Assembly (NCBI GenBank): GCA_014238965.1
Contig: JABAAC010000200.1
Location: 1-56,191, forward strand
Direction: 5' to 3'
DNA length: 56,191 nucleotides
Source of the DNA: Phycisphaerales bacterium
GTDB taxonomy: Bacteria; Planctomycetota; Phycisphaerae; Phycisphaerales; SM1A02
Shown: in pieces, positions 1 to 56,191 of the stretch
How the letters are laid out: every line of letters starts with the position of its first letter
Numbering within the stretch: the stretch's first letter is position 1
Notes under the pieces: model-generated
Told to the model about the DNA's origin: nothing
What the model saw: only the letters and a program-made list of their open reading frames with translations
Database searches by the model: none
Made by a program: the position numbers and the translations under genes

Positions 1-1494
1 ACATTCGGTGAAGTGGGCGATGGTTCAGCTCGTCCCTTGGGCGACTGTGCTCCATTGCCTACGGGTGACTGTACTGTCAACGTCGAAGACGTCTTGGCCG
101 TCATTGGTGGCTTCGGTGCCGACTGCACGCCAGTCGATCCTACCGGTGGCTGCTGCATGTCCAACGGCGATTGCTCCACGTACACCGAAGCAGCCTGCAA
201 CTCAATGGGTGGCAGCTACCTCGGCGACGACAGCGATTGCTCCACATGCATCAACGGTGCTTGCTGCTATGGCGATGGCACCTGTGCTGAAGTCAACGAC
301 ACAGATTGCACCGGCACGTTCGTCGGTGGTTCCTGTGCTGATGCTGGCTGCGAGCCTGTGTCTGGCGCTTGCTGCGTTGACGGAGCAACCTGCATCGACG
401 ACCTCGATCAGGCTTCCTGCGATGCATTTGGCGGCACCATGATCGACGGCATGACTTGTGCCCAAGATCCTTGCGGCGTCAACAATGACGACTGTGGCAG
501 CGCCACTGATGTCATGACAGGCACGCATGCCTTTGACACGACCGATGCCACAGACAGTGGCTTTGGTGAGCCTGATGACAGCCAATGTGCTGGCACGTAT
601 CTGGACTGGACCGCCAGCCCAGACGTCTGGTTCAAGACCACCGCAGATAGCGACGGCCTTATGTCCGTTAGCTTGTGCGATGCAGCTTCCTACGACACCT
701 CCTTGGTGCTGTACGAAGGTGCTGACTGCAGCAGTCTCGTTCAGGTTGCCTGCAACGGCGACGCCACGGTCGAGACCGGATGTCAGGCGTACTACAGCGG
801 CATTTATGATCACCCGATCACAAATGGCAACACCTACTACATCCGCATCGGTGGATGGCAGGGTGCTACAGGTGCTGGCAACATGGACCTCAGCATTGTC
901 GGTGGCGACACTCAAGGTTCTTGCTGTGTTGCAGGTAGCTGCGTTGGCGAAAACACCTTTGGCGAGTGCGATGCACTTGGTGGCCTGTGGTTCAACGGTG
1001 GCACGTGTGCCGATACCGAGTGCCCCATGCCATACACCGCTGGCGCATGCGATGAAACGGAAGCCGCTCAAGGCTGCGTATGCTTCGTCGACGGCGATGA
1101 TGTTGAGACTGACTGCAATGGTGGTGCCAATAATGTGGTACCCACCTACACAGACCTGACGATTGGTTCGTCCATCTGTGGCACTTCTTCAGTGTGGCTC
1201 GATGGCCCCACTGGTGGTCAGTACCGTGACCTTGACTGGTGGCACAACGCTGCCCTCAACGGTGGTGGTATGTACCAATTCTCCATTGGCTCCGACCATG
1301 CAATGGTTTGCTTGGTGCTCAATGAAGCCACTGGCGTAGTTGACTACGCTGTGCAGAACCTCCCTGGCTTCATGGAAGCTGCGGACATTGATCTGCCAGC
1401 AGGTAGCTGGGCTGTGGTCAGTGGTTCCTCTGATTGGAACGTAGGCGTGTTCTGCGGTTCTGGTATGGAAACCTACACACTCGCAGTTGAGTGA
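1..1494 (+). CDS. Secreted dockerin-like / Cys-rich repeat protein, 5' partial
   Basis: The reading frame is open from base 1, so the N-terminus lies outside the window; 497 residues are visible. Residues 1-41 are the second half of a dockerin-like EF-hand module (GDC...VNVEDVLAVIGGFG). Cys-rich repeats of the type GACC..G.C......C...GG......C follow at about 47-154 and again near 305-340. Between them, at about 157-300, lies a PPC-like beta domain with the signatures DVWF and DTSLVLYEG. A beta-rich C-terminal domain completes the protein. This architecture is typical of exported Phycisphaerales proteins; no enzymatic residue is recognised. It is paralogous to the next gene and shares a 41-nt identical block with it. 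The function is unknown; surface display or matrix interaction is inferred. Confidence 0.85.
   Translation, partial: TFGEVGDGSARPLGDCAPLPTGDCTVNVEDVLAVIGGFGADCTPVDPTGGCCMSNGDCSTYTEAACNSMGGSYLGDDSDCSTCINGACCYGDGTCAEVNDTDCTGTFVGGSCADAGCEPVSGACCVDGATCIDDLDQASCDAFGGTMIDGMTCAQDPCGVNNDDCGSATDVMTGTHAFDTTDATDSGFGEPDDSQCAGTYLDWTASPDVWFKTTADSDGLMSVSLCDAASYDTSLVLYEGADCSSLVQVACNGDATVETGCQAYYSGIYDHPITNGNTYYIRIGGWQGATGAGNMDLSIVGGDTQGSCCVAGSCVGENTFGECDALGGLWFNGGTCADTECPMPYTAGACDETEAAQGCVCFVDGDDVETDCNGGANNVVPTYTDLTIGSSICGTSSVWLDGPTGGQYRDLDWWHNAALNGGGMYQFSIGSDHAMVCLVLNEATGVVDYAVQNLPGFMEAADIDLPAGSWAVVSGSSDWNVGVFCGSGMETYTLAVE
391..431 (+). repeat. 41-nt block identical to 2868-2908
   Basis: This block encodes part of a Cys-rich repeat (CIDDLDQASCDAFGG) and is identical base for base to 2868-2908 in the neighbouring paralogue. 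The surrounding sequence has diverged clearly more. Confidence 0.9.
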
Positions 1495-1515
1495 GTAGGC
1501 TGCCTTGACTTGACT

Positions 1516-1586
1516 CGGGCACTTGCCCGTGTCACGGACACTTCAATGTCCATTCCCCGCCCCCTGGCCATCTGGCCAGGGGGCGG
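1516..1586 (+). terminator. Triple stem-loop after the first gene, last one terminator-like
   Basis: Three hairpins follow the stop codon: 1516-1529 (6-bp stem), 1536-1551 (5-bp stem), and 1557-1586, a perfect 14-bp GC-rich stem with a 2-nt loop. A short TTCATT follows the last, so the T tract is weak. It most likely ends transcription of the first gene. Confidence 0.65.
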
Positions 1587-1763
1587 TTCATTGGGCGCCC
1601 CACCAGATGGCACTTTGCGATACCCCTGCCCCCAATCACACAGTTTGCAGATGCAGGAGGCCAATTGGACTGGTATACATACATAGGCTGGCGAGCCCAC
1701 AGGTGCCCAGGGGGCCATCTTGCAACTCGTCCAACGACCCGGATGCCACCAAAGCACTACCTC

Positions 1764-4040
1764 ATGCGCGCCGCAATTTACACATTTTCATGCCTACTAC
1801 CAGCAGCTCTCGCTGCCGGACAAGGCACCGTCTTACTGGACCAAATCGGGCCCGCGAATGCCAGTGCAATTATGCAAGGCGTCCTTCCGCAGAACCAAGA
1901 CTTCCTCAATGACGGCCAAATTCTGACCGACACGTTGGTGATTGAATCATTTGCCAACCCTGACGGCCTGCCCCTTGCACGAATCCAAACTGTGGTCGGC
2001 GGCATGGGCGGCTATGGCGGACTCGATGGCATTTCTGGCATGCACATCATGGTGTTCCAGACCCCAGAAGATGCCGAGCTGGGCACGCCGAATTTGATGC
2101 TCTTAGACGAGATTGTTGATGGTGTTCCCACGAGCGATCCCCACTGGCCCCTTGCAGGCAGTATGGATCTCGTCACTGTCTCGGGAGGGCCATGGGCCTG
2201 CCCCGCGGGCGATCTGTGGATTGCCGTCACACCGATCAACGAATTTCAAAGCAATGGCATTACGGCCCAGGGGCTTAGCACCATTGGCGACGCCGCGTGT
2301 GTGCAAGTGAACCCAAGTGGAACTGGCGGGTGGACTCGTCGAGACTTCACACTTGACGCCGCCATGTCGATTACCGCTGGACCATGCGCGCTGCCATTGC
2401 CTGAACTGTGCCCCGGCGACGTGGACCAAGACGGCTTTGTCATCATCCTGGACATTTTGGATGTGCTGCAGAACTGGGGCAGCACCACCGATGGCCTATC
2501 GCGCCCCATAGGCGACTGCGCACCACTGCCCTTTGGTGACTGCATCGTAGACGTCCAAGATCTACTCCAAGTGGTCTCTAACTTCGGCACTGATTGTCGA
2601 CCCCGCGGCGCGTGCTGCCTAGGCCTTGATGGCTGCATTGAGGATCTGATTGAATCTGAATGTGATGCCCAAGGTGGCAGCTGGACGGAGAACACGACCT
2701 GCGCTACCTGTGTCTACGGAGCGTGCTGCTGGGCTGACGAGACCTGCACCGAGATCTCAGAAAAGCAGTGCATTGGCGCGGGCGCCACATTCCAGGGACA
2801 AGGCATGCGCTGCAACGAAGTGCAATGCCCAGAGGCGACAATCGCGTGCTGCCTCGATCAAGAGATTTGCATCGACGACCTCGATCAGGCTTCCTGCGAT
2901 GCATTTGGTGGCAACATGATCGCAGGGATGACTTGTGCCCAAGAGCCTTGTGCCAACATCATCAATGACACCTGCACCCAAGCCTTTAACGCAGTGCTTG
3001 GCGCCAATTCCTTTGATTCAACAAGCGCCACCGACAGCGAATTTACAAATCCTGATGAGTCAATGTGCCCCAACACGTACCTGAATTGGAACGACTCTCG
3101 CGATGTATGGTTCCGCTACACAGCAACCCACGATGCACTGCTTGATATCAGCACATGTGATGCTGAGAGCTTTGATACATCGCTGGTCCTCTATCGAGGA
3201 ACAGATTGCAGCAATCTTGAACAAGTTGCATGCAATGGTGATGGCAATGGTGAAACAGGCTGTCAGTTTTACTGGTCTCGCATCGGCGACTTCCCTATCT
3301 ACGCCGGAGACGTCCTTTGGATACGCATTGGTGGCTACGAGAACGCTGGAGGCCCGGGCACGCTAACGCTCACTGAAAGCGGCGATCTTGATGCCGGGGC
3401 ATGCTGCGTTGATGGGTCCTGCATTGGCGAGTTGCTCGAAGTTCATTGTGTGTCCAAGGGCGGCTACTGGGTGGGCCCCTGGGCCTGCGATGACATCCTC
3501 TGTGGCGGGGCCAGCGGACCGTGCACCACCGGTGTTGGAGATGACCCAGTGCATCCAGATCTCGACTGGATTGCCGGTGTATCTGATACCACCGCAGATA
3601 TGGCCCGGGCGCAGCAGATCACAGCAACAACCATTTCAACTGTGCGCGTCTATGGACTCGCCATGCAATTTGATGGCGGTTGGGCCAGCTGCGATACCCC
3701 CGAATTTACATTCGATGTGCGTACGTGGATGGACGACGGCACCGGACAGCCAGGCACACTCTTGACCGACTTGCACGATATTGCAGCCAGTGGCCCATAC
3801 CCAGCAACGGTCTACCCAACTCCACTTGGCTACTTCACGATGCTTGGATGGGACATACCCATTAACGCCACCGCTGGCGACCACCGATGGCTCAGTGTGC
3901 AATCCAACAGTTCTGAATCGGACCCGTGCATGTTTCTCTGGATGTCCTCTACCGAGGAGGGCGGTGGCATATCGCTAATCGACGAGGGCGATGGCTGGCA
4001 AATCGAAACGTACGGTCTGAACTACTGCATTTCTGAGTGA
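1764..4040 (+). CDS. Secreted dockerin-like / Cys-rich repeat protein
   Basis: This protein of about 758 residues starts with a signal peptide (MRAAIYTF...LAAG). An N-terminal beta domain follows, then a dockerin-like pair of EF-hand repeats near residues 213-280 (GDVDQDG; DCIVDVQDLL). Next come Cys-rich repeats, a PPC-like domain with DVWF and DTSLVLYRG, another Cys-rich repeat and a C-terminal beta domain. The dockerin-like module is internal, not terminal. Other possible starts are ATG 1743 and TTG 1665. The TTG has a perfect AGGAGG at 1655-1660 but only 4 nt of spacing, and would put about 33 residues before the signal peptide. The 3' end overlaps the convergent gene by 19 bp. The protein is exported; its function is unknown. 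Confidence 0.85.
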   Translation: MRAAIYTFSCLLPAALAAGQGTVLLDQIGPANASAIMQGVLPQNQDFLNDGQILTDTLVIESFANPDGLPLARIQTVVGGMGGYGGLDGISGMHIMVFQTPEDAELGTPNLMLLDEIVDGVPTSDPHWPLAGSMDLVTVSGGPWACPAGDLWIAVTPINEFQSNGITAQGLSTIGDAACVQVNPSGTGGWTRRDFTLDAAMSITAGPCALPLPELCPGDVDQDGFVIILDILDVLQNWGSTTDGLSRPIGDCAPLPFGDCIVDVQDLLQVVSNFGTDCRPRGACCLGLDGCIEDLIESECDAQGGSWTENTTCATCVYGACCWADETCTEISEKQCIGAGATFQGQGMRCNEVQCPEATIACCLDQEICIDDLDQASCDAFGGNMIAGMTCAQEPCANIINDTCTQAFNAVLGANSFDSTSATDSEFTNPDESMCPNTYLNWNDSRDVWFRYTATHDALLDISTCDAESFDTSLVLYRGTDCSNLEQVACNGDGNGETGCQFYWSRIGDFPIYAGDVLWIRIGGYENAGGPGTLTLTESGDLDAGACCVDGSCIGELLEVHCVSKGGYWVGPWACDDILCGGASGPCTTGVGDDPVHPDLDWIAGVSDTTADMARAQQITATTISTVRVYGLAMQFDGGWASCDTPEFTFDVRTWMDDGTGQPGTLLTDLHDIAASGPYPATVYPTPLGYFTMLGWDIPINATAGDHRWLSVQSNSSESDPCMFLWMSSTEEGGGISLIDEGDGWQIETYGLNYCISE
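2868..2908 (+). repeat. 41-nt block identical to 391-431
   Basis: This is the second copy of the block shared by the two dockerin-like paralogues. It lies in the equivalent Cys-rich repeat and suggests recent gene conversion or duplication. Confidence 0.9.
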
Positions 4041-5872
4041 CGCTCGATCGTCAACAGACGATCGATGCCCGAGACATCGACGTGCTGTAGCGTGCCATCG
4101 GGCCATTGAACGGTTAATGAGGCGACTACATCTGACTCGCCAAGCCCAAACGTCACGGGCAGTTCAACCTGCGACAAGTACGACCGTGTCGGCTGCACCT
4201 GACGACGCTGTGTAACGCCCTTGGCCGTCAATTCAATCCACGCACCAAGTCCATTAACGTTATCGCTAGTGGAATCATGCAATGCAACCCGAAGCCAATG
4301 ATGCCCTGTTTGCTGATCGTTTCGCAACAAAAGCGGTCGTGCCCCTGGCTGCGTAATGAGCACATCAAGATCCCCGTCGCCATCAATGTCGGCATACGTG
4401 GCGCCGCGCCCAACCATCGGCGTTGAGAGATCACCGGTCATGGCAGGTGGAACGATCTCAAATCCGGTCGCGCGGTTCGTGCCCGCGTTCCAGAACAACT
4501 GCGCAGGCTGCCTGTACGACTGGCTCGGCTGCACTTGACTAATTTCAGCTTCCAAATGGCCGTTGGTTTGAAAGAGATCCAAACGGCCATCGAGGTCGTA
4601 GTCGAATAAGAAGAGTCCAAACGACAGCTGAGGACGAGTGGGCGCACCGATACCTTCAACCATGGCCTCGTCGCTGAAAAACTCACCGTTGCCGCCGTCC
4701 ACATAAAGCCCTGTCATCTCATTGGCAAAGTTACCGATGCCAACCCCGAGTGAAGCATCGTTGCGGTAGTGCCCAATGTCGATACCCATTGCCCCGGTAG
4801 ACATGCCTTGAGCGTCGTAGGCGATTCCAGCAAACTCGCCCTCCTCATCAAAGGTGCCATCGCCATGGTTTCGAAAAAGGAAGTTCCGTGTCGTGTCATT
4901 CGCAACGATGAAGTCGATATCGCCATCGTGGTCAATATCCGCCGGTGCAACTGCAAGCGCCTTGCCAACAGGCACCCCCGTGGCGGGGTTGGAGACAAGC
5001 ACCCCCGCCGTGGCTGACACATCGGTGAATATCCCTTCACCATCATTGCGATACAGCTTGCTGTGCGTCCCGGCGTACTGCTTAGGCGGGCCGTATGCCC
5101 GATCGGTTCCATTGAGCGTAAATGCAAGGGCGATGTCCACCTCGCGGGACCACTGCACATAGGTGGGCACGAATAAATCGAGGTCGCCATCGCCGTCTAC
5201 ATCTGCGAATGCTGGCGATGTGGCCCAGTCATCTTCACCGGCAACACCGGCATCCGCCGTTACATCTTCAAAGCCCGCTCCAGTGTTGGCCAACAACCTG
5301 CTGCCGTGCAGGCCGGCAATGAATACATCAACATCTCCGTCTGCATCCATATCCCCGCACGCAAGGCCGGTCCCATACATGGGCGGGCCAAGATCCCATC
5401 CACTCTCCGTGAATACCCCGGCACCATTGTTCAGCAGCAGAATGCTTCTGGCAGTGCTCGCGGGGGAGACACTAGGCCACGATGCTGCGTTGACAAGTAA
5501 GACATCCTGATCGCCATCGCCATCAGCGTCGAAGAATGCAGCGCCGGACCCCATGGTTTCAGGCAGCAACTTGTCACCCTGTGCGCCGTTGACGTGCACG
5601 AAGTCAATGCCTGACTCGATGGTGATGTCAGCAAATGGCACGGATGGCAAAATGGCCGCGTCAGCAACAAGTGGCTCGGGCGCATCAGTGCGTTTGTCTT
5701 TGACAACGTCTTGTGTCTGACCATTGAACATGACAACACCGATACCAAGCCCCACAAGCACGCTTACGATCAGTATCCCGATCAGACTTCGACGAAACGC
5801 CACGGTAATGGCCTCATCATCACCACCTTCGGGGACCTCGCGTTGACCCGAATCGTTGGGCGACTCCATCAC
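4022..5872 (-). CDS. FG-GAP/VCBS repeat protein with ASPIC/UnbV domain (CRTAC1-like)
   Basis: This 616-residue protein has one membrane helix near residues 29-49 and then repeated D.DGDGD..L FG-GAP/VCBS blades, which bind Ca2+ in related beta-propellers. The C-terminal ASPIC/UnbV domain includes GLGAWIEL and VQWPDGT. The anchored propeller should face the periplasm. The start is GTG 5872: its GTGA overlaps the stop of the upstream cytochrome gene, and a GAGG lies 8 nt before it. ATG 5869 is the alternative. It is the last gene of the minus-strand unit that carries the multihaem cytochrome. The molecular role of ASPIC/UnbV proteins in bacteria is not established. Confidence 0.88.
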   Translation of the reverse strand: MMESPNDSGQREVPEGGDDEAITVAFRRSLIGILIVSVLVGLGIGVVMFNGQTQDVVKDKRTDAPEPLVADAAILPSVPFADITIESGIDFVHVNGAQGDKLLPETMGSGAAFFDADGDGDQDVLLVNAASWPSVSPASTARSILLLNNGAGVFTESGWDLGPPMYGTGLACGDMDADGDVDVFIAGLHGSRLLANTGAGFEDVTADAGVAGEDDWATSPAFADVDGDGDLDLFVPTYVQWSREVDIALAFTLNGTDRAYGPPKQYAGTHSKLYRNDGEGIFTDVSATAGVLVSNPATGVPVGKALAVAPADIDHDGDIDFIVANDTTRNFLFRNHGDGTFDEEGEFAGIAYDAQGMSTGAMGIDIGHYRNDASLGVGIGNFANEMTGLYVDGGNGEFFSDEAMVEGIGAPTRPQLSFGLFLFDYDLDGRLDLFQTNGHLEAEISQVQPSQSYRQPAQLFWNAGTNRATGFEIVPPAMTGDLSTPMVGRGATYADIDGDGDLDVLITQPGARPLLLRNDQQTGHHWLRVALHDSTSDNVNGLGAWIELTAKGVTQRRQVQPTRSYLSQVELPVTFGLGESDVVASLTVQWPDGTLQHVDVSGIDRLLTIERHSEMQ

Positions 5873-8676
5873 GGCGATGACCTCGTATCGGGAGACAAGT
5901 CGTAGATGGTCACAGCCTCAGCCGCACGGTTCGCAGCGGGGTAACGACGCCTCGCCTCAGCAACCGCTCGATCACGCGCGTTGTCATCCACCTTGTAGGT
6001 GCCATGCAATTGCTGATGTTTGGCTGCATCTTCTGACGCTCCCATATCCCGGTACACCAGTGACAAGCCCCAATGCGATTGAGCGTTCTCAGGATCAAGT
6101 GCCAAGGCCTCGAGATACACATCTCGAGCCTCATGAAGCAACTCCTGACGGTCGGTGGCCTTTCCTTGGCCTCGCTCACGCCTTGCTCGCTGATACAGCG
6201 TGGATGCGAGTTCGTTGAGCACGCGCCAATCCTCACTGAAATCAAAGCCACGCCCAGCAGCCTGTTTAAAACCGCCCTCGATAATCTGTCGGTACTTATC
6301 AATCGCCTCATCGAGCCGACCATTCTGACGATCCACCTGCCCGCCAAACCAAAGGAGATGCCATTGCCGCGCAGCGGGATCGTGCATCGCGGCCGCCCTA
6401 GCCAGTGCTGCGGGCGCTGCTTGTGCCACCTGGCCATCTTTGAGGTACACCCGCGCGAGGTTGATAGCCCCATCTGGTCGGCCTAGGTCCTCGACGCGCG
6501 AGAATGCTGCCTCTGCACCACGCAATTCGCCCTGCCCCCCCTTTCGCAACAACCCAATGCCATAGTCGTTCCACCGAACCCACTGAGGCACTGCTGTGTC
6601 TGGACTAGGATCGACAGGCGTGCCCCCAATGACCGGCAATGTAATGGTGTCACGAGCAAGTTCCGTGATAGGCAGGCTATTCACCCATGACGCGTCGCCA
6701 TGCACGAGCCGCATGTATTCCGTGTCAAACTTTCGGTAGTTCAGCCGGGCATCGATGGTGACGGGGCCGCTGCATGCCTCAGGCACTGTAAAGCGATAGT
6801 GCACGACATCGGCTGCCCCCGGTGGAATTTGATGGTTGTACAGCGACGTAAAGATGTCCTGGGCATTTCGTCGGTTGATACGGTTCCCGTCTCGGTCAAT
6901 GACAAACGAGTTGACAAAGTGCGACCACGGATCAACTTCGCCCGCATCGTTTCGATGGCCACTGCGACCAATGGTTTCACCGTCGCAAGTCACCGTCACC
7001 TCAAGCCATACTTCGTTTGAATCGGCAGTGCCCTGCGTAAAGACATGCCCCATCTTCACTGTACGAATAACCGTATCCAGCAGATACGTCCCACCTGGCA
7101 CCAGTTGCGGCATGGCCAAATCCAGTGGCGCGATAACGTCGTGGGCAAGTTCGCCCCCATCGTGGATTGCAAACAAATCTAAACGCATCACACCTTCAAG
7201 AAAGGCCTTGTGTTTGGCGATTGCTTCCTCGGATCGTGGCATGACGACCATTGTCGGGATGGCAGTGTTCGCCGATGGGAACATGTGGTCATGAACTGTT
7301 CGCTCACCTGATTCGTCACGTACCTGAGCACCAAAGTCCGTTGATGCCATCAACGGCATGTGACACGTGTTGCAATTTGTCTCCGCAACTGGCGGGTAAT
7401 AAAAGCTGGTGATGCCATGACCTGATACGCCCGAAAGCCGGAAAGCGTCTTGATGATTCTGCCCACGAAGCCATTTGTACTGATTCAGTGCCTCTGGAAG
7501 ATGCACCTTGTGGCACGCCCCGCAGAACAGTTCCGTTTGATGCAGCGGCTTGAGAAATGTCTTCTTGTGGAACTCGGGCTTAGCCAGCACCAGTTGGCGA
7601 TTGATCCACTGAAGTGTCGGATCATCACTGAAGGCAAAGGGATAGTGGGCCGGCTCATCAATGGTGTAATCCGCATTGCCTCGTGGTGAGTTTATGTGTG
7701 AAATTGCGTGGCACACCGTGCATGTCACACCCGCTGCTGCGGTTGGGTCGTTGTCCATGTCGTAGTTTGGATCATTGAATGCACCACTGAAGAATGGGAC
7801 GGGATCATGGCAGCCTGCGCAGAATCGACTTGCATTTACCGTGCCATCCATGGCCATGGCGGCTTCACGCGTCTCCTTCACGGAGAATAAATAGGCTGGG
7901 TTGTTAAAGGATGAGAACTTGTGCACCGAGTGCATCCACGAATCATGGATGTCGGCATGACACTGCAGGCAGTACTCGTCGTTTTGCAGTACTTCAGCTG
8001 GAATGAAGTCGCCCGTAACAGTTCTGGCCAACGATGGGGAAAAGTACTGGTCACCCTCTGGATTGCCCGCGGTATTCCACTGGCGTGGATCTTGGCTTTG
8101 CATCACGATCATCACCATCGCAAATGCACCAGCAACCAGCGCCCACATGCCGCCAACTCGCCATCGAATCGGCGTGCCTACCAAACGATGGATCAGAAAC
8201 AGCCACACGGCGATGAGCGGCGTCAACACGTGCGCCCACCAAAACATGCTGCGCGCAACGGGATTACGAAGATCCAAGATGCCATCGATACGCATCAGCA
8301 CGATACCTGTCACCAAGACCGCTACTGCAGTGATGAATAAGCCGTAGCCAACGCGGGCCGCCCGTCGATTGGGATGCCTTCGCCCCTTGGCCATGTGGAG
8401 GAAGCCGAAGATCACCATTGGCCCAATGAGCACTAGGCCAAGCACCAAATGGGCCATGAACATGACCAGATAGAACCAATTCTCATGTGTCTGGCCCGTT
8501 GCCAAGCCAAGCACGCGGATGCCAACCAGATACACGGAGTTGACGACCAACAGGGCCACGAGGGCAAACACCACAGCGAGTAACCGTGCAAGCCTTGGTG
8601 GGAGCACTGGATCGGGCCGCCTGCGCGGGCCAGTTGCGTTCGTGGGCATGTGTGGTTGGAGGTTTCTGTCAGTCAT
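5869..8676 (-). CDS. Membrane-anchored five-haem cytochrome c with C-terminal TPRs
   Basis: This 935-residue protein has about five membrane helices (near 31-55, 68-94, 110-130, 145-163 and 176-193). Several contain histidines, so a b-type haem anchor is possible. A large exported part then carries five CxxCH sites (CLQCH, CAGCH, CTVCH, CGACH, CNTCH), starting at residue 236. A beta-rich stretch and C-terminal TPR helices follow. It should pass electrons between the quinone pool and a periplasmic or surface partner; partner and direction are unknown. No SD precedes ATG 8676. The gene is translationally coupled (GTGA) to the downstream FG-GAP protein, and 118 bp separate it from the upstream ASPIC/UnbV gene. 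Confidence 0.88.
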   Translation of the reverse strand: MTDRNLQPHMPTNATGPRRRPDPVLPPRLARLLAVVFALVALLVVNSVYLVGIRVLGLATGQTHENWFYLVMFMAHLVLGLVLIGPMVIFGFLHMAKGRRHPNRRAARVGYGLFITAVAVLVTGIVLMRIDGILDLRNPVARSMFWWAHVLTPLIAVWLFLIHRLVGTPIRWRVGGMWALVAGAFAMVMIVMQSQDPRQWNTAGNPEGDQYFSPSLARTVTGDFIPAEVLQNDEYCLQCHADIHDSWMHSVHKFSSFNNPAYLFSVKETREAAMAMDGTVNASRFCAGCHDPVPFFSGAFNDPNYDMDNDPTAAAGVTCTVCHAISHINSPRGNADYTIDEPAHYPFAFSDDPTLQWINRQLVLAKPEFHKKTFLKPLHQTELFCGACHKVHLPEALNQYKWLRGQNHQDAFRLSGVSGHGITSFYYPPVAETNCNTCHMPLMASTDFGAQVRDESGERTVHDHMFPSANTAIPTMVVMPRSEEAIAKHKAFLEGVMRLDLFAIHDGGELAHDVIAPLDLAMPQLVPGGTYLLDTVIRTVKMGHVFTQGTADSNEVWLEVTVTCDGETIGRSGHRNDAGEVDPWSHFVNSFVIDRDGNRINRRNAQDIFTSLYNHQIPPGAADVVHYRFTVPEACSGPVTIDARLNYRKFDTEYMRLVHGDASWVNSLPITELARDTITLPVIGGTPVDPSPDTAVPQWVRWNDYGIGLLRKGGQGELRGAEAAFSRVEDLGRPDGAINLARVYLKDGQVAQAAPAALARAAAMHDPAARQWHLLWFGGQVDRQNGRLDEAIDKYRQIIEGGFKQAAGRGFDFSEDWRVLNELASTLYQRARRERGQGKATDRQELLHEARDVYLEALALDPENAQSHWGLSLVYRDMGASEDAAKHQQLHGTYKVDDNARDRAVAEARRRYPAANRAAEAVTIYDLSPDTRSSP

Positions 8677-8794
8677 CGATTCATCGCCGTATGCGTGCGC
8701 CCTTCAGGGCCCAGTGTCCAAGTTGCATGAGGAATGTCGACGAATCAATGCTCTCAAAGCCGCACTTTCTCGCAGGAACCTTTCACGAGCGACC

Positions 8795-11700
8795 TCACCG
8801 GCCATCTCGCCATCGAGTTCGAGTCGCCTCTTGGAGGGCCTGAGCCGTTGCGTCACGGTCACCTGGAAGTGGATCTACGGTTGGCCCAGTTCGAGTCATC
8901 AGATCCATATCCTTCGCCCAGCCCCCAATATCAAGGACAAATTGGCGAACATGCCCCCTCGCAAGCGTTGGAGGGGCCTCAAAGGTGAGCGATACCGCCT
9001 CTCCGGCACCAAACACCGCCAAAGCACCGTCTCGAGCCTCTAGAAGCTCCCGTACGTCGCCCATCCTCGTATAGAGGCCCGACTGGGTCCTTGTATCCCA
9101 GAATGGCACTCGGTTGCTCCAGTCGTACCCTGGCCGACGCTGAGGGCCATCCTGTCGAAGCGGAAACCCAACGGACTCAAGGAGGGCGCTTGAGGGCTGC
9201 TGCCAGCTGGCATGGGCCTCTGGACAATCCCCTGCCCAGGCAATGCGAAGACGGTCCACATGACAGTCCAGCGTTGTTCGAAGCCGCAGTGCCAACGCCC
9301 CTGATGGCAGGCCATGCAGTGGCAACACCATCGTTCGAGGCATGCCTGCGGGATACCCCACCTCATGGGCCACCTCGACCCAATCGCCCGATGGCAATTG
9401 GGCATCCACGCTCATGGGCTCGTAGCCTACGCCCGCCTGCCATGCAGCGAACATAGTCTGCGCGTAGGGGTATTCCACCCACGCATCGAGCACCAGCAGC
9501 GGCGTACCTTCAACGGCGTCGAAGGCCTTATCAAACCAGGCGTTCAAGACAAACTCATCCACTGTGCGCCCGATGAATCGAGTGTCCACCTCAACGGGAT
9601 CAGCCGTCACGCGATCAATCACGGCCGTCTGCGACGTCATATCTTGACCATCACCGCGGAGCACCAACGTGGGCGACATTGAGTGTTGGGCATAGAACAA
9701 CTCGCCTGTTGGATCCGCTCCACCTGTGCCCATTCGCTCATCCGGCAGCACTTCCCAGCCAGATGGCATGTCGATCGTGATGAGGCTGACATCATCGAGA
9801 TAGCACGACTCTTGCATCGGCTCAGCCACAACCAACTCAAGCACGCCGTCTCGAGGCGCAAGGGCATGCTTTGGCAGGAGCACTCGTTCCCACGGCCTCG
9901 ACGGCGCATAGCTTCCTGGCTCAAGCAAAAAACCGATCCCGCCGACACCAAGACAGTCTGTAATGAACGCCATGCGCTGACCATCCCACCCAAACAACAC
10001 AGGACATGAACTCAATTGACGCTGCGTTTCTACAACCCAATGCACCTGACCAGAGGTCAAATTGGATTCAGTTTGGTACACGCCGTCGCTCCAATCCACG
10101 GCGATAAAGTCCACTGCGCTGGCTCCACCAAGTCCAATGGAAACGGGCTGCAAATTCTGCCCCGGGCCGGCGGTGTTTCGGACCCCCCCCGTGATGGACC
10201 ATCGATCACCCACACGGGCGGCAAGCGTCGCCCCAATACCACTGGCATTAGATCGAATAAATTCACTTGGATTGATCCGCCCGGCAAGTTGCACATCAAC
10301 AAACGGGAAGCGGCCCGGTCCCGGTGGCACCGTGACAACCGATCCCCGAGCGCCAGCGCCAATGAATGTTGGCCCCTCGCCTGCCTTTCGATGTACGAGG
10401 GCCCAGTGCGACTCTCCCATGAATTGCTGCAGCAGCGTGCCATCATTGGCAAGCACTCGGAGCATTGGGGGTCGGCCGATCTGGTTGCCCGCAACCCACC
10501 CTGTCTCCGCCAGCACATCCATTGAGCCATTGCCGTTGAGATCCGCAACCGCCATGTGTCGCGGCCGCTCACGTGCGCGATCTAACGTGATGCGACTGTC
10601 TGTTGCGCGATCTAAGGTCGATGAAGACGCCCCCAGAGGCGTGACGTTCCAACCATCGGGATCGCTGTTCCACACCCCCAAGGCAAATGAGTCATCTATG
10701 GTGACCAGTTCGACCTGACCATCAGCGTCAACGTCGGCTGCCACAGCAGCCCCAATCGATGCCGCCAACATGCCAGACCAAACAGCATCACCAGCATGCC
10801 AATCCCACAGCCGATCATTGATCCATACTCGATGGGGCGGCGATTGTTGAATGCACAGCACGTCAGTGTCAAGGTCGCCGTCAAAATCGGCGACGACAAG
10901 TTCACGCCCTTGGCCGCCGGAGGGCAAGTCACCGAAGGTCCGTGATGTAATGTCCTGCCACGTGCCGTTGCCGTTGTTGTTCTCCATCTGCAATGAGCCG
11001 TCCCACTGCAGAAAAAGCACATCGAGATCACCGTCGTGATCGGCATCGAACAATGCCCCGTCAACGGTTTCAGTTGCCGATCCACCGATGAATCGATCAT
11101 CCTTCTGAAAGCCCAAATCGTCTACGCCCATCCACAATTCATTGCGGCCATTCCGACACAAGACAACATCGACATGCCCATCGGCATCAATGTCGCCCCA
11201 CAATGCCGATCGAACCATTGTCACGCCCGCAATAGGTGCCGCTTCCAGTGGCTGGCTTGGATCAACAACATGCTCCAGATGGGATGAGGGTCCAAGGGTC
11301 ATGAGTTCGCAGTACTGCTCTGTAGAACACAAGACGAGATTGCGCCCCTCGCCCAACCAGGCCACGCTTACGTCCTGATATGGCGGGCATTGATCGCACG
11401 CTTTGAATCCCATGCGGTGATAGTCAAAGACATCTCCTTTGGGAGGCAATGCCAGCGATGATGAAACTGCATCGATTGCACGCACCTGCGCCCGAGGGCC
11501 CATTCGTGTGTATTTTACTTCCGCCAAGGTCGCTCGAGGGTTGTGCTCCATCCGCTGAAAGGTGGCCAGCCACGCTTGGGCCTGCGCAGTATCGCCCGCA
11601 CGGCGGGCCGCCTGCGATCCGGCGTAATAACTCGAACGCAAATACGCATCGGCCTTGATAGCCCGAGCGAACCACAACACGGCTTGGGCCCATTGGCCTT

Positions 11701-12193
11701 GTTGCGCCAACGCTTGGCCCGTGAAATACGCCGCATAGGCATCTGTCTCATCCGCCTTGGCCACCACTTCAAAGTGGCCAAGCGCAGCCTCAGGCGTCTC
11801 CAACACACTGCGAAGAATGCCTGCAGTGTGATGGGCCCGAAGATGCGAAGGATCACGAGCAAGCACAGCATCAAGACGTGCAAGTGCCGCTGCTTCATCG
11901 CCGTCATGCTGACGATTGAGTTGAGCGATGGCCAGATCGACCTGCCCATCAAGCCACCCTCGGTTGGCCCCAGCTAGTGGCGTAAGAAGATCGAACGCAG
12001 TGTCGTAGTCAAATCGCCCCATAGCGGCAATGGCCGCGTTGTGAGCCTGAATGCTGGCAGCGTCCCTTGGTGGAGGCGAGAGCGCTGCGGAGGCTGGCGC
12101 ACGTGGCGTGGGGGTTTCTGAACATGCCACAGCCAGCAATGGCAACATGGCAATGGCGAGAGCGGGCAAAAGAGATCTGTGGTGATGACCCAT
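8795..12193 (-). CDS. Large TPR + FG-GAP + ASPIC/UnbV lipoprotein
   Basis: This protein of about 1132 residues has a lipoprotein signal ending in LLAVAC. TPR helices occupy about 45-225, FG-GAP/VCBS blades about 280-600 and an ASPIC/UnbV-like domain about 640-735. The last 390 or so residues are beta-rich and not recognised. ATG 12193 was chosen because the lipoprotein signal starts there (MGHHHRSLL) and TAGAAT lies 7 nt before it; GTG 12211 is possible. It is the first gene of a minus-strand unit that continues into the multihaem cytochrome and a second ASPIC/UnbV protein. It probably sits on the periplasmic face of a membrane. The function is unknown; a scaffold or partner for the cytochrome is inferred from context only. 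Confidence 0.85.
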   Translation of the reverse strand: MGHHHRSLLPALAIAMLPLLAVACSETPTPRAPASAALSPPPRDAASIQAHNAAIAAMGRFDYDTAFDLLTPLAGANRGWLDGQVDLAIAQLNRQHDGDEAAALARLDAVLARDPSHLRAHHTAGILRSVLETPEAALGHFEVVAKADETDAYAAYFTGQALAQQGQWAQAVLWFARAIKADAYLRSSYYAGSQAARRAGDTAQAQAWLATFQRMEHNPRATLAEVKYTRMGPRAQVRAIDAVSSSLALPPKGDVFDYHRMGFKACDQCPPYQDVSVAWLGEGRNLVLCSTEQYCELMTLGPSSHLEHVVDPSQPLEAAPIAGVTMVRSALWGDIDADGHVDVVLCRNGRNELWMGVDDLGFQKDDRFIGGSATETVDGALFDADHDGDLDVLFLQWDGSLQMENNNGNGTWQDITSRTFGDLPSGGQGRELVVADFDGDLDTDVLCIQQSPPHRVWINDRLWDWHAGDAVWSGMLAASIGAAVAADVDADGQVELVTIDDSFALGVWNSDPDGWNVTPLGASSSTLDRATDSRITLDRARERPRHMAVADLNGNGSMDVLAETGWVAGNQIGRPPMLRVLANDGTLLQQFMGESHWALVHRKAGEGPTFIGAGARGSVVTVPPGPGRFPFVDVQLAGRINPSEFIRSNASGIGATLAARVGDRWSITGGVRNTAGPGQNLQPVSIGLGGASAVDFIAVDWSDGVYQTESNLTSGQVHWVVETQRQLSSCPVLFGWDGQRMAFITDCLGVGGIGFLLEPGSYAPSRPWERVLLPKHALAPRDGVLELVVAEPMQESCYLDDVSLITIDMPSGWEVLPDERMGTGGADPTGELFYAQHSMSPTLVLRGDGQDMTSQTAVIDRVTADPVEVDTRFIGRTVDEFVLNAWFDKAFDAVEGTPLLVLDAWVEYPYAQTMFAAWQAGVGYEPMSVDAQLPSGDWVEVAHEVGYPAGMPRTMVLPLHGLPSGALALRLRTTLDCHVDRLRIAWAGDCPEAHASWQQPSSALLESVGFPLRQDGPQRRPGYDWSNRVPFWDTRTQSGLYTRMGDVRELLEARDGALAVFGAGEAVSLTFEAPPTLARGHVRQFVLDIGGWAKDMDLMTRTGPTVDPLPGDRDATAQALQEATRTRWRDGR

Positions 12194-12206
12194 GCCTGTG
12201 ATTCTA
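12194..12206 (-). promoter_or_regulatory. Leaderless-type -10 for the TPR/ASPIC lipoprotein
   Basis: TAGAAT (12206-12201) ends 7 nt before ATG 12193, and no SD is present. The site faces the TATCAT site of the divergent gene across 16 bp. Confidence 0.5.
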
Positions 12207-12222
12207 TGCACCCGGCCGGACG

Positions 12223-12235
12223 TATCATCAGATTC
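12223..12235 (+). promoter_or_regulatory. Leaderless-type -10 for the TPR lipoprotein
   Basis: TATCAT (12223-12228) ends 7 nt before ATG 12236, and no SD is present. Confidence 0.5.
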
Positions 12236-13639
12236 ATGGTCCTTCGCTCATGTCCAACCCTCGTCACAGCGCTCCTCGTTGGAGCCTGCAGCGACGTCGC
12301 CCCAGACCCCACACCATTACCAGCAGGCGTTGCATTAGCGGATCCGGTCATTCGCGAGGCAATTGAATCTGCCTGGACAACCACCCAAGCATCTCCAAGG
12401 AGCACTGAAAACTGGCTCCAGTTGGCACTCCTCCTCGATGGGAACGGCTTTGATGCCGCAGCAGCCAGGGTATGGACGACCATGGAATCGCTGGCTCCAT
12501 CTGATGGCCGCCCGCACTTCTTTCTGGCCTTGCAGGCCGCCGAACAAGGCAATTGGGACATTGCGCTTAAACGCATGCAACGCGTTCGAACCTTAGCGCC
12601 AAATCACAGCCCCGCTGCATGGCGACCTGGATTCTGGCTTCTTGATCTTGGTGATGCTCAAGCAGCACGGGCACTGTTCCAACAGGCGTTCGACACCGAT
12701 GCCACTGCAGCTGCTGCCGTCATTGGCATGGCCCGGGCGGATCTCGCACTAGAACGAACCGACGCTGCGATCACGCGACTGACCCAATTGGCACAGCAAA
12801 CAGGGCACCCCTACACGATCTACCTATTGGGGCAAGCCCTTCGACGTGGCGGCCGTGGCCAGGAGGCTGCATCACTCCCCATTACTGGTACGCCTGCGGT
12901 GCCTCGATTTCCTGATGCGTGGAATGCAGCCTTGCTCGACGCCCAACGTGGACTAGATGGAGAGCTCGCCCGTGCGGATCGCCTCTTGGAAGAAGGCCGC
13001 ATAGACGATGCCAGTTTGGCAATCAAACGAGCGCTCGTCATCTGGCCCGATCACGTCCATCTACTGAATCGATTAGGCGAGGTCTATCGACGCAACAACG
13101 ATGCCGCAAAGTGGGTAAGAATCCTCCAACGAGCGGCGCGACTGGACCCAGAGTCCTTTCAATCGCACCTCAATCTCTCAATGGCCCTTCGAGCTAAAGG
13201 CGATTCCGAACAAGCACTTCGTGCTGCGATCATCGCTGCTCGATTGCAACCAGATGTGCCCGAGGGCCACCTGCAGGTAGCACGCATGCACCTGCTTGCC
13301 AAACGACCCATCGAAGCTATCGCTGCAATGGAGCAGGCGTTTGCCCTAGGGGTCACCGATCCCCAAGAGCACGTGCAGTTTGCCAGAGCGCTCGTGCAGA
13401 CACAGCGGACCGATGAGGCCATTGAACGACTTGACGATGTACTGAAACGAACGCCCACATTACCCAATGGCTGGATCATTCTGGCCCAAGCGCATGCAAT
13501 TGCTGGACGACCACGAATTGCACTTGAAGCAGCCAAAGCGGGCCTACGTCACAATCCCGGCCATCCACAACTTCGCCAACTGTCCCGTGATCTGTCACGG
13601 GGGATTCAGGGCCAATCGAATCAGGAGAACGACACGTGA
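12236..13639 (+). CDS. TPR-repeat lipoprotein
   Basis: This 467-residue protein has a lipoprotein signal ending in LLVGAC, followed by TPR-type helical repeats over almost its whole length (for example LNRLGEVYRRNNDAAKWV and SHLNLSMALRAKGD). TPR proteins hold protein complexes together; here the likely place is the periplasm. ATG 12236 gives the lipoprotein signal directly; upstream in-frame ATGs would bury it. The stop overlaps the start of the next ASPIC/UnbV gene by GTGA, so the two are translationally coupled. The divergent partner also begins with TPRs. No enzymatic motif is seen. Confidence 0.88.
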   Translation: MVLRSCPTLVTALLVGACSDVAPDPTPLPAGVALADPVIREAIESAWTTTQASPRSTENWLQLALLLDGNGFDAAAARVWTTMESLAPSDGRPHFFLALQAAEQGNWDIALKRMQRVRTLAPNHSPAAWRPGFWLLDLGDAQAARALFQQAFDTDATAAAAVIGMARADLALERTDAAITRLTQLAQQTGHPYTIYLLGQALRRGGRGQEAASLPITGTPAVPRFPDAWNAALLDAQRGLDGELARADRLLEEGRIDDASLAIKRALVIWPDHVHLLNRLGEVYRRNNDAAKWVRILQRAARLDPESFQSHLNLSMALRAKGDSEQALRAAIIAARLQPDVPEGHLQVARMHLLAKRPIEAIAAMEQAFALGVTDPQEHVQFARALVQTQRTDEAIERLDDVLKRTPTLPNGWIILAQAHAIAGRPRIALEAAKAGLRHNPGHPQLRQLSRDLSRGIQGQSNQENDT

Positions 13640-15336
13640 AGCGACTGTGCTTGCTTGTGTCATTCGCTGCATTGTCGCTGACCGCGTGCGATGACACGCC
13701 TTCGTCATCGAGTGTGCAAGACAGTGCGGGCACTGCTGTGGACCCACCAATGGTCTGGCTTCAAAACAACAGTGCTCGTATGGGTGTTGACCAGCAATGG
13801 CATTCCGGAGCACGTGGCGAGTACTTCATGCCGGAGATCATTGGTGGCGGTGGCGCATTGTTCGATGCCGATGGTGACAACGATCTTGACTTGTACCTTG
13901 TGCAAGGTGGCAAGATCTCCGCTACTGGCATCATGCCCGGTGATCATCCAAATGTATTCATGACCAACGATGGACAAGGCGCCTTCAAGGTTGTCACAAG
14001 CGGCACAGAAGACACTGGCTATGGAATGGGCGTAGCAACGGGCGATATAGACAATGACGGCGATGTAGACCTCTACGTGCTGAATGTGGGCGAAAACAAG
14101 CTGTACGAAAATGACGGCTCGGGCCAATTCACCGACATTACGGAAGCATCGGGGGCTGGCGACAACGCATGGGGGTCATCAGGCACATTTCTTGACTATG
14201 ACCGTGACGGCGATCTCGACTTGTACGTCGTGAACTACCTTTCATGGTCACCTGCCACAGCACTTGACTGCATCGGATCTGGCGGCAACCGCGACTATTG
14301 CTCCCCCAGCAATTTCATGGCCCCATCTGTGGACCGATTATTTCGAAATGATGGCAACAACACGTTCACCGACGTGACTGTTGAGTCAGGCATTGTCACG
14401 CGACCTGGCACTGGGCTGGGCATCGTATCTGTCGATTTTGATAATGATGGCTGGCAAGACATCTTTGTAGCCAACGACCTGATGCGGGACCACCTATGGC
14501 GCAATCGCGGCGATGGCACATTCGAGGAGATAGGCTTGGCCACTGGCTGCGCCATGGATGATGAAGGCGTTGCAAAGGCTGGCATGGGCGTCGACGCCAA
14601 CGACATTGACGATGACGGTGACTTTGATCTGATTATCTGTAATTTGAAGGGCGAGTCGGATTCACTATTCCGCAATGACGGCGACTACTTCGTCGACATA
14701 ACGGCCCAGAGTGGACTGCGAACAACAACACGAGCCAACACCCGCTTCGGTGTTGGATTCGCTGATCTGAATAATGATGGATGGCTCGACCTGTATGAAG
14801 CCAATGGCGCGGTGCTTCGTCCAAACCACAAGATTGATGGCGACCCATATGCGCAACGCAACTTATTGCTAAAGGGCTCGCCCTCGGGCAAATTTGTGCC
14901 AACACAGTTGCGTGGAGGTACCAAAGACGGCCAACAACTGACAACTCGTGCAGCATTATTCGGCGACCTCGATCGTGACGGTCGACTTGACGTCGTTGTC
15001 ATCAACCGAGACGCCCCTGTTGAGATACTGCTCAATACCACCTCGGCGGCGCTACCATCAGTGACGCTGGACATTCGAAACACACATGATGCACCCGCAC
15101 TGGGCGCCTTTGTTCGAGCGACACTTGGTGACCGCACTATTACCCGCCCAGTCAAGTCAGGTTATTCCTACATGGCCGCCAACGATCCACGCGTGCACAT
15201 TGGACTTGGCCGCCAGGCAATGCTTGAAGATGTGACGGTGCATTGGGTCGACGGCACGACCACATCATTTGGCGACCTCTCTCCCAAGTCCCTGCACCGT
15301 CTCATTCAACCTGATGCGGATGATGGCAGCCCATAG
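13636..15336 (+). CDS. CRTAC1-like FG-GAP/ASPIC-UnbV lipoprotein
   Basis: This 566-residue protein has a lipoprotein signal ending in LSLTAC. FG-GAP/VCBS blades with D.DNDGD-type calcium loops cover about residues 60-440, and a C-terminal ASPIC/UnbV domain covers about 475-550 (LGAFVRATL, VHWVDGT). The GTG start at 13636 overlaps the upstream stop by 4 nt and has AGGAG at 13623-13627, 8 nt before it. It is the third ASPIC/UnbV protein of the cluster and the second of the plus-strand unit. It is probably lipid-anchored and calcium-binding; the substrate or partner is unknown. Confidence 0.9.
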   Translation: MKRLCLLVSFAALSLTACDDTPSSSSVQDSAGTAVDPPMVWLQNNSARMGVDQQWHSGARGEYFMPEIIGGGGALFDADGDNDLDLYLVQGGKISATGIMPGDHPNVFMTNDGQGAFKVVTSGTEDTGYGMGVATGDIDNDGDVDLYVLNVGENKLYENDGSGQFTDITEASGAGDNAWGSSGTFLDYDRDGDLDLYVVNYLSWSPATALDCIGSGGNRDYCSPSNFMAPSVDRLFRNDGNNTFTDVTVESGIVTRPGTGLGIVSVDFDNDGWQDIFVANDLMRDHLWRNRGDGTFEEIGLATGCAMDDEGVAKAGMGVDANDIDDDGDFDLIICNLKGESDSLFRNDGDYFVDITAQSGLRTTTRANTRFGVGFADLNNDGWLDLYEANGAVLRPNHKIDGDPYAQRNLLLKGSPSGKFVPTQLRGGTKDGQQLTTRAALFGDLDRDGRLDVVVINRDAPVEILLNTTSAALPSVTLDIRNTHDAPALGAFVRATLGDRTITRPVKSGYSYMAANDPRVHIGLGRQAMLEDVTVHWVDGTTTSFGDLSPKSLHRLIQPDADDGSP

Positions 15337-15357
15337 AGGATGCGATAGACCCATTTG

Positions 15358-15398
15358 GGCACTCCGCTGCAATATGGACCCTTGTGCCACTCTTTTTT
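15358..15398 (+). terminator. Possible terminator after the CRTAC1-like gene
   Basis: A 5-bp stem GGCAC/GTGCC (15358-15362 with 15384-15388) has a long loop and is followed 4 nt later by six T (15393-15398). The stem is weak, but the T tract fits an intrinsic terminator. Confidence 0.4.
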
Positions 15399-15558
15399 AC
15401 CCCCTAGATCTTGTGGTTGGCTACAGGGCCCCCGCTGCCAGTCGCATACACATGCCTCGTTTTTGACCTCTGCGTACACATTGCAGTGATTATCAGGTGC
15501 ATACACGCTCCCCACCGTGCCGAAAGATCTGCTGCACGACCGAGAGGAGTCCGGACCG

Positions 15559-15744
15559 ATGCAAGCTAAGACATACCTGATTGACGCTATTCGCAGTTTG
15601 AATCCAACCGCTTCAGCGACATGGCTTGAGGGCTTTGACGCTGACTTCCTTCGGTCTTACCTCGACCATATGCTCAACGCACTGGAACCCAGAGGCACGA
15701 GCTGGGTCCGCCCCAACGACACACCCGCAATGATGGCAGCCTGA
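15559..15744 (+). CDS. Small 61-residue protein of unknown function
   Basis: ATG 15559 has AGGAG at 15544-15548 with about 10 nt of spacing. The upstream in-frame ATG 15517 has no SD. The product is short and mostly helical, with a pattern like LNPTA..WL.GFD...L..YLDHML.A..PRG..WVRP. I recall similar small planctomycete proteins with a YL.H....PRG..WVR end, but cannot name a family. No signal peptide or membrane helix is seen. It lies alone between convergent or independent units. A TTGACC (15463-15468) stands upstream, but no convincing -10 goes with it. Confidence 0.7.
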   Translation: MQAKTYLIDAIRSLNPTASATWLEGFDADFLRSYLDHMLNALEPRGTSWVRPNDTPAMMAA

Positions 15745-15805
15745 CCTGGCACGTCTTGCCCAGATTGGTTCCCCCGAGGACCAGTCGCACCAATAACACG
15801 TGATT

Positions 15806-15850
15806 CGGCCGGTACTGACTTGGACAAGGTCCATGGTGGGGTACCGGCCG
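15806..15850. terminator. 10-bp inverted repeat between convergent genes
   Basis: A perfect 10-bp inverted repeat (15806-15815 with 15841-15850, CGGCCGGTAC and its complement) encloses a smaller TGGAC/GTCCA hairpin. It lies between the small plus-strand gene and the minus-strand response regulator. It could be a bidirectional terminator without T tracts, or a protein-binding palindrome. Confidence 0.45.
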
Positions 15851-15869
15851 CGTCCACGTTGATTGCAGC

Positions 15870-16436
15870 TCAGTCGCCCGAAGTGTCGTTGCCCTCGATC
15901 GATGCCTCGTCATCTGCTCCAGGCGGCGGGGGCACAATTCGGTCTCCACGATCACGCAGCCCATGCACATCTGCCGCTGAAGGCTGCAGATCTGAGCTGC
16001 CAATCTGATCGAATTGCCGCTTGAGCAACCGCAGTTGAAGAAGAGATTTGACCCGCGTGAGCAGTTCATGCTTATTCACGGGTTTGGCAATGAAGTCATT
16101 CGTGCCGCATTCCACAGCCCGCTCAAAGTCAGCCACTTCATTGAGGGCTGTCACCATGATGACAACGACGTCGCGGCTCACTGGATCGGCCTTGATCTTG
16201 CGGCAGACCTCAAACCCTGACATTCGTGGCATCATGACGTCTAGCAGCACCAGGTCCGGCGGAGCAGACTCAATGCATTGCATCGCCTCTACCCCATCAG
16301 CCGCTGTCTCGATGCCGCACCCAAGGCACTCCAAATAGGCCTGCATTAACTCAAGATTCTGCAAATTGTCATCTACGACCAAAATGCGGGCGTTGGTGAG
16401 ATCTGCTGAATCTGAGGGATGCTTCGCCGATGCCAT
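15870..16436 (-). CDS. Single-domain response regulator (CheY-like receiver)
   Basis: This 188-residue protein has one receiver domain at about 16-135. The acidic pocket D22/D23, phospho-acceptor D66 (LLDVMMP), T96 and K118 (AKPV) are all present. A short tail without a DNA-binding domain follows (PPPPGADDEA). It should be phosphorylated by a histidine kinase and act through protein contacts. ATG 16436 was chosen because it has AAGGA 8 nt before it and starts just ahead of the domain; the open frame extends much further upstream without coding character. No kinase gene is near, so it is an orphan. Confidence 0.88.
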   Translation of the reverse strand: MASAKHPSDSADLTNARILVVDDNLQNLELMQAYLECLGCGIETAADGVEAMQCIESAPPDLVLLDVMMPRMSGFEVCRKIKADPVSRDVVVIMVTALNEVADFERAVECGTNDFIAKPVNKHELLTRVKSLLQLRLLKRQFDQIGSSDLQPSAADVHGLRDRGDRIVPPPPGADDEASIEGNDTSGD

Positions 16437-16514
16437 GTCAGGTGTCCTTTGCCGCGGTGATCCCTCACCACGAAGCGGGTTGCTGAATGCTACCAGCGAG
16501 CGACACGTTCGGGC

Positions 16515-16520
16515 TACACT
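16515..16520 (+). promoter_or_regulatory. Possible -10 element TACACT
   Basis: TACACT followed by GTCGG resembles the other -10 sites of this window. It would start a transcript near 16527, giving about an 80-nt leader before the gene at 16607. No clear -35 is seen. Confidence 0.3.
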
Positions 16521-16606
16521 GTCGGATTGCCCGGGTATGCCGGGCCCGGAGCTTTCCCTTGCCAACCACACGGACACCATGGACTGACCAGTTTCGCACC
16601 CCCACG

Positions 16607-17011
16607 GTGCCTCAATTGCGGAAGAACCTGCAAGCAGAGGCAGCAGACCTCTTCGATCGCACTCGAAAGACCATTCTGGCATTCGACGACATCGTTGAAG
16701 AACCCCGTTGGTACGGCGATTGTTGGTTCTGGTCGCTTGGGTACTTTCTGACGCATGAGCGACTTGAAGACGACAACCCCGTCGCGCTGATCATTCCCGC
16801 AGCGGAGGATTTGCAACTGGCGATGCCTCTGGAAGCAGCATTCATCAAGACGTTGAATGTGCGTCGACTCAAGCGAGCGATCCGCGACGGATTAGAACTT
16901 GGACAGGAACCCTTCCACACGCGCTGGGCAGTGTGGTCCCTGACCGCCAATAGCGTGACCGATGAGATCCTCTCGGTTTTGACGCAACGGCACCGCTGGC
17001 TCATGGGCTGA
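16607..17011 (+). CDS. Hypothetical protein, about 134 residues
   Basis: The coding character is convincing from about VPQLRKNLQ onward: charged, amphipathic and rich in Trp. Segments include WYGDCWFWSLGYFL, a proline/alanine stretch near ALIIPAAEDLQ and a C-terminal helix EILSVLTQRHRW. I do not recognise a family. GTG 16607 was chosen because the sequence upstream of it looks non-coding; ATG 16487 would add 40 unlikely residues. Neither start has an SD. There is no signal peptide or membrane helix, so it is probably cytoplasmic. Its 3' end overlaps the convergent operon by 11 bp. Confidence 0.6.
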   Translation: MPQLRKNLQAEAADLFDRTRKTILAFDDIVEEPRWYGDCWFWSLGYFLTHERLEDDNPVALIIPAAEDLQLAMPLEAAFIKTLNVRRLKRAIRDGLELGQEPFHTRWAVWSLTANSVTDEILSVLTQRHRWLMG

Positions 17012-17663
17012 CGAGCAGCGCTGCAGGCAATGGTGCAACGTCGCTGCGCAACTCAAGCATCGCAAACACGTCATCGCGCATTGGTGTCGACATTGCAGCA
17101 ACAACTGCGCGTAATGTGGCTGGTGCATCACGACAAAGGACAATTGCATCAACCATGCGTTGCGCTGCGAGCATTCGATCATCTTGGGACAGCGCTAGCC
17201 AGATGGTCCCTAGCGATTGAACATAGCCCATTATCTTGCCGTCTCGCCTGACCGAACCCTTGGCGATGCTCTGCGTAAGCCCAAGCATCAAGGCATCAAC
17301 ATCGACCGTAGCATGTGCTCGTGGCTCATGGACGACATGCGGCTGCAAGGTTGGCAGGCCGGCGGACACGTTGGCCTTTGCTGACGTAAGAGGCATGTTC
17401 GGAACAGGCTCAATGAACGTCGCACCCGTGTGCTCTGGTCCACTTGGATTGCTAACGTCTTGATCGAGCATCGCCCACAACATGACGGCGACGAAAACCC
17501 CAGCGAGCACCACCGCAAGCGTGCCAAAGTCTCCTGTTGAACGGCTCCCGGGAACGCTCTGGAGCGGCTGCACAGGCTCCGCCCCAACTGCAGTACTCAG
17601 CTTGGAGCCCCGTGGCCCAAGCAGTCCAGCTCGCTTGAGCCGCAATAGTCGACGACGATTCAT
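17001..17663 (-). CDS. Single-pass membrane protein, last gene of the TonB-VWA/ExbBD operon
   Basis: This 220-residue protein has a basic cytoplasmic N-terminus (MNRRRLLRLKR), one membrane helix near 48-66, a low-complexity linker and a helical C-terminal half. The helical part (about 125-215) is alanine/leucine rich, like the solenoid protein encoded just upstream. Its ATG overlaps the stop of that gene by ATGA (17660-17663), so the two are translationally coupled. No family is recognised. It probably projects its helical domain into the periplasm and belongs to the same complex as the ExbB/ExbD proteins; this is inferred from the operon alone. Confidence 0.78.
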   Translation of the reverse strand: MNRRRLLRLKRAGLLGPRGSKLSTAVGAEPVQPLQSVPGSRSTGDFGTLAVVLAGVFVAVMLWAMLDQDVSNPSGPEHTGATFIEPVPNMPLTSAKANVSAGLPTLQPHVVHEPRAHATVDVDALMLGLTQSIAKGSVRRDGKIMGYVQSLGTIWLALSQDDRMLAAQRMVDAIVLCRDAPATLRAVVAAMSTPMRDDVFAMLELRSDVAPLPAALLVSP

Positions 17664-19879
17664 GGTGCACCACCAGAGGGCTGACCATTGAGTGAGGCAA
17701 CCACACCCTTTGCGGCCGTGCCTAATGCGCTGCCCGCATGCAAGACGGCAAGTTGCTGAGCAAGATCACGGGCAGCTTCGACATCAACATGGGCGAGCGA
17801 GCGAGCCTGCTCCAGTTTGCATTCACCTGCCAACACTCCACCAAGATCCGCGGCACGACCCCACGCTCGAATCGCAACTGGCCATCGTGCACGTTCCGAG
17901 GCTGCTTGGCCCAGCAACATCAATCCACCTTGGTCAAGAACGTCAAGCGCGGCCGCATGTTCCATGGCAACACCCGTCATCTCGCCACTGCCTGCAAGAT
18001 GCCGTGCCCAGTGCCTCAAAATAATCTGATCCTCCGCCGTGACTTCATCAACCCTACAAGCCATTGGCGAACGGCCAAGCACACGCGATGCCAAGGCATC
18101 AGCGGCTGATCCAAGCGGCGATGGGGTTGCCAACACATCGCGAGCCACGTGAATCAACCGTTGATCACGCAGCCCTCGAGCCCATGCGCCTTGCAAGGTT
18201 TGCAAAGCCAATTCGGTATTGCCCAAGGCCAGTTCAAACGCCGCAGTTGCCCCGCGGCCTGCAGCAGGCCCGTGCGCATCGGCAATTGCCTCTGCCGCAC
18301 GAGTCGCCATCACCTGCATACGCATCGGATCAAGTTGGGCGTACAGCAACACCGCAAACAATCGTTCCGCGGCGGCCGCTGCGTCAGGACCATCAAGATT
18401 CAAGACTGCGTGACTTGCCATGGCAGAGGCCAACGCACCTCGGCCAGAGCGTTGCCACATGCTCCAAGCGACAACTTCACGTTGCCGGATGACAAATGGC
18501 TGCAGCACATTGTCTTGGGGAATGGACGCCAACAGCGCTATTGCCACGTCATCCTGGGTCGATGGCAATGCAGCAAGACGCAGCGCAGCCTCGTGCCGCA
18601 ACGGTGCCTGAGGACTGCGTGCCGCCATACGTTCCAGCAGCACGCTAAAGCTAGGATCACGAGGGGCCAAAACATCTGACGGAGCCACCTGCAGCATGGC
18701 AACCATCGCCACTGCGTCGGCCTGAGCCTTATGCTCCCCCGCAGGAATCGCTCGGGCAACATCAAGTGATGCGCTGTGCTTGCCTGCCCCAGCAAGTACA
18801 CGAGCGAGTACCAATTGCAATTGGGGATCCTCACCATCGATGGCGATGGCAGCATCGATGAACCCCTTTGCTGCCTCGTACGTCAGCACGCCACGCTGGG
18901 CTCGCCCAAGCGCGGCATGCGCCGCAACACTCTGGCCCCCAGTGGGCAACGGGCGATCCGCCAAATCCAGCGTTTCAATCACTCGAGTGTTCACGCCGCG
19001 GCCTTGCAGCGCCAAGAGCACATGGACATCCAAGGCCGGGGCACTGGACAACATCGATAGCAAGGTGTCAACGTGCAGCCGTGATTCCCATTGGGCCAAT
19101 ACGTCATCTCGTATCTCCTGGGGCATGGCTAGCAGCACGTCTTGTACGAGCGCCGCTCCGGCTTGCTTAAGCACAGGCGAACGAACCTCGATGAGTCGAT
19201 CTGCCCATGCTTGTGCACCATTCACATTGCCCTGTTGCAAATCCAAGGTCGCCAACGCCAAGGCGGCCCAGGCCCCATCAACTGATTCAAGCATCACGCT
19301 GGGGATGTCTTCGATGGAATCAGGCCCCGGATCAACGCCATCGACCAGTGCAGCGCGAAGCGCCGAGGCGGCAGCAGCGGGCTGCTCTTGTAAGTAAATC
19401 TGAATAAGCCCACGGAGCAAACCTACCCGGCGATGAAGTGCCTCTAGCTTGCGCCGAGTTGATGAGTCCGTAGCCACCTTTAGATCGGCATCCAAGTCAT
19501 GACGCATCACCTGAGCAGATTGCAATGCACCTCGAAGCAGATCCCGACGGTTCGATCCCTCCGCCAGTAGTGCCGTTGCCCGATCGTCTGCCAGCAAGAC
19601 CAACTTGGCACGGTGTGCCTCTATCACATCCAGCCCACTGAGCAATTGCAGCAACTCAATCCTCGCCCGAACAGCGCCGGCGTCCCCAGGTGATGCCGAC
19701 GCGATTGCACCCATGAGGCCCTCGGCCACAATTGCACGGTCATTGACGTCGTGCGGCGGCGAGACCAACAACGCCTCCACCCCCAAGTTGGGGCACGCCA
19801 TGGAATCGAGCCATTGGGCAGTGCGAACCCAGTCGGCGGGGCCAAGAACACATGCCCCGGCCAAAATGACACCAATCAT
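17660..19879 (-). CDS. Exported helical-solenoid (TPR-like) protein
   Basis: This 739-residue protein is almost entirely Ala/Leu-rich helices in a TPR-like arrangement. It has a short hydrophobic N-terminus (MIGVILAGACVLG) that looks like an uncharged signal; the Cys could be lipidated, but the motif is imperfect. No catalytic motif is seen. Both ends overlap neighbours by ATGA: with the second exbD upstream and with the membrane protein downstream. In an operon with a proton-driven ExbB/ExbD motor it could be the periplasmic scaffold or load. The function is unknown. Confidence 0.82.
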   Translation of the reverse strand: MIGVILAGACVLGPADWVRTAQWLDSMACPNLGVEALLVSPPHDVNDRAIVAEGLMGAIASASPGDAGAVRARIELLQLLSGLDVIEAHRAKLVLLADDRATALLAEGSNRRDLLRGALQSAQVMRHDLDADLKVATDSSTRRKLEALHRRVGLLRGLIQIYLQEQPAAAASALRAALVDGVDPGPDSIEDIPSVMLESVDGAWAALALATLDLQQGNVNGAQAWADRLIEVRSPVLKQAGAALVQDVLLAMPQEIRDDVLAQWESRLHVDTLLSMLSSAPALDVHVLLALQGRGVNTRVIETLDLADRPLPTGGQSVAAHAALGRAQRGVLTYEAAKGFIDAAIAIDGEDPQLQLVLARVLAGAGKHSASLDVARAIPAGEHKAQADAVAMVAMLQVAPSDVLAPRDPSFSVLLERMAARSPQAPLRHEAALRLAALPSTQDDVAIALLASIPQDNVLQPFVIRQREVVAWSMWQRSGRGALASAMASHAVLNLDGPDAAAAAERLFAVLLYAQLDPMRMQVMATRAAEAIADAHGPAAGRGATAAFELALGNTELALQTLQGAWARGLRDQRLIHVARDVLATPSPLGSAADALASRVLGRSPMACRVDEVTAEDQIILRHWARHLAGSGEMTGVAMEHAAALDVLDQGGLMLLGQAASERARWPVAIRAWGRAADLGGVLAGECKLEQARSLAHVDVEAARDLAQQLAVLHAGSALGTAAKGVVASLNGQPSGGAP

Positions 19880-20274
19880 GGCGAGGTCTCCAGGGTCAGC
19901 GTCACAACTCCCGCCATTCGAGCTTCGCGAATTGTTGCAACAACAGCCCCTGCTGAAACACCCTTGCGTGACCTAATGACGATGCCGGGCCCTCGCGGCA
20001 ACGCCTCAAGCACACGACGTAGCGCTACTGGCGTAGCAATAACCCGATCGCCAACGAGCCAACCTTCAGATTCCACCATGACATGCACTGGACGAACCAT
20101 CTGCTGCGTTTCCCCACGCGCGCCCAAAGAGGCCGCAACACGTGACTCTGGCTCTAACAGCGCTGTCGTGACGAGAAAGAACGCAAGCAACAGAAACACA
20201 AGGTCGACCAAGCCGGCGATGCGTACGACAGCTCGGTTTCGCGTTGATGCCTGTGTCCCTGATACCAGATTCAC
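19876..20274 (-). CDS. exbD: ExbD/TolR-type biopolymer transport protein (second copy)
   Basis: This 132-residue protein has a single membrane helix near 21-40 that carries the essential aspartate (D24 in GLVDLVFLLLAFFLV), followed by a periplasmic domain of about 90 residues. In the ExbB/ExbD and TolQ/TolR families that aspartate is part of the proton path. The proline usually found before it (TP..D) is absent here, unlike in the first copy. The start is GTG 20274, overlapping the first exbD stop by GTGA; the stop overlaps the solenoid gene by ATGA. Two different ExbD copies suggest a hetero-oligomeric stator. Confidence 0.88.
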   Translation of the reverse strand: MNLVSGTQASTRNRAVVRIAGLVDLVFLLLAFFLVTTALLEPESRVAASLGARGETQQMVRPVHVMVESEGWLVGDRVIATPVALRRVLEALPRGPGIVIRSRKGVSAGAVVATIREARMAGVVTLTLETSP

Positions 20275-20663
20275 TGTGGGGCATCCTTCCCAAGTGCAAG
20301 ATCGACACGCCCAATGCCCGCACGTCGCAATCGACCCGCCATCGCGGTCAGTGCCTCGGCCGGCGCAACTTGATCCACCCGAAGCAACACACGCGCGTCG
20401 GGCTCAATCCCATCTACTCCAACATCAGGCAGCGGCGGCCCATCAACGCGGCTACGCCACACACCGTCCTTGCCCAACGTGAGCACCACATCCCAGCCAG
20501 TGCCCTTGGCCGCCTCTCCCGGTCCGGCAACCAGATTCGCCGGCGGGTGAGACAATCGTGTGGCATCGGCTGCAACAAGGAAAAAAATGACCAGCAGAAA
20601 GACCACATCGACCAATGGGGTCAATTCAACGATGGCCCAATTTCGAGGCGAGACTCGTCTCAT
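20271..20663 (-). CDS. exbD: ExbD/TolR-type biopolymer transport protein (first copy)
   Basis: This 130-residue protein has one membrane helix near 11-33 with the canonical motif ELTPLVDVVFLLVIFFLV, including the proton-conducting aspartate D19. A periplasmic domain follows. It should form the proton channel with the ExbB protein encoded directly upstream; the genes overlap by ATGA at 20660-20663. It is closer to the family consensus than the second copy. Confidence 0.92.
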   Translation of the reverse strand: MRRVSPRNWAIVELTPLVDVVFLLVIFFLVAADATRLSHPPANLVAGPGEAAKGTGWDVVLTLGKDGVWRSRVDGPPLPDVGVDGIEPDARVLLRVDQVAPAEALTAMAGRLRRAGIGRVDLALGKDAPQ

Positions 20664-21316
20664 GCTGCGCCCTGTTTCATAAGCGGCGACAGGACCGACT
20701 CCATCACAAGCCCCGCTTCAGCAGCAATGCCCTCCAGTCGTACACGAAACCAAGCGTGCAAGGCCACACATGGAATGGCCAATGAAAGCCCCAGCAGGGT
20801 TGTCACAAGCGCGAGGCTAATACTCGATGCAAGTTCTGGAGCTGCGTGAGGACCTTGGTCTCCGATAGCCTGAAATGCATCAACCATGCCAAGCACTGTG
20901 CCAAGCAGTCCAAGGAGTGGCGCAATGGCGGCAATAACGGACAAGCCCTCTAGGGATCGACTCAGCCGCGCAACCTCGGCAACGCCTGCCTCCTCGGCTG
21001 CCTCGTGAACCTCCAATGCACCAAGTGGCGAGTTACGCATTCGCGTGATTGCAGCAGCGGCCATGCTTGCGGGCAGCCCATCTCCACGGTGCTTTTTACA
21101 CGTTGCAAGTGCACCCTCAAGATCTCCGCGCTGTACACAACTGCTTATTGCTTCAATCTGCACACTCGGCAGTAATCGACTGCGACGAATGCTCCACATA
21201 TGAAGAAAGACCAGCGCCAAGGCCACAATTGACAAGCCAAGCAAGATCCAGCCGATTGTGCCGCCTGCTTGAACCAATGGCAGCAAGCCTCCCTCGAGAG
21301 CCAATATGTATGTCAT
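20660..21316 (-). CDS. exbB: MotA/TolQ/ExbB proton channel family protein
   Basis: This 218-residue protein has three membrane helices near 21-41, 127-148 and 163-186, separated by the cytoplasmic domain typical of ExbB/TolQ. The conserved core AIAPLLGLLGTVLGMVDAF and the third helix with SISLALVTTLLGL are clear. ExbB pentamers surround an ExbD dimer and use the proton gradient to drive a TonB- or TolA-like protein. Both gene ends overlap neighbours by ATGA (21313-21316 and 20660-20663). Confidence 0.93.
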   Translation of the reverse strand: MTYILALEGGLLPLVQAGGTIGWILLGLSIVALALVFLHMWSIRRSRLLPSVQIEAISSCVQRGDLEGALATCKKHRGDGLPASMAAAAITRMRNSPLGALEVHEAAEEAGVAEVARLSRSLEGLSVIAAIAPLLGLLGTVLGMVDAFQAIGDQGPHAAPELASSISLALVTTLLGLSLAIPCVALHAWFRVRLEGIAAEAGLVMESVLSPLMKQGAA

Positions 21317-22119
21317 GTCACGTTCTCCAAACGGGTGCGCAATACTGTGCGCAGTGCTTCGTATTCAGCGCGGACGCGTTCTTTCGCCTCGCCACTGGTG
21401 CTTTCCATCAAAATTCGTAATGCATGCAGTGCAAGCCGCGGGTGCGATTCGCGAAGTTCGCTTTCCGCGGCGATTCTCGACAAATGCACCAACCCACGAC
21501 GCTGACTTCCAGGCGACTGCTCTACCAAGTGCGATCGGCCAATGATGTGCAGTCGCCATGCCTGTTCTTGCGGATCGACAGTGGTTCGTTGCAGTCGCCC
21601 ACGCGCAGCCCTCCGCTGCCGATCGTCTCCGGCAAGTGCCAATGCAGCATCACGCCATGGAGTTGGTGCATGTTGCGCGGCTGGATCGAATTGCAGCGTC
21701 AGAATGGACCGCAGTGCACCGCGCACACCATCGACACGCTTGGAAGTTGAAACTGTTGTGGCAAGCAACTGCAACAACATTTCCTTATCTGCTCCTTCAG
21801 GCATGATTGGAGCAAGCCCCCACGGCATCAACCAACGTGAATCAATCTGCTCGGCGAGCGCCTTACTTGGCACCTTGCCACGATCTAATGCTTCCAGCAC
21901 GTCCAGCAGCACTGAGCACGCACCGATGGCGTCGCCGCGTGTCAATCGTGCCACAAGCAGCACATCGGCATTTGGAGTGCCATCCACCGTGCGTTCATCC
22001 AATGCATTGGCCTCCAGCACCAACACTTCCGCCTGTGCATAAAGGCCTGCATCCAAGAGCGCAAAGGCGTCTGCACGCACGTCGCCCAGAAGCATCAAGA
22101 CCAGCAGTGCACAACTCAT
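21313..22119 (-). CDS. Exported helical protein of unknown function
   Basis: This 268-residue protein has a signal peptide (MSCALLVLMLLGDVRA, probable cleavage after VRA) followed by alpha-helical, TPR-like sequence (AFALLDAGLYAQAEVLVLEA...). No enzymatic motif is seen. It starts at ATG 22119 inside the TAATG junction with the VWA gene and ends overlapping exbB by ATGA. It is probably periplasmic and part of the same complex; no family is recognised. Confidence 0.82.
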   Translation of the reverse strand: MSCALLVLMLLGDVRADAFALLDAGLYAQAEVLVLEANALDERTVDGTPNADVLLVARLTRGDAIGACSVLLDVLEALDRGKVPSKALAEQIDSRWLMPWGLAPIMPEGADKEMLLQLLATTVSTSKRVDGVRGALRSILTLQFDPAAQHAPTPWRDAALALAGDDRQRRAARGRLQRTTVDPQEQAWRLHIIGRSHLVEQSPGSQRRGLVHLSRIAAESELRESHPRLALHALRILMESTSGEAKERVRAEYEALRTVLRTRLENVT

Positions 22120-23042
22120 TACCGCGTGCTCCCAAACAGGCGATGCACTCCCCCACCAGTACCACGGGCCATTCGGGCAAGCCTACGCTGCGTTTCGGTC
22201 GGCGTTGACACTGGACCAATCAGCACGACATCCAGTTGGATGGTTGGCGCGAGGTCGATCCATCGCTGCAGCGCCCCTGCCTCGAGATCCAGAATGCCAC
22301 CGTCGGTCACCAAGACCACTGCATCGGCGCGAGCGTCCCCAAGCCCACCCTGATCAAAGAGCGCACTTGTGCGCGTCAGTCCAGAAGCCTCGGCAGCCAC
22401 CTGTTCTAGCGCATTGCATGCCATGTCGGCGTCGCGTTTCCATCGCCACTGGCTACCCAGTGGTTCATTGAGCCCGCCGCTGAAACACATCAGTCGAAAC
22501 TGCACTGACTCGGGCAATCCGTTCATTGCGGTACAAACTGCCTGTGCTGCAACCTCACCAAGCGTCGTGCCATCTCGAAATGATCCTCGCATGCTTGAGG
22601 ACACATCCACCATGAATACAACGCGGCGGGCACCAATGCGCAGTGGTCCCACTTGGACCTGAGGATCAGCCCCAGGCACTGCCCCCATCCCAAGGCCAGA
22701 TCCCCCCAACCCATTGCCCTTAGATGGCACACGTGCAGCTAGAAGCTCCGGCAATGGCACCTGGATACTGCTTGGCGAGGCGACAGTGTGAGCCTGCGGC
22801 GATGGAGCCTCATTGGGTGCCACGTTTGCCTGAATCGGCTCTGGGATCGCTGCCGCTGGCTGCAGATCCAGAGTCACAATCTCCAGAACGTCCATGCCAA
22901 CTGGCCCAGGCCACCGAATAATGCTCAGAAGCATGAGGTGCAGCAGCAGCGACGCCAAGATGACGATGACAAGGGGGACAAGGCGAATCAAGGCCCTTTG
23001 GGGGGCTGCCTCGACGATCTGGTTTCTCCCAACAAGGGCCAT
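22119..23042 (-). CDS. TonB-like N-terminus fused to a von Willebrand A domain
   Basis: This 307-residue protein starts with a basic stretch and one membrane helix near 19-42 that contains S31-x3-H35. The same Ser-x3-His spacing is found in the TonB helix (S16/H20 in E. coli), which couples to ExbB/ExbD. A Pro/Ala-rich periplasmic linker follows (about 61-105). From about 138 to the end lies a VWA domain with a MIDAS: D146, S148, S150 (DVSSS) and D247 (VTDGG). The TonB C-terminal domain is thus replaced by VWA, a metal-dependent protein-binding fold. ATG 23042 was chosen because TAGTCT lies 7 nt before it; ATG 23099 and 23093 would add residues without hydrophobic or SD support. It leads a seven-gene operon with exbB and two exbD. 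Confidence 0.88.
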   Translation of the reverse strand: MALVGRNQIVEAAPQRALIRLVPLVIVILASLLLHLMLLSIIRWPGPVGMDVLEIVTLDLQPAAAIPEPIQANVAPNEAPSPQAHTVASPSSIQVPLPELLAARVPSKGNGLGGSGLGMGAVPGADPQVQVGPLRIGARRVVFMVDVSSSMRGSFRDGTTLGEVAAQAVCTAMNGLPESVQFRLMCFSGGLNEPLGSQWRWKRDADMACNALEQVAAEASGLTRTSALFDQGGLGDARADAVVLVTDGGILDLEAGALQRWIDLAPTIQLDVVLIGPVSTPTETQRRLARMARGTGGGVHRLFGSTR

Positions 23043-23055
23043 GAATGCAAGACTA
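23043..23055 (-). promoter_or_regulatory. Leaderless-type -10 for the TonB-VWA operon
   Basis: TAGTCT (23055-23050) ends 7 nt before ATG 23042, and no SD is present. It supports the shorter VWA protein. Confidence 0.45.
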
Positions 23056-23080
23056 CCGGCAGGTCTCCGCCCGTACCGGC

Positions 23081-23118
23081 TTGACCCGACCATGCACATG
23101 CGAGTCCAATGGTGCCCA
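23081..23118 (+). promoter_or_regulatory. Candidate pyrH promoter
   Basis: TTGACC (23081-23086), an 18-bp spacer and TCCAAT (23105-23110) end 8 nt before the pyrH ATG, which has no SD. The -35 is good and the -10 imperfect. Confidence 0.4.
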
Positions 23119-23883
23119 ATGAGCGAATCGAGGTATCAACGCGTGCTACTGAAGATCAGTGGCGAGAGCTTTTCCAAGCCCGGGCAAACCGGTATTGACG
23201 CTGAAGAACTGCGATTGATCGCAAGTCAGATAGCCGATGCCGCCCAAGGGACGACTGAGATTGCTGTTGTGGTTGGTGGTGGCAACATGATTCGCGGAGC
23301 CAATTTGGCACGCCGCTTGAACATTGACCAAGCCACTGCAGACTACATGGGCATGCTTGGCACCGTGATGAACGGCATGGCGCTGAAGGAGGCTATCGAG
23401 TCCACTGGCGGAGAAGCAAGACTCCTCTCTGCAATCAACATGCCCGCAATTGGCGAGGCCTTCATTCGCAAGCGAGCACTTCGGCACCTGTCCAAACAAC
23501 GAGTACTCATTCTTGCTGCAGGGACCGGCAATCCATTCTTTACAACGGATACGTGCGCCGCTCTTCGAGCCGTCGAATTGAATTGCGACATCCTGCTCAA
23601 AGCAACAAAGGTCGACGGCGTCTACTCTGCAGATCCTGCAGCAGACCCAACGGCAACGCGATACGACCGACTTAGTTTCAAAGATGCGGTTGATCAACGT
23701 CTTGGCGTTATGGATCTCACTGCATTGTCAATGTGCATGGAACACAACCTGCCCATTCGAGTGTTTGACTTCAAAGAACACGGAAACATCAAAAAAGTCA
23801 TTAACGGCGCAGACATCGGCACCATGGTCGACAACTCGCCTACGACTACGACTAGCGAGATCGGGAGCGACCATGTCCTCTGA
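23119..23883 (+). CDS. pyrH: Uridylate kinase (UMP kinase)
   Basis: This 254-residue enzyme phosphorylates UMP to UDP with ATP in pyrimidine nucleotide synthesis, in the cytoplasm. It belongs to the bacterial hexameric amino acid kinase family: LLKISGES at the N-terminus, the glycine-rich GGGNMIRG, the nucleotide-site stretch AGTGNPFFTTDTCAALRA and KVDGVYSADP. Length matches the family. ATG 23119 (MSESRYQRV) begins at the family's usual position. The usual rpsB-tsf neighbours are absent, but frr follows with an 11-bp overlap, the common pyrH-frr pairing. Confidence 0.97.
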   Translation: MSESRYQRVLLKISGESFSKPGQTGIDAEELRLIASQIADAAQGTTEIAVVVGGGNMIRGANLARRLNIDQATADYMGMLGTVMNGMALKEAIESTGGEARLLSAINMPAIGEAFIRKRALRHLSKQRVLILAAGTGNPFFTTDTCAALRAVELNCDILLKATKVDGVYSADPAADPTATRYDRLSFKDAVDQRLGVMDLTALSMCMEHNLPIRVFDFKEHGNIKKVINGADIGTMVDNSPTTTTSEIGSDHVL

Positions 23884-24436
23884 CTATGCCAAGGCCGCCA
23901 AGGGTGCAATGGCAAAGCCTATTGAGTACTACCAAAAGGAACTCCGAGGTATTCGAACAGGGCGAGCGAGTACCGCCCTACTGGAATACCTCAAGGTTGA
24001 TGCCTATGGCTCGTCATGTGATCTGCGAGACATCGCTGCGGTGAGCGTGCCAGAGCCCACCCAACTTTTAGTCAAGCCATTTGATCCGACGCTTCGCAGC
24101 GAGATTGCCAAGGCTATTGAGTCCGCTGATCTGGGATTGAACCCAATGGTCGAAGGCAATTCCGTCCGCGTGAACATGCCCGCACCATCGGCTGATCGAC
24201 GATCCCAGCTAGCGGGCCAGGTCAAGAAAATGGCCGAAGAGTCGAGAATTGCGATTCGCAATGAGCGAAGAGACGTGCTTCGTCAAATCGATGCCGACCT
24301 CAAAGATAAGTCGTCATCCCTTTCCGAAGACGACGCCAAACGCGCCAAGAGTGAGGTCGAGGACGTCACCAAGTCACATATTGGCGAGCTTGATGACCTG
24401 TGCGACAAGAAGGTTGTTGAAATCGAGCAAATCTGA
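23873..24436 (+). CDS. frr: Ribosome recycling factor
   Basis: This 187-residue protein splits the post-termination ribosome together with EF-G. The RRF signatures are clear: ELRGIRTGRAS near the N-terminus, VPEPTQLLVKPFD in the centre and the C-terminal helix with RNERRDVLR and EDDAKRAKSEVEDVTKSH. Its ATG lies inside the end of pyrH (11-bp overlap) and is preceded by GGGAG, so translation is coupled. Confidence 0.97.
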   Translation: MSSDYAKAAKGAMAKPIEYYQKELRGIRTGRASTALLEYLKVDAYGSSCDLRDIAAVSVPEPTQLLVKPFDPTLRSEIAKAIESADLGLNPMVEGNSVRVNMPAPSADRRSQLAGQVKKMAEESRIAIRNERRDVLRQIDADLKDKSSSLSEDDAKRAKSEVEDVTKSHIGELDDLCDKKVVEIEQI

Positions 24437-24458
24437 AGCGGCTTTTGAACGCCAGCCT

Positions 24459-25961
24459 CTAATACGTCCGCCGCAATCGCGCAGGCGGGATGCCCATTTT
24501 CTGACGGTACTTGACCACGGTACGACGCGCTATGTCGATACCACGCTCACGCAAGGCCGCCGCCAAGGCTTCGTCGCCAAGGGGCTTGGCTTTGTTCTCT
24601 TCATCCACAATCTCTCGAAGCACTTCTCGAATGGCGGCCCACGACATCGCCTCGCCTGATGCAGTTGATGTCCCACCTGAGAAGAATCGCCTCAACGACA
24701 CCATGCCAATGGGCGTTTGCATCCACTTATCTGACACGGCCCGACTCACAGTTGCCACATGCACACCAATAATGTCGGCAACTTCTGTCATTGGAAGAGG
24801 CTTGAGATGACGTGGGCCTTCGTCAAAGAAGTCACGCTGCCGCTTGAGCACAACACCGACAACCTTCAAGAGTGTCGCGCCGCGCTGCTGCAATGCGTCA
24901 ATAAGCCAGCGGGCGTTTTGCACATTTCGGTCAAGGAACGTGCGAGCCTCCGGGTCGAGCCCCTTGTCCTTGGCCATTTGTTCATATCGCGGTGACACTC
25001 GCAGCGGAGGAATCGGGCCATCTAACAGCGTTGCAACGTATGCATCAGTTGCATCATCGAACTCCACAAGTACATCTGGAATGACCGGCGGCACGTCATC
25101 TGGCGAAAGGTCCAATCCCGGCGAGAGACTCAACCGGTGCATGAGCCGCATGGCCTCAAGCAGTTCGTCCATGCCCAGACCGGTGGCCCGACTGATGTCT
25201 GGTAGCCGATTCTGGACAAGATCATCAAGATGATCCGTGATCAGCATGGATACCCGGCCCCACGCTTGCGATGCTTCTGGATCCTGCGCCACCTGTGTTG
25301 CAACTTGCAAGAGCAGGCACTCTTGCAAACTCCGAGCCGCAATTCCCGAAGGCTCAACCAACTGTTGCAACGTATCAAGCGCCACTTCAAACGCCGTCTC
25401 ATCGATCTGCTCTGCCGTTGGCATTTGCATGCGAACCTCTGCTGGGCTGACTTCCAACAAACCTGCCGGTGACAGGAATGCAATGAGATAACGCCCCGCC
25501 TGTGCTACATCGGGTGAGACATCAGCGAACGCCCATTGCCGCAGCACTTCATCTTGAAGCGAGTCACCTTTCGCTCTGAGATTGGCGATCAACTCCTGCT
25601 TTCGATCGCCATCGCCCGAGCCTGCCCGAGGAAGGCTCCGGGACCCCAACGTATTGTCGTAGGCCTCTCCATAGGTGCGCTCCATCGAATCCAATCGTTG
25701 AAACTCGTCAGCGCCCTCCGGACGAACGCCGGTTCCCTCGCCGTGACCCAGATCAGTCGGATCCTCGCCATCAACGCCTCTTGATGCCACGGAATCTTCG
25801 TCCACCTCTAAGGCAATATTGCCCTCGAGTTCCTGATCAATGCGTTCCTGCAATGCTGGCAAAGGCATCTGCAGGACCTCCATCGACTGAATCATCCGAG
25901 GCGATGTTCGAAGCTGCTGACCCAAACCGGCCGACAGGGAAGTGTCCAAGCGATGTTCCAT
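24459..25961 (-). CDS. rpoN: RNA polymerase sigma-54 factor
   Basis: This 500-residue sigma factor directs transcription from -24/-12 promoters and needs enhancer-binding ATPases. Region I is clear at the N-terminus (SAGLGQQLRTSPRMIQSMEVLQ), followed by an acidic linker. The core-binding and HTH domains follow (MTEVADIIGVHVATVSRAVSDKW). The RpoN box ARRTVVKYR stands close to the C-terminus. The gene lies 19 nt after recR, but TACCCT lies 7 nt before its ATG and no SD is present, so it may have its own start in addition to read-through from the dnaX operon. Confidence 0.97.
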   Translation of the reverse strand: MEHRLDTSLSAGLGQQLRTSPRMIQSMEVLQMPLPALQERIDQELEGNIALEVDEDSVASRGVDGEDPTDLGHGEGTGVRPEGADEFQRLDSMERTYGEAYDNTLGSRSLPRAGSGDGDRKQELIANLRAKGDSLQDEVLRQWAFADVSPDVAQAGRYLIAFLSPAGLLEVSPAEVRMQMPTAEQIDETAFEVALDTLQQLVEPSGIAARSLQECLLLQVATQVAQDPEASQAWGRVSMLITDHLDDLVQNRLPDISRATGLGMDELLEAMRLMHRLSLSPGLDLSPDDVPPVIPDVLVEFDDATDAYVATLLDGPIPPLRVSPRYEQMAKDKGLDPEARTFLDRNVQNARWLIDALQQRGATLLKVVGVVLKRQRDFFDEGPRHLKPLPMTEVADIIGVHVATVSRAVSDKWMQTPIGMVSLRRFFSGGTSTASGEAMSWAAIREVLREIVDEENKAKPLGDEALAAALRERGIDIARRTVVKYRQKMGIPPARLRRTY

Positions 25962-25974
25962 GTCTTACAGGGTA
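25962..25974 (-). promoter_or_regulatory. Leaderless-type -10 for rpoN
   Basis: TACCCT (25974-25969) ends 7 nt before the rpoN ATG, inside the 19-bp recR-rpoN gap. Confidence 0.4.
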
Positions 25975-25980
25975 TCCCGG

Positions 25981-26604
25981 TCAGTCGACCACGCCACGAC
26001 CAAGCAGCGCATCTGCCAAGACAGCCGCACTGGCGTGTTCCAATCGACCGCCGGTTGGCAATCCCCGAGCCAAACGGGTGACATGTACAGAACGTTGCCG
26101 CAAAACCTCAGCAAGATGCAACGCGGTTGCGTCACCTTCCAATGTCGGACTCAATCCAAGAATCACCTCAGACACCTCTACCCCTTGGGCATTGCAACAA
26201 GCGTCGTCGATTCGTTCAAGCAACGCCGCGATCGTCAAATCCGAGGGCCCAACTCCCCCAAGTGGATCGATCCGGCCAGTCAATACGTGATACACACCTT
26301 TGTGCAACGACGTGCCTTCAATGCCCAATAAATCACGAGGCTCCTCCACAACAAGCACACATGAAGCCTCGCGTTGTTCATCGGCACAAATTCGGCACGG
26401 TTGCACGTCAGTGAGATTCCAACACACGCTGCAGCAACCCACCGTGTCGACCACCGAGTCGATAGCAGCAGCGAGCGCACGCGTTTCCTCAGGCTCTGCC
26501 TTGAGAAGGTAAAAGGCAAGCCGCGCGGCAGTGCGGCGACCGATACCCGGCAGTTTTTCAAGGCCTGCGAGCAACCGTTCAACGGGTTCGGGATACCCTC
26601 GCAC
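25981..26604 (-). CDS. recR: Recombination mediator protein RecR
   Basis: This 207-residue protein acts with RecF/RecO to load RecA at gaps. It has the N-terminal helix-hairpin-helix (LEKLPGIGRRTAARLAF), the zinc finger with CSVC and CRIC near residues 58-73, the Toprim domain (VLVVEEPRDLLGIE) and the C-terminal Walker-B-like region (TRLARGLPTGG). All four zinc cysteines are kept. It starts 3 nt after ybaB ends; dnaX-ybaB-recR is a widespread order. Confidence 0.97.
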   Translation of the reverse strand: MRGYPEPVERLLAGLEKLPGIGRRTAARLAFYLLKAEPEETRALAAAIDSVVDTVGCCSVCWNLTDVQPCRICADEQREASCVLVVEEPRDLLGIEGTSLHKGVYHVLTGRIDPLGGVGPSDLTIAALLERIDDACCNAQGVEVSEVILGLSPTLEGDATALHLAEVLRQRSVHVTRLARGLPTGGRLEHASAAVLADALLGRGVVD

Positions 26605-26607
26605 GAT

Positions 26608-26958
26608 TCAGATTCCCATGCCTGGCAATTGGCCACCTGGGGGCAGTGGAATGCCCATGTCTGCAGCCGCCTGTGCAAGTCGATCTCTGGCCGTTGCCTG
26701 CGCAAGCCCAATGGCATCGTTGATCGCCATCGTGATTAGCGACTCAAGATCCTGCCCCTGAGCAGACTGCGCATTGATTTGCACCTCATGCACAACTAGG
26801 TCACCACCAATGGTCACGCTGACCGCGCCGGCCCCGGCCTCACCGGTGACACGTATATCGCTCAGCGAAGACCGAACCTCTTCCATGCGAGCCTGCATTG
26901 CAGGCAGATCTTTCATCAGTGACGCCATGGCGCCCATATTTTTTAATCCCTCAAACAT
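26608..26958 (-). CDS. ybaB: YbaB/EbfC family nucleoid-associated protein
   Basis: This 116-residue protein has the family core MFEGLKNMGAMASLM, a long helix with ARMEEVRSSL and a beta hairpin (GAVSVTIGGDLVVHEVQI). Family members bind DNA as dimers and are encoded beside dnaX and recR. ATG 26958 is preceded by a perfect AGGAGG with 6-nt spacing; the longer frame upstream lies within dnaX. It overlaps the dnaX end by 8 bp. The glycine/proline-rich C-terminus (PLPPGGQLPGMGI) is usual for the family. Confidence 0.96.
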   Translation of the reverse strand: MFEGLKNMGAMASLMKDLPAMQARMEEVRSSLSDIRVTGEAGAGAVSVTIGGDLVVHEVQINAQSAQGQDLESLITMAINDAIGLAQATARDRLAQAAADMGIPLPPGGQLPGMGI

Positions 26959-28570
26959 CGTTGCCCTCCTTGAGATTTGTAACTTGAACAACTTGTGCGT
27001 CGAATACTTCACTCACCATCGTGACTGCTGAATCTCGACTCGTTTCTTCCGCCGATTCCCCCACTGCATTTGTCTGAGGCCTTGCCTCGGTTGTCTCTTT
27101 GTGCAATTCCACACGGGCCGATGAACCAAATGCATGCTGCACGGCGGGCAACATTGAACCCAGTCGCTCCTTGAGAACCTCGGAACTACCCCCCGTAGCA
27201 CGGAGTCGCAATGTGTCATGCTCAAACGATATTGGTTCCAAAAGGGCCGCTGCAGCCTGCAGCGAACGACTATCCATCGCCTCGACAGCCATGGCCCAAC
27301 ATCGAGCAATATTCCCATTGTGAGCGGCCACAGGGCTAGCGGAAGTAGACGATGGCAATTTCTGTTTAGAACGCGGTGCAGTCTTCTTTTGCGTGTCCCC
27401 AGAGATTGAGTCGCTAGAGCGGTCAACTCGCTGCTTTGGCGGCGGCTGCGCCTTCGTTATTTTTTTTTTAACGGGCGCCCCATCTTCTTCAAGGGCACTG
27501 GACAACGCAAGACGCACGATGGCAGCGTCGAAGATGGCGCGAGATGATGCCGCAAGCGAGGCCTGTCGGGCCACGGCCTCGAGCACTGCAACGGCGTGTG
27601 CAAACATATCGGCACGACCACGCATTGCTCGCTCGCCCATTGCATCACGCTGAGCCTTGGGCCAATCAAGTAAGTCTGTGTCGGGACCACATGTGACTTG
27701 CAGCATGAGCCCACGGAAGTTCTCAATGAGCGATTCAATGACCTGATCAAGTGCAATGCCTTGCTGCACCAGTATCTCGGCAGATCGAAGCGCTGTCGCA
27801 GGATCACCATCGAGTACGGCATCAATCAATGCCAACACCAAATCCGCCGGAGGTAGTCCAAGCGTGGACTCCACCTGTTCCATGGTCAGAGGCGACTCGC
27901 CCGAGGCCAAGAGGCGTTCCAACACACCAAGAGCATCGCGCATAGACCCACGGCCAAGTGATGCAACACGTTCAAGCACACCCGCCTGTGCGTCAACGCC
28001 TTCCTCCGACGTCACGTGCTGTAAATGCCCGGCGATGTCACCCGTCGTGATGGGCTTGAAGTCAAACCGCTGACATCGGCTGCGAATGGTCGCTGGAACC
28101 TTGTGTGGCTCTGTCGTACATAGAATGAACTTCACATGCATCGGAGGCTCTTCCATAGTTTTCAACAGTGTGTTGAAAGCCTCAGATGTCAGCATGTGAA
28201 CTTCGTCGATGATGTAGATGCGATATGGGCATCTCGCGGGCGACAGCCCCGCAGCAGCTATAAGCTCCCGTGCTTGCTCAACACCTCGATTAGATGCCCC
28301 ATCAATCTCAATGACATCAAGATCGTCCCCACGCATGATCGCATCGGCAACACCTACTGCATCACCGAGGGTGTCCACCGCGTTCAACGTACGTGCCAAA
28401 ATACGGGCCAAGCTGGTCTTGCCCACACCTCTGGTCCCGCAGAACAAGTACGCGTGCGCCACGCGATCACGCTCAACGGCACGCTGCAACGTGTCTGCAA
28501 TAGCAGCCTGACCGACGAGTTCGCCGAAGTCACGGGATCGATAGCGTCGAGCCAGAACCGTGTAACTCAC
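26951..28570 (-). CDS. dnaX: DNA polymerase III subunit tau/gamma
   Basis: This 539-residue clamp-loader ATPase has Walker A GTRGVGKTS at 45-53, Walker B IIDEVH near 120-125 and the SRC sensor (IRSRCQRF). The lysine-rich domain IV and a C-terminal tau domain follow. GTG 28570 is preceded by GGAGG. Two oddities stand out. The four zinc-binding cysteines normal for DnaX domain I are all absent (residues 62-80). At codons 368-371 there is a run of ten A (27469-27460). Slippage there would give a gamma-like product: adding one A puts a stop at 27423 after 382 residues, and losing one A gives an immediate TAA. The gene follows the SRP RNA and leads ybaB-recR. Confidence 0.96.
   Translation of the reverse strand: MSYTVLARRYRSRDFGELVGQAAIADTLQRAVERDRVAHAYLFCGTRGVGKTSLARILARTLNAVDTLGDAVGVADAIMRGDDLDVIEIDGASNRGVEQARELIAAAGLSPARCPYRIYIIDEVHMLTSEAFNTLLKTMEEPPMHVKFILCTTEPHKVPATIRSRCQRFDFKPITTGDIAGHLQHVTSEEGVDAQAGVLERVASLGRGSMRDALGVLERLLASGESPLTMEQVESTLGLPPADLVLALIDAVLDGDPATALRSAEILVQQGIALDQVIESLIENFRGLMLQVTCGPDTDLLDWPKAQRDAMGERAMRGRADMFAHAVAVLEAVARQASLAASSRAIFDAAIVRLALSSALEEDGAPVKKKITKAQPPPKQRVDRSSDSISGDTQKKTAPRSKQKLPSSTSASPVAAHNGNIARCWAMAVEAMDSRSLQAAAALLEPISFEHDTLRLRATGGSSEVLKERLGSMLPAVQHAFGSSARVELHKETTEARPQTNAVGESAEETSRDSAVTMVSEVFDAQVVQVTNLKEGNDV
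27460..27469 (-). promoter_or_regulatory. A10 slippage site in dnaX
   Basis: Ten consecutive A on the coding strand read as Lys-Lys-Lys-Ile in the normal frame. Both alternative frames stop shortly after. It lies at the end of domain III, where other bacteria make the shorter gamma subunit by slippage or frameshifting. Confidence 0.65.
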
Positions 28571-28575
28571 GGAAC

Positions 28576-28590
28576 CTCCGTAGACCGGAG
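28576..28590 (-). promoter_or_regulatory. Hairpin over the dnaX ribosome binding site
   Basis: On the minus strand CTCCG (28590-28586) can pair with CGGAG (28580-28576), which holds most of the GGAGG SD. A second CGGAG at 28621-28617 could pair with the same CTCCG instead. Confidence 0.35.
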
Positions 28591-28602
28591 CGATGTGAAC
28601 AA

Positions 28603-28640
28603 CATGCCGTAGCGTGCTCCGTAGTTGGGGACACGGCATG
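28603..28640 (-). promoter_or_regulatory. 8-bp inverted repeat in the SRP RNA-dnaX gap
   Basis: CATGCCGT (28640-28633 on the minus strand) is matched by ACGGCATG (28610-28603) around a 22-nt loop. It could form a stem-loop that processes or ends the SRP RNA transcript, or structure the dnaX leader. Confidence 0.4.
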
Positions 28641-28654
28641 CGACGAGGCGAGGA

Positions 28655-28766
28655 GGCGGCCAGGCGATCCACGGCGCGGACAGCGACGCTTATGGCTGCT
28701 GCGATCAAGCCCTGACCAGGTTCACGAGCCACCCACCCGAGGGCCCGACCGCCTTCTGGCCCCGTC
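28655..28766 (-). ncRNA. ffs: Small SRP RNA (4.5S type)
   Basis: On the minus strand the conserved domain IV core is present: GGTCAGG (28717-28711), a 10-nt apical part, then AGCAGCC (28700-28694) followed by ATAAGC. The 10-nt spacing between CAGG and AGCAGCC equals the canonical one, but the loop reads TTGA instead of the common GGAA. Closing helices are visible: GGCCAG (28761-28756) with CTGGCC (28663-28658), and GCGGTC with GATCGC (one G-U pair). The RNA is therefore about 104-112 nt, the usual bacterial size. It lies directly upstream of dnaX, as in many bacteria. It should bind Ffh and target membrane proteins. The exact ends are inferred from pairing. Confidence 0.87.
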
Positions 28767-28773
28767 GAAGCAC

Positions 28774-28779
28774 ATGGTA
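28774..28779 (-). promoter_or_regulatory. Candidate -10 of the SRP RNA
   Basis: TACCAT on the minus strand ends about 8 nt before the predicted 5' end of the SRP RNA (near 28766) and matches the -10 style of the window. No clear -35 is seen. Confidence 0.4.
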
Positions 28780-28798
28780 GTCGCCATGCTCTGGCAGG

Positions 28799-28810
28799 TA
28801 CACTCGACGA
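28799..28810 (+). promoter_or_regulatory. Leaderless-type -10 for the PIN/TRAM gene
   Basis: TACACT (28799-28804) ends 6 nt before GTG 28811, the only usable start of the open frame in this region. No SD is present. Confidence 0.5.
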
Positions 28811-29944
28811 GTGAATGAATCCTCTGTAACACTCTCAAATGATCCCGGCACCGGCCTACCTGGTGACCGCGGCGATGCGCAGCCATTCCTGCTCTTCTCC
28901 ATTCGGCTCGTCTACTTGGTGCTCATGATTGCCGCGGCATCGCTGCCGCTCATCGGCCCAGCGCCAAGTACACCCCGAGGCTGGCTGATCGCCTTGGCCC
29001 CACTGGCGGCAACCGTCGCGATGGGCGTCATTGTCATCTTGTTGGATGTACGCACCCCTCGGAAACGAATTTCCAATGTGGTGGGCGTTTATTTGGCCCT
29101 CGTTGCTGGGCTCTTTGCTGCGCTAGCTGTGGGCGCATTGATTGACCTCATTGCAGAAGCATGGGACATCAAAGATGACCAATCCGCACTGCAATACCTA
29201 ACGCTCCTCAAGTTGGCCGTTGGCCTCACGCTGACGTATCTCGCCGTGTCGGTCGTGTTGTCAACGCGAGATAGCATTCGTCTGTTGCTGCCATATGTTG
29301 AGTTCTCACGGCAGGTCCGTGGCGTTCGGCCCATGCTGCTGGACACATCGGCCATCATCGATGGCCGAATCGGCGACATTGCCGAGACGGGCTTTCTCGA
29401 TGCACCGCTCATCGTGGCAGAACCTGTCCTCGATGAGCTACACCATCTTTCTGACTCCTCCGACCGCACCCGACGTGAACGCGGCCGACGTGGGCTGGGC
29501 AACCTTCGGACATTGCAGGCAATGGATCGCGTGAATGTCATCGTCGAACGCATTGATGATCATGAAGGCCATGACGTCGATGGCTTACTTGTCGACATGG
29601 CAGAGGAGAAGAACCTTCGCATTGTCACGACAGACACGAATTTGGCGAGAGTCGCCGACATTCGCGGCGTTCCAGTCCTAAGTTTGCATGATCTCGGCGG
29701 TGTATTGCGCGGGCCCATTACTCCAGGTGATTGCGTTGGCCTTGATATCAAACGGGCCGGCGAATCAGAGGGGCAGGGCATCGGCTTCTTGCCCGATGGC
29801 ACCATGGTGGTCGTCGAAGGGGCCGCCCAAGCGGTTGGCACCACGATACAAGTTGAAATCACGAATGCAGTACAGACCAGTGCTGGCCGGCTGGTCTTCG
29901 CAAAGCGGCACACGCCCCCGCCGCCTGATCACCCCGTGAGCTGA
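28811..29944 (+). CDS. YacL-like membrane protein with PIN and TRAM domains
   Basis: This 377-residue protein has about four membrane helices in the first 155 residues. A PIN nuclease-like domain at about 173-295 follows (MLLDTSAIIDGRI, acidic residues in DELHHL and TTDTNLARVA). A C-terminal TRAM domain (GPITPGDCVGLDI... GTMVVVEGA) is next; TRAM domains bind RNA. This is the architecture of B. subtilis YacL and relatives, probable membrane-bound ribonucleases. The GTG start is preceded by TACACT at 6 nt and no SD, so the mRNA may be leaderless. The gene is divergent from the SRP RNA. Confidence 0.92.
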   Translation: MNESSVTLSNDPGTGLPGDRGDAQPFLLFSIRLVYLVLMIAAASLPLIGPAPSTPRGWLIALAPLAATVAMGVIVILLDVRTPRKRISNVVGVYLALVAGLFAALAVGALIDLIAEAWDIKDDQSALQYLTLLKLAVGLTLTYLAVSVVLSTRDSIRLLLPYVEFSRQVRGVRPMLLDTSAIIDGRIGDIAETGFLDAPLIVAEPVLDELHHLSDSSDRTRRERGRRGLGNLRTLQAMDRVNVIVERIDDHEGHDVDGLLVDMAEEKNLRIVTTDTNLARVADIRGVPVLSLHDLGGVLRGPITPGDCVGLDIKRAGESEGQGIGFLPDGTMVVVEGAAQAVGTTIQVEITNAVQTSAGRLVFAKRHTPPPPDHPVS

Positions 29945-29970
29945 TCTGGCCCAAGGCGAGGTCAGGCACA

Positions 29971-31557
29971 TCACTCCCACTCAATGGTCGCTGGTGGCTT
30001 ACTTGAGATGTCATAGACAACTCGATTGACACCCTTGACTTCATTGATGATGCGATTGCTAATTGACGCAAGCACGTCATACGGAATGCGAGCCCAGTCA
30101 GCTGTCATGAAGTCTTGCGTGACAACGGCACGCACCGCAACGACCGAGTCATAGGTCCGACCATCTCCCATCACCCCAACTGATCGAACGGGCAACAACA
30201 CAGCAAAGACCTGCTGCGTCGCTTTGTAGAGATTGGCCGCGATAATTTCTTCCAAGACAATTTCATCGCATTCGCGAAGAATGAAGAGTCGTTCTGCATC
30301 GATTTCGCCCAACAGCCGGACAGCAAGCCCCGGACCAGGGAACGGATGCCGCCCAACAATAGCCGGGCTGAGCCCAAGGACCTCACCAAGCGCCCGAACC
30401 TCGTCTTTGAATAGATCTCGCAACGGTTCGATCAACTCAAATTCCAAATCCTCGGGCAACCCACCGACGTTGTGATGCAATTTGATATTTGCAGCGGTGC
30501 CTGCATGGCCCTGTCCAGATTCGATCACATCTGGATACAGCGTGCCCTGGGCGAGGAACTTTACAGGTGAGCCGCCATCCTTCACAACTTCATCAGCTGC
30601 TTGCTGAAAGACATCAATGAACCGATGTCCGATCAAGCGGCGCTTCTCTTGTGGATCGGTAACACCCTTGAGATCCTCGAGAAACGCTTTGGAGGCATCG
30701 ATGACCCGAAGGTCAATGTCACACGTCTCGCGAAAGGTCTTCTCGACCAACTCACGCTCATTCTTACGCAGCAGACCATTGTCCACAAAAATACATGTCA
30801 ACTTGTCTCCAATAGCTCGATGAAGCAATGCGGCGACAACAGACGAATCAACGCCACCGCTGAGCCCGCAAATCACACGGTTCTCCCCAACGATGCCCGG
30901 CAGTGCATTGCACTGCAATTCCATGTAGTCGGCCATGCGCCAACCACCGTTGCACCCGCAAATTTCATAAATGAAGTTCCGAAGCATGTCCACACCGTGA
31001 GGCGTATGTGTGACTTCCGGATGGAACTGCAAACCATGGAATGGCCTCGTGCGATGCCGAACCGCAGCTACTGGACACGTATCCGTTGAGGCAAGCACTT
31101 CAAAGTGGGCTGTCACATTCTCAACTTGATCCCCGTGACTCATCCAGACCGTTGTGTCCGAAGGAATCCCGGCAAAGAGCCCGGTAGCGGAACTGATGTG
31201 CAACTTCGCTCGACCGTACTCCGAAGATTCAGCACGTTCAACACTCGCGCCAAACATGTGACTGGCCAGTTGCATGCCATAACAAATACCGAGCATCGGC
31301 ACATCGAGGTCAAAAAGCCCCGGATGACAGGTCGGGGCATTGTGTTCGTCGATACTCGCTGGCCCTCCGGAAAGGATGAGGCCACGAGGCTTCCAACGCA
31401 TGATTTCTTCTGGCGAAGCGTCCGGCGCGAGCAAGACGCTGAATGCTCCAGCTTCTCGAATGCGACGCGCGATCAGCTGCACATACTGGCTGCCGAAGTC
31501 CAAAATGGGAATGGTGTCGACATCGCCAGGGCGGGGATCGTCGTGCATCGAAGACAT
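29971..31557 (-). CDS. guaA: GMP synthase (glutamine-hydrolysing)
   Basis: This 528-residue enzyme converts XMP to GMP with ATP and glutamine in purine synthesis. The N-terminal class I glutamine amidotransferase has C92 (LGICYGMQL) and the HPEV His/Glu pair. The ATP pyrophosphatase domain has the P-loop GLSGGVDSS, and the C-terminal dimerisation domain ends in the usual IEWE. It is complete and of usual length. ATG 31557 has a weak GGA 10 nt before it; ATG 31548 is the alternative. It is monocistronic. Confidence 0.97.
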
Positions 31558-31622
31558 GCGTTTGCTTCCGTAGGCCTTAAAATTGATTGGCGGCCAAATG
31601 GGCCCGCCACATGAAGCCAGCG

Positions 31623-31650
31623 ATTGTACCGGCGAAGGCTATGATGCGAA
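31623..31650 (-). promoter_or_regulatory. Candidate guaA promoter
   Basis: On the minus strand TTCGCA (31650-31645), a 16-bp spacer and TACAAT (31628-31623) would give a leader of about 60 nt. No riboswitch-like fold was recognised in the leader. Confidence 0.35.
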
Positions 31651-31656
31651 CTGACC

Positions 31657-32118
31657 ATGATCGGCCCCATTGAAGCCCGGATCCAGATACTCAGCCGCCC
31701 TTCGCTTCTGGCGGTGGCTCGCCATGCCGTGGAGGCCTGGTGTGACCTTGCCGGCGCTGAGCCAGCTATGTCCTCCCGAATCGCCCTGGCAGTTGACGAG
31801 GCCATTACCAACGTCATCCGCCATGGCTACCAAGGCGACAGTGACGGGATCATCGACATTAGCATGCAACGCAATGGTTCAACCATTGGATTCATCATTG
31901 AAGATCGTGCCGTACAAGTGCCAATCCAGCACATCAAGGGCCGGGCCCTAGATGACATTCGTCCAGGGGGACTTGGGGTGCATCTGATTCGCGAAGTCAT
32001 GGACGAGGCCGTATGGTCTCACCGCGACGGGGGAGGCATGCGATTGGAATTGAAGAAAGACCTCATCGCGGCAGCAGCCGCCGAGGGCAAACTTGTGGAG
32101 GCCGGTGATGAGTGCTGA
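31657..32118 (+). CDS. RsbW/SpoIIAB-like serine kinase (HATPase)
   Basis: This 153-residue protein has the GHKL ATPase fold of anti-sigma kinases: N-box DEAITNVIRHG near 48-57 and G-box RPGGLGVHLI near 102-111. Such proteins phosphorylate a partner STAS protein on serine and often also bind a sigma factor. The partner is evident: the next gene, overlapping by 11 bp, encodes a STAS protein with the acceptor serine. No sigma factor gene is next to it; instead the third gene is an MlaE permease. A TATGAT stands 11 nt before ATG 31657. Confidence 0.9.
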   Translation: MIGPIEARIQILSRPSLLAVARHAVEAWCDLAGAEPAMSSRIALAVDEAITNVIRHGYQGDSDGIIDISMQRNGSTIGFIIEDRAVQVPIQHIKGRALDDIRPGGLGVHLIREVMDEAVWSHRDGGGMRLELKKDLIAAAAAEGKLVEAGDEC

Positions 32119-32461
32119 AAGACCATTGTCCATTGATATTGAACCATGTGACTGCGGTGTCATCATTCGCCCTCATGGCGATGTTGACCTGTCGAGTTCC
32201 CCTGACCTTCGGACAGCGCTGCGAGAGGCGATCGCACGCAATCCCGACACCGCCATAGTCGACCTTGCCGCCGTGGCCTACATGGACTCAAGTGGCGTGG
32301 CGACCCTGGTCGAAGCCCTGCAACTAGCACGTCGGAACAACAGCCGGCTCGTGCTGTGCCAATTGAATGATCGCGTGCAGTCGATTTTCCAAATTGCGCG
32401 ACTCGATGCCATCTTCACCATCGTCGATGATCTGGACGCAGCATCGGAGGTCTCCGATTGA
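32108..32461 (+). CDS. STAS-domain protein (anti-anti-sigma / MlaB-like)
   Basis: This 117-residue single STAS domain has the conserved phospho-acceptor motif DSSG at 60-63 (S62 corresponds to the SpoIIAA serine). ATG 32108 has GGAGG at 6-nt spacing and lies inside the end of the kinase gene. Its stop overlaps the TTG start of the permease gene. STAS proteins act either in partner-switching control of sigma factors or, as MlaB, as subunits of the Mla lipid transporter. The neighbours fit both uses. Confidence 0.92.
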   Translation: MSAERPLSIDIEPCDCGVIIRPHGDVDLSSSPDLRTALREAIARNPDTAIVDLAAVAYMDSSGVATLVEALQLARRNNSRLVLCQLNDRVQSIFQIARLDAIFTIVDDLDAASEVSD

Positions 32462-33285
32462 GTGAGTCACGCCCAAGCTTGCCCACCCGCCTCGTGGCGG
32501 GGCTTGGCGCCAAGACGCTTGGACTCCTATCGGTCATCGGCGGAGCAGCGTTGCTTGTCACCGAAACCACCCGATGGTTCGTGCGGGGACTGACTTCGCC
32601 AGATGTGCGACTGGGTCGGCAAGCTGTTTCTGCACAGATCGTGCGCGTTGGAACACGCTCGATTGCGATCGTACTTGTGGTCAGTGCGTGCATCGGGCTG
32701 ATCTTGGCCATGGCCATGTATCCCCCACTGCAACAATTCGGCCAAGAAGCAACGATTGCCAATATCGTTGCCATCGCCATTAGCCGAGAATTGGGGCCAA
32801 TGATCTCAGCCATTGTGCTCACAGGCTTTGCGGGCGCATCGATTGCCGCTGAGTTAGGCACCATGGTCGTGGGCGAAGAAATTGAAGCCCTAGAGGCCCA
32901 TGCACTTAATCCGGTTCGATTCTTAGTGCTGCCTCGACTAATCGCAACAGTGATCAGTTTGGTCATTCTCACTGTCATGGCTGATGTGGTCGCCATTCTC
33001 AGCGCAGCTTTTTTAACTGTTGCTGCCTTCGACGTGAGCTGGAATGTGTACATCGACAACACACTGGCTGAATTGGGCCCCTGGGATATCGGCACCGGCC
33101 TTATCAAAGCCGCAAGCTTTGGCGTCATGCTTGCTGCGCTTGCGTGCTACAACGGGCTTAGGGTTAGCGGCGGTGCCGCTGGCGTAGGCAAGGCCACGAC
33201 GGACACGGTTGTGCAGACGATCGTGGCGGTGATCATCGTCGACATGCTCTTTACGACAATCTTCCTGCAACTTGGCTGGACGTAA
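32458..33285 (+). CDS. mlaE: MlaE-family ABC transporter permease
   Basis: This 275-residue membrane protein has about five or six helices and the MlaE core: AIAISRELGPMISAIVLTGFAGASIAAELGTM and EEIEALEAHALNPVRFLVLPRLIA. MlaE is the permease of the retrograde phospholipid transporter in the inner membrane. The start is TTG 32458, supported by GGAGG at 32446-32450 and by a TTGA overlap with the STAS stop. No MlaF ATPase or MlaD gene is adjacent; the gene is followed by a convergent unit, so these partners must be encoded elsewhere. Confidence 0.93.
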   Translation: MSESRPSLPTRLVAGLGAKTLGLLSVIGGAALLVTETTRWFVRGLTSPDVRLGRQAVSAQIVRVGTRSIAIVLVVSACIGLILAMAMYPPLQQFGQEATIANIVAIAISRELGPMISAIVLTGFAGASIAAELGTMVVGEEIEALEAHALNPVRFLVLPRLIATVISLVILTVMADVVAILSAAFLTVAAFDVSWNVYIDNTLAELGPWDIGTGLIKAASFGVMLAALACYNGLRVSGGAAGVGKATTDTVVQTIVAVIIVDMLFTTIFLQLGWT

Positions 33286-33313
33286 GCGACGCGAGGCTCT
33301 ATCGAACAGTTGA

Positions 33314-33329
33314 CGGCAGCGAACTGCCG
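33314..33329. terminator. Hairpin between convergent mlaE and the secreted protein gene
   Basis: A perfect 6-bp stem CGGCAG/CTGCCG closes on a CGAA tetraloop in the 53-bp convergent gap. There is no T tract; bidirectional termination is plausible. Confidence 0.45.
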
Positions 33330-33338
33330 CACCCTCGA

Positions 33339-35054
33339 TTATTGACCTTCCAGAGGCGCCGTTAAGCCACCTATAAACGTAAAGCCTTGATCATTGCGCT
33401 GCACCGACCAGCCCAACATTCCCATCGCCCGAGCCAGCGCCTTTGCCTGATGCAACACCGTGGAATCTTCCTTGGCAATGTCACCGGCAAGTTCCTCCCA
33501 CAATTCAGGGTCTTCAGCTTGTAGCGCTTTGCGAATACGATCGTTCTTCATCGCTTCGATTTCCATCAACGTGGCAAATGAGCCATGCAAATCAACGACG
33601 CCCTTCATAGCAGTAGACCGAGGCAAGTCTAAGCCACGTGGGATGGACCTTCCCCATGGGGGCTTTGTGCCGCCGGTAGCCATCAAACGAAGGCCTGCTT
33701 CAACCGAAGCATCGTCACCTACCAACATCCAGTCACCAGCAACCACCATCGCAATACTCTGTGCGGGCATGCCCGGCACAATGCCTGGCATTTGCATGGA
33801 CCAGATTTGTCGCCCTTGAAACTCACGAACTTCAAATCCACTCTGAGCCAAGTGCTTTGAAAATGCGTCTTCCAAGCTGCGCTGATCGGCCACTTCAACA
33901 ATCACAAGCGACCGAAGGCTGTCAGCGGAAATGGGCTGCTGCACGCTGACAATCTGCGTAACCTTGCTTCCTAGTGGACTAAGAAAGTCCTCCATTACTG
34001 GTCGCATCTGATCAAATGGCTGCTTGGCCGCATACAGCATGGGCGAGGAGGCGAGCATCTGATCGACAAGGTCTGTCAGCGCGCCAAAGGCAATGTTCAT
34101 GTCCGAAACTGACACGCTGTCAAGATCAATAAAATCCCGAACAGCATTGTTAGGACCACTTGCGTTCACCACAATCGACAGTAAACCCTCAACGCCATCG
34201 GGCATATACGTGCCACCTTGCATCTTGAGGATGACATCGTCTTGGCCTGCATCAAGCCGAAACGCCATGGCATCATGCCCTCCAATGACCGTCTTGGCGA
34301 TGGGCCGGACCATGCCGACCATGGCGCCCTCGGGTGTCATCTGGAACATATCCAACATGACTTCAGGCATGAGCACGCACCGCATGCCACTGGTACCGCC
34401 CATCAAGGCTGTTGCTTCCATCCAGGTCTCCGTTTCACCCAGCGGCGTGCCTTGGACAGGCTCATCTGCTAAGACCGAGAGCATTCGTTCCATGCCCAGT
34501 TTCGATGAAGACACCAAGATCAGTGGCGAGCGATGCACGAACCAAAACGAACCTGAGGCCCCGTCGCTGCCATAGAGATCAACATCCACATCGCCAAGAC
34601 GCTCAGTGGACACTTCGCCACTGCTGCGTAACTCCGTGAATGCTTCATCGATGAATTCGCCCATGGGCTCTGCCAACATCCCAAGATTGCACCATGCAAG
34701 CCAATTGGCGGGGGCTGCGTCACTTGGAGTATCGACGGGCCACACGCCCCCACCCATGGACATGCCCTTAAGCAGTTCCATAGGGCTGTGGTCCTCCATC
34801 ACATCCATCATTTGCGCACGCAATGCCTTGGGCATAGCTTGCATCGCGGCCTGCTTCATGTCCTCTGGGGATTCCTCCATGATCGCCTTAAGCATCCCCG
34901 ATGCCTCAAGGCGTTCCATAATGGCATCAACACCTGTCATAGAAAACGCAACTGCCGTGCGTTCAGGAAGGACGTTTTCAAGGCGGAGATCTTCGGCAAA
35001 TGCCGCGCTCGAGACGATGGTGGCTGCAATAACAGAAGACAGGTAAGACTTCAT
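33339..35054 (-). CDS. Exported protein, DUF3352-like
   Basis: This 571-residue protein has a clear signal peptide (MKSYLSSVIAATIVSSAAFA) from ATG 35054. The mature protein is rich in methionine and acidic residues. It begins with a pattern like LPERTAVAFSMTGVDAIMERLEASG, which resembles planctomycete exported proteins annotated as DUF3352 ('pressure' on substrates unknown). No catalytic motif is visible. It starts 7 nt after the trypsin-like protease gene, so the two form a unit; the protein could be a substrate, chaperone or partner of that protease. The family assignment is tentative. Confidence 0.78.
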   Translation of the reverse strand: MKSYLSSVIAATIVSSAAFAEDLRLENVLPERTAVAFSMTGVDAIMERLEASGMLKAIMEESPEDMKQAAMQAMPKALRAQMMDVMEDHSPMELLKGMSMGGGVWPVDTPSDAAPANWLAWCNLGMLAEPMGEFIDEAFTELRSSGEVSTERLGDVDVDLYGSDGASGSFWFVHRSPLILVSSSKLGMERMLSVLADEPVQGTPLGETETWMEATALMGGTSGMRCVLMPEVMLDMFQMTPEGAMVGMVRPIAKTVIGGHDAMAFRLDAGQDDVILKMQGGTYMPDGVEGLLSIVVNASGPNNAVRDFIDLDSVSVSDMNIAFGALTDLVDQMLASSPMLYAAKQPFDQMRPVMEDFLSPLGSKVTQIVSVQQPISADSLRSLVIVEVADQRSLEDAFSKHLAQSGFEVREFQGRQIWSMQMPGIVPGMPAQSIAMVVAGDWMLVGDDASVEAGLRLMATGGTKPPWGRSIPRGLDLPRSTAMKGVVDLHGSFATLMEIEAMKNDRIRKALQAEDPELWEELAGDIAKEDSTVLHQAKALARAMGMLGWSVQRNDQGFTFIGGLTAPLEGQ

Positions 35055-35061
35055 GAACGAA

Positions 35062-36027
35062 TCACTCCAAAGTGGCATTGCCGTCGCTGAGTTGCGGAGC
35101 CAAGCCTGCCCGCCGGCGATGCGGCGGCTCGTTGTAAATATGCCCGGCGTTTGGATTCGACGGGTCGTAGACGAAGGCTTCGCGATTGCGTATGAAGTCC
35201 TTCACATAGCGAGTGGGGATGGCAAAGCCCAGTGCTTCGCCTCCAAGAATGCCCATATTCGTAATACCGATCACTTCACCGCGTGTATTAAAAAGCGGCC
35301 CGCCAGAGTTACCTGGATTGATCGCGGCATCAGTCTGCACGTAACTCAAGCCCTCAAAATTGCGCTGCGTCGTAGAGATGACGCCTTGGCTGGTGGTCTG
35401 TTCCATGCCTAAAGGGTTGCCGATGGCAAAAACTGGCTGACCGACCTCAATGGTTTCGAATCGCTCAAGTGGCGACCACGAGAACGTGCCACCATCGGGG
35501 TGCGTGACGCGAAGTAGGCCAAGATCCAAGTGATTGTTGACTGCAATAATCTCAACGTCCTTGATTGTCGTTCGCTTAAGTGTGCCATCAGTCTGCGGCA
35601 ACCACGTGACAACCTGCAGATCACGCTCCCCTTGAATGACATGTGCATTGGTGATGAGATAGCCATCATCATTCACAATCACGCCGGACCCAAGTCCTGA
35701 GGAGGTACGTACAAGCACCACGCTGGGCTTGACCCGTGCCGCCTGCTGACGAATGCTCAATTCCGAAGGATTATCCACCGTGTGAAAGAGCGAATCCTGC
35801 GTCGAGCGTGCTTGCTCGAGGGTTCCCTCGATCGTCACGTCCACAATCTGAGCATTGGGAATTTCGACGATTTGTGTACCCAGATCAATCCAGAGACTGT
35901 GCTCGTTCTGCTTGATCACGGTACCGATGATTTCGGCATTCCCATCAAGTTTCACAACGTCCCCGCGGGCAATAGCCCCCAGGCACACACAAGCAAGGAT
36001 AGATGACGACAGTTGAGTTCGAAGCAT
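35062..36027 (-). CDS. Exported trypsin-like serine protease (HtrA/DegP type, no PDZ)
   Basis: This 321-residue protein has a signal peptide and a small N-terminal beta domain near 22-68 (VVKLDGNAEIIGTVI... VEIPNAQIVDV). An S1C protease domain follows, with the triad H129 (TNAHV), D168 (NNHLDLGLL) and S241 (GNSGGPL). The protein ends about 80 residues after the serine without a PDZ domain, unlike DegP. ATG 36027 was chosen because TACACT lies 8 nt before it; GTG 36033 is closer to that -10. The small N-terminal domain is common in planctomycete proteins and may bind ligand or cell wall, which is inferred. Confidence 0.9.
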   Translation of the reverse strand: MLRTQLSSSILACVCLGAIARGDVVKLDGNAEIIGTVIKQNEHSLWIDLGTQIVEIPNAQIVDVTIEGTLEQARSTQDSLFHTVDNPSELSIRQQAARVKPSVVLVRTSSGLGSGVIVNDDGYLITNAHVIQGERDLQVVTWLPQTDGTLKRTTIKDVEIIAVNNHLDLGLLRVTHPDGGTFSWSPLERFETIEVGQPVFAIGNPLGMEQTTSQGVISTTQRNFEGLSYVQTDAAINPGNSGGPLFNTRGEVIGITNMGILGGEALGFAIPTRYVKDFIRNREAFVYDPSNPNAGHIYNEPPHRRRAGLAPQLSDGNATLE

Positions 36028-36041
36028 GGCCACTGAGTGTA
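36028..36041 (-). promoter_or_regulatory. Leaderless-type -10 for the protease gene
   Basis: TACACT (36041-36036 on the minus strand) ends 8 nt before ATG 36027, and no SD is present. Confidence 0.45.
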
Positions 36042-36093
36042 TCCGCTGCGGGGCCTTGGTCTGTGTCCTACGATGCCCATTCTGGAGACACCC

Positions 36094-38349
36094 ATGCTTT
36101 TGACACTGCTGCTTTCCTTCTCATCGCTGCACCTCGCCCAAGCGGCCGATCCCCCGCCACTAAGCGACTGGTTCGGCTTCCAGAGCATGGATGTCCTTCC
36201 CGTTGGAGACAACCCAGGCCCAATGCTCGTAGCGGATGTCGATGGTGATGGACTGTTGGACATTGTGGTTGGCAACAATCGCCGCAGTCGCATTGAAGTA
36301 CTGCGCCGGCGGCCCGAATCCGAACAACTTGAATCACCTGGCCCAGCCAAAGGCATTAATGAGTTCCCCGATCATCCCGATTGGGAACGGCAATTGATCC
36401 CACTGCCAAACCAAATCAATGGAATCATCGTGCATGATGTGAACGATGACGGCCGAGGCGACTTTATCCTTGGTGGTGCGCCGGGCCGGATCACAATATT
36501 GCTCCAAGAAAGCGACGGCTCGTTCCAACAAGCCACAAAGCGTGACGTTCGAAACTTGGCTGCCAACCAGTCCGCATTCACCCTTGCCGATATTGAAGGA
36601 GACAATGGACCGGAGTTGCTGTCCATCGTCGACGGCGAGCTCGCATGGTGGCCACTAGAAGGCACACGCCTTGGTGGAATGCAACGACGACCCTCGGGCG
36701 TCAACCTCGCTGGGATCGTACCTGCTGACTATGACGGCGATGGCATGATTGACGTTGCCGGAATAGCTCCAGACGACGACGCCCCGATTCGTATCTGGTT
36801 TGCACAAAACGATGGAGACACTCGTGGTCTCGGTGTGCAATCACCCTTTGAAATGCCGCCACTCATTGAATTTGAGGCGGTCGGTCAATCTGATGCTGAG
36901 GCCGAACGAATTGCAGTCATTGAACGTCAGACCCAGCGCATCGTGTTGTACGACGTCGTGCGGTCGAAAGGGAACGGCGAAGCTGCAGTGGGCCTTTTTG
37001 GGTTTGCCGATCCGGGCAATCGTGACCGCTCAATCGTGCTTGCCGATGTAGATCAAGATGGCTTGACTGACGTCATTGCCGCAGACACCAAAGGCAATGC
37101 GATTGCCATCTATCGGCAACGGGCAGGCACAGGACTGTTGCCACCAACAACCTCTCCCACAGTCGCCGAAGTTGACGGAATGGCCGTCATTCCAGCATCA
37201 GGCGATCACCCACCGGAGCTTGTGGTGCTGTCGACCAAAGAGAGCTTCGTGGGACGATCCCCGCTATCAGGTGAGCGCATCGTTTCCTTTCCTCAAGCCA
37301 TTCCAGGCGAGCAGGGCTGGGCCCCGAAGGCCATCGGCGTCACCAGTGTTGAGGGCGCACCGGTGTTGGTCATCGTTCGCAACAAGGCTCGCAAGTACAC
37401 GCTCGACTTGACGCCAGCGCATGGCGGCGACACCACGAGCATCGACCTAGGGTCTCTCAGTCGTGCCCCAAACGATGTGTTGATGGCAGACGTCGATCAG
37501 GATGGCCGCACCGATGTGCTGCTCCTGACCAACGATCGCCCCATGACGCTGGTCCTGGCAGAGCCTGATGGCGAATGGACCGTACTTGAGAAGGATGACA
37601 TGGGCCAATACGGCTTGGTTGGCGCGTCATCGTCGGCCGCCATGTCCGCACGCGACGTTGACGGCGACGGCATGATGGAACTTCTCAGTGCGGACAGTAA
37701 TTACATTCGAGCCCTTCGGTACAACCGCGACGGCGATGCCCCAGGCTGGCAGGTCGTCGAGCAAATCAATACAGAAGACCCAGAGGCTGAACTCAACGCA
37801 GTGACCATTATGGACGAGGCCATTGTGGCTGCTGACTCAGAATCGAATCACCTGCTGGTGCTTAAACCCACTGAACAAGGTTGGTCACAAACCGATTCGA
37901 TCGCGATGCACGGCATTCATCCTCGCCAACTGCGATCAGGCGTTCTGAACGGAGACGATGCCACAACAATGCTTGCTGTTGGCGAAGACTCAATGGCAAC
38001 AATCTCCTTGTCCGGCGAACGCACCGTACTGAAGGAAGTAGCAGCTTGGCGTAGTGGTCTTGAGCACCATGCACCGCACGAACTGGCCATCGGTGATGTC
38101 AATAGCGATGGCCGCGGCGATATGGTTGCACTCGACGCTGGCGAGCAAATGTTTGAAATCTTCACGTTCTCAGACGCGGGACGGATGCTGCATGCAACAG
38201 GCTTTCCGGTCTTCGAATCGAAGCTCTTCCAAGGCAGCGAAGGCCGCGAATATCAACCTCGACAAGTCGTGCTACAAGACGTCACAGGAGACGGCAACAT
38301 CGATGTCGTGTTACTTGTCCACGATCGAGTGCTTGTCTACGCGCAGTAA
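36094..38349 (+). CDS. Exported FG-GAP/VCBS repeat protein
   Basis: This 751-residue protein has a signal peptide (MLLTLLLSFSSLHLAQA) followed by FG-GAP/VCBS blades with D.DGDG..D calcium loops at several places (VDGDGLLD, DYDGDGMID, VDQDGLTD, VDGDGMME, VNSDGRGD). It probably forms one or two beta-propellers on the cell surface or in the periplasm. Unlike the proteins at 4022-15336 it has no ASPIC/UnbV domain. ATG 36094 was chosen because GGAG stands 6 nt before it and the signal peptide starts there. A TACGAT at 36070-36075 could be its -10. The function is unknown. Confidence 0.87.
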   Translation: MLLTLLLSFSSLHLAQAADPPPLSDWFGFQSMDVLPVGDNPGPMLVADVDGDGLLDIVVGNNRRSRIEVLRRRPESEQLESPGPAKGINEFPDHPDWERQLIPLPNQINGIIVHDVNDDGRGDFILGGAPGRITILLQESDGSFQQATKRDVRNLAANQSAFTLADIEGDNGPELLSIVDGELAWWPLEGTRLGGMQRRPSGVNLAGIVPADYDGDGMIDVAGIAPDDDAPIRIWFAQNDGDTRGLGVQSPFEMPPLIEFEAVGQSDAEAERIAVIERQTQRIVLYDVVRSKGNGEAAVGLFGFADPGNRDRSIVLADVDQDGLTDVIAADTKGNAIAIYRQRAGTGLLPPTTSPTVAEVDGMAVIPASGDHPPELVVLSTKESFVGRSPLSGERIVSFPQAIPGEQGWAPKAIGVTSVEGAPVLVIVRNKARKYTLDLTPAHGGDTTSIDLGSLSRAPNDVLMADVDQDGRTDVLLLTNDRPMTLVLAEPDGEWTVLEKDDMGQYGLVGASSSAAMSARDVDGDGMMELLSADSNYIRALRYNRDGDAPGWQVVEQINTEDPEAELNAVTIMDEAIVAADSESNHLLVLKPTEQGWSQTDSIAMHGIHPRQLRSGVLNGDDATTMLAVGEDSMATISLSGERTVLKEVAAWRSGLEHHAPHELAIGDVNSDGRGDMVALDAGEQMFEIFTFSDAGRMLHATGFPVFESKLFQGSEGREYQPRQVVLQDVTGDGNIDVVLLVHDRVLVYAQ

Positions 38350-38350
38350 A

Positions 38351-38388
38351 CTAGGGCAATACGCCCAAGCTAGGGCAATGCGCCCAAG
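38351..38388. repeat. Two tandem 19-nt repeats with hairpin potential
   Basis: The unit CTAGGGCAATACGCCCAAG occurs twice head to tail (38351-38369 and 38370-38388) with one mismatch (A/G). Each copy holds GGGC...GCCC and can fold as a short hairpin. It lies between convergent genes and may act as a bidirectional terminator. Confidence 0.6.
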
Positions 38389-38408
38389 CCTTCGAACCTT
38401 GAGCGTGC

Positions 38409-39557
38409 TCAACGCTCGGCAATTGGCACGTAGTTTGCGCCGTGAGGCCCGGTGTATTGGCAGCGTGGGCGAATCAATCGATTGTCCGATCGTCGCTCCA
38501 TGGCATGCGCAACCCAACCAGCGTTCCGACTCAGTGCAAATACTGGCGTAAACAAGTCGATTGCCAGCCCCATGGAAAAGTACGTTGTCGCCGAATAGAA
38601 GTCCACGTTGGGATGGATCCCCTTGGCGCCGACCTCTCGCTCCATGACGCCCTCAATGGCACTGCTCATCGCGTAAAGATCCTCATTGCCCGTCTCCTGG
38701 GCAATCGCCTGCGCAAACGTCTTGAGGAAGGTCGCCCGTGGATCGACGGCTCGATACACACGATGGCCAAAGCCAGGCACCTTCTCCTTACGAGCGAGCC
38801 GGCCCATGACAAAGGCCTCCACATCGTCCACTGAAGAAATGCTTTGCAGCATATTCATGACGCGCTCATTGGCACCACCGTGCAATGGCCCCCGAAGGGT
38901 CCCAATCGCTCCAGTCACCGCAGAGTACATGTCGCTCTCGGTTCCAACAGCCACCATTGTGGCGAAGGTTGAAGCGTTAATGCCGTGATCAGCATGCAGA
39001 ATGAGGCAGACATCTAGCGCTCGCGAGGTTGCCTCGCCGGGCATCTCACCATTGAGCATGTGCAGAAAGTCCACCGCAATGGTGTTATTGACATCTGCGT
39101 GAATGATCTCTTCCCCACGTCGAAGGCGATCAAATCCGGCAATAATGGCGGGCGTCTTGGCGAGCACGCGCATCGCCTTGTTCATCTCCGCTTCGTCTGA
39201 TGTCTCGTTGCAGTTGGGATCCTCCAACGCAATAGCGGACACCAAAGTGCGAACGACATGCATTGGCGATGCAGATACTGGCATCGACCTCAGCAGTGTC
39301 AGCATGGCTTCTGATAGCCCGTAATTGGCTCGAAGTTGAGCCGTAAATGCGTCCAATTCAGCCGCCGTAGGCAGTCGGTCATTGAGCAGCAGCCAGCACG
39401 TCTCTTCAAAGGTCGAATACCGCGCAAGATCATCAATATCGATGCCGACGTATTCGAGAACCCCCTTTTGCCCATCGATCCATGACTTGGTGGACTCACC
39501 AATGATGGTGTGGTCCAAACCCTTGTCCATGGTCATCGCCATTGTCGCATCGGCCAT
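38409..39557 (-). CDS. gltA: Citrate synthase
   Basis: This 382-residue enzyme condenses acetyl-CoA and oxaloacetate in the TCA cycle. The catalytic residues are visible: His in LHADHGIN, His in VPGFGHRVY and Asp in NVDFYS; GPLHGGANE is also conserved. The length fits the short (dimeric) type also seen in 2-methylcitrate synthases, so propionyl-CoA use cannot be excluded, but no prp genes are nearby. It is monocistronic, with TATACT far upstream (39734-39729), which would give a leader of about 165 nt. Confidence 0.95.
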   Translation of the reverse strand: MADATMAMTMDKGLDHTIIGESTKSWIDGQKGVLEYVGIDIDDLARYSTFEETCWLLLNDRLPTAAELDAFTAQLRANYGLSEAMLTLLRSMPVSASPMHVVRTLVSAIALEDPNCNETSDEAEMNKAMRVLAKTPAIIAGFDRLRRGEEIIHADVNNTIAVDFLHMLNGEMPGEATSRALDVCLILHADHGINASTFATMVAVGTESDMYSAVTGAIGTLRGPLHGGANERVMNMLQSISSVDDVEAFVMGRLARKEKVPGFGHRVYRAVDPRATFLKTFAQAIAQETGNEDLYAMSSAIEGVMEREVGAKGIHPNVDFYSATTYFSMGLAIDLFTPVFALSRNAGWVAHAMERRSDNRLIRPRCQYTGPHGANYVPIAER

Positions 39558-39728
39558 CGCATCTCACCCTTCCATGCGCACGTTCGCGCTGTCTTCTTCG
39601 AAGCAGCGTCGCTGCCATCTATTCTTCAGCGCCACGCTGACCACAAGTCTGGAACCACTTTGGCACCACCTGCAGACCCCCCCTCGCCACCACGTCAGCG
39701 GCACGCCAAGAACTTCACTGAGTCCCGC

Positions 39729-39759
39729 AGTATAGCAGCCCGCGGGCACCCTCCATCAA
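39729..39759 (-). promoter_or_regulatory. Candidate citrate synthase promoter
   Basis: On the minus strand TTGATG (39759-39754) and TATACT (39734-39729) are separated by 19 bp. The spacing is a little long, but the -10 is strong. Confidence 0.4.
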
Positions 39760-39769
39760 GACCACTTCG

Positions 39770-39782
39770 TAAACTCAGAGAC
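39770..39782 (+). promoter_or_regulatory. Leaderless-type -10 for the rhomboid gene
   Basis: TAAACT (39770-39775) ends 7 nt before ATG 39783, and no SD is present. Confidence 0.45.
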
Positions 39783-40973
39783 ATGTTTATCCCTCTAGGC
39801 ACAGATAGAGCTATGCGCCGCCGACCTCGCGCTTGCGAAGCGCTGCTCATGATCACTATCGGCGCCTACGTCCTGGTGATGCTCGCAGGTCTCCTCGATC
39901 CGGATATGGCTACCCGAATCATTGACATGATGACGCTAGAGCGAGGTGCCACAACAAGTGCCCCGTGGACCTTCATCACCTATCAGTTCGCGCACGACAA
40001 CCCGTTCATCGGCGATTCCAACGGCAGTGGCTTGTATCGATTGCTTCACCTAGCCTTCAACATGGTTGGCCTATGGGTATTTGGTCGTCCATTGGAAGAT
40101 CGCATTGGTCATGTTGGCTTCTTAGCGCTGTACCTTGGCGGTGGCGTCATCGCCGGCGCAGGCCACCTGCTTGACTCACCAGCACCAGTCCTTGGCGCAA
40201 GCGGAAGTGTGTGCGCGCTTGTGGGTGCATTTGCCATGCTGTTGCCTCGCGTACACATTCGCATTTTGGTCATCTTCATTCTCATTGGCATTTGGTCCAT
40301 TCCTGCAACCTGGGTCATCGCCTTCTGGATGGTGATGGATCTGGTTGGCTTCGCTGGTGCGGGCGATGGCGCAACTGCGTACGCCGCCCATCTTGGTGGC
40401 TATGCCGCTGGCCTCTTGACAGGCATCAGCCTGCTGGTACTTGGCCGCACAACCGGCGATGACGTTGATGCGCTCTGGATGTTTAAACAGTGGCGGCGAC
40501 GACAAGCGGCTCGCGCGACCCTCTCACAATCCACACGCTCGGCACCAATGACACCACCGCCTAAAGCTGATGACACAACGCCAGATTCTGTGATGACAAC
40601 AGCGCATTGGCTTCGAGAGGTTGAGGCAGGCATGCGATCTGACCAGCTCGAAGGGGCCATGCGGCGGTGGAAGCGAGAAGCCCCCGATGCGCCCGAGGCA
40701 TGTCTCCCAGCTGCCCCTCAGCTAGATCTGGCGAACCACTTGCAAGCGGCAGGTGACTGGACCACTGCGGCGGACGCCTATCGTCGATTGTTACACCATC
40801 ATCCTGATCATGCAGAAGCCCCCATGGTGCGACTGCTACTTGGCGTCCTGCTTGCACGAAAGCTGCATCGCGCCGACGAAGCCAAAGCGCTCCTGGAACA
40901 AGCACGCAAGGAACTCCGTGATCCAGCGCACGTGCAGTTGGCCGACACTGTGCTGTTGGAGGGGAAGGCATGA
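39783..40973 (+). CDS. Rhomboid intramembrane protease with C-terminal TPR-like tail
   Basis: This 396-residue protein has six membrane helices in residues 18-222. The rhomboid dyad is complete: S140 in GASG and H203 in AAHLGGYAAG; the conserved HLAFNM and the glycine-rich GGGVIAGAGH are also present. Such proteases cut single-pass membrane proteins within the bilayer. The C-terminal 150 residues are cytoplasmic or periplasmic helices with TPR character (AAPQLDLANHLQAAGDWTTAADAYRRLLHHHPDH). ATG 39783 is supported by TAAACT at 7 nt. The stop overlaps trpF by ATGA. Confidence 0.92.
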   Translation: MFIPLGTDRAMRRRPRACEALLMITIGAYVLVMLAGLLDPDMATRIIDMMTLERGATTSAPWTFITYQFAHDNPFIGDSNGSGLYRLLHLAFNMVGLWVFGRPLEDRIGHVGFLALYLGGGVIAGAGHLLDSPAPVLGASGSVCALVGAFAMLLPRVHIRILVIFILIGIWSIPATWVIAFWMVMDLVGFAGAGDGATAYAAHLGGYAAGLLTGISLLVLGRTTGDDVDALWMFKQWRRRQAARATLSQSTRSAPMTPPPKADDTTPDSVMTTAHWLREVEAGMRSDQLEGAMRRWKREAPDAPEACLPAAPQLDLANHLQAAGDWTTAADAYRRLLHHHPDHAEAPMVRLLLGVLLARKLHRADEAKALLEQARKELRDPAHVQLADTVLLEGKA

Positions 40974-41641
40974 GCTGGACCACAACCAACGGCGAGGATA
41001 TTCGCATCAAGATTTGCGGGGTTCGCCACGAAGTCGATATCGACGCGGCTGTCGCGGCCGGCGCTGACGCTATTGGGCTCATTCGTTGCCAAGGCAGTCC
41101 ACGCCATGTCGATCGCGATAGGGCTTCTAGGCTTGCCAAACACTGTGGTGATGCCATTGTGCCCGTGACGCTGCTGGTGAATCCAACGCCCGAGGACTGG
41201 CTTGACCTGCCCACGATCTGGGTGCAACTGCATGGCCAAGAGACCCCCCAGTGTGTTACAGCAGCATCAGCCCAGTACTCAGTGATCAAAGCAGTACCAG
41301 CCCACGACAGCCAGTTGGTGCAGGCGTTTGACGACCACGAAGGAGTGCAACGCCTGCTCATCGATGCCCCACAAGGTGGCAGCGGCGAGTTGTTCGATCA
41401 TGACTCACTTGCCCCACTACGGCATGCAATTCGAACACCGCTGATTATCGCTGGCGGGCTGAACTCCACGAATGTCGCCAAGGCTGTGGCAACACTTCAA
41501 CCTTGGGGCGTCGATGTCAGCAGCGGCGTTGAATCAACGCGAGGGACGAAAGATGCCGCACTGATCAAGGCATTCTGCAAAGCAGCTAGAAGCCACTTTG
41601 GCGACGAACATACTCGCGGGCATGCAGCGGACCGACTCTAG
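40970..41641 (+). CDS. trpF: Phosphoribosylanthranilate isomerase
   Basis: This 223-residue TIM-barrel enzyme isomerises phosphoribosylanthranilate in tryptophan synthesis. IKICGVR near the N-terminus contains the catalytic Cys, and the C-terminal phosphate site GVDVSSGVESTRGTKD is complete, with the acidic residue in LLIDAPQGG. The GG of the phosphate loop (AGGLN) is present. It is coupled to the rhomboid gene by an ATGA overlap. No other trp biosynthesis gene stands next to it, so the pathway genes are dispersed. Confidence 0.94.
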   Translation: MSWTTTNGEDIRIKICGVRHEVDIDAAVAAGADAIGLIRCQGSPRHVDRDRASRLAKHCGDAIVPVTLLVNPTPEDWLDLPTIWVQLHGQETPQCVTAASAQYSVIKAVPAHDSQLVQAFDDHEGVQRLLIDAPQGGSGELFDHDSLAPLRHAIRTPLIIAGGLNSTNVAKAVATLQPWGVDVSSGVESTRGTKDAALIKAFCKAARSHFGDEHTRGHAADRL

Positions 41642-42108
41642 CGATCTGAGCCAAGGGCGACCTTTGTCTTCCCAATGAGCTCAATACCGTCGATTCGCAA
41701 CTGAGTATCTACAGCCTTTGTCATGTCCCACAGTGTCAATGCCGCCGTGGTCGCCGCAGCAAGTGCTTCCATTTCCACACCCGTAGCCTCGACAACCTTT
41801 GCTGAGGCCGTAATGCAAATACAGTCGCACGCTGCACGTTCAAAATGCACGGCGACGTGACGGAGCCCAAGCGTGTGGCACAAGGGAATCAGTCGATCCA
41901 CTTGCTTGGCCGCTTGAATCCCCGCGATACGAGCGACAGCTAGCGCTTCGCCCTTGGGAAGATCTCCAACCATGACTCGATCCAGCGTTTGGGGTGCTGC
42001 GTGAAACATCGCCTGCGCGAACGCCTCTCGAACCATGGCTGGCTTGTTGGATACGTCCACCATGCCTGCGTGCCCCTCCGCATCGATATGTGTGAGCTCA
42101 TCACTCAT
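41638..42108 (-). CDS. moaC: Cyclic pyranopterin monophosphate synthase accessory protein MoaC
   Basis: This 156-residue protein forms cyclic pyranopterin monophosphate with MoaA in molybdenum cofactor synthesis. Clear family motifs are HIDAEGHAGMVDVSNKP at the N-terminus, AGIQAAKQVDRLIPLCHTLGL, and the C-terminal MEALAAATTAALTLWDMTKAVD with IELIGKTKV. ATG 42108 gives the usual family start; ATG 42120 is possible, and a longer frame runs into the amidohydrolase gene. It follows that gene by 17 bp, so the two probably form one transcript. No moaA is adjacent. Confidence 0.95.
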   Translation of the reverse strand: MSDELTHIDAEGHAGMVDVSNKPAMVREAFAQAMFHAAPQTLDRVMVGDLPKGEALAVARIAGIQAAKQVDRLIPLCHTLGLRHVAVHFERAACDCICITASAKVVEATGVEMEALAAATTAALTLWDMTKAVDTQLRIDGIELIGKTKVALGSDR

Positions 42109-42125
42109 GCCATGCAGCATAGAGG

Positions 42126-43610
42126 TCAGCACGCCCCCGTGAGGGAGTACACACAACGGCCTGCAACGAAGACCGCCCAAGGACGGGGCGATGGCTCGTG
42201 GCCTTGCCACGTGAATGGGTCTGCATCCCACACCACGACATCCGCAGGTGCCCCCGGAATCAACCCCTCAGCCGTAGGCAGCATGGTTGCCTCTGCTGCT
42301 GCGAGCGTCATGGCGTGTATCGCAACCTCGTTATCGATGGTCTGGTCCCCATGCAACACTTCACCTGAGACCGTTCGACCCGTAATTGCAGCTGCGAGCG
42401 TGCGCATAGGATCAGGGCTCGTCACAGGCCAATCGGTGCCAAAGGCCAATCTCGCCCCGGCGTTATGCAGCGTCCGCAGAGGCAACATGCGCGCCACACG
42501 CGCCGCACCGAGTGACTCCATCGCCGTGCTGGCGTCTTCAGCGCGATGCGTAGGCTGCACGCTCAGTCGAATCTGAGCAAGGACTTCCAAACTGTCCTCC
42601 GGGACGATCTGGGCATGTTCAATGGTCCCGACAACTGCATCGGGCACATCAACAAGCAGTGCCATCGCTCGTGCCACTGCCGCATCACCGATGGCATGAA
42701 TGGATGGCGCAAGGCCAGCCCTTTGCACTTGTTCACACCACTTCACATCAGTGTTGTCCGCCGCACACTCAACCCATTGGCCACAGTCCCCGCGATCGAG
42801 AAATGGCGTGGCCATGCGAGCCGTGCGGGATCCGAGTGTGCCATCAAAAAATGCCTTGCAGCCAATGACGCGAGGTAATTGGGCAGATCGATTCGCTAAC
42901 CAGCCCACATCCAGTGGTAGCGTTCGATCCAACAACGTCACTGTCGTTCGAAGGGACAACTGCGATGAAACGACATCGAGTACATCCTCAAGTTGCTTGC
43001 GGTACTCCATAGTCCGAATGCCGGTAATGCCCATGCTGTTAAGCCAACCCGAGGCATCCACAACAGCTCGTCGTACGTCCTCAAGGGCTGGTTCGGGAAG
43101 CGCTGGCACCAAGTGCGCCCACGCCTGGGCTTCAACAAGAAGCCCACTTTGGCAGCAAGGCGCATCGGCGGGCAAGTCAAGTCGATCCAACACCGCCTGA
43201 TTGACCACCGCTGCATGCAAATCGCACCGCCAACAGACTGTCGGCCGATCGCCCATGGCAGCAAGCCAACGCTTCGTTGGCGTAGAGGCACCATCGCCCC
43301 ACTGCGACTCATTCCAGCCCTGTGCGATAAGCCACTCTCCAGCGGGCAAGGCTCGATGCGCACGCTCCAATGTTGCCTCAAATGGAGCCCGACCCCCCAC
43401 ATTCGATAGGTCGATACCCCCGCGCGACTGGGCCCCCATGACGAAATGGACATGGGCATCAACGAGGCCAGGGGTGGCAACTCGTCCGCCGCAATCGAAT
43501 GCTGAACCACCACTTGATGCTGCGATACACCCATCCACAATCGGCAACTCGGTGCGCCAACACCCATCACCAACCCAGACACGGACATTTTGCAGGTGCA
43601 TTGACTCCAT
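42126..43610 (-). CDS. YtcJ-type amidohydrolase
   Basis: This 494-residue metal-dependent hydrolase has the Amidohydro_3 architecture. The metal site HVHF stands after ATPGLVDAH near residue 52. A WRCDLHAAVVN stretch, IHAIGDAAV, the conserved GTDWPV and the late SPDP motif follow. YtcJ relatives cleave cyclic amides or N-formyl groups; the substrate cannot be told from sequence. No signal peptide is seen, so it is cytoplasmic. ATG 43610 has TAGCAT at 8 nt; ATG 43601 (MHLQN) is the alternative. It is divergent from a lipoprotein gene and followed by moaC. Confidence 0.9.
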   Translation of the reverse strand: MESMHLQNVRVWVGDGCWRTELPIVDGCIAASSGGSAFDCGGRVATPGLVDAHVHFVMGAQSRGGIDLSNVGGRAPFEATLERAHRALPAGEWLIAQGWNESQWGDGASTPTKRWLAAMGDRPTVCWRCDLHAAVVNQAVLDRLDLPADAPCCQSGLLVEAQAWAHLVPALPEPALEDVRRAVVDASGWLNSMGITGIRTMEYRKQLEDVLDVVSSQLSLRTTVTLLDRTLPLDVGWLANRSAQLPRVIGCKAFFDGTLGSRTARMATPFLDRGDCGQWVECAADNTDVKWCEQVQRAGLAPSIHAIGDAAVARAMALLVDVPDAVVGTIEHAQIVPEDSLEVLAQIRLSVQPTHRAEDASTAMESLGAARVARMLPLRTLHNAGARLAFGTDWPVTSPDPMRTLAAAITGRTVSGEVLHGDQTIDNEVAIHAMTLAAAEATMLPTAEGLIPGAPADVVVWDADPFTWQGHEPSPRPWAVFVAGRCVYSLTGAC

Positions 43611-43624
43611 GTGGACCGATGCTA
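43611..43624 (-). promoter_or_regulatory. Leaderless-type -10 for the amidohydrolase
   Basis: TAGCAT (43624-43619 on the minus strand) ends 8 nt before ATG 43610. It shares bases with the opposite-strand TACCCT. Confidence 0.45.
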
Positions 43625-43634
43625 CCCTTCCATG
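43623..43634 (+). promoter_or_regulatory. Leaderless-type -10 for the lipoprotein gene
   Basis: TACCCT (43623-43628) ends 6 nt before ATG 43635, putting +1 on the start codon itself. Confidence 0.4.
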
Positions 43635-44366
43635 ATGCTTGTTCGTACGAAACTAGCTAGACACGCCTGCAGTGGGTCCAAATCCTCTTGCATAGGCGGG
43701 CTCTTGGTATGTGCAATGCTCACAACCACGCTGGTGGGATGTGATCGAACGCCAACCAACACACCTGCAGGCCATGGCACGACACCCACTGCGCCCAAGG
43801 CCACTACGCCAGAGGCCTCCAGTGGAGGCATTGCCGAACTGATCACCTCCACTGATACCCGCACAACTAGCATTTCCTCTGTTGCGCTGCCTCAGCCAGA
43901 GGACCCCTCAAGACTGTTGTTTCTTAGCCTAGAAGCCCCTACGTCGCCCCTGTGGCAATGGCAGCCACCTCGCGCCTCTGCATGGCTTGCGCAGTGGATC
44001 GTGCCTGGACCTCAAGGCAGTGAGCCTGCAGAGTTAGTGCTGTGGTCATCCAAGAGGGCTGCCAAGGCCCTTGTTGAAGAAAGTGTTCCCACATGGGAAC
44101 GCCAATTCCAATCGGGCATCATTCCCACCAAAACCACCATCGAGCATCGCACCATTGGTGGCATGGACGTGTATCTGAGCGACCTTGCTGGGGAGTACAC
44201 CGGCATGGGTGGAGGCTGGCACCGACCCGACTTCCGCCAGTTAATTGCCATTGCCGCTGGGCCTCAAGGGACCATCGTCATTCGATTGCTCGGCCCCAAC
44301 AAGACCGTTGAAACGCATCGTTTGGCCTTTGAGCGAATGATCGATGGCCTGCGGACAACGCCCTGA
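43635..44366 (+). CDS. Lipoprotein of unknown function
   Basis: This 243-residue protein has an N-terminal signal ending in the lipobox TLVGC, a Thr/Pro-rich linker (about 45-75) and one alpha/beta domain (about 90-240). Sequence features include WLAQWIVPGPQG and TIVIRLLGPNKTV. I do not recognise the family. ATG 43635 was chosen because TACCCT lies 6 nt before it; ATG 43632 and GTG 43611 are possible. The product should be lipid-anchored on the periplasmic side. It is divergent from the amidohydrolase gene with almost no intergenic space. Confidence 0.75.
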   Translation: MLVRTKLARHACSGSKSSCIGGLLVCAMLTTTLVGCDRTPTNTPAGHGTTPTAPKATTPEASSGGIAELITSTDTRTTSISSVALPQPEDPSRLLFLSLEAPTSPLWQWQPPRASAWLAQWIVPGPQGSEPAELVLWSSKRAAKALVEESVPTWERQFQSGIIPTKTTIEHRTIGGMDVYLSDLAGEYTGMGGGWHRPDFRQLIAIAAGPQGTIVIRLLGPNKTVETHRLAFERMIDGLRTTP

Positions 44367-44386
44367 GGCACCTCGATTTAGGTGTC
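44367..44386. terminator. Hairpin across two convergent stop codons
   Basis: GGCACCT (44367-44373) pairs with AGGTGTC (44380-44386), with one G-U pair and a CGATTT loop. It lies directly after the lipoprotein stop and over the stop of the minus-strand gene. There is no T tract. Confidence 0.4.
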
Positions 44387-44785
44387 AGGAATGAACTCGC
44401 CATCACTGTGTACGTGGAAATTCACATGACCTCCCACGTGGCACAAGGCAAGATCCTCGCGGCGTTCAAGCGCGACTTGCATCTGCACAACGCTTCGAAT
44501 AGCAATGGTTGCTGAGCCTGCATCAATCGCTTCAACCGTACCCGAGACGATGCGAGGCGCGCCTGCAACGGGCTCGATGAACCGCCCCCCAGCAGACGAA
44601 CCGTGCAGACGTAGCGCACGAACTTGAATTCTGCCCGCGACAACGCCAGTTGAAGGTGCGTCATCGCCTGCCCATCGCAACCGAATTGCGTATGCGCTTT
44701 CGTGCAGTGACAGCACAACGTCATCTCCCTCAACCCTCTCAACCTCGATGCGTGTGCGCGATTTCGTTGCAACTACGTCGTTCAT
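44378..44785 (-). CDS. Hypothetical protein, 135 residues
   Basis: The product is beta-rich, with alternating hydrophobic residues and a compact central part (IRLRWAGDD, IQVRALRLHG, VSGTVEAIDAGSATIAI) and a His-containing end (CHVGGHVNFHVH). No signal peptide or membrane helix is seen, so it is probably cytoplasmic. I do not recognise the family; a small beta-barrel fold is inferred. It starts 9 nt after the glutamine amidotransferase gene and is the last gene of that minus-strand unit. Confidence 0.7.
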   Translation of the reverse strand: MNDVVATKSRTRIEVERVEGDDVVLSLHESAYAIRLRWAGDDAPSTGVVAGRIQVRALRLHGSSAGGRFIEPVAGAPRIVSGTVEAIDAGSATIAIRSVVQMQVALERREDLALCHVGGHVNFHVHSDGEFIPDT

Positions 44786-44794
44786 ACCCGGATC

Positions 44795-45436
44795 TCAACA
44801 ATTTTCACTGACCGCAGCCAAGGGCGTTTCGACGGAAACACCTGCTGCCCGGAGAAAGTTCGCTATCAACATACCGCCACAGGGTGTCAGGAAACTCTCG
44901 GGATGGAATTGCAGCCCGATCATGGGCTGGGGTAGCCCCGTATGTCGAATACCCATCACAATCCCATCGTCCGTCCATGCGGAAACCTCAAGTGGGGCCT
45001 TCACCTCTCCTCGATCCACAACCAGCGAGTGGTAGCGAGCTGCCTCAAACCGTGGCGGCAAGCCTGCAAAGACACCACGGCCATCATGCTCGATCATCGA
45101 TGTGCGGCCATGCACAGGCTCATCGTGCCGACGCACTGTGATGCCGTGGACATCCGCAATACTCTGGTGCCCAAGACAAACCCCCAGCATCGGTACTTGC
45201 CCACCAAGTGCTGTAATGACATCACGGCAGACGCCAGTCTCTGACGGGGTGCAGGGGCCAGGAGACAGCACGATCTGATCAGGTCTCATCGCTTCGATCG
45301 CCGCCACCGAGAGTGCGTCGTTGCGATGCACTTGGATATCAAGGCCCGGCGCAACGGTGCTCAGTAAGTGCACCAAATTCCAGGTGAATGAGTCGTAATT
45401 GTCCAGCAACAGCAGCACGATGCGCAAAGCGTACAC
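44795..45436 (-). CDS. pabA: Glutamine amidotransferase, anthranilate/aminodeoxychorismate synthase component II
   Basis: This 213-residue class I glutamine amidotransferase feeds ammonia to a chorismate-using partner. DNYDSFTWN at the N-terminus, LSPGPCTP, the catalytic Cys in GVCLGHQ and the His/Glu pair in QFHPES are all present. PabA and TrpG cannot be told apart by sequence alone, and no component I gene is adjacent. The GTG start at 45436 is preceded by GAGG at 4-nt spacing; GTG 45418 is an alternative. It is flanked by a DUF1444 gene and a small unknown gene on the same strand. Confidence 0.9.
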   Translation of the reverse strand: MYALRIVLLLLDNYDSFTWNLVHLLSTVAPGLDIQVHRNDALSVAAIEAMRPDQIVLSPGPCTPSETGVCRDVITALGGQVPMLGVCLGHQSIADVHGITVRRHDEPVHGRTSMIEHDGRGVFAGLPPRFEAARYHSLVVDRGEVKAPLEVSAWTDDGIVMGIRHTGLPQPMIGLQFHPESFLTPCGGMLIANFLRAAGVSVETPLAAVSENC

Positions 45437-45458
45437 GCAACCTCAGAGGAATCCGTTG

Positions 45459-46250
45459 CTACGCAGCCTTTGTGCCAGCAATACCGTCACGTGTGACCAA
45501 GAACAAATCGCTGGTAATTGGGTACGGCAGTCGGCGATAGTCACGGTCGATGCGGTGGCGAATGCGATCCACAAAATCCACTGGATCGGCGCTGATGGCA
45601 ACAAGTACATCTCGCGCAGGCGTGGCCACGAAGAAGTCTCCTCGCAGTTGAGGCGACAGCCGCTGGTGGAACCCCTCAAGAAGGAGCCGCGTCGCGTCAT
45701 AGCCGTCGCGGGCGGACATCAGTGCGGCTCGCCCCCCGTCCTCTGATTCGATCAACTTAACTTCTAGATCAGGTCGATAGCGACCCAGATTGGACCGAGC
45801 CAAATCGTCAATTTCATCAATCCCAATCCCCCAGCGAACGGTCTGCTCCGTCGTAATGCTCACAGTTACCCGTGGCAGATCGATGACGTACACGATGACC
45901 GTACCGTTGACCCATGGCATGTGCGCCACTTGCATTGGGTCAAGCCGCTTGAACAGTGATTCGGGTTGGAGCCGTGGCATGATTCGACCACGCGCCAGCG
46001 ACAGTGGCAGCGCCATTTCACCCAGCAACTCGCCTTCTTGCAAACTGGCAAGAAACTCATCCACCACCGCATCGGCCCGGTGAGGCTCGCATTGCACCAT
46101 GCGATACAAGTTGCCAAGGGCAAGGTTGCGGTTGCCGATCATGACATCCAACGGGCCACATGTATCCACAGGTTGATTTTGAAACCGTCGCCGCAGCAGG
46201 GCTGCAACAGCTTCACAAAAGGCCTCGGGTTCTCGTGGCAACATGCCCAT
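45459..46250 (-). CDS. DUF1444-family protein
   Basis: This protein of about 263 residues shows the pattern of DUF1444 (YtpQ-like) proteins: a conserved central part with YVIDLPRVTVSITTEQTVRWGIGIDEIDDLARSNLGRY and a C-terminal part with FVATPARDVLVAIS. The biochemical role of the family is unknown. ATG 46250 was chosen because AAGGA stands 9 nt before it; ATG 46289 in the same frame would add 13 residues. It leads a minus-strand unit with pabA/trpG and a small gene, divergent from kdsA. Confidence 0.82.
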   Translation of the reverse strand: MGMLPREPEAFCEAVAALLRRRFQNQPVDTCGPLDVMIGNRNLALGNLYRMVQCEPHRADAVVDEFLASLQEGELLGEMALPLSLARGRIMPRLQPESLFKRLDPMQVAHMPWVNGTVIVYVIDLPRVTVSITTEQTVRWGIGIDEIDDLARSNLGRYRPDLEVKLIESEDGGRAALMSARDGYDATRLLLEGFHQRLSPQLRGDFFVATPARDVLVAISADPVDFVDRIRHRIDRDYRRLPYPITSDLFLVTRDGIAGTKAA

Positions 46251-46407
46251 GTCGTGTCTTCCTTCTAGTAAACGATCAATTTGAACCATCGCCCTAAAAT
46301 GGCCTGTGGTGAAACTAGAAATCAGGATCTTCCGGAAAGGAGACCTGTGGGGGCCTTTCAGATGGCGCGAATGGGCCTTGTTGCGGTCTCAAGCCCCCCA
46401 GGGCCGA

Positions 46408-46419
46408 TATCCTGTACAT
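46408..46419 (+). promoter_or_regulatory. Leaderless-type -10 for kdsA
   Basis: TATCCT (46408-46413) ends 6 nt before ATG 46420, and no SD is present. Confidence 0.5.
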
Positions 46420-47262
46420 ATGCAGACCTGCTCAATTGGCCCTATTACGATTGGCTCAGACTCAACAGAGTCTCCACCCCCATTGGTGATCATCGCCGGA
46501 CCGTGCGTGCTGGAATCTTCAGCCGTTCACGAGGCTATCGGCGAGACCCTCCGAGACGCATGCGGCGCCGCGGGTCTGCCGTGGATCTTCAAGGGCTCCT
46601 TCGATAAGGCGAACCGCACCAGTCTTCACAGTCCACGTGGGCCTGGCATGACAGACGGGCTCGCCATGCTGCGCGAAACAGGCGAACACTTCGGCGTACC
46701 CGTGACAACTGATGTGCACGATGCATCGCAGGCCGCCCCAGTTGCGGCGGTTGTTGACCTCTTGCAGATTCCAGCATTCCTCTGTCGACAAAGCGACCTA
46801 TTGGCCGCCTGCGGCGCAACGGGCAGGCCAATGAACATCAAGAAGGGGCAGTTTCTCTCGCCCGCTGAAATGGTGCATGCTGCAGACAAAGCAATGGATG
46901 CCGGCGCCGGAGGCTTAATGCTCACCGAACGCGGTACGTTCTTTGGGTACCACCGACTAGTCAATGACTTCATCGGCCTTGGTGATCTGATGCAATTGGG
47001 CTGGCCCGTGTGCTTTGACGCAACACACAGCACCCAACTGCCCGGTGGCGCAAGTAGCACAAGCGCCGGCCGACCCGAGCGAGCGGCGCTCTTAGCCCGT
47101 GCGGCAGTTGCCGCTGGCGTGCAGGCACTGTTCATTGAGTGCCACCCTGATCCTTCTAAATCGCTCTCTGACGGTGCAACCGTGCAGACACTCCAAGCCA
47201 CTGCTGACATCATTCAGGAAGTGGCCGCAATCCGATCTGCATTGACCGGAATCACGGCATGA
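46420..47262 (+). CDS. kdsA: 3-deoxy-8-phosphooctulonate synthase (KDO-8-phosphate synthase)
   Basis: This 280-residue enzyme condenses arabinose-5-phosphate and PEP to KDO-8-phosphate, the first committed step to the KDO of lipopolysaccharide. Typical motifs are IIAGPCVLES, FKGSFDKANRTS, the NIKKGQFLSP lysine region, TERGTFFGYHRLVNDF and the C-terminal ECHPDP. Length is exactly that of the family from ATG 46420; the longer open frame upstream is not part of the enzyme. It indicates an LPS-type outer membrane. The stop overlaps mcsA by ATGA. Confidence 0.96.
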   Translation: MQTCSIGPITIGSDSTESPPPLVIIAGPCVLESSAVHEAIGETLRDACGAAGLPWIFKGSFDKANRTSLHSPRGPGMTDGLAMLRETGEHFGVPVTTDVHDASQAAPVAAVVDLLQIPAFLCRQSDLLAACGATGRPMNIKKGQFLSPAEMVHAADKAMDAGAGGLMLTERGTFFGYHRLVNDFIGLGDLMQLGWPVCFDATHSTQLPGGASSTSAGRPERAALLARAAVAAGVQALFIECHPDPSKSLSDGATVQTLQATADIIQEVAAIRSALTGITA

Positions 47263-47786
47263 AATGCGACCTCTGCAATAAACCAGCCGTCGTGCATGAA
47301 TTCCAGATCATGAACGGAATCAAGCAGGAATTGCACCTCTGCCAGGAACACGCTGCGCAGCAAGGATTCGCAGAAGCACCTGGCATCTCGAGTTTCGCTG
47401 GACACTCCAAAGGAGCAATGCAAAGCGTCTCAACGAAGGTTGGCACTGCCGCTGTGCAAGCACCTCAATGCGAAACATGCGGTATGACGTTTGCACAAAT
47501 TCGTCAGAACTCAAACATCGGCTGTCCTGATTGTTACAAGGCGCTTGAGGCGCCAGTTGGCAAACTGATTGAACAAGCCCAATATGGAGCCACCAAGCAT
47601 GTGGGCCGCCGCCCGGCGGGCAGCAAGGCTGACCTGGCCCGACGACACGAGTCCCAGCGACTCATGCGTGAACTGGAATCGGCCGTTTCCGCCGAGCACT
47701 ATGAACGTGCTGCCAAGATTCGCGATGACCTTGCTCGCATGAGTCGCATGGTCGATCGTGATACTCCAGATGACAAAGACACCTGA
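47259..47786 (+). CDS. mcsA: McsA-like zinc-finger / UVR-domain protein
   Basis: This 175-residue protein has two zinc sites: C3-x2-C6 with C28/H31, and C71-x2-C74 with C89-x2-C92. A C-terminal UVR motif follows (about 135-170, RLMRELESAVSAEHYERAAKIRDDL). This is the architecture of McsA, the activator of the protein-arginine kinase McsB. It is coupled to kdsA by an ATGA overlap and followed after 2 nt by mcsB. The McsA-McsB pair is classical in Firmicutes, where it controls stress proteins and marks substrates for ClpCP. Confidence 0.94.
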   Translation: MKCDLCNKPAVVHEFQIMNGIKQELHLCQEHAAQQGFAEAPGISSFAGHSKGAMQSVSTKVGTAAVQAPQCETCGMTFAQIRQNSNIGCPDCYKALEAPVGKLIEQAQYGATKHVGRRPAGSKADLARRHESQRLMRELESAVSAEHYERAAKIRDDLARMSRMVDRDTPDDKDT

Positions 47787-47788
47787 CC

Positions 47789-48829
47789 ATGCGACCTGAC
47801 CGACCACCACCGCTAGCCCGCGCAGATGCCCCGGAATCCGACGTTGTACTCAGTAGCCGTGTGCGACTGGCTCGGAATGTTGCCGGCCATGTCTTTGTGC
47901 ATCGCAGCGATCAGGAGCAGTCACGCAGCATGGTCAACATGCTTCAGCAAATCTTGCTGCGAGAGGACCTCGATGAGAACCTCAACTGGGTCGATTTGAC
48001 AACGGCTTCGGCGCACGACCGGCAGCTGCTAGTAGAACGACACCTAATTTCGCGACACCTTGCCGAGGCCCCTATTCCTCGTGGCGTCGCTGTGGCCCAA
48101 GACGAGACGATGAGCGTCATGGTCAACGAAGAAGATCATGTCCGTATGCAGGCAATTGCCCCGGGGCTTCAACCCGAACGATGCCTCCGCCGACTGCTCC
48201 GACTCGATGCACAGATGGAATCAGTTTTGCATTTTGCGGTTCATGAACAGTGGGGCTATCTGTGTGCCTGCCCGACGAATGTCGGTACAGGCATTCGATT
48301 CTCAGCCATGGTGCACTTGCCTGCACTTCGCATGACCGGCGAATTGGCGAAAGTGCAGCAAGCGGCGAAGGATCTGCATCTTGCCGTGCGAGGCTATTAC
48401 GGCGAAGGCTCAGAATCATCCGGAAATTTCTACCAAATCAGCAACCAAGTCACGCTCGGTGTGTCTGAGGAAGAACTACTCGATCAGTTTCAACGTGTCC
48501 TGATTCCTGGAGTCGTTCGATATGAGCGTGCTGCACGTGATGTGCTGATGAACAGAGAGCGACTTGCCGTTGAAGATCGAGTGCATCGCGATCTGGGCCA
48601 GCTACAAACTGCACGGCTACTCAAGGCAGATGAGGCAATGAAACGACTGAGCAATGTGCGATTGGGTGTGTGTATGGGAATCATTGAATCGCCCACACTC
48701 GAGGTGGTCAATGCATTATTCCTGCATATCCAACCTGCACACTTGCGTTCCAGAGCGGGCGGATCGCTGTCGCCCGCCGATGCTCGAAGCGTCCGCGCTG
48801 AACTTGTGAGGCAGATGCTCGGAACCTAA
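47789..48829 (+). CDS. mcsB: Protein-arginine kinase McsB
   Basis: This 346-residue phosphagen-kinase family protein phosphorylates arginines in proteins. The nucleotide site SSRVRLARNV is at the N-terminus, the catalytic loop NEEDHVRMQ is central and the CPTNVGTGIRFS motif follows. It lies 2 nt after mcsA. The C-terminal end reads ARSVRAE where Firmicute McsB has an RDxxRA phosphoarginine sensor, so that allosteric site may be altered; I am unsure of this alignment. No clpC gene is in the window. Confidence 0.94.
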   Translation: MRPDRPPPLARADAPESDVVLSSRVRLARNVAGHVFVHRSDQEQSRSMVNMLQQILLREDLDENLNWVDLTTASAHDRQLLVERHLISRHLAEAPIPRGVAVAQDETMSVMVNEEDHVRMQAIAPGLQPERCLRRLLRLDAQMESVLHFAVHEQWGYLCACPTNVGTGIRFSAMVHLPALRMTGELAKVQQAAKDLHLAVRGYYGEGSESSGNFYQISNQVTLGVSEEELLDQFQRVLIPGVVRYERAARDVLMNRERLAVEDRVHRDLGQLQTARLLKADEAMKRLSNVRLGVCMGIIESPTLEVVNALFLHIQPAHLRSRAGGSLSPADARSVRAELVRQMLGT

Positions 48830-48869
48830 GTGAGCGACAACGACTGCAACTGCAAGTGGCCTAGGCCTA

Positions 48870-49175
48870 TCAGCAGAGCTCGTCGATGCTCGCAGCGAGC
48901 GTAAAGTCCTTATTGGTCAACCCCCCCGCTTCATGCGTGGATAGCGCCAGGGTCACTTTGGAATACCTGATCAAGATGTCTGGGTGATGCCCTTGGGCTT
49001 CTGCGACAGCGGCAATGGACTCAACAAATGCCATGGCTGCGAGAAAGTCGGCAAAGGCAAAGGTCCGTTGCAGCACGTCCCCGGCCAAGGCCCAATCAGG
49101 CAATCGCTCAAGACGGCCTTTTACGTCGTCTTCCTCTAATCGAAGTAGCGCGGGCGTGTTGTTGGTATCTGACAT
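48870..49175 (-). CDS. Pterin-4a-carbinolamine dehydratase
   Basis: This 101-residue enzyme dehydrates 4a-hydroxytetrahydropterin and recycles the cofactor of aromatic amino acid hydroxylases. The family signature is complete: E-x3-HHP, a Tyr after five residues, then a His and an Asp at the usual distances (EAQGHHPDILIRY...STHEAGGLTNKD). ATG 49175 has AGGAG about 9 nt before it, and a TACGGT -10 further upstream. No hydroxylase gene is adjacent, so the exact pathway is open. Confidence 0.94.
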   Translation of the reverse strand: MSDTNNTPALLRLEEDDVKGRLERLPDWALAGDVLQRTFAFADFLAAMAFVESIAAVAEAQGHHPDILIRYSKVTLALSTHEAGGLTNKDFTLAASIDELC

Positions 49176-49204
49176 CGTTCAAGGCTCCTGCTGGCTCGTG
49201 GGCA

Positions 49205-49210
49205 CCGTAC
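49205..49210 (-). promoter_or_regulatory. Candidate -10 of the dehydratase gene
   Basis: TACGGT on the minus strand would give a leader of about 22 nt that contains the AGGAG SD. It overlaps the opposite-strand TACCAT by 3 bp. Confidence 0.4.
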
Positions 49211-49220
49211 CATCGATTTC
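49208..49220 (+). promoter_or_regulatory. Leaderless-type -10 for gluQ
   Basis: TACCAT (49208-49213) ends 7 nt before GTG 49221, which supports the GTG start over ATG 49239. Confidence 0.45.
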
Positions 49221-50153
49221 GTGCCTAACGTCCCACCAATGACTCGACTGGCCCCATCGCCCACTGGTGCCCTGCATTTGGGTAACGCTAGGACGTTTCT
49301 CGCCAATTGGGCGATGGCTCACCAACGCGGCTGGGGAGTCCTGCTGCGAGTAGAAGATATTGACCACCCGCGTGTTCGTCCCGGGGCCGTCGACCAGACC
49401 CGCGATGTATTGACCTGGCTAGGACTGCACTGGGACGAGGAAGCGCCCCTGCAATCTACAGCTCTTGAACCGTGCATCGAGGCGCTGCGCACGTTGGCAG
49501 GCAAAGGGCTCATCTACCCTTGCGATCGAACGCGAGCGGAATTGGCAGCCTCTGCTCCCAACGAAGGCGATGGCGCAGTGTGTGCCCATGCATCGCTACG
49601 ACCCCCAGAAGCAGGCACACCATACGATTCGCCAACTATGCATCGAACATGGCGGCTGCTGGTAGACAGTGGGCATGAACCAGTCCTTGATGCTTTTAGA
49701 GGCCCCAGCAAAGTGGACATCGCCGGAGACTGCGGCGATTTTGCAATATGGACGCCCAGCGCAGTTCCGGCCTACCAGTTGGCCGTCACAGTCGATGATG
49801 CACGGCAAGGTGTCACGCAGGTTGTCCGCGGCGATGATTTGTTGCCCTCTGCCGCCCGACAGCAGCTCTTACAGCGACACTTAGGCCTGCCCACGCCCAG
49901 ATGGTGGCACCTGCCACTCCTGCGGGGGCCCGATGGACGACGATTGGCCAAGCGACATGGTGACTCGCGACTAACACGGTGGCGCGACGGATCGCCAGAG
50001 CGAGTCATTGGGCTGCTGGCAATGTTCAGCGGCTTAACCGATGATCTGCGCCCCATGGATGCCGCAACATTTGCCTCTGCGTTTTCGATCGACCGCCTCC
50101 CCCCACACGACATCACTGTCACGCCCGAACATCTTGCGTGGTTGGACGCATGA
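49221..50153 (+). CDS. gluQ: Glutamyl-Q tRNA(Asp) synthetase (GluQRS)
   Basis: This 310-residue protein is a truncated glutamyl-tRNA synthetase without the anticodon-binding domain. It has the HIGH-type motif PSPTGALHLGN, the RVEDIDHPR stretch, YQLAVTVDD and a KMSKS-like RLAKRHGD. GluQRS attaches glutamate to queuosine in tRNA(Asp). The zinc site is degenerate: the usual CxC after Tyr is YPCDRT here, with one Cys only. The GTG start has TACCAT at 7 nt; ATG 49239 is the alternative. The stop overlaps the next gene by ATGA. Confidence 0.92.
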   Translation: MPNVPPMTRLAPSPTGALHLGNARTFLANWAMAHQRGWGVLLRVEDIDHPRVRPGAVDQTRDVLTWLGLHWDEEAPLQSTALEPCIEALRTLAGKGLIYPCDRTRAELAASAPNEGDGAVCAHASLRPPEAGTPYDSPTMHRTWRLLVDSGHEPVLDAFRGPSKVDIAGDCGDFAIWTPSAVPAYQLAVTVDDARQGVTQVVRGDDLLPSAARQQLLQRHLGLPTPRWWHLPLLRGPDGRRLAKRHGDSRLTRWRDGSPERVIGLLAMFSGLTDDLRPMDAATFASAFSIDRLPPHDITVTPEHLAWLDA

Positions 50154-50662
50154 TGCGATGTGCTGCTATTGCGATGGTTGTGCTGTTGGCCTCGATTGGA
50201 GGCTGCGCAGCGAAACCAACCACGCACGTAAGCATTGTGGTTCATGGGCAGAAGTGGTCTATGGAGTTGGCCCTAGGCGACGCTGCAATTCAGCGAGGCC
50301 TCATGGGCCGCACGTCCCTAGCACCAGGCAGCGGAATGTTGTTTGTCTTTCCCAAACCAACAACACGAAGCTTCTGGATGGCCTGGTGCATCATGCCAAT
50401 CGATCTGGTCTTTCTTGATGCCCGGGGCCGAGTTGTCGCCACCTGGGAGATGCCTGTTGAGCCACCCATTGGCGATGGCGAGTCAGAGTTGGCATATCTC
50501 CAGCGCATGCCCTCGTACTCAAGCCAAGTGCCCGTTCGATTCGCAGCCGAATTCCCTGCTGGCACGATTCAAGACGATGACATTAAACGCGGTGACCTGT
50601 TTGACATGGATATCGCGATGTTGTTCGACATTGAGCGACGACAATCGAGCGCTGGCCGATAG
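50150..50662 (+). CDS. DUF192 lipoprotein
   Basis: This 170-residue protein has a signal ending in the lipobox SIGGC and one DUF192 domain. The domain core is clear: ALGDAAIQRGLMGRTSLAPGSGMLFVFP, FWMAWCIMPIDLVFLD and the following GRVVATWEM. The domain is small and beta-rich; its biochemical role is unknown. ATG 50150 overlaps the gluQ stop by ATGA, and a second ATG follows at once. Confidence 0.92.
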   Translation: MMRCAAIAMVVLLASIGGCAAKPTTHVSIVVHGQKWSMELALGDAAIQRGLMGRTSLAPGSGMLFVFPKPTTRSFWMAWCIMPIDLVFLDARGRVVATWEMPVEPPIGDGESELAYLQRMPSYSSQVPVRFAAEFPAGTIQDDDIKRGDLFDMDIAMLFDIERRQSSAGR

Positions 50663-50683
50663 TGCATTGTCCCGAGCCTAGCC

Positions 50684-51325
50684 TCACTGCGCCGCTGCGC
50701 GACGCTGCAAAACGCAATCGAGTTGCTTCTCAACCTGCGATTCAATCAATCGTGCAACGTGTCGAGCGAGGACGTCTGTTTCTACGTTGACGCGATCGCC
50801 CACTTCCAGTGCGCCAAGCGTGGTGCCCGAGAGTGTGGTTGGGATGAGCGCCACCTCCAACGAATCTGCGTGCATGCCTGCGATTGTCAAACTGACCCCA
50901 TCAATCGCGATGGACCCTTGTTCAACACACAAGTCTTGTGCCTCTTGGGCCACCTGTACCTGAACGCGATGGCCCCCTTCCGAGGCACGCTTGACAGCCA
51001 CGACAGTGCCGGTTTGGTCAATATGGCCCTGCACAACATGCCCATCCAAGCGGGCCTGGGCTTGCATGGCTGCCTCTAGGTTGACCTGCTGCCCGGCGAC
51101 AAGCGTGCCCATCGTCGTTCGTTGGAGGGTTTGAGGAATGACATCGAAGGCGAGCATGCCCGTTTGCCAGGACACCATGGTCAAGCAACACCCCGCTACA
51201 GCGATGGAATCTCCCTCAGCGGGCCGATGCGACCAACCTTGCCCGTTGACAATCAACCGCATGCCATGGGCTGATGGTGAGACACTGTCAACAGTGCCGA
51301 CTTGTTGAATGAGACCTGTGAACAC
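50684..51325 (-). CDS. ribE: Riboflavin synthase, alpha chain
   Basis: This 213-residue enzyme dismutates two 6,7-dimethyl-8-ribityllumazine molecules to riboflavin. It has the two tandem lumazine-binding domains: MFTGLIQQVGTV at the N-terminus, SIAVAGCCLTM and LDGHVVQGHID, then the second-domain IAIDGVSLTI and VNVETDVLARHVARL. The start is GTG 51325, with TACGCT 6 nt before it. No FMN riboswitch or other rib gene is adjacent. Confidence 0.96.
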   Translation of the reverse strand: MFTGLIQQVGTVDSVSPSAHGMRLIVNGQGWSHRPAEGDSIAVAGCCLTMVSWQTGMLAFDVIPQTLQRTTMGTLVAGQQVNLEAAMQAQARLDGHVVQGHIDQTGTVVAVKRASEGGHRVQVQVAQEAQDLCVEQGSIAIDGVSLTIAGMHADSLEVALIPTTLSGTTLGALEVGDRVNVETDVLARHVARLIESQVEKQLDCVLQRRAAAQ

Positions 51326-51337
51326 ACATCAAGCGTA
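51326..51337 (-). promoter_or_regulatory. Leaderless-type -10 for ribE
   Basis: TACGCT (51337-51332) ends 6 nt before GTG 51325, and no SD is present. Confidence 0.45.
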
Positions 51338-51390
51338 TCCGCCCCTGCAACAAGGTGCCGTGCTTGCACTCAACAAGACCATGCCCGAGG

Positions 51391-51396
51391 TATACT
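51391..51396 (+). promoter_or_regulatory. Strong -10 TATACT of the PQQ-propeller lipoprotein
   Basis: TATACT is followed by GCCGGG. It would give a leader of about 40 nt that contains AGGAG, though 13 nt from the ATG. The -35 is poor. Confidence 0.45.
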
Positions 51397-51442
51397 GCCG
51401 GGCTGGGAAATTCCCTCTACCTGCAGGAGACGCGGCAAACCC

Positions 51443-52669
51443 ATGGCTTCAAAGAGCGTGCATCCCGTCTGGATGACTGCGATCGGTACAGCTGCAATGC
51501 TGCTTGCCGGTTGTTCCAGTGTTGATCGCCCCGCCCCAGCTCCAGCTGCATTGGGTGGACCACCAAGCGCAACGCTCGATCCGTTGGCCCAGCGAGCTGA
51601 TGATCTTGAAAAACAGATGACGATCGGTCCCGTTGCCGCCAGAAGCCTCGGCTTGCATCCCACGTGGAGCGTGTCGTTTGCCGCCGATGCTGGTGTTAAG
51701 CGGATCTGGTCAACTGAGGGCGGCGTGTTTGTACTCGATGGCCGCAACGAGCTGTCGCTGCTGGCCACCGACACCGGGCTGCGCAAATGGCGGGCCTTCG
51801 TTGCTGATCCAGGTCATCGCGTACTGGACCTACACATTGTTCCCGACACGGGCCTGCTCATCATCCTTCGATCAGACGCCATTGTCACCGTCGACCTTAC
51901 CACGGGATTCCAAAAGGGGCCTCTCGGTGGCGCGGTAAGCCCCTTCCAACGATTGCAGTGGCTGGGCCGCACAGGCGGCGTACTTGACGGCAGCGAGTTT
52001 ATTTATGGCGGCCTCGGGGGCGAAGTCGTCTGGCAATCGTGGCAGCGAGGGTTTTCCACGCAAGCCCATCGAGTTGGCCGCCGCATCTCCATAGCCCCGG
52101 TGAAAACTGGAAACACCATTATTGCCGCATCGATGGCCGGCCATGTGTCCGCACTCGATGCTGGCACCGGCGCCTTGCTGTGGTCTACAAAGTTGCTCGA
52201 TAGCCTTGGTGCACCACCCGTGTGCAGCGACGACTACGTCTATGTCAGTGGCTTGGACCAACACCTACGATGCCTCACTATCGGCAACAATGGTCGGCCC
52301 CTGTGGACCGCTCTGCTCAAGGCACCGCTTGAGACATCGGTGACACTCATCGGCGAGGTGGTCTATCAACAAGTGCCCGGAACAGGCCTCACTGCATGGG
52401 ACGCAACCCCCCAAAACACGCCCGATGGCGTACAGCGATGGATAGCCGCAGATGTCACAGGCAGCGTGCTGTCCACCTACGGCAATAGATTGCTGACGTG
52501 GCAACCTGAAAATGGTGCCCTCGCGACGATTTCCCCTACCAGTGGCTCCATCGACGTAATGCTCGACCTCCCCTTGGGCACACGAGTCCAAACCACGGCG
52601 ATTGACCGAGGCCGCGTTTTCGTGATCACACCAAACGGCCGCATCGAGTCGCTCATCCCCGCGGGCTGA
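51443..52669 (+). CDS. PQQ-type beta-propeller lipoprotein
   Basis: This 408-residue protein has a signal ending in the lipobox AMLLAGC, followed by PQQ-enzyme-like repeats (LLATDTGLRKWRAF, SALDAGTGALLWSTKLL, YVSGLDQHLRCL). The repeats form a beta-propeller like that of BamB, but the Trp-docking repeats are weakly conserved and no quinoprotein catalytic residues are seen. It should be lipid-anchored in the periplasm. ATG 51443 begins the lipoprotein signal; an upstream frame overlaps ribE. It may be transcribed together with purH. Confidence 0.85.
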   Translation: MASKSVHPVWMTAIGTAAMLLAGCSSVDRPAPAPAALGGPPSATLDPLAQRADDLEKQMTIGPVAARSLGLHPTWSVSFAADAGVKRIWSTEGGVFVLDGRNELSLLATDTGLRKWRAFVADPGHRVLDLHIVPDTGLLIILRSDAIVTVDLTTGFQKGPLGGAVSPFQRLQWLGRTGGVLDGSEFIYGGLGGEVVWQSWQRGFSTQAHRVGRRISIAPVKTGNTIIAASMAGHVSALDAGTGALLWSTKLLDSLGAPPVCSDDYVYVSGLDQHLRCLTIGNNGRPLWTALLKAPLETSVTLIGEVVYQQVPGTGLTAWDATPQNTPDGVQRWIAADVTGSVLSTYGNRLLTWQPENGALATISPTSGSIDVMLDLPLGTRVQTTAIDRGRVFVITPNGRIESLIPAG

Positions 52670-52689
52670 GCCCTAACGCGGAAACTACA

Positions 52690-52709
52690 GACGATGCGTC
52701 TGCATCGTC
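52690..52709 (+). promoter_or_regulatory. Perfect 8-bp stem-loop before purH
   Basis: GACGATGC and its complement GCATCGTC enclose a GTCT loop, 44 nt before the purH ATG and 20 nt after the previous stop. There is no T tract. It could be a weak terminator or a purH leader element. Confidence 0.45.
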
Positions 52710-52753
52710 AGGGGGAACCCACCGCCACCCCTGTGGAGACCCAACGAGTACAT

Positions 52754-54352
52754 ATGTCAGATCGTGTTCACATTCAGCGTGCCTTGCTTTCTGTCAGCGA
52801 CAAGACAGATCTTGTCCCATTTGCCAGAGCGCTCAGCGGGCATGGTGTGGAGCTCATTTCCACAGGGGGCACTGCCAAAGCGCTTGCTGAAGCTGGACTC
52901 GATGTCATAACGGTAGATGAATTGACCGGCTTTCCCGAAATGATGGATGGCCGAATCAAGACGCTCCACCCACGTATCCATGGCGGCCTCCTTGCTCGCC
53001 GTGACGTTGACGACCATGTTGAAGCAATGAACACCCATGGCATCAAGCCCATCGACCTTGTATGCATCAACCTGTATCCATTTGAGCGCACCATCGCGAC
53101 ACCAGGCGTCCGCGAAGATGACGCAATTGAACAAATCGACATTGGTGGTCCCGCAGCACTTCGCAGCGCAAGCAAAAACCACGCATTCGTCACGGTCGTC
53201 ACGGGCATCGGCCAATACGATCAAGTGATTTCGGAGCTCAACGCCAATGATGGCTGCACAACATTGGCCCTACGACGATCGCTCGCTACGGCTGCCTTTG
53301 CAAGGACGGCTCGGTACGACGCGGCGATTGCATCGTGGATGGAGGCTTCCAGCGACGCCTTTCCAGCATGGCTCCACCTGATCGCTGGACGTGAACGATT
53401 GCTTCGATACGGCGAAAATCCACATCAGCAAGCGGCGCTCTATGCCATTCCCGACTCTGGTGATGCAAGCCTAGCCTCAGCAAGCACGATTGATGGCAAG
53501 CCGCTTTCATACAACAACTACAACGATGCGGCGGGTGGCTTGCGATGCTGCCGTGATCTAGCCCATGCGACCGAGGATCAACCCGACGGCAATACCGTTT
53601 GCGTGGTGGTGAAGCACGCAAGCCCCTGCGGTTTGGCGGCACGCAATAACGCAATCGACGCCTTCAAGGCTGCTTGGGCGGGCGATCCCCTTGCGGCATT
53701 CGGTGGCATCGTGACACTGAATCAACCCGTTACCAACGAACTTGCCCAAGTCATCGTCGAAGGCGATCGATTCATTGAGGTGCTGCTCGCTCCGGCATTC
53801 GATCAAGATGCCATCGACACCTTGCAGAATCGATGGAAGAACCTCCGACTTGTCGCGGTTCCAGACATCATGCATCGTCCACGCAACAGCCAGACGATTC
53901 GCAGCATTCCCGGCGGGCTACTGCTGCAAGACCATGACAATCAGATTGCCGATGACCAACACTGGGACGTTGTAGTGGGCGAGGGGCTAGACGACGCCGC
54001 GATTGCCAATGCCCGCTGCGCCTGGACGGCAGCCAAACACCTTCCCAGCAATGCAGTTGCCATAGCATGCGATGGCCGGCTTGCAGGCGTTGGTGGCGGA
54101 CAGGTTGATCGGGTGAGCGCCGCGAGCATAGCCGTGGCAAAGGCCACAGAAGCGCTGGCCAATTGTTCCACGGCGGTTGCTGCTTCGGATGCCTTCTTCC
54201 CATTCAGCGATGGTCCAGCATTGCTGCTCGATGCGGGCGTCACCTGTCTGTTGCATCCGGGCGGATCAAAACGCGACGAAGACACATTTGAGTTGTGCCG
54301 GCAGCACGGCGCAACATGCGTGCTCACGGGCACCCGTGCGTTTCGACACTAG
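52754..54352 (+). CDS. purH: Bifunctional AICAR transformylase / IMP cyclohydrolase
   Basis: This 532-residue enzyme carries out the last two steps to IMP. The N-terminal cyclohydrolase (MGS-like) domain has STGGTAKAL, FPEMMDGRIKTLHP and IDIGGPAALRSASKN. The transformylase domain has RYGENPHQQAALY, KHASPCGLA and a C-terminal GVGGGQVDRV. ATG 52754 gives the usual start (MSDRVHIQRALLSVSDKT); no good SD is seen. A perfect stem-loop precedes it. Confidence 0.96.
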   Translation: MSDRVHIQRALLSVSDKTDLVPFARALSGHGVELISTGGTAKALAEAGLDVITVDELTGFPEMMDGRIKTLHPRIHGGLLARRDVDDHVEAMNTHGIKPIDLVCINLYPFERTIATPGVREDDAIEQIDIGGPAALRSASKNHAFVTVVTGIGQYDQVISELNANDGCTTLALRRSLATAAFARTARYDAAIASWMEASSDAFPAWLHLIAGRERLLRYGENPHQQAALYAIPDSGDASLASASTIDGKPLSYNNYNDAAGGLRCCRDLAHATEDQPDGNTVCVVVKHASPCGLAARNNAIDAFKAAWAGDPLAAFGGIVTLNQPVTNELAQVIVEGDRFIEVLLAPAFDQDAIDTLQNRWKNLRLVAVPDIMHRPRNSQTIRSIPGGLLLQDHDNQIADDQHWDVVVGEGLDDAAIANARCAWTAAKHLPSNAVAIACDGRLAGVGGGQVDRVSAASIAVAKATEALANCSTAVAASDAFFPFSDGPALLLDAGVTCLLHPGGSKRDEDTFELCRQHGATCVLTGTRAFRH

Positions 54353-54423
54353 CGATATAAGAACCAACAATTGACGCGGGCCTATGCATGCTTGTCTACC
54401 CACGAAGGGTCGACGCTTGCACT

Positions 54424-54993
54424 CTACGTCGCGCCGATGGTGACGTCGATAGGCTGATCCGCGGGCTGATGTGTCGGATCCAAGGCAACCTGCAGTGGCA
54501 ATCGTTTGCCATCACCGCCATACGGAATGTTTTCCTGATCGATGATGCGCTGAATCGCCATGATACCTTCAATGAGCATCTCTGGCCGCGGCGGACACCC
54601 CGGCACATAGACGTCTACAGGAAGATACTGATCTACACCTTGGACGACAGCGTAGGTATCAAAGACGCCACCTGTGCTTGCGCAGGCACCCATTGAAATG
54701 ACCCACTTAGGCTCACACATCTGTTTATAAATGCGCTGCAGCACCGGCAACATCTTTACAGACACGCGCCCGGCCACGATCAGCAAGTCGGCCTGCCTCG
54801 GGCTGAATCTGAAGACTTCCGCGCCGAATCGTGCCAAATCAAATCGACTCGAAGCCGTTGCCATAAGCTCAATGCCGCAGCATGCTGTGGCAAAGGGCAT
54901 GGGCCATACCGCTGAGCGGCGTGCCCAATTGATGACGCGATTAAGTGACGTTGTCAGAAATCCGTCAACAGGAATGGAAGCTTCAATACCCAT
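54424..54993 (-). CDS. nuoB: NADH-quinone oxidoreductase subunit B
   Basis: This 189-residue protein carries the N2 iron-sulfur cluster of complex I. The cluster ligands are visible: the vicinal CC in ATACCGIEL, Cys in GACAS and Cys in [12 protein letters not shown] 54993 gives the usual length; TACACT lies 8 nt before it. No nuoA, nuoC or nuoD is adjacent: upstream is a divergent gene and downstream the convergent purH. It is therefore an orphan copy or part of a dispersed complex I. Confidence 0.94.
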
Positions 54994-55007
54994 CAACCCA
55001 CAGTGTA
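54994..55007 (-). promoter_or_regulatory. Leaderless-type -10 for nuoB
   Basis: TACACT (55007-55002 on the minus strand) ends 8 nt before ATG 54993, and no SD is present. Confidence 0.45.
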
Positions 55008-55055
55008 CACCCCTTACCACTGGCAGAGGACCCAGCAATCGCGGATGATGAGTCC

Positions 55056-56054
55056 ATGCACTTGGCATTACTTGGATCCCTTGCCCTCGCATTGACTGCC
55101 ACGCCGACATTGGACGAGCTCAAGGCGTCGATGCCCAACCTTCGAACGTGGCGGCAAACCGGCTGGACGATTCTGTCGGACGCGCCTAGGAGGTCTGTCC
55201 AACAGGTTCAGCGCACGCTGGAACGTACACGTCAGGAGTGGGACCGATTCCTTCGGCTCATGGAACGCCCTCGAGATGCCCAGCAAGCGGAACGCCTATG
55301 CATCGTCTTTGCCAAGGCGGAGGAATTTGAGCACTTTGCTGCTACCTACGACAACCTTTCAATATCGGCCGAGCAGGTGCCTGGCTATTTTAGCCCTCAA
55401 CATCGCTGGATCATTTTTCTCGATCCTGGTGACCACGCTGACCTTGACGATGCATGGAATCGAATTGACCAAGCCCAGCAAAGGGTTGATGACGCCGCAC
55501 AACGCGGCGAGAGCGTCGATGAGGCACAACGCCAATTGGAACTCGCCCGCGATGAGCTTGCTTCAAGCGAAGTCATTCGTCGCATGGCATTGACCTCGCA
55601 TGAAACCATCCACCAATTGGTGCATGAAACGCCTGCCTTCCCATACCACGCCGCCTGGCCCCAATGGCTGCATGAGGGCCTGTCTACAGCCTTCGAAACC
55701 GCTGATCGGCGTCGCCCCTTTGGGCCAGACCGTGACTTTGCACAGCGACGCAGAGCCTTTCTGGAGCGGCTTGATGCTGGAACTGCTTGGACCATTGGCC
55801 AATTGCTAGCACAATCAGAATTGAATCACGATGACGAACATCAAGTGAATGCGGCCTATGTCGACGGGTGTGCGCTTGTCTCGTGGCTCTCACGATCACG
55901 TCGGTCGACATTCGCCCTGTTTCTAGACTCCTTGGGCCGCCCAGATGAGGCCACTGGGGACAGACCGGACATCAATGCAGTGTTCAAGACGCACCTTGGC
56001 GATCCTGAAGCACTCACGCGAAGTTGGTGGGCTGACGAACGTCGGCGTCGCTAG
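55056..56054 (+). CDS. Exported DUF1570-like protein with HExxH motif
   Basis: This 332-residue protein has an N-terminal hydrophobic stretch ([17 protein letters not shown]), a coiled helical region (about 40-180) and a metalloprotease-like part with HETIH in [12 protein letters not shown], followed by [14 protein letters not shown]. HExxH with a downstream HEG..T.FE matches gluzincin/peptidase-MA-type folds as in planctomycete DUF1570 proteins. It should bind zinc; the substrate is unknown. No SD or -10 is obvious at ATG 55056. Its stop overlaps the convergent gene by 2 bp. Confidence 0.82.
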
Positions 56055-56191
56055 TGTTGGAGTGTGGCAACCGCCGCTTTCCAACGCTTGCGGCCACGCT
56101 CAATGAGCACTGCCAGTTCCAAGCCGTAAAGCAGGCACAGCCACATGACGTAGATCCAAACCATGACCAGCGGCACAAGCCCAAGCGCGCC
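56051..56191 (-). CDS. YihY/BrkB-type membrane protein, 3' end only
   Basis: On the minus strand an open frame runs from the window edge to TAG at 56053-56051, giving 46 residues. They begin with a membrane helix (LVPLVMVWIYVMWLCLLYGLEL) and end with a basic tail ([16 protein letters not shown]). The pattern PL...WIY..WL..LYG.EL is that of the last helix of YihY/BrkB (UPF0761) inner-membrane proteins. Most of the gene lies outside the window, so the call is tentative. Confidence 0.7.
   Translation of the reverse strand, partial: GALGLVPLVMVWIYVMWLCLLYGLELAVLIERGRKRWKAAVATLQH

Follow-up and report, generated by a model that had tools for sequence, protein, structure and literature searches.

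The vWA force transducer family was first described in 2025, when Williams-Jones et al. (PMC12204202) reported proteins with a transmembrane helix that carries a Ser/His motif, a disordered proline-rich linker of about 100 residues and a C-terminal vWA domain. Their traits include an SHLS motif and a motor box, which is a beta strand soon after the helix; in the PVC group their genes adjoin TPR, tolQ-like and paired tolR-like genes, and AlphaFold3 models of homologues place the transducer helix on the motor (PMC12204202). The same work describes a second family, the TolQ-linked TPH-vWA pairs, in which a VWA protein is likewise coupled to a TolQ-like motor, but the pairs have neither the S/H motif nor an ExbD linked to them, and the proton-binding Asp is their own (PMC12204202). 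No second description of vWA force transducer systems was found in the literature searched. A cryo-EM structure of TonB-ExbBD from E. coli shows TonB Ser16 and His20 touching ExbB Ser34 and Trp38, which lead on to Pro190 (PMC12215075).

Here we analyse an operon of a Phycisphaerales bacterium which, judged from its sequence, is a member of the kind that Williams-Jones et al. described. It shares with the described transducers the Ser/His transmembrane helix, the Pro-rich linker and the C-terminal vWA domain (the comparison with that family, whose reference is from Tichowtungia, being one of features), and here too the linked genes are TPR, TolQ-like and paired TolR-like ones. The original prediction, made from the window (the whole stretch of 56,191 nucleotides that was analysed), had taken this make-up to be undescribed, which the 2025 publication contradicts. 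In the Phycisphaerales system the VWA gene comes first, whereas in the described family it is often downstream, and further differences are the two TPR proteins, genes 7 and 8, and a fixed place beside pyrH-frr.

A seven-gene operon with a VWA protein, an ExbB and two ExbDs

Reading of the open reading frames placed seven genes in 17001-23042 of the window, all on the minus strand (Table 1), in agreement with the frames and strand given before, and the junction overlaps of 1, 4, 4, 4, 4 and 4 nt along the operon bear out the earlier description of junctions overlapping by 1 or 4 nt. The proposed set of an exported protein, ExbB, two ExbDs, an exported solenoid and a single-pass protein was also recovered, with the reservation that the signal peptide of the window solenoid (SOL) is only weak by eye; it is clear in many SOL orthologues. 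Pfam searches of the seven operon proteins matched ExbD in ExbD1 and ExbD2 (1.1e-8 and 3.2e-9) and gave no accepted family for EXP2, SOL or TM7. The source genome is an assembly of 211 contigs with 6.7% contamination, a concern that is eased by agreement with two congeners. Elsewhere in the window, a convergent ORF of 174 aa (16487-17011, plus strand) shares 11 nt with the 3′ end of TM7, and a large exported protein, FG-GAP-like as judged by eye, is encoded at 13636-15336 (plus strand).

Table 1. Features of the VWA operon and its neighbour, in window coordinates
Feature	Position	Strand	Description	Basis
VWA force transducer (putative)	22119-23042	-	307 aa; TM helix 24-42, S31-x3-H35, Pro/Ala/Gly-rich linker, C-terminal VWA domain	ORF; Pfam VWA_2 2.4e-6; family alignment
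S31-LLL-H35, predicted motor-docking motif in the VWA TM helix	22938-22952	-		Motif conservation
MIDAS DVSSSM	22590-22607	-	VWA residues 146-151	Alignment of 49 family members
Further MIDAS ligand T223	22374-22376	-		Alignment
Further MIDAS ligand D247	22302-22304	-		Alignment
EXP2	21313-22119	-	268 aa; exported, all-helical, TPR-like	Alignment; AF2 model; TPR-like fold matches
ExbB/TolQ-type motor subunit	20660-21316	-		Pfam MotA_ExbB 8.4e-27; alignment with E. coli ExbB and TolQ
ExbD1	20271-20663	-	TM motif TPLVD, with both Pro and Asp19	Pfam ExbD
ExbD2	19876-20274	-	TM motif AGLVD, with Asp but no Pro; start codon GTG	Pfam ExbD
SOL	17660-19879	-	739 aa; exported, all-helical TPR solenoid	hhalign; orthologue AF2 model; profile match
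TM7	17001-17663	-	Single-pass protein; truncated relative of ~950-aa gene 7	HMM; hhalign
pyrH	23119-23883	+	Divergent neighbour in conserved position; context, not part of the operon	

The VWA protein and its motor

The original prediction had credited the first gene with an S31/H35 helix, a Pro-rich linker and a VWA domain with an intact MIDAS, and these residues were found where claimed. Ser31 and His35 lie within the single predicted transmembrane helix, the linker (approximately residues 43-135) is of low conservation, and the MIDAS is complete (D146-S148-S150, T223 and D247), its five ligand columns being invariant across 49 family members. The VWA family profile matches solved VWA domains, at best with 2.2e-14. 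The His is one of 13 invariant columns in the first VWA family alignment, and the Ser is nearly invariant. Indeed, S-x3-H is present in 80 of 84 distinct VWA helices, the others having A-x3-H (2) or S-x3-N (2), as compared to 6 of 278 N-terminal single transmembrane helices from non-VWA proteins of the same loci. The S-x3-N helices belong to the VWA genes of L037 and L074 and to L080:8737-9837, where motor genes are linked. As for the SHLS motif, the window protein has its S/H half, and at 11 and 15 residues past the Ser, where the motif has L and S, it has I42 and G46. As regards the motor box, what the sequences show is a conserved hydrophobic stretch past the helix, reading EFATLxxEEL in relatives and DVLEIVTLDL at residue 51 in the window.

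The ExbB of the window carries the docking serine (S29), the pore threonines (T140 and T173) and P182 in alignment with S34, T148, T181 and P190 of E. coli ExbB, and all four equivalents are invariant in 71 of 71 operon ExbBs; the position of E. coli Trp38 is mostly Leu or Val in the same set. Placement of the first transmembrane helix differed in a smaller alignment, and with TolQ added it became that of the large alignment. A pair of different ExbDs is likewise conserved across loci. The proline of the transmembrane motif, which is present in 54 of 70 ExbD1 and 7 of 73 ExbD2 proteins, was considered as a diagnostic of the two and rejected, this being a tendency only. The idea of a hetero-stator, raised on first inspection, is not proven by the proline alone. 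The system has in common with TonB-ExbB-ExbD the motor type, the S16/H20-type helix and the equivalents of ExbB Ser34, Thr148, Thr181 and Pro190, and differs in that the TonB C-terminal domain is missing, the two ExbDs are unlike each other and the genus yielded no TonB-dependent receptor. Linkage, S/H conservation and the ExbB Ser and Thr residues together support, as an architecture, the earlier proposal in which an ExbB/ExbD motor is coupled to a TonB-like transducer that ends in a VWA domain, and on this sequence evidence we consider it very likely that the VWA protein is built as a motor-docked force transducer.

Conservation of the gene order

The original prediction pointed to the gene order in Phycisphaerae genomes as a check, and the order recurs both in congeners and across Phycisphaerales. 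The seven-gene set is also present in two congeners (L025, L026), and the first six genes stand in unchanged order in most other relatives from the VWA search. A scan of 84,980 genomes returned 80 loci, of which almost all bear a Planctomycetes label, most of the latter being Phycisphaerales or Phycisphaerae. Reading frames were taken from stop to stop and assigned with HMMs, since antisense ORFs outcompete the genes of these GC-rich loci under longest-ORF calling. Where at least 4.5 kb of downstream sequence was available (70 loci), VWA, ExbB and two ExbDs occurred together in 65, with EXP2 detected in 57 of these, and VWA with EXP2 and no motor genes was found in 5. Furthermore, pyrH adjoins the operon in 89 of the 89 loci with sufficient upstream sequence, a count for which a few loci were drawn twice, from two collections. 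The retention of gene order in relatives, together with the excess of S-x3-H over control helices, argues that the arrangement is not due to chance; it is genuine, and almost universal within a single planctomycete order, the Phycisphaerales.

At E 1e-10, 374 of the 397 genomes in the class have a match to the VWA-family profile, part of these matches being VWA domains only, and for this reason the idea of an operon in every genome of the class was rejected. EXP2 was detected in few families of the class, with 8 candidates scored per genome, so that its absences are weak. Families f12, f13, f18 and f20, which belong to the class as well, have the order VWA-ExbB-ExbD-ExbD-SOL with EXP2 not detected. 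Two loci of the same phylum outside the class (L180 and L181, family f92) carry all of the genes, EXP2 and gene 7 among them, with no pyrH alongside, and most S-x3-H VWA transducers sampled elsewhere, from further families of this class and from another class of the phylum, are also motor-linked. The two VWA matches outside Planctomycetes (L095, L098) have neither the helix nor the motor.

TPR proteins linked to the VWA gene

Throughout the order a protein of about 870 aa is encoded directly after ExbD2, and the window SOL is a diverged, shorter orthologue of it (hhalign, 98.8% probability over 706 columns). The AF2 model of a SOL orthologue consists entirely of helices (pLDDT 93), and a search with the SOL family profile retrieved consensus TPR proteins (2.5e-29). 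By profile and model, the solenoid is a long TPR protein. EXP2, which lacks the N-terminal domain of its orthologues in the alignment, is also modelled as all-helical (pLDDT 91), and its TPR-like fold matches reach a best Z of 10.0, which is under the decisive level for helical repeats. Apart from such TPR-like matches, searches of Pfam, NCBIfam and solved structures were uninformative for EXP2, gene 7 and gene 8. Because families f12, f13, f18 and f20 keep SOL with the VWA and motor genes where EXP2 is not detected, SOL is the more constant companion of the VWA protein.

Gene 7 of the order encodes a single-pass protein of approximately 950 aa and is often followed by an exported gene 8. TM7 is related to it: the TM7 of a congener matches the gene-7 HMM at 2.2e-17, and the TM7 profile of the genus aligns with gene 7 by hhalign at 82% (E 1e-5, 59 columns). 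The TM7 of the window is a remnant of gene 7. In two loci (L047:15434-18376 and L107:13777-16581) the cytoplasmic N-terminus of gene 7 appears J-domain-like by eye, and neither protein has a Pfam match. With its shorter SOL and truncated TM7, as compared to the order's ~870-aa SOL, ~950-aa gene 7 and frequent gene 8, the operon of the window genus is a reduced form of an eight-gene operon.

Loci without motor genes and a second VWA operon

The five loci without motor genes (L101, L106, L107, L115 and L123) lack them between EXP2 and SOL and hold VWA, EXP2, SOL, gene 7 and gene 8 together. This arrangement might suggest that the VWA protein is a motor-anchored assembly or regulatory factor, such as a metal-dependent scaffold for the TPR proteins, which transmits no force. 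VWA domains often scaffold complexes, and these loci do keep VWA, EXP2 and SOL with no linked motor. However, S-x3-H is intact in the VWA protein of all five, and other ExbBs are present in all five genomes; in three of them a separate ExbB-ExbD-ExbD cluster is near the operon type (194-200 bits, versus 114-145 for other ExbBs). Such retention of the docking motif and of related motor genes elsewhere leaves the scaffold reading improbable beside that of a force transducer.

That the operon motor had simply moved elsewhere in the motor-less genomes was considered and rejected, the ExbBs of L144, L146 and L147 forming a clade of their own with another cluster, found in L076 next to a complete operon. 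Since the tree groups these separate clusters in this way, the motor of L144, L146 and L147 may be a paralogue that took over and serves in trans.

A second, diverged VWA operon was identified in the genome of the window itself (C102:39183-43846, equal to L040:7184-11847). It encodes a VWA protein with an S-x3-H helix, an ExbB, an ExbD with the proline, an ExbD without it and an exported protein of 704 aa. Of 61 genomes (own and relatives), 60 contain a match to this VWA protein, and the best matches are full length. Its MIDAS is degenerate, the first motif being kept and the later Thr and Asp lost, which implies that metal-dependent gripping is not general. By hhalign, the solenoid of this operon showed no sequence link to SOL.

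Possible roles in import, gliding or envelope maintenance

Given a TonB-type motor and helix, the operon could conceivably be a diverged nutrient-import (Ton) system in which VWA takes over from the C-terminal domain of TonB to open transporters in the outer membrane; two ExbDs are known in some Ton systems, such as Xanthomonas with exbD2. The searches speak otherwise. Pfam gave no TonB_C (PF03544) match in the VWA protein, the whole genome or the genus, and no Plug domain was found in the genus or in several operon-bearing relatives; the operon itself has TPR solenoids instead of a receptor gene. Together with the absence of TolB_N (PF04052) from all 61 genomes, own and relatives, these results make import through TonB-dependent receptors unlikely, and the Ton reading is the one to which we give least credence. 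A TonB/Tol role may also be filled elsewhere in the genome, because on another contig (C145, L135:8985-10654) an ExbD gene is followed, downstream of a gyrA-like gene, by one for a 413-aa Pro-rich TonB-like protein with an S-x3-N helix. This protein has no Pfam match and may be a TonB- or TolA-like arm beyond the reach of Pfam.

Gliding or adhesion offers another comparison. In Myxococcus, AglRQS comprises an ExbB with a pair of ExbD/TolR subunits and acts alongside TPR proteins that are exported (PMC3169522), a VWA protein (CglB) is involved as well, and gliding was named as one possibility by the discoverers of the transducer family (PMC12204202). The VWA domain would then pass force toward a surface adhesin. 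CglB, however, is a separate surface adhesin that is not fused to a motor-docking helix, and no Glt envelope protein, adhesin or outer-membrane protein was recognised among the genes of this operon, which is moreover near-universal in one order and fixed in a locus beside housekeeping genes. We therefore regard an AglRQS-Glt-CglB-like motor, which is an argument from analogy, as improbable.

With TolQRA-TolB-Pal-CpoB the system shares the motor type, an exported TPR protein and housekeeping-like conservation, and it differs in the missing TolB_N, in having no Pal in the operon and in a VWA domain that replaces the C-terminal domain of TolA. OmpA-type domains are present in all 61 genomes, and a Pal-like OmpA lipoprotein is encoded on another contig (C71, L134:5574-6239) with no tol neighbours. 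The absence of TolB_N, along with that of TonB_C and Plug in the genus, hints at an envelope role of the Tol type. A housekeeping function of this sort, rather than nutrient import, is a guess by analogy to which we would give rather less than even weight.

Discussion

Taken as a whole, the explanation that we favour, and consider somewhat probable, is that the operon encodes a proton-driven trans-envelope machine whose VWA arm is docked on the motor and grips a periplasmic TPR partner. Five ExbB subunits would make up a motor that surrounds two ExbD helices, of which one probably comes from ExbD1 and the other from ExbD2, and the transmembrane helix of the VWA protein would dock on ExbB via Ser31 and His35, as TonB and TolA do. 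The proline-rich linker would span the periplasm, the VWA domain would grip its partner through the metal-dependent site, and upon proton flow the arm would pull or remodel that partner. Counted against this explanation are the Trp38 of the E. coli docking network, which is not conserved in ExbB, the VWA loci without motor genes, the two helices with Asn for His, one of which lies beside a motor, the degenerate MIDAS of the second operon and the TonB-like protein on C145.

The partner would most likely be SOL with EXP2. A solenoid partner had been suggested from the window, and it is plausible, as SOL stays with VWA both in the motor-less loci and where EXP2 is not detected. We would put the grip on SOL, for which this co-retention is the support, at slightly below an even chance.

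As far as the searched literature shows, the Phycisphaerales gene set with its fixed locus and the TPR solenoid SOL as constant partner are new, as are the motor-less derivatives and the presence of two systems per genome. The vWA transducer family has been known only from the bioinformatic description of 2025, which came without a phenotype. A defined gene set, with VWA, motor and long TPR solenoid as its core, tells which proteins to study together, and it turns the pulling target of the VWA domain into an answerable question. More speculatively, and at long odds, the VWA machine could replace Tol-Pal in Phycisphaerales as an envelope-maintenance or division motor that pulls on SOL, a giant periplasmic solenoid, where Tol-Pal would use TolB-Pal, with the MIDAS-degenerate second copy doing a related job. 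If this were true, the tip of a force transducer would be exchangeable for an unrelated fold.
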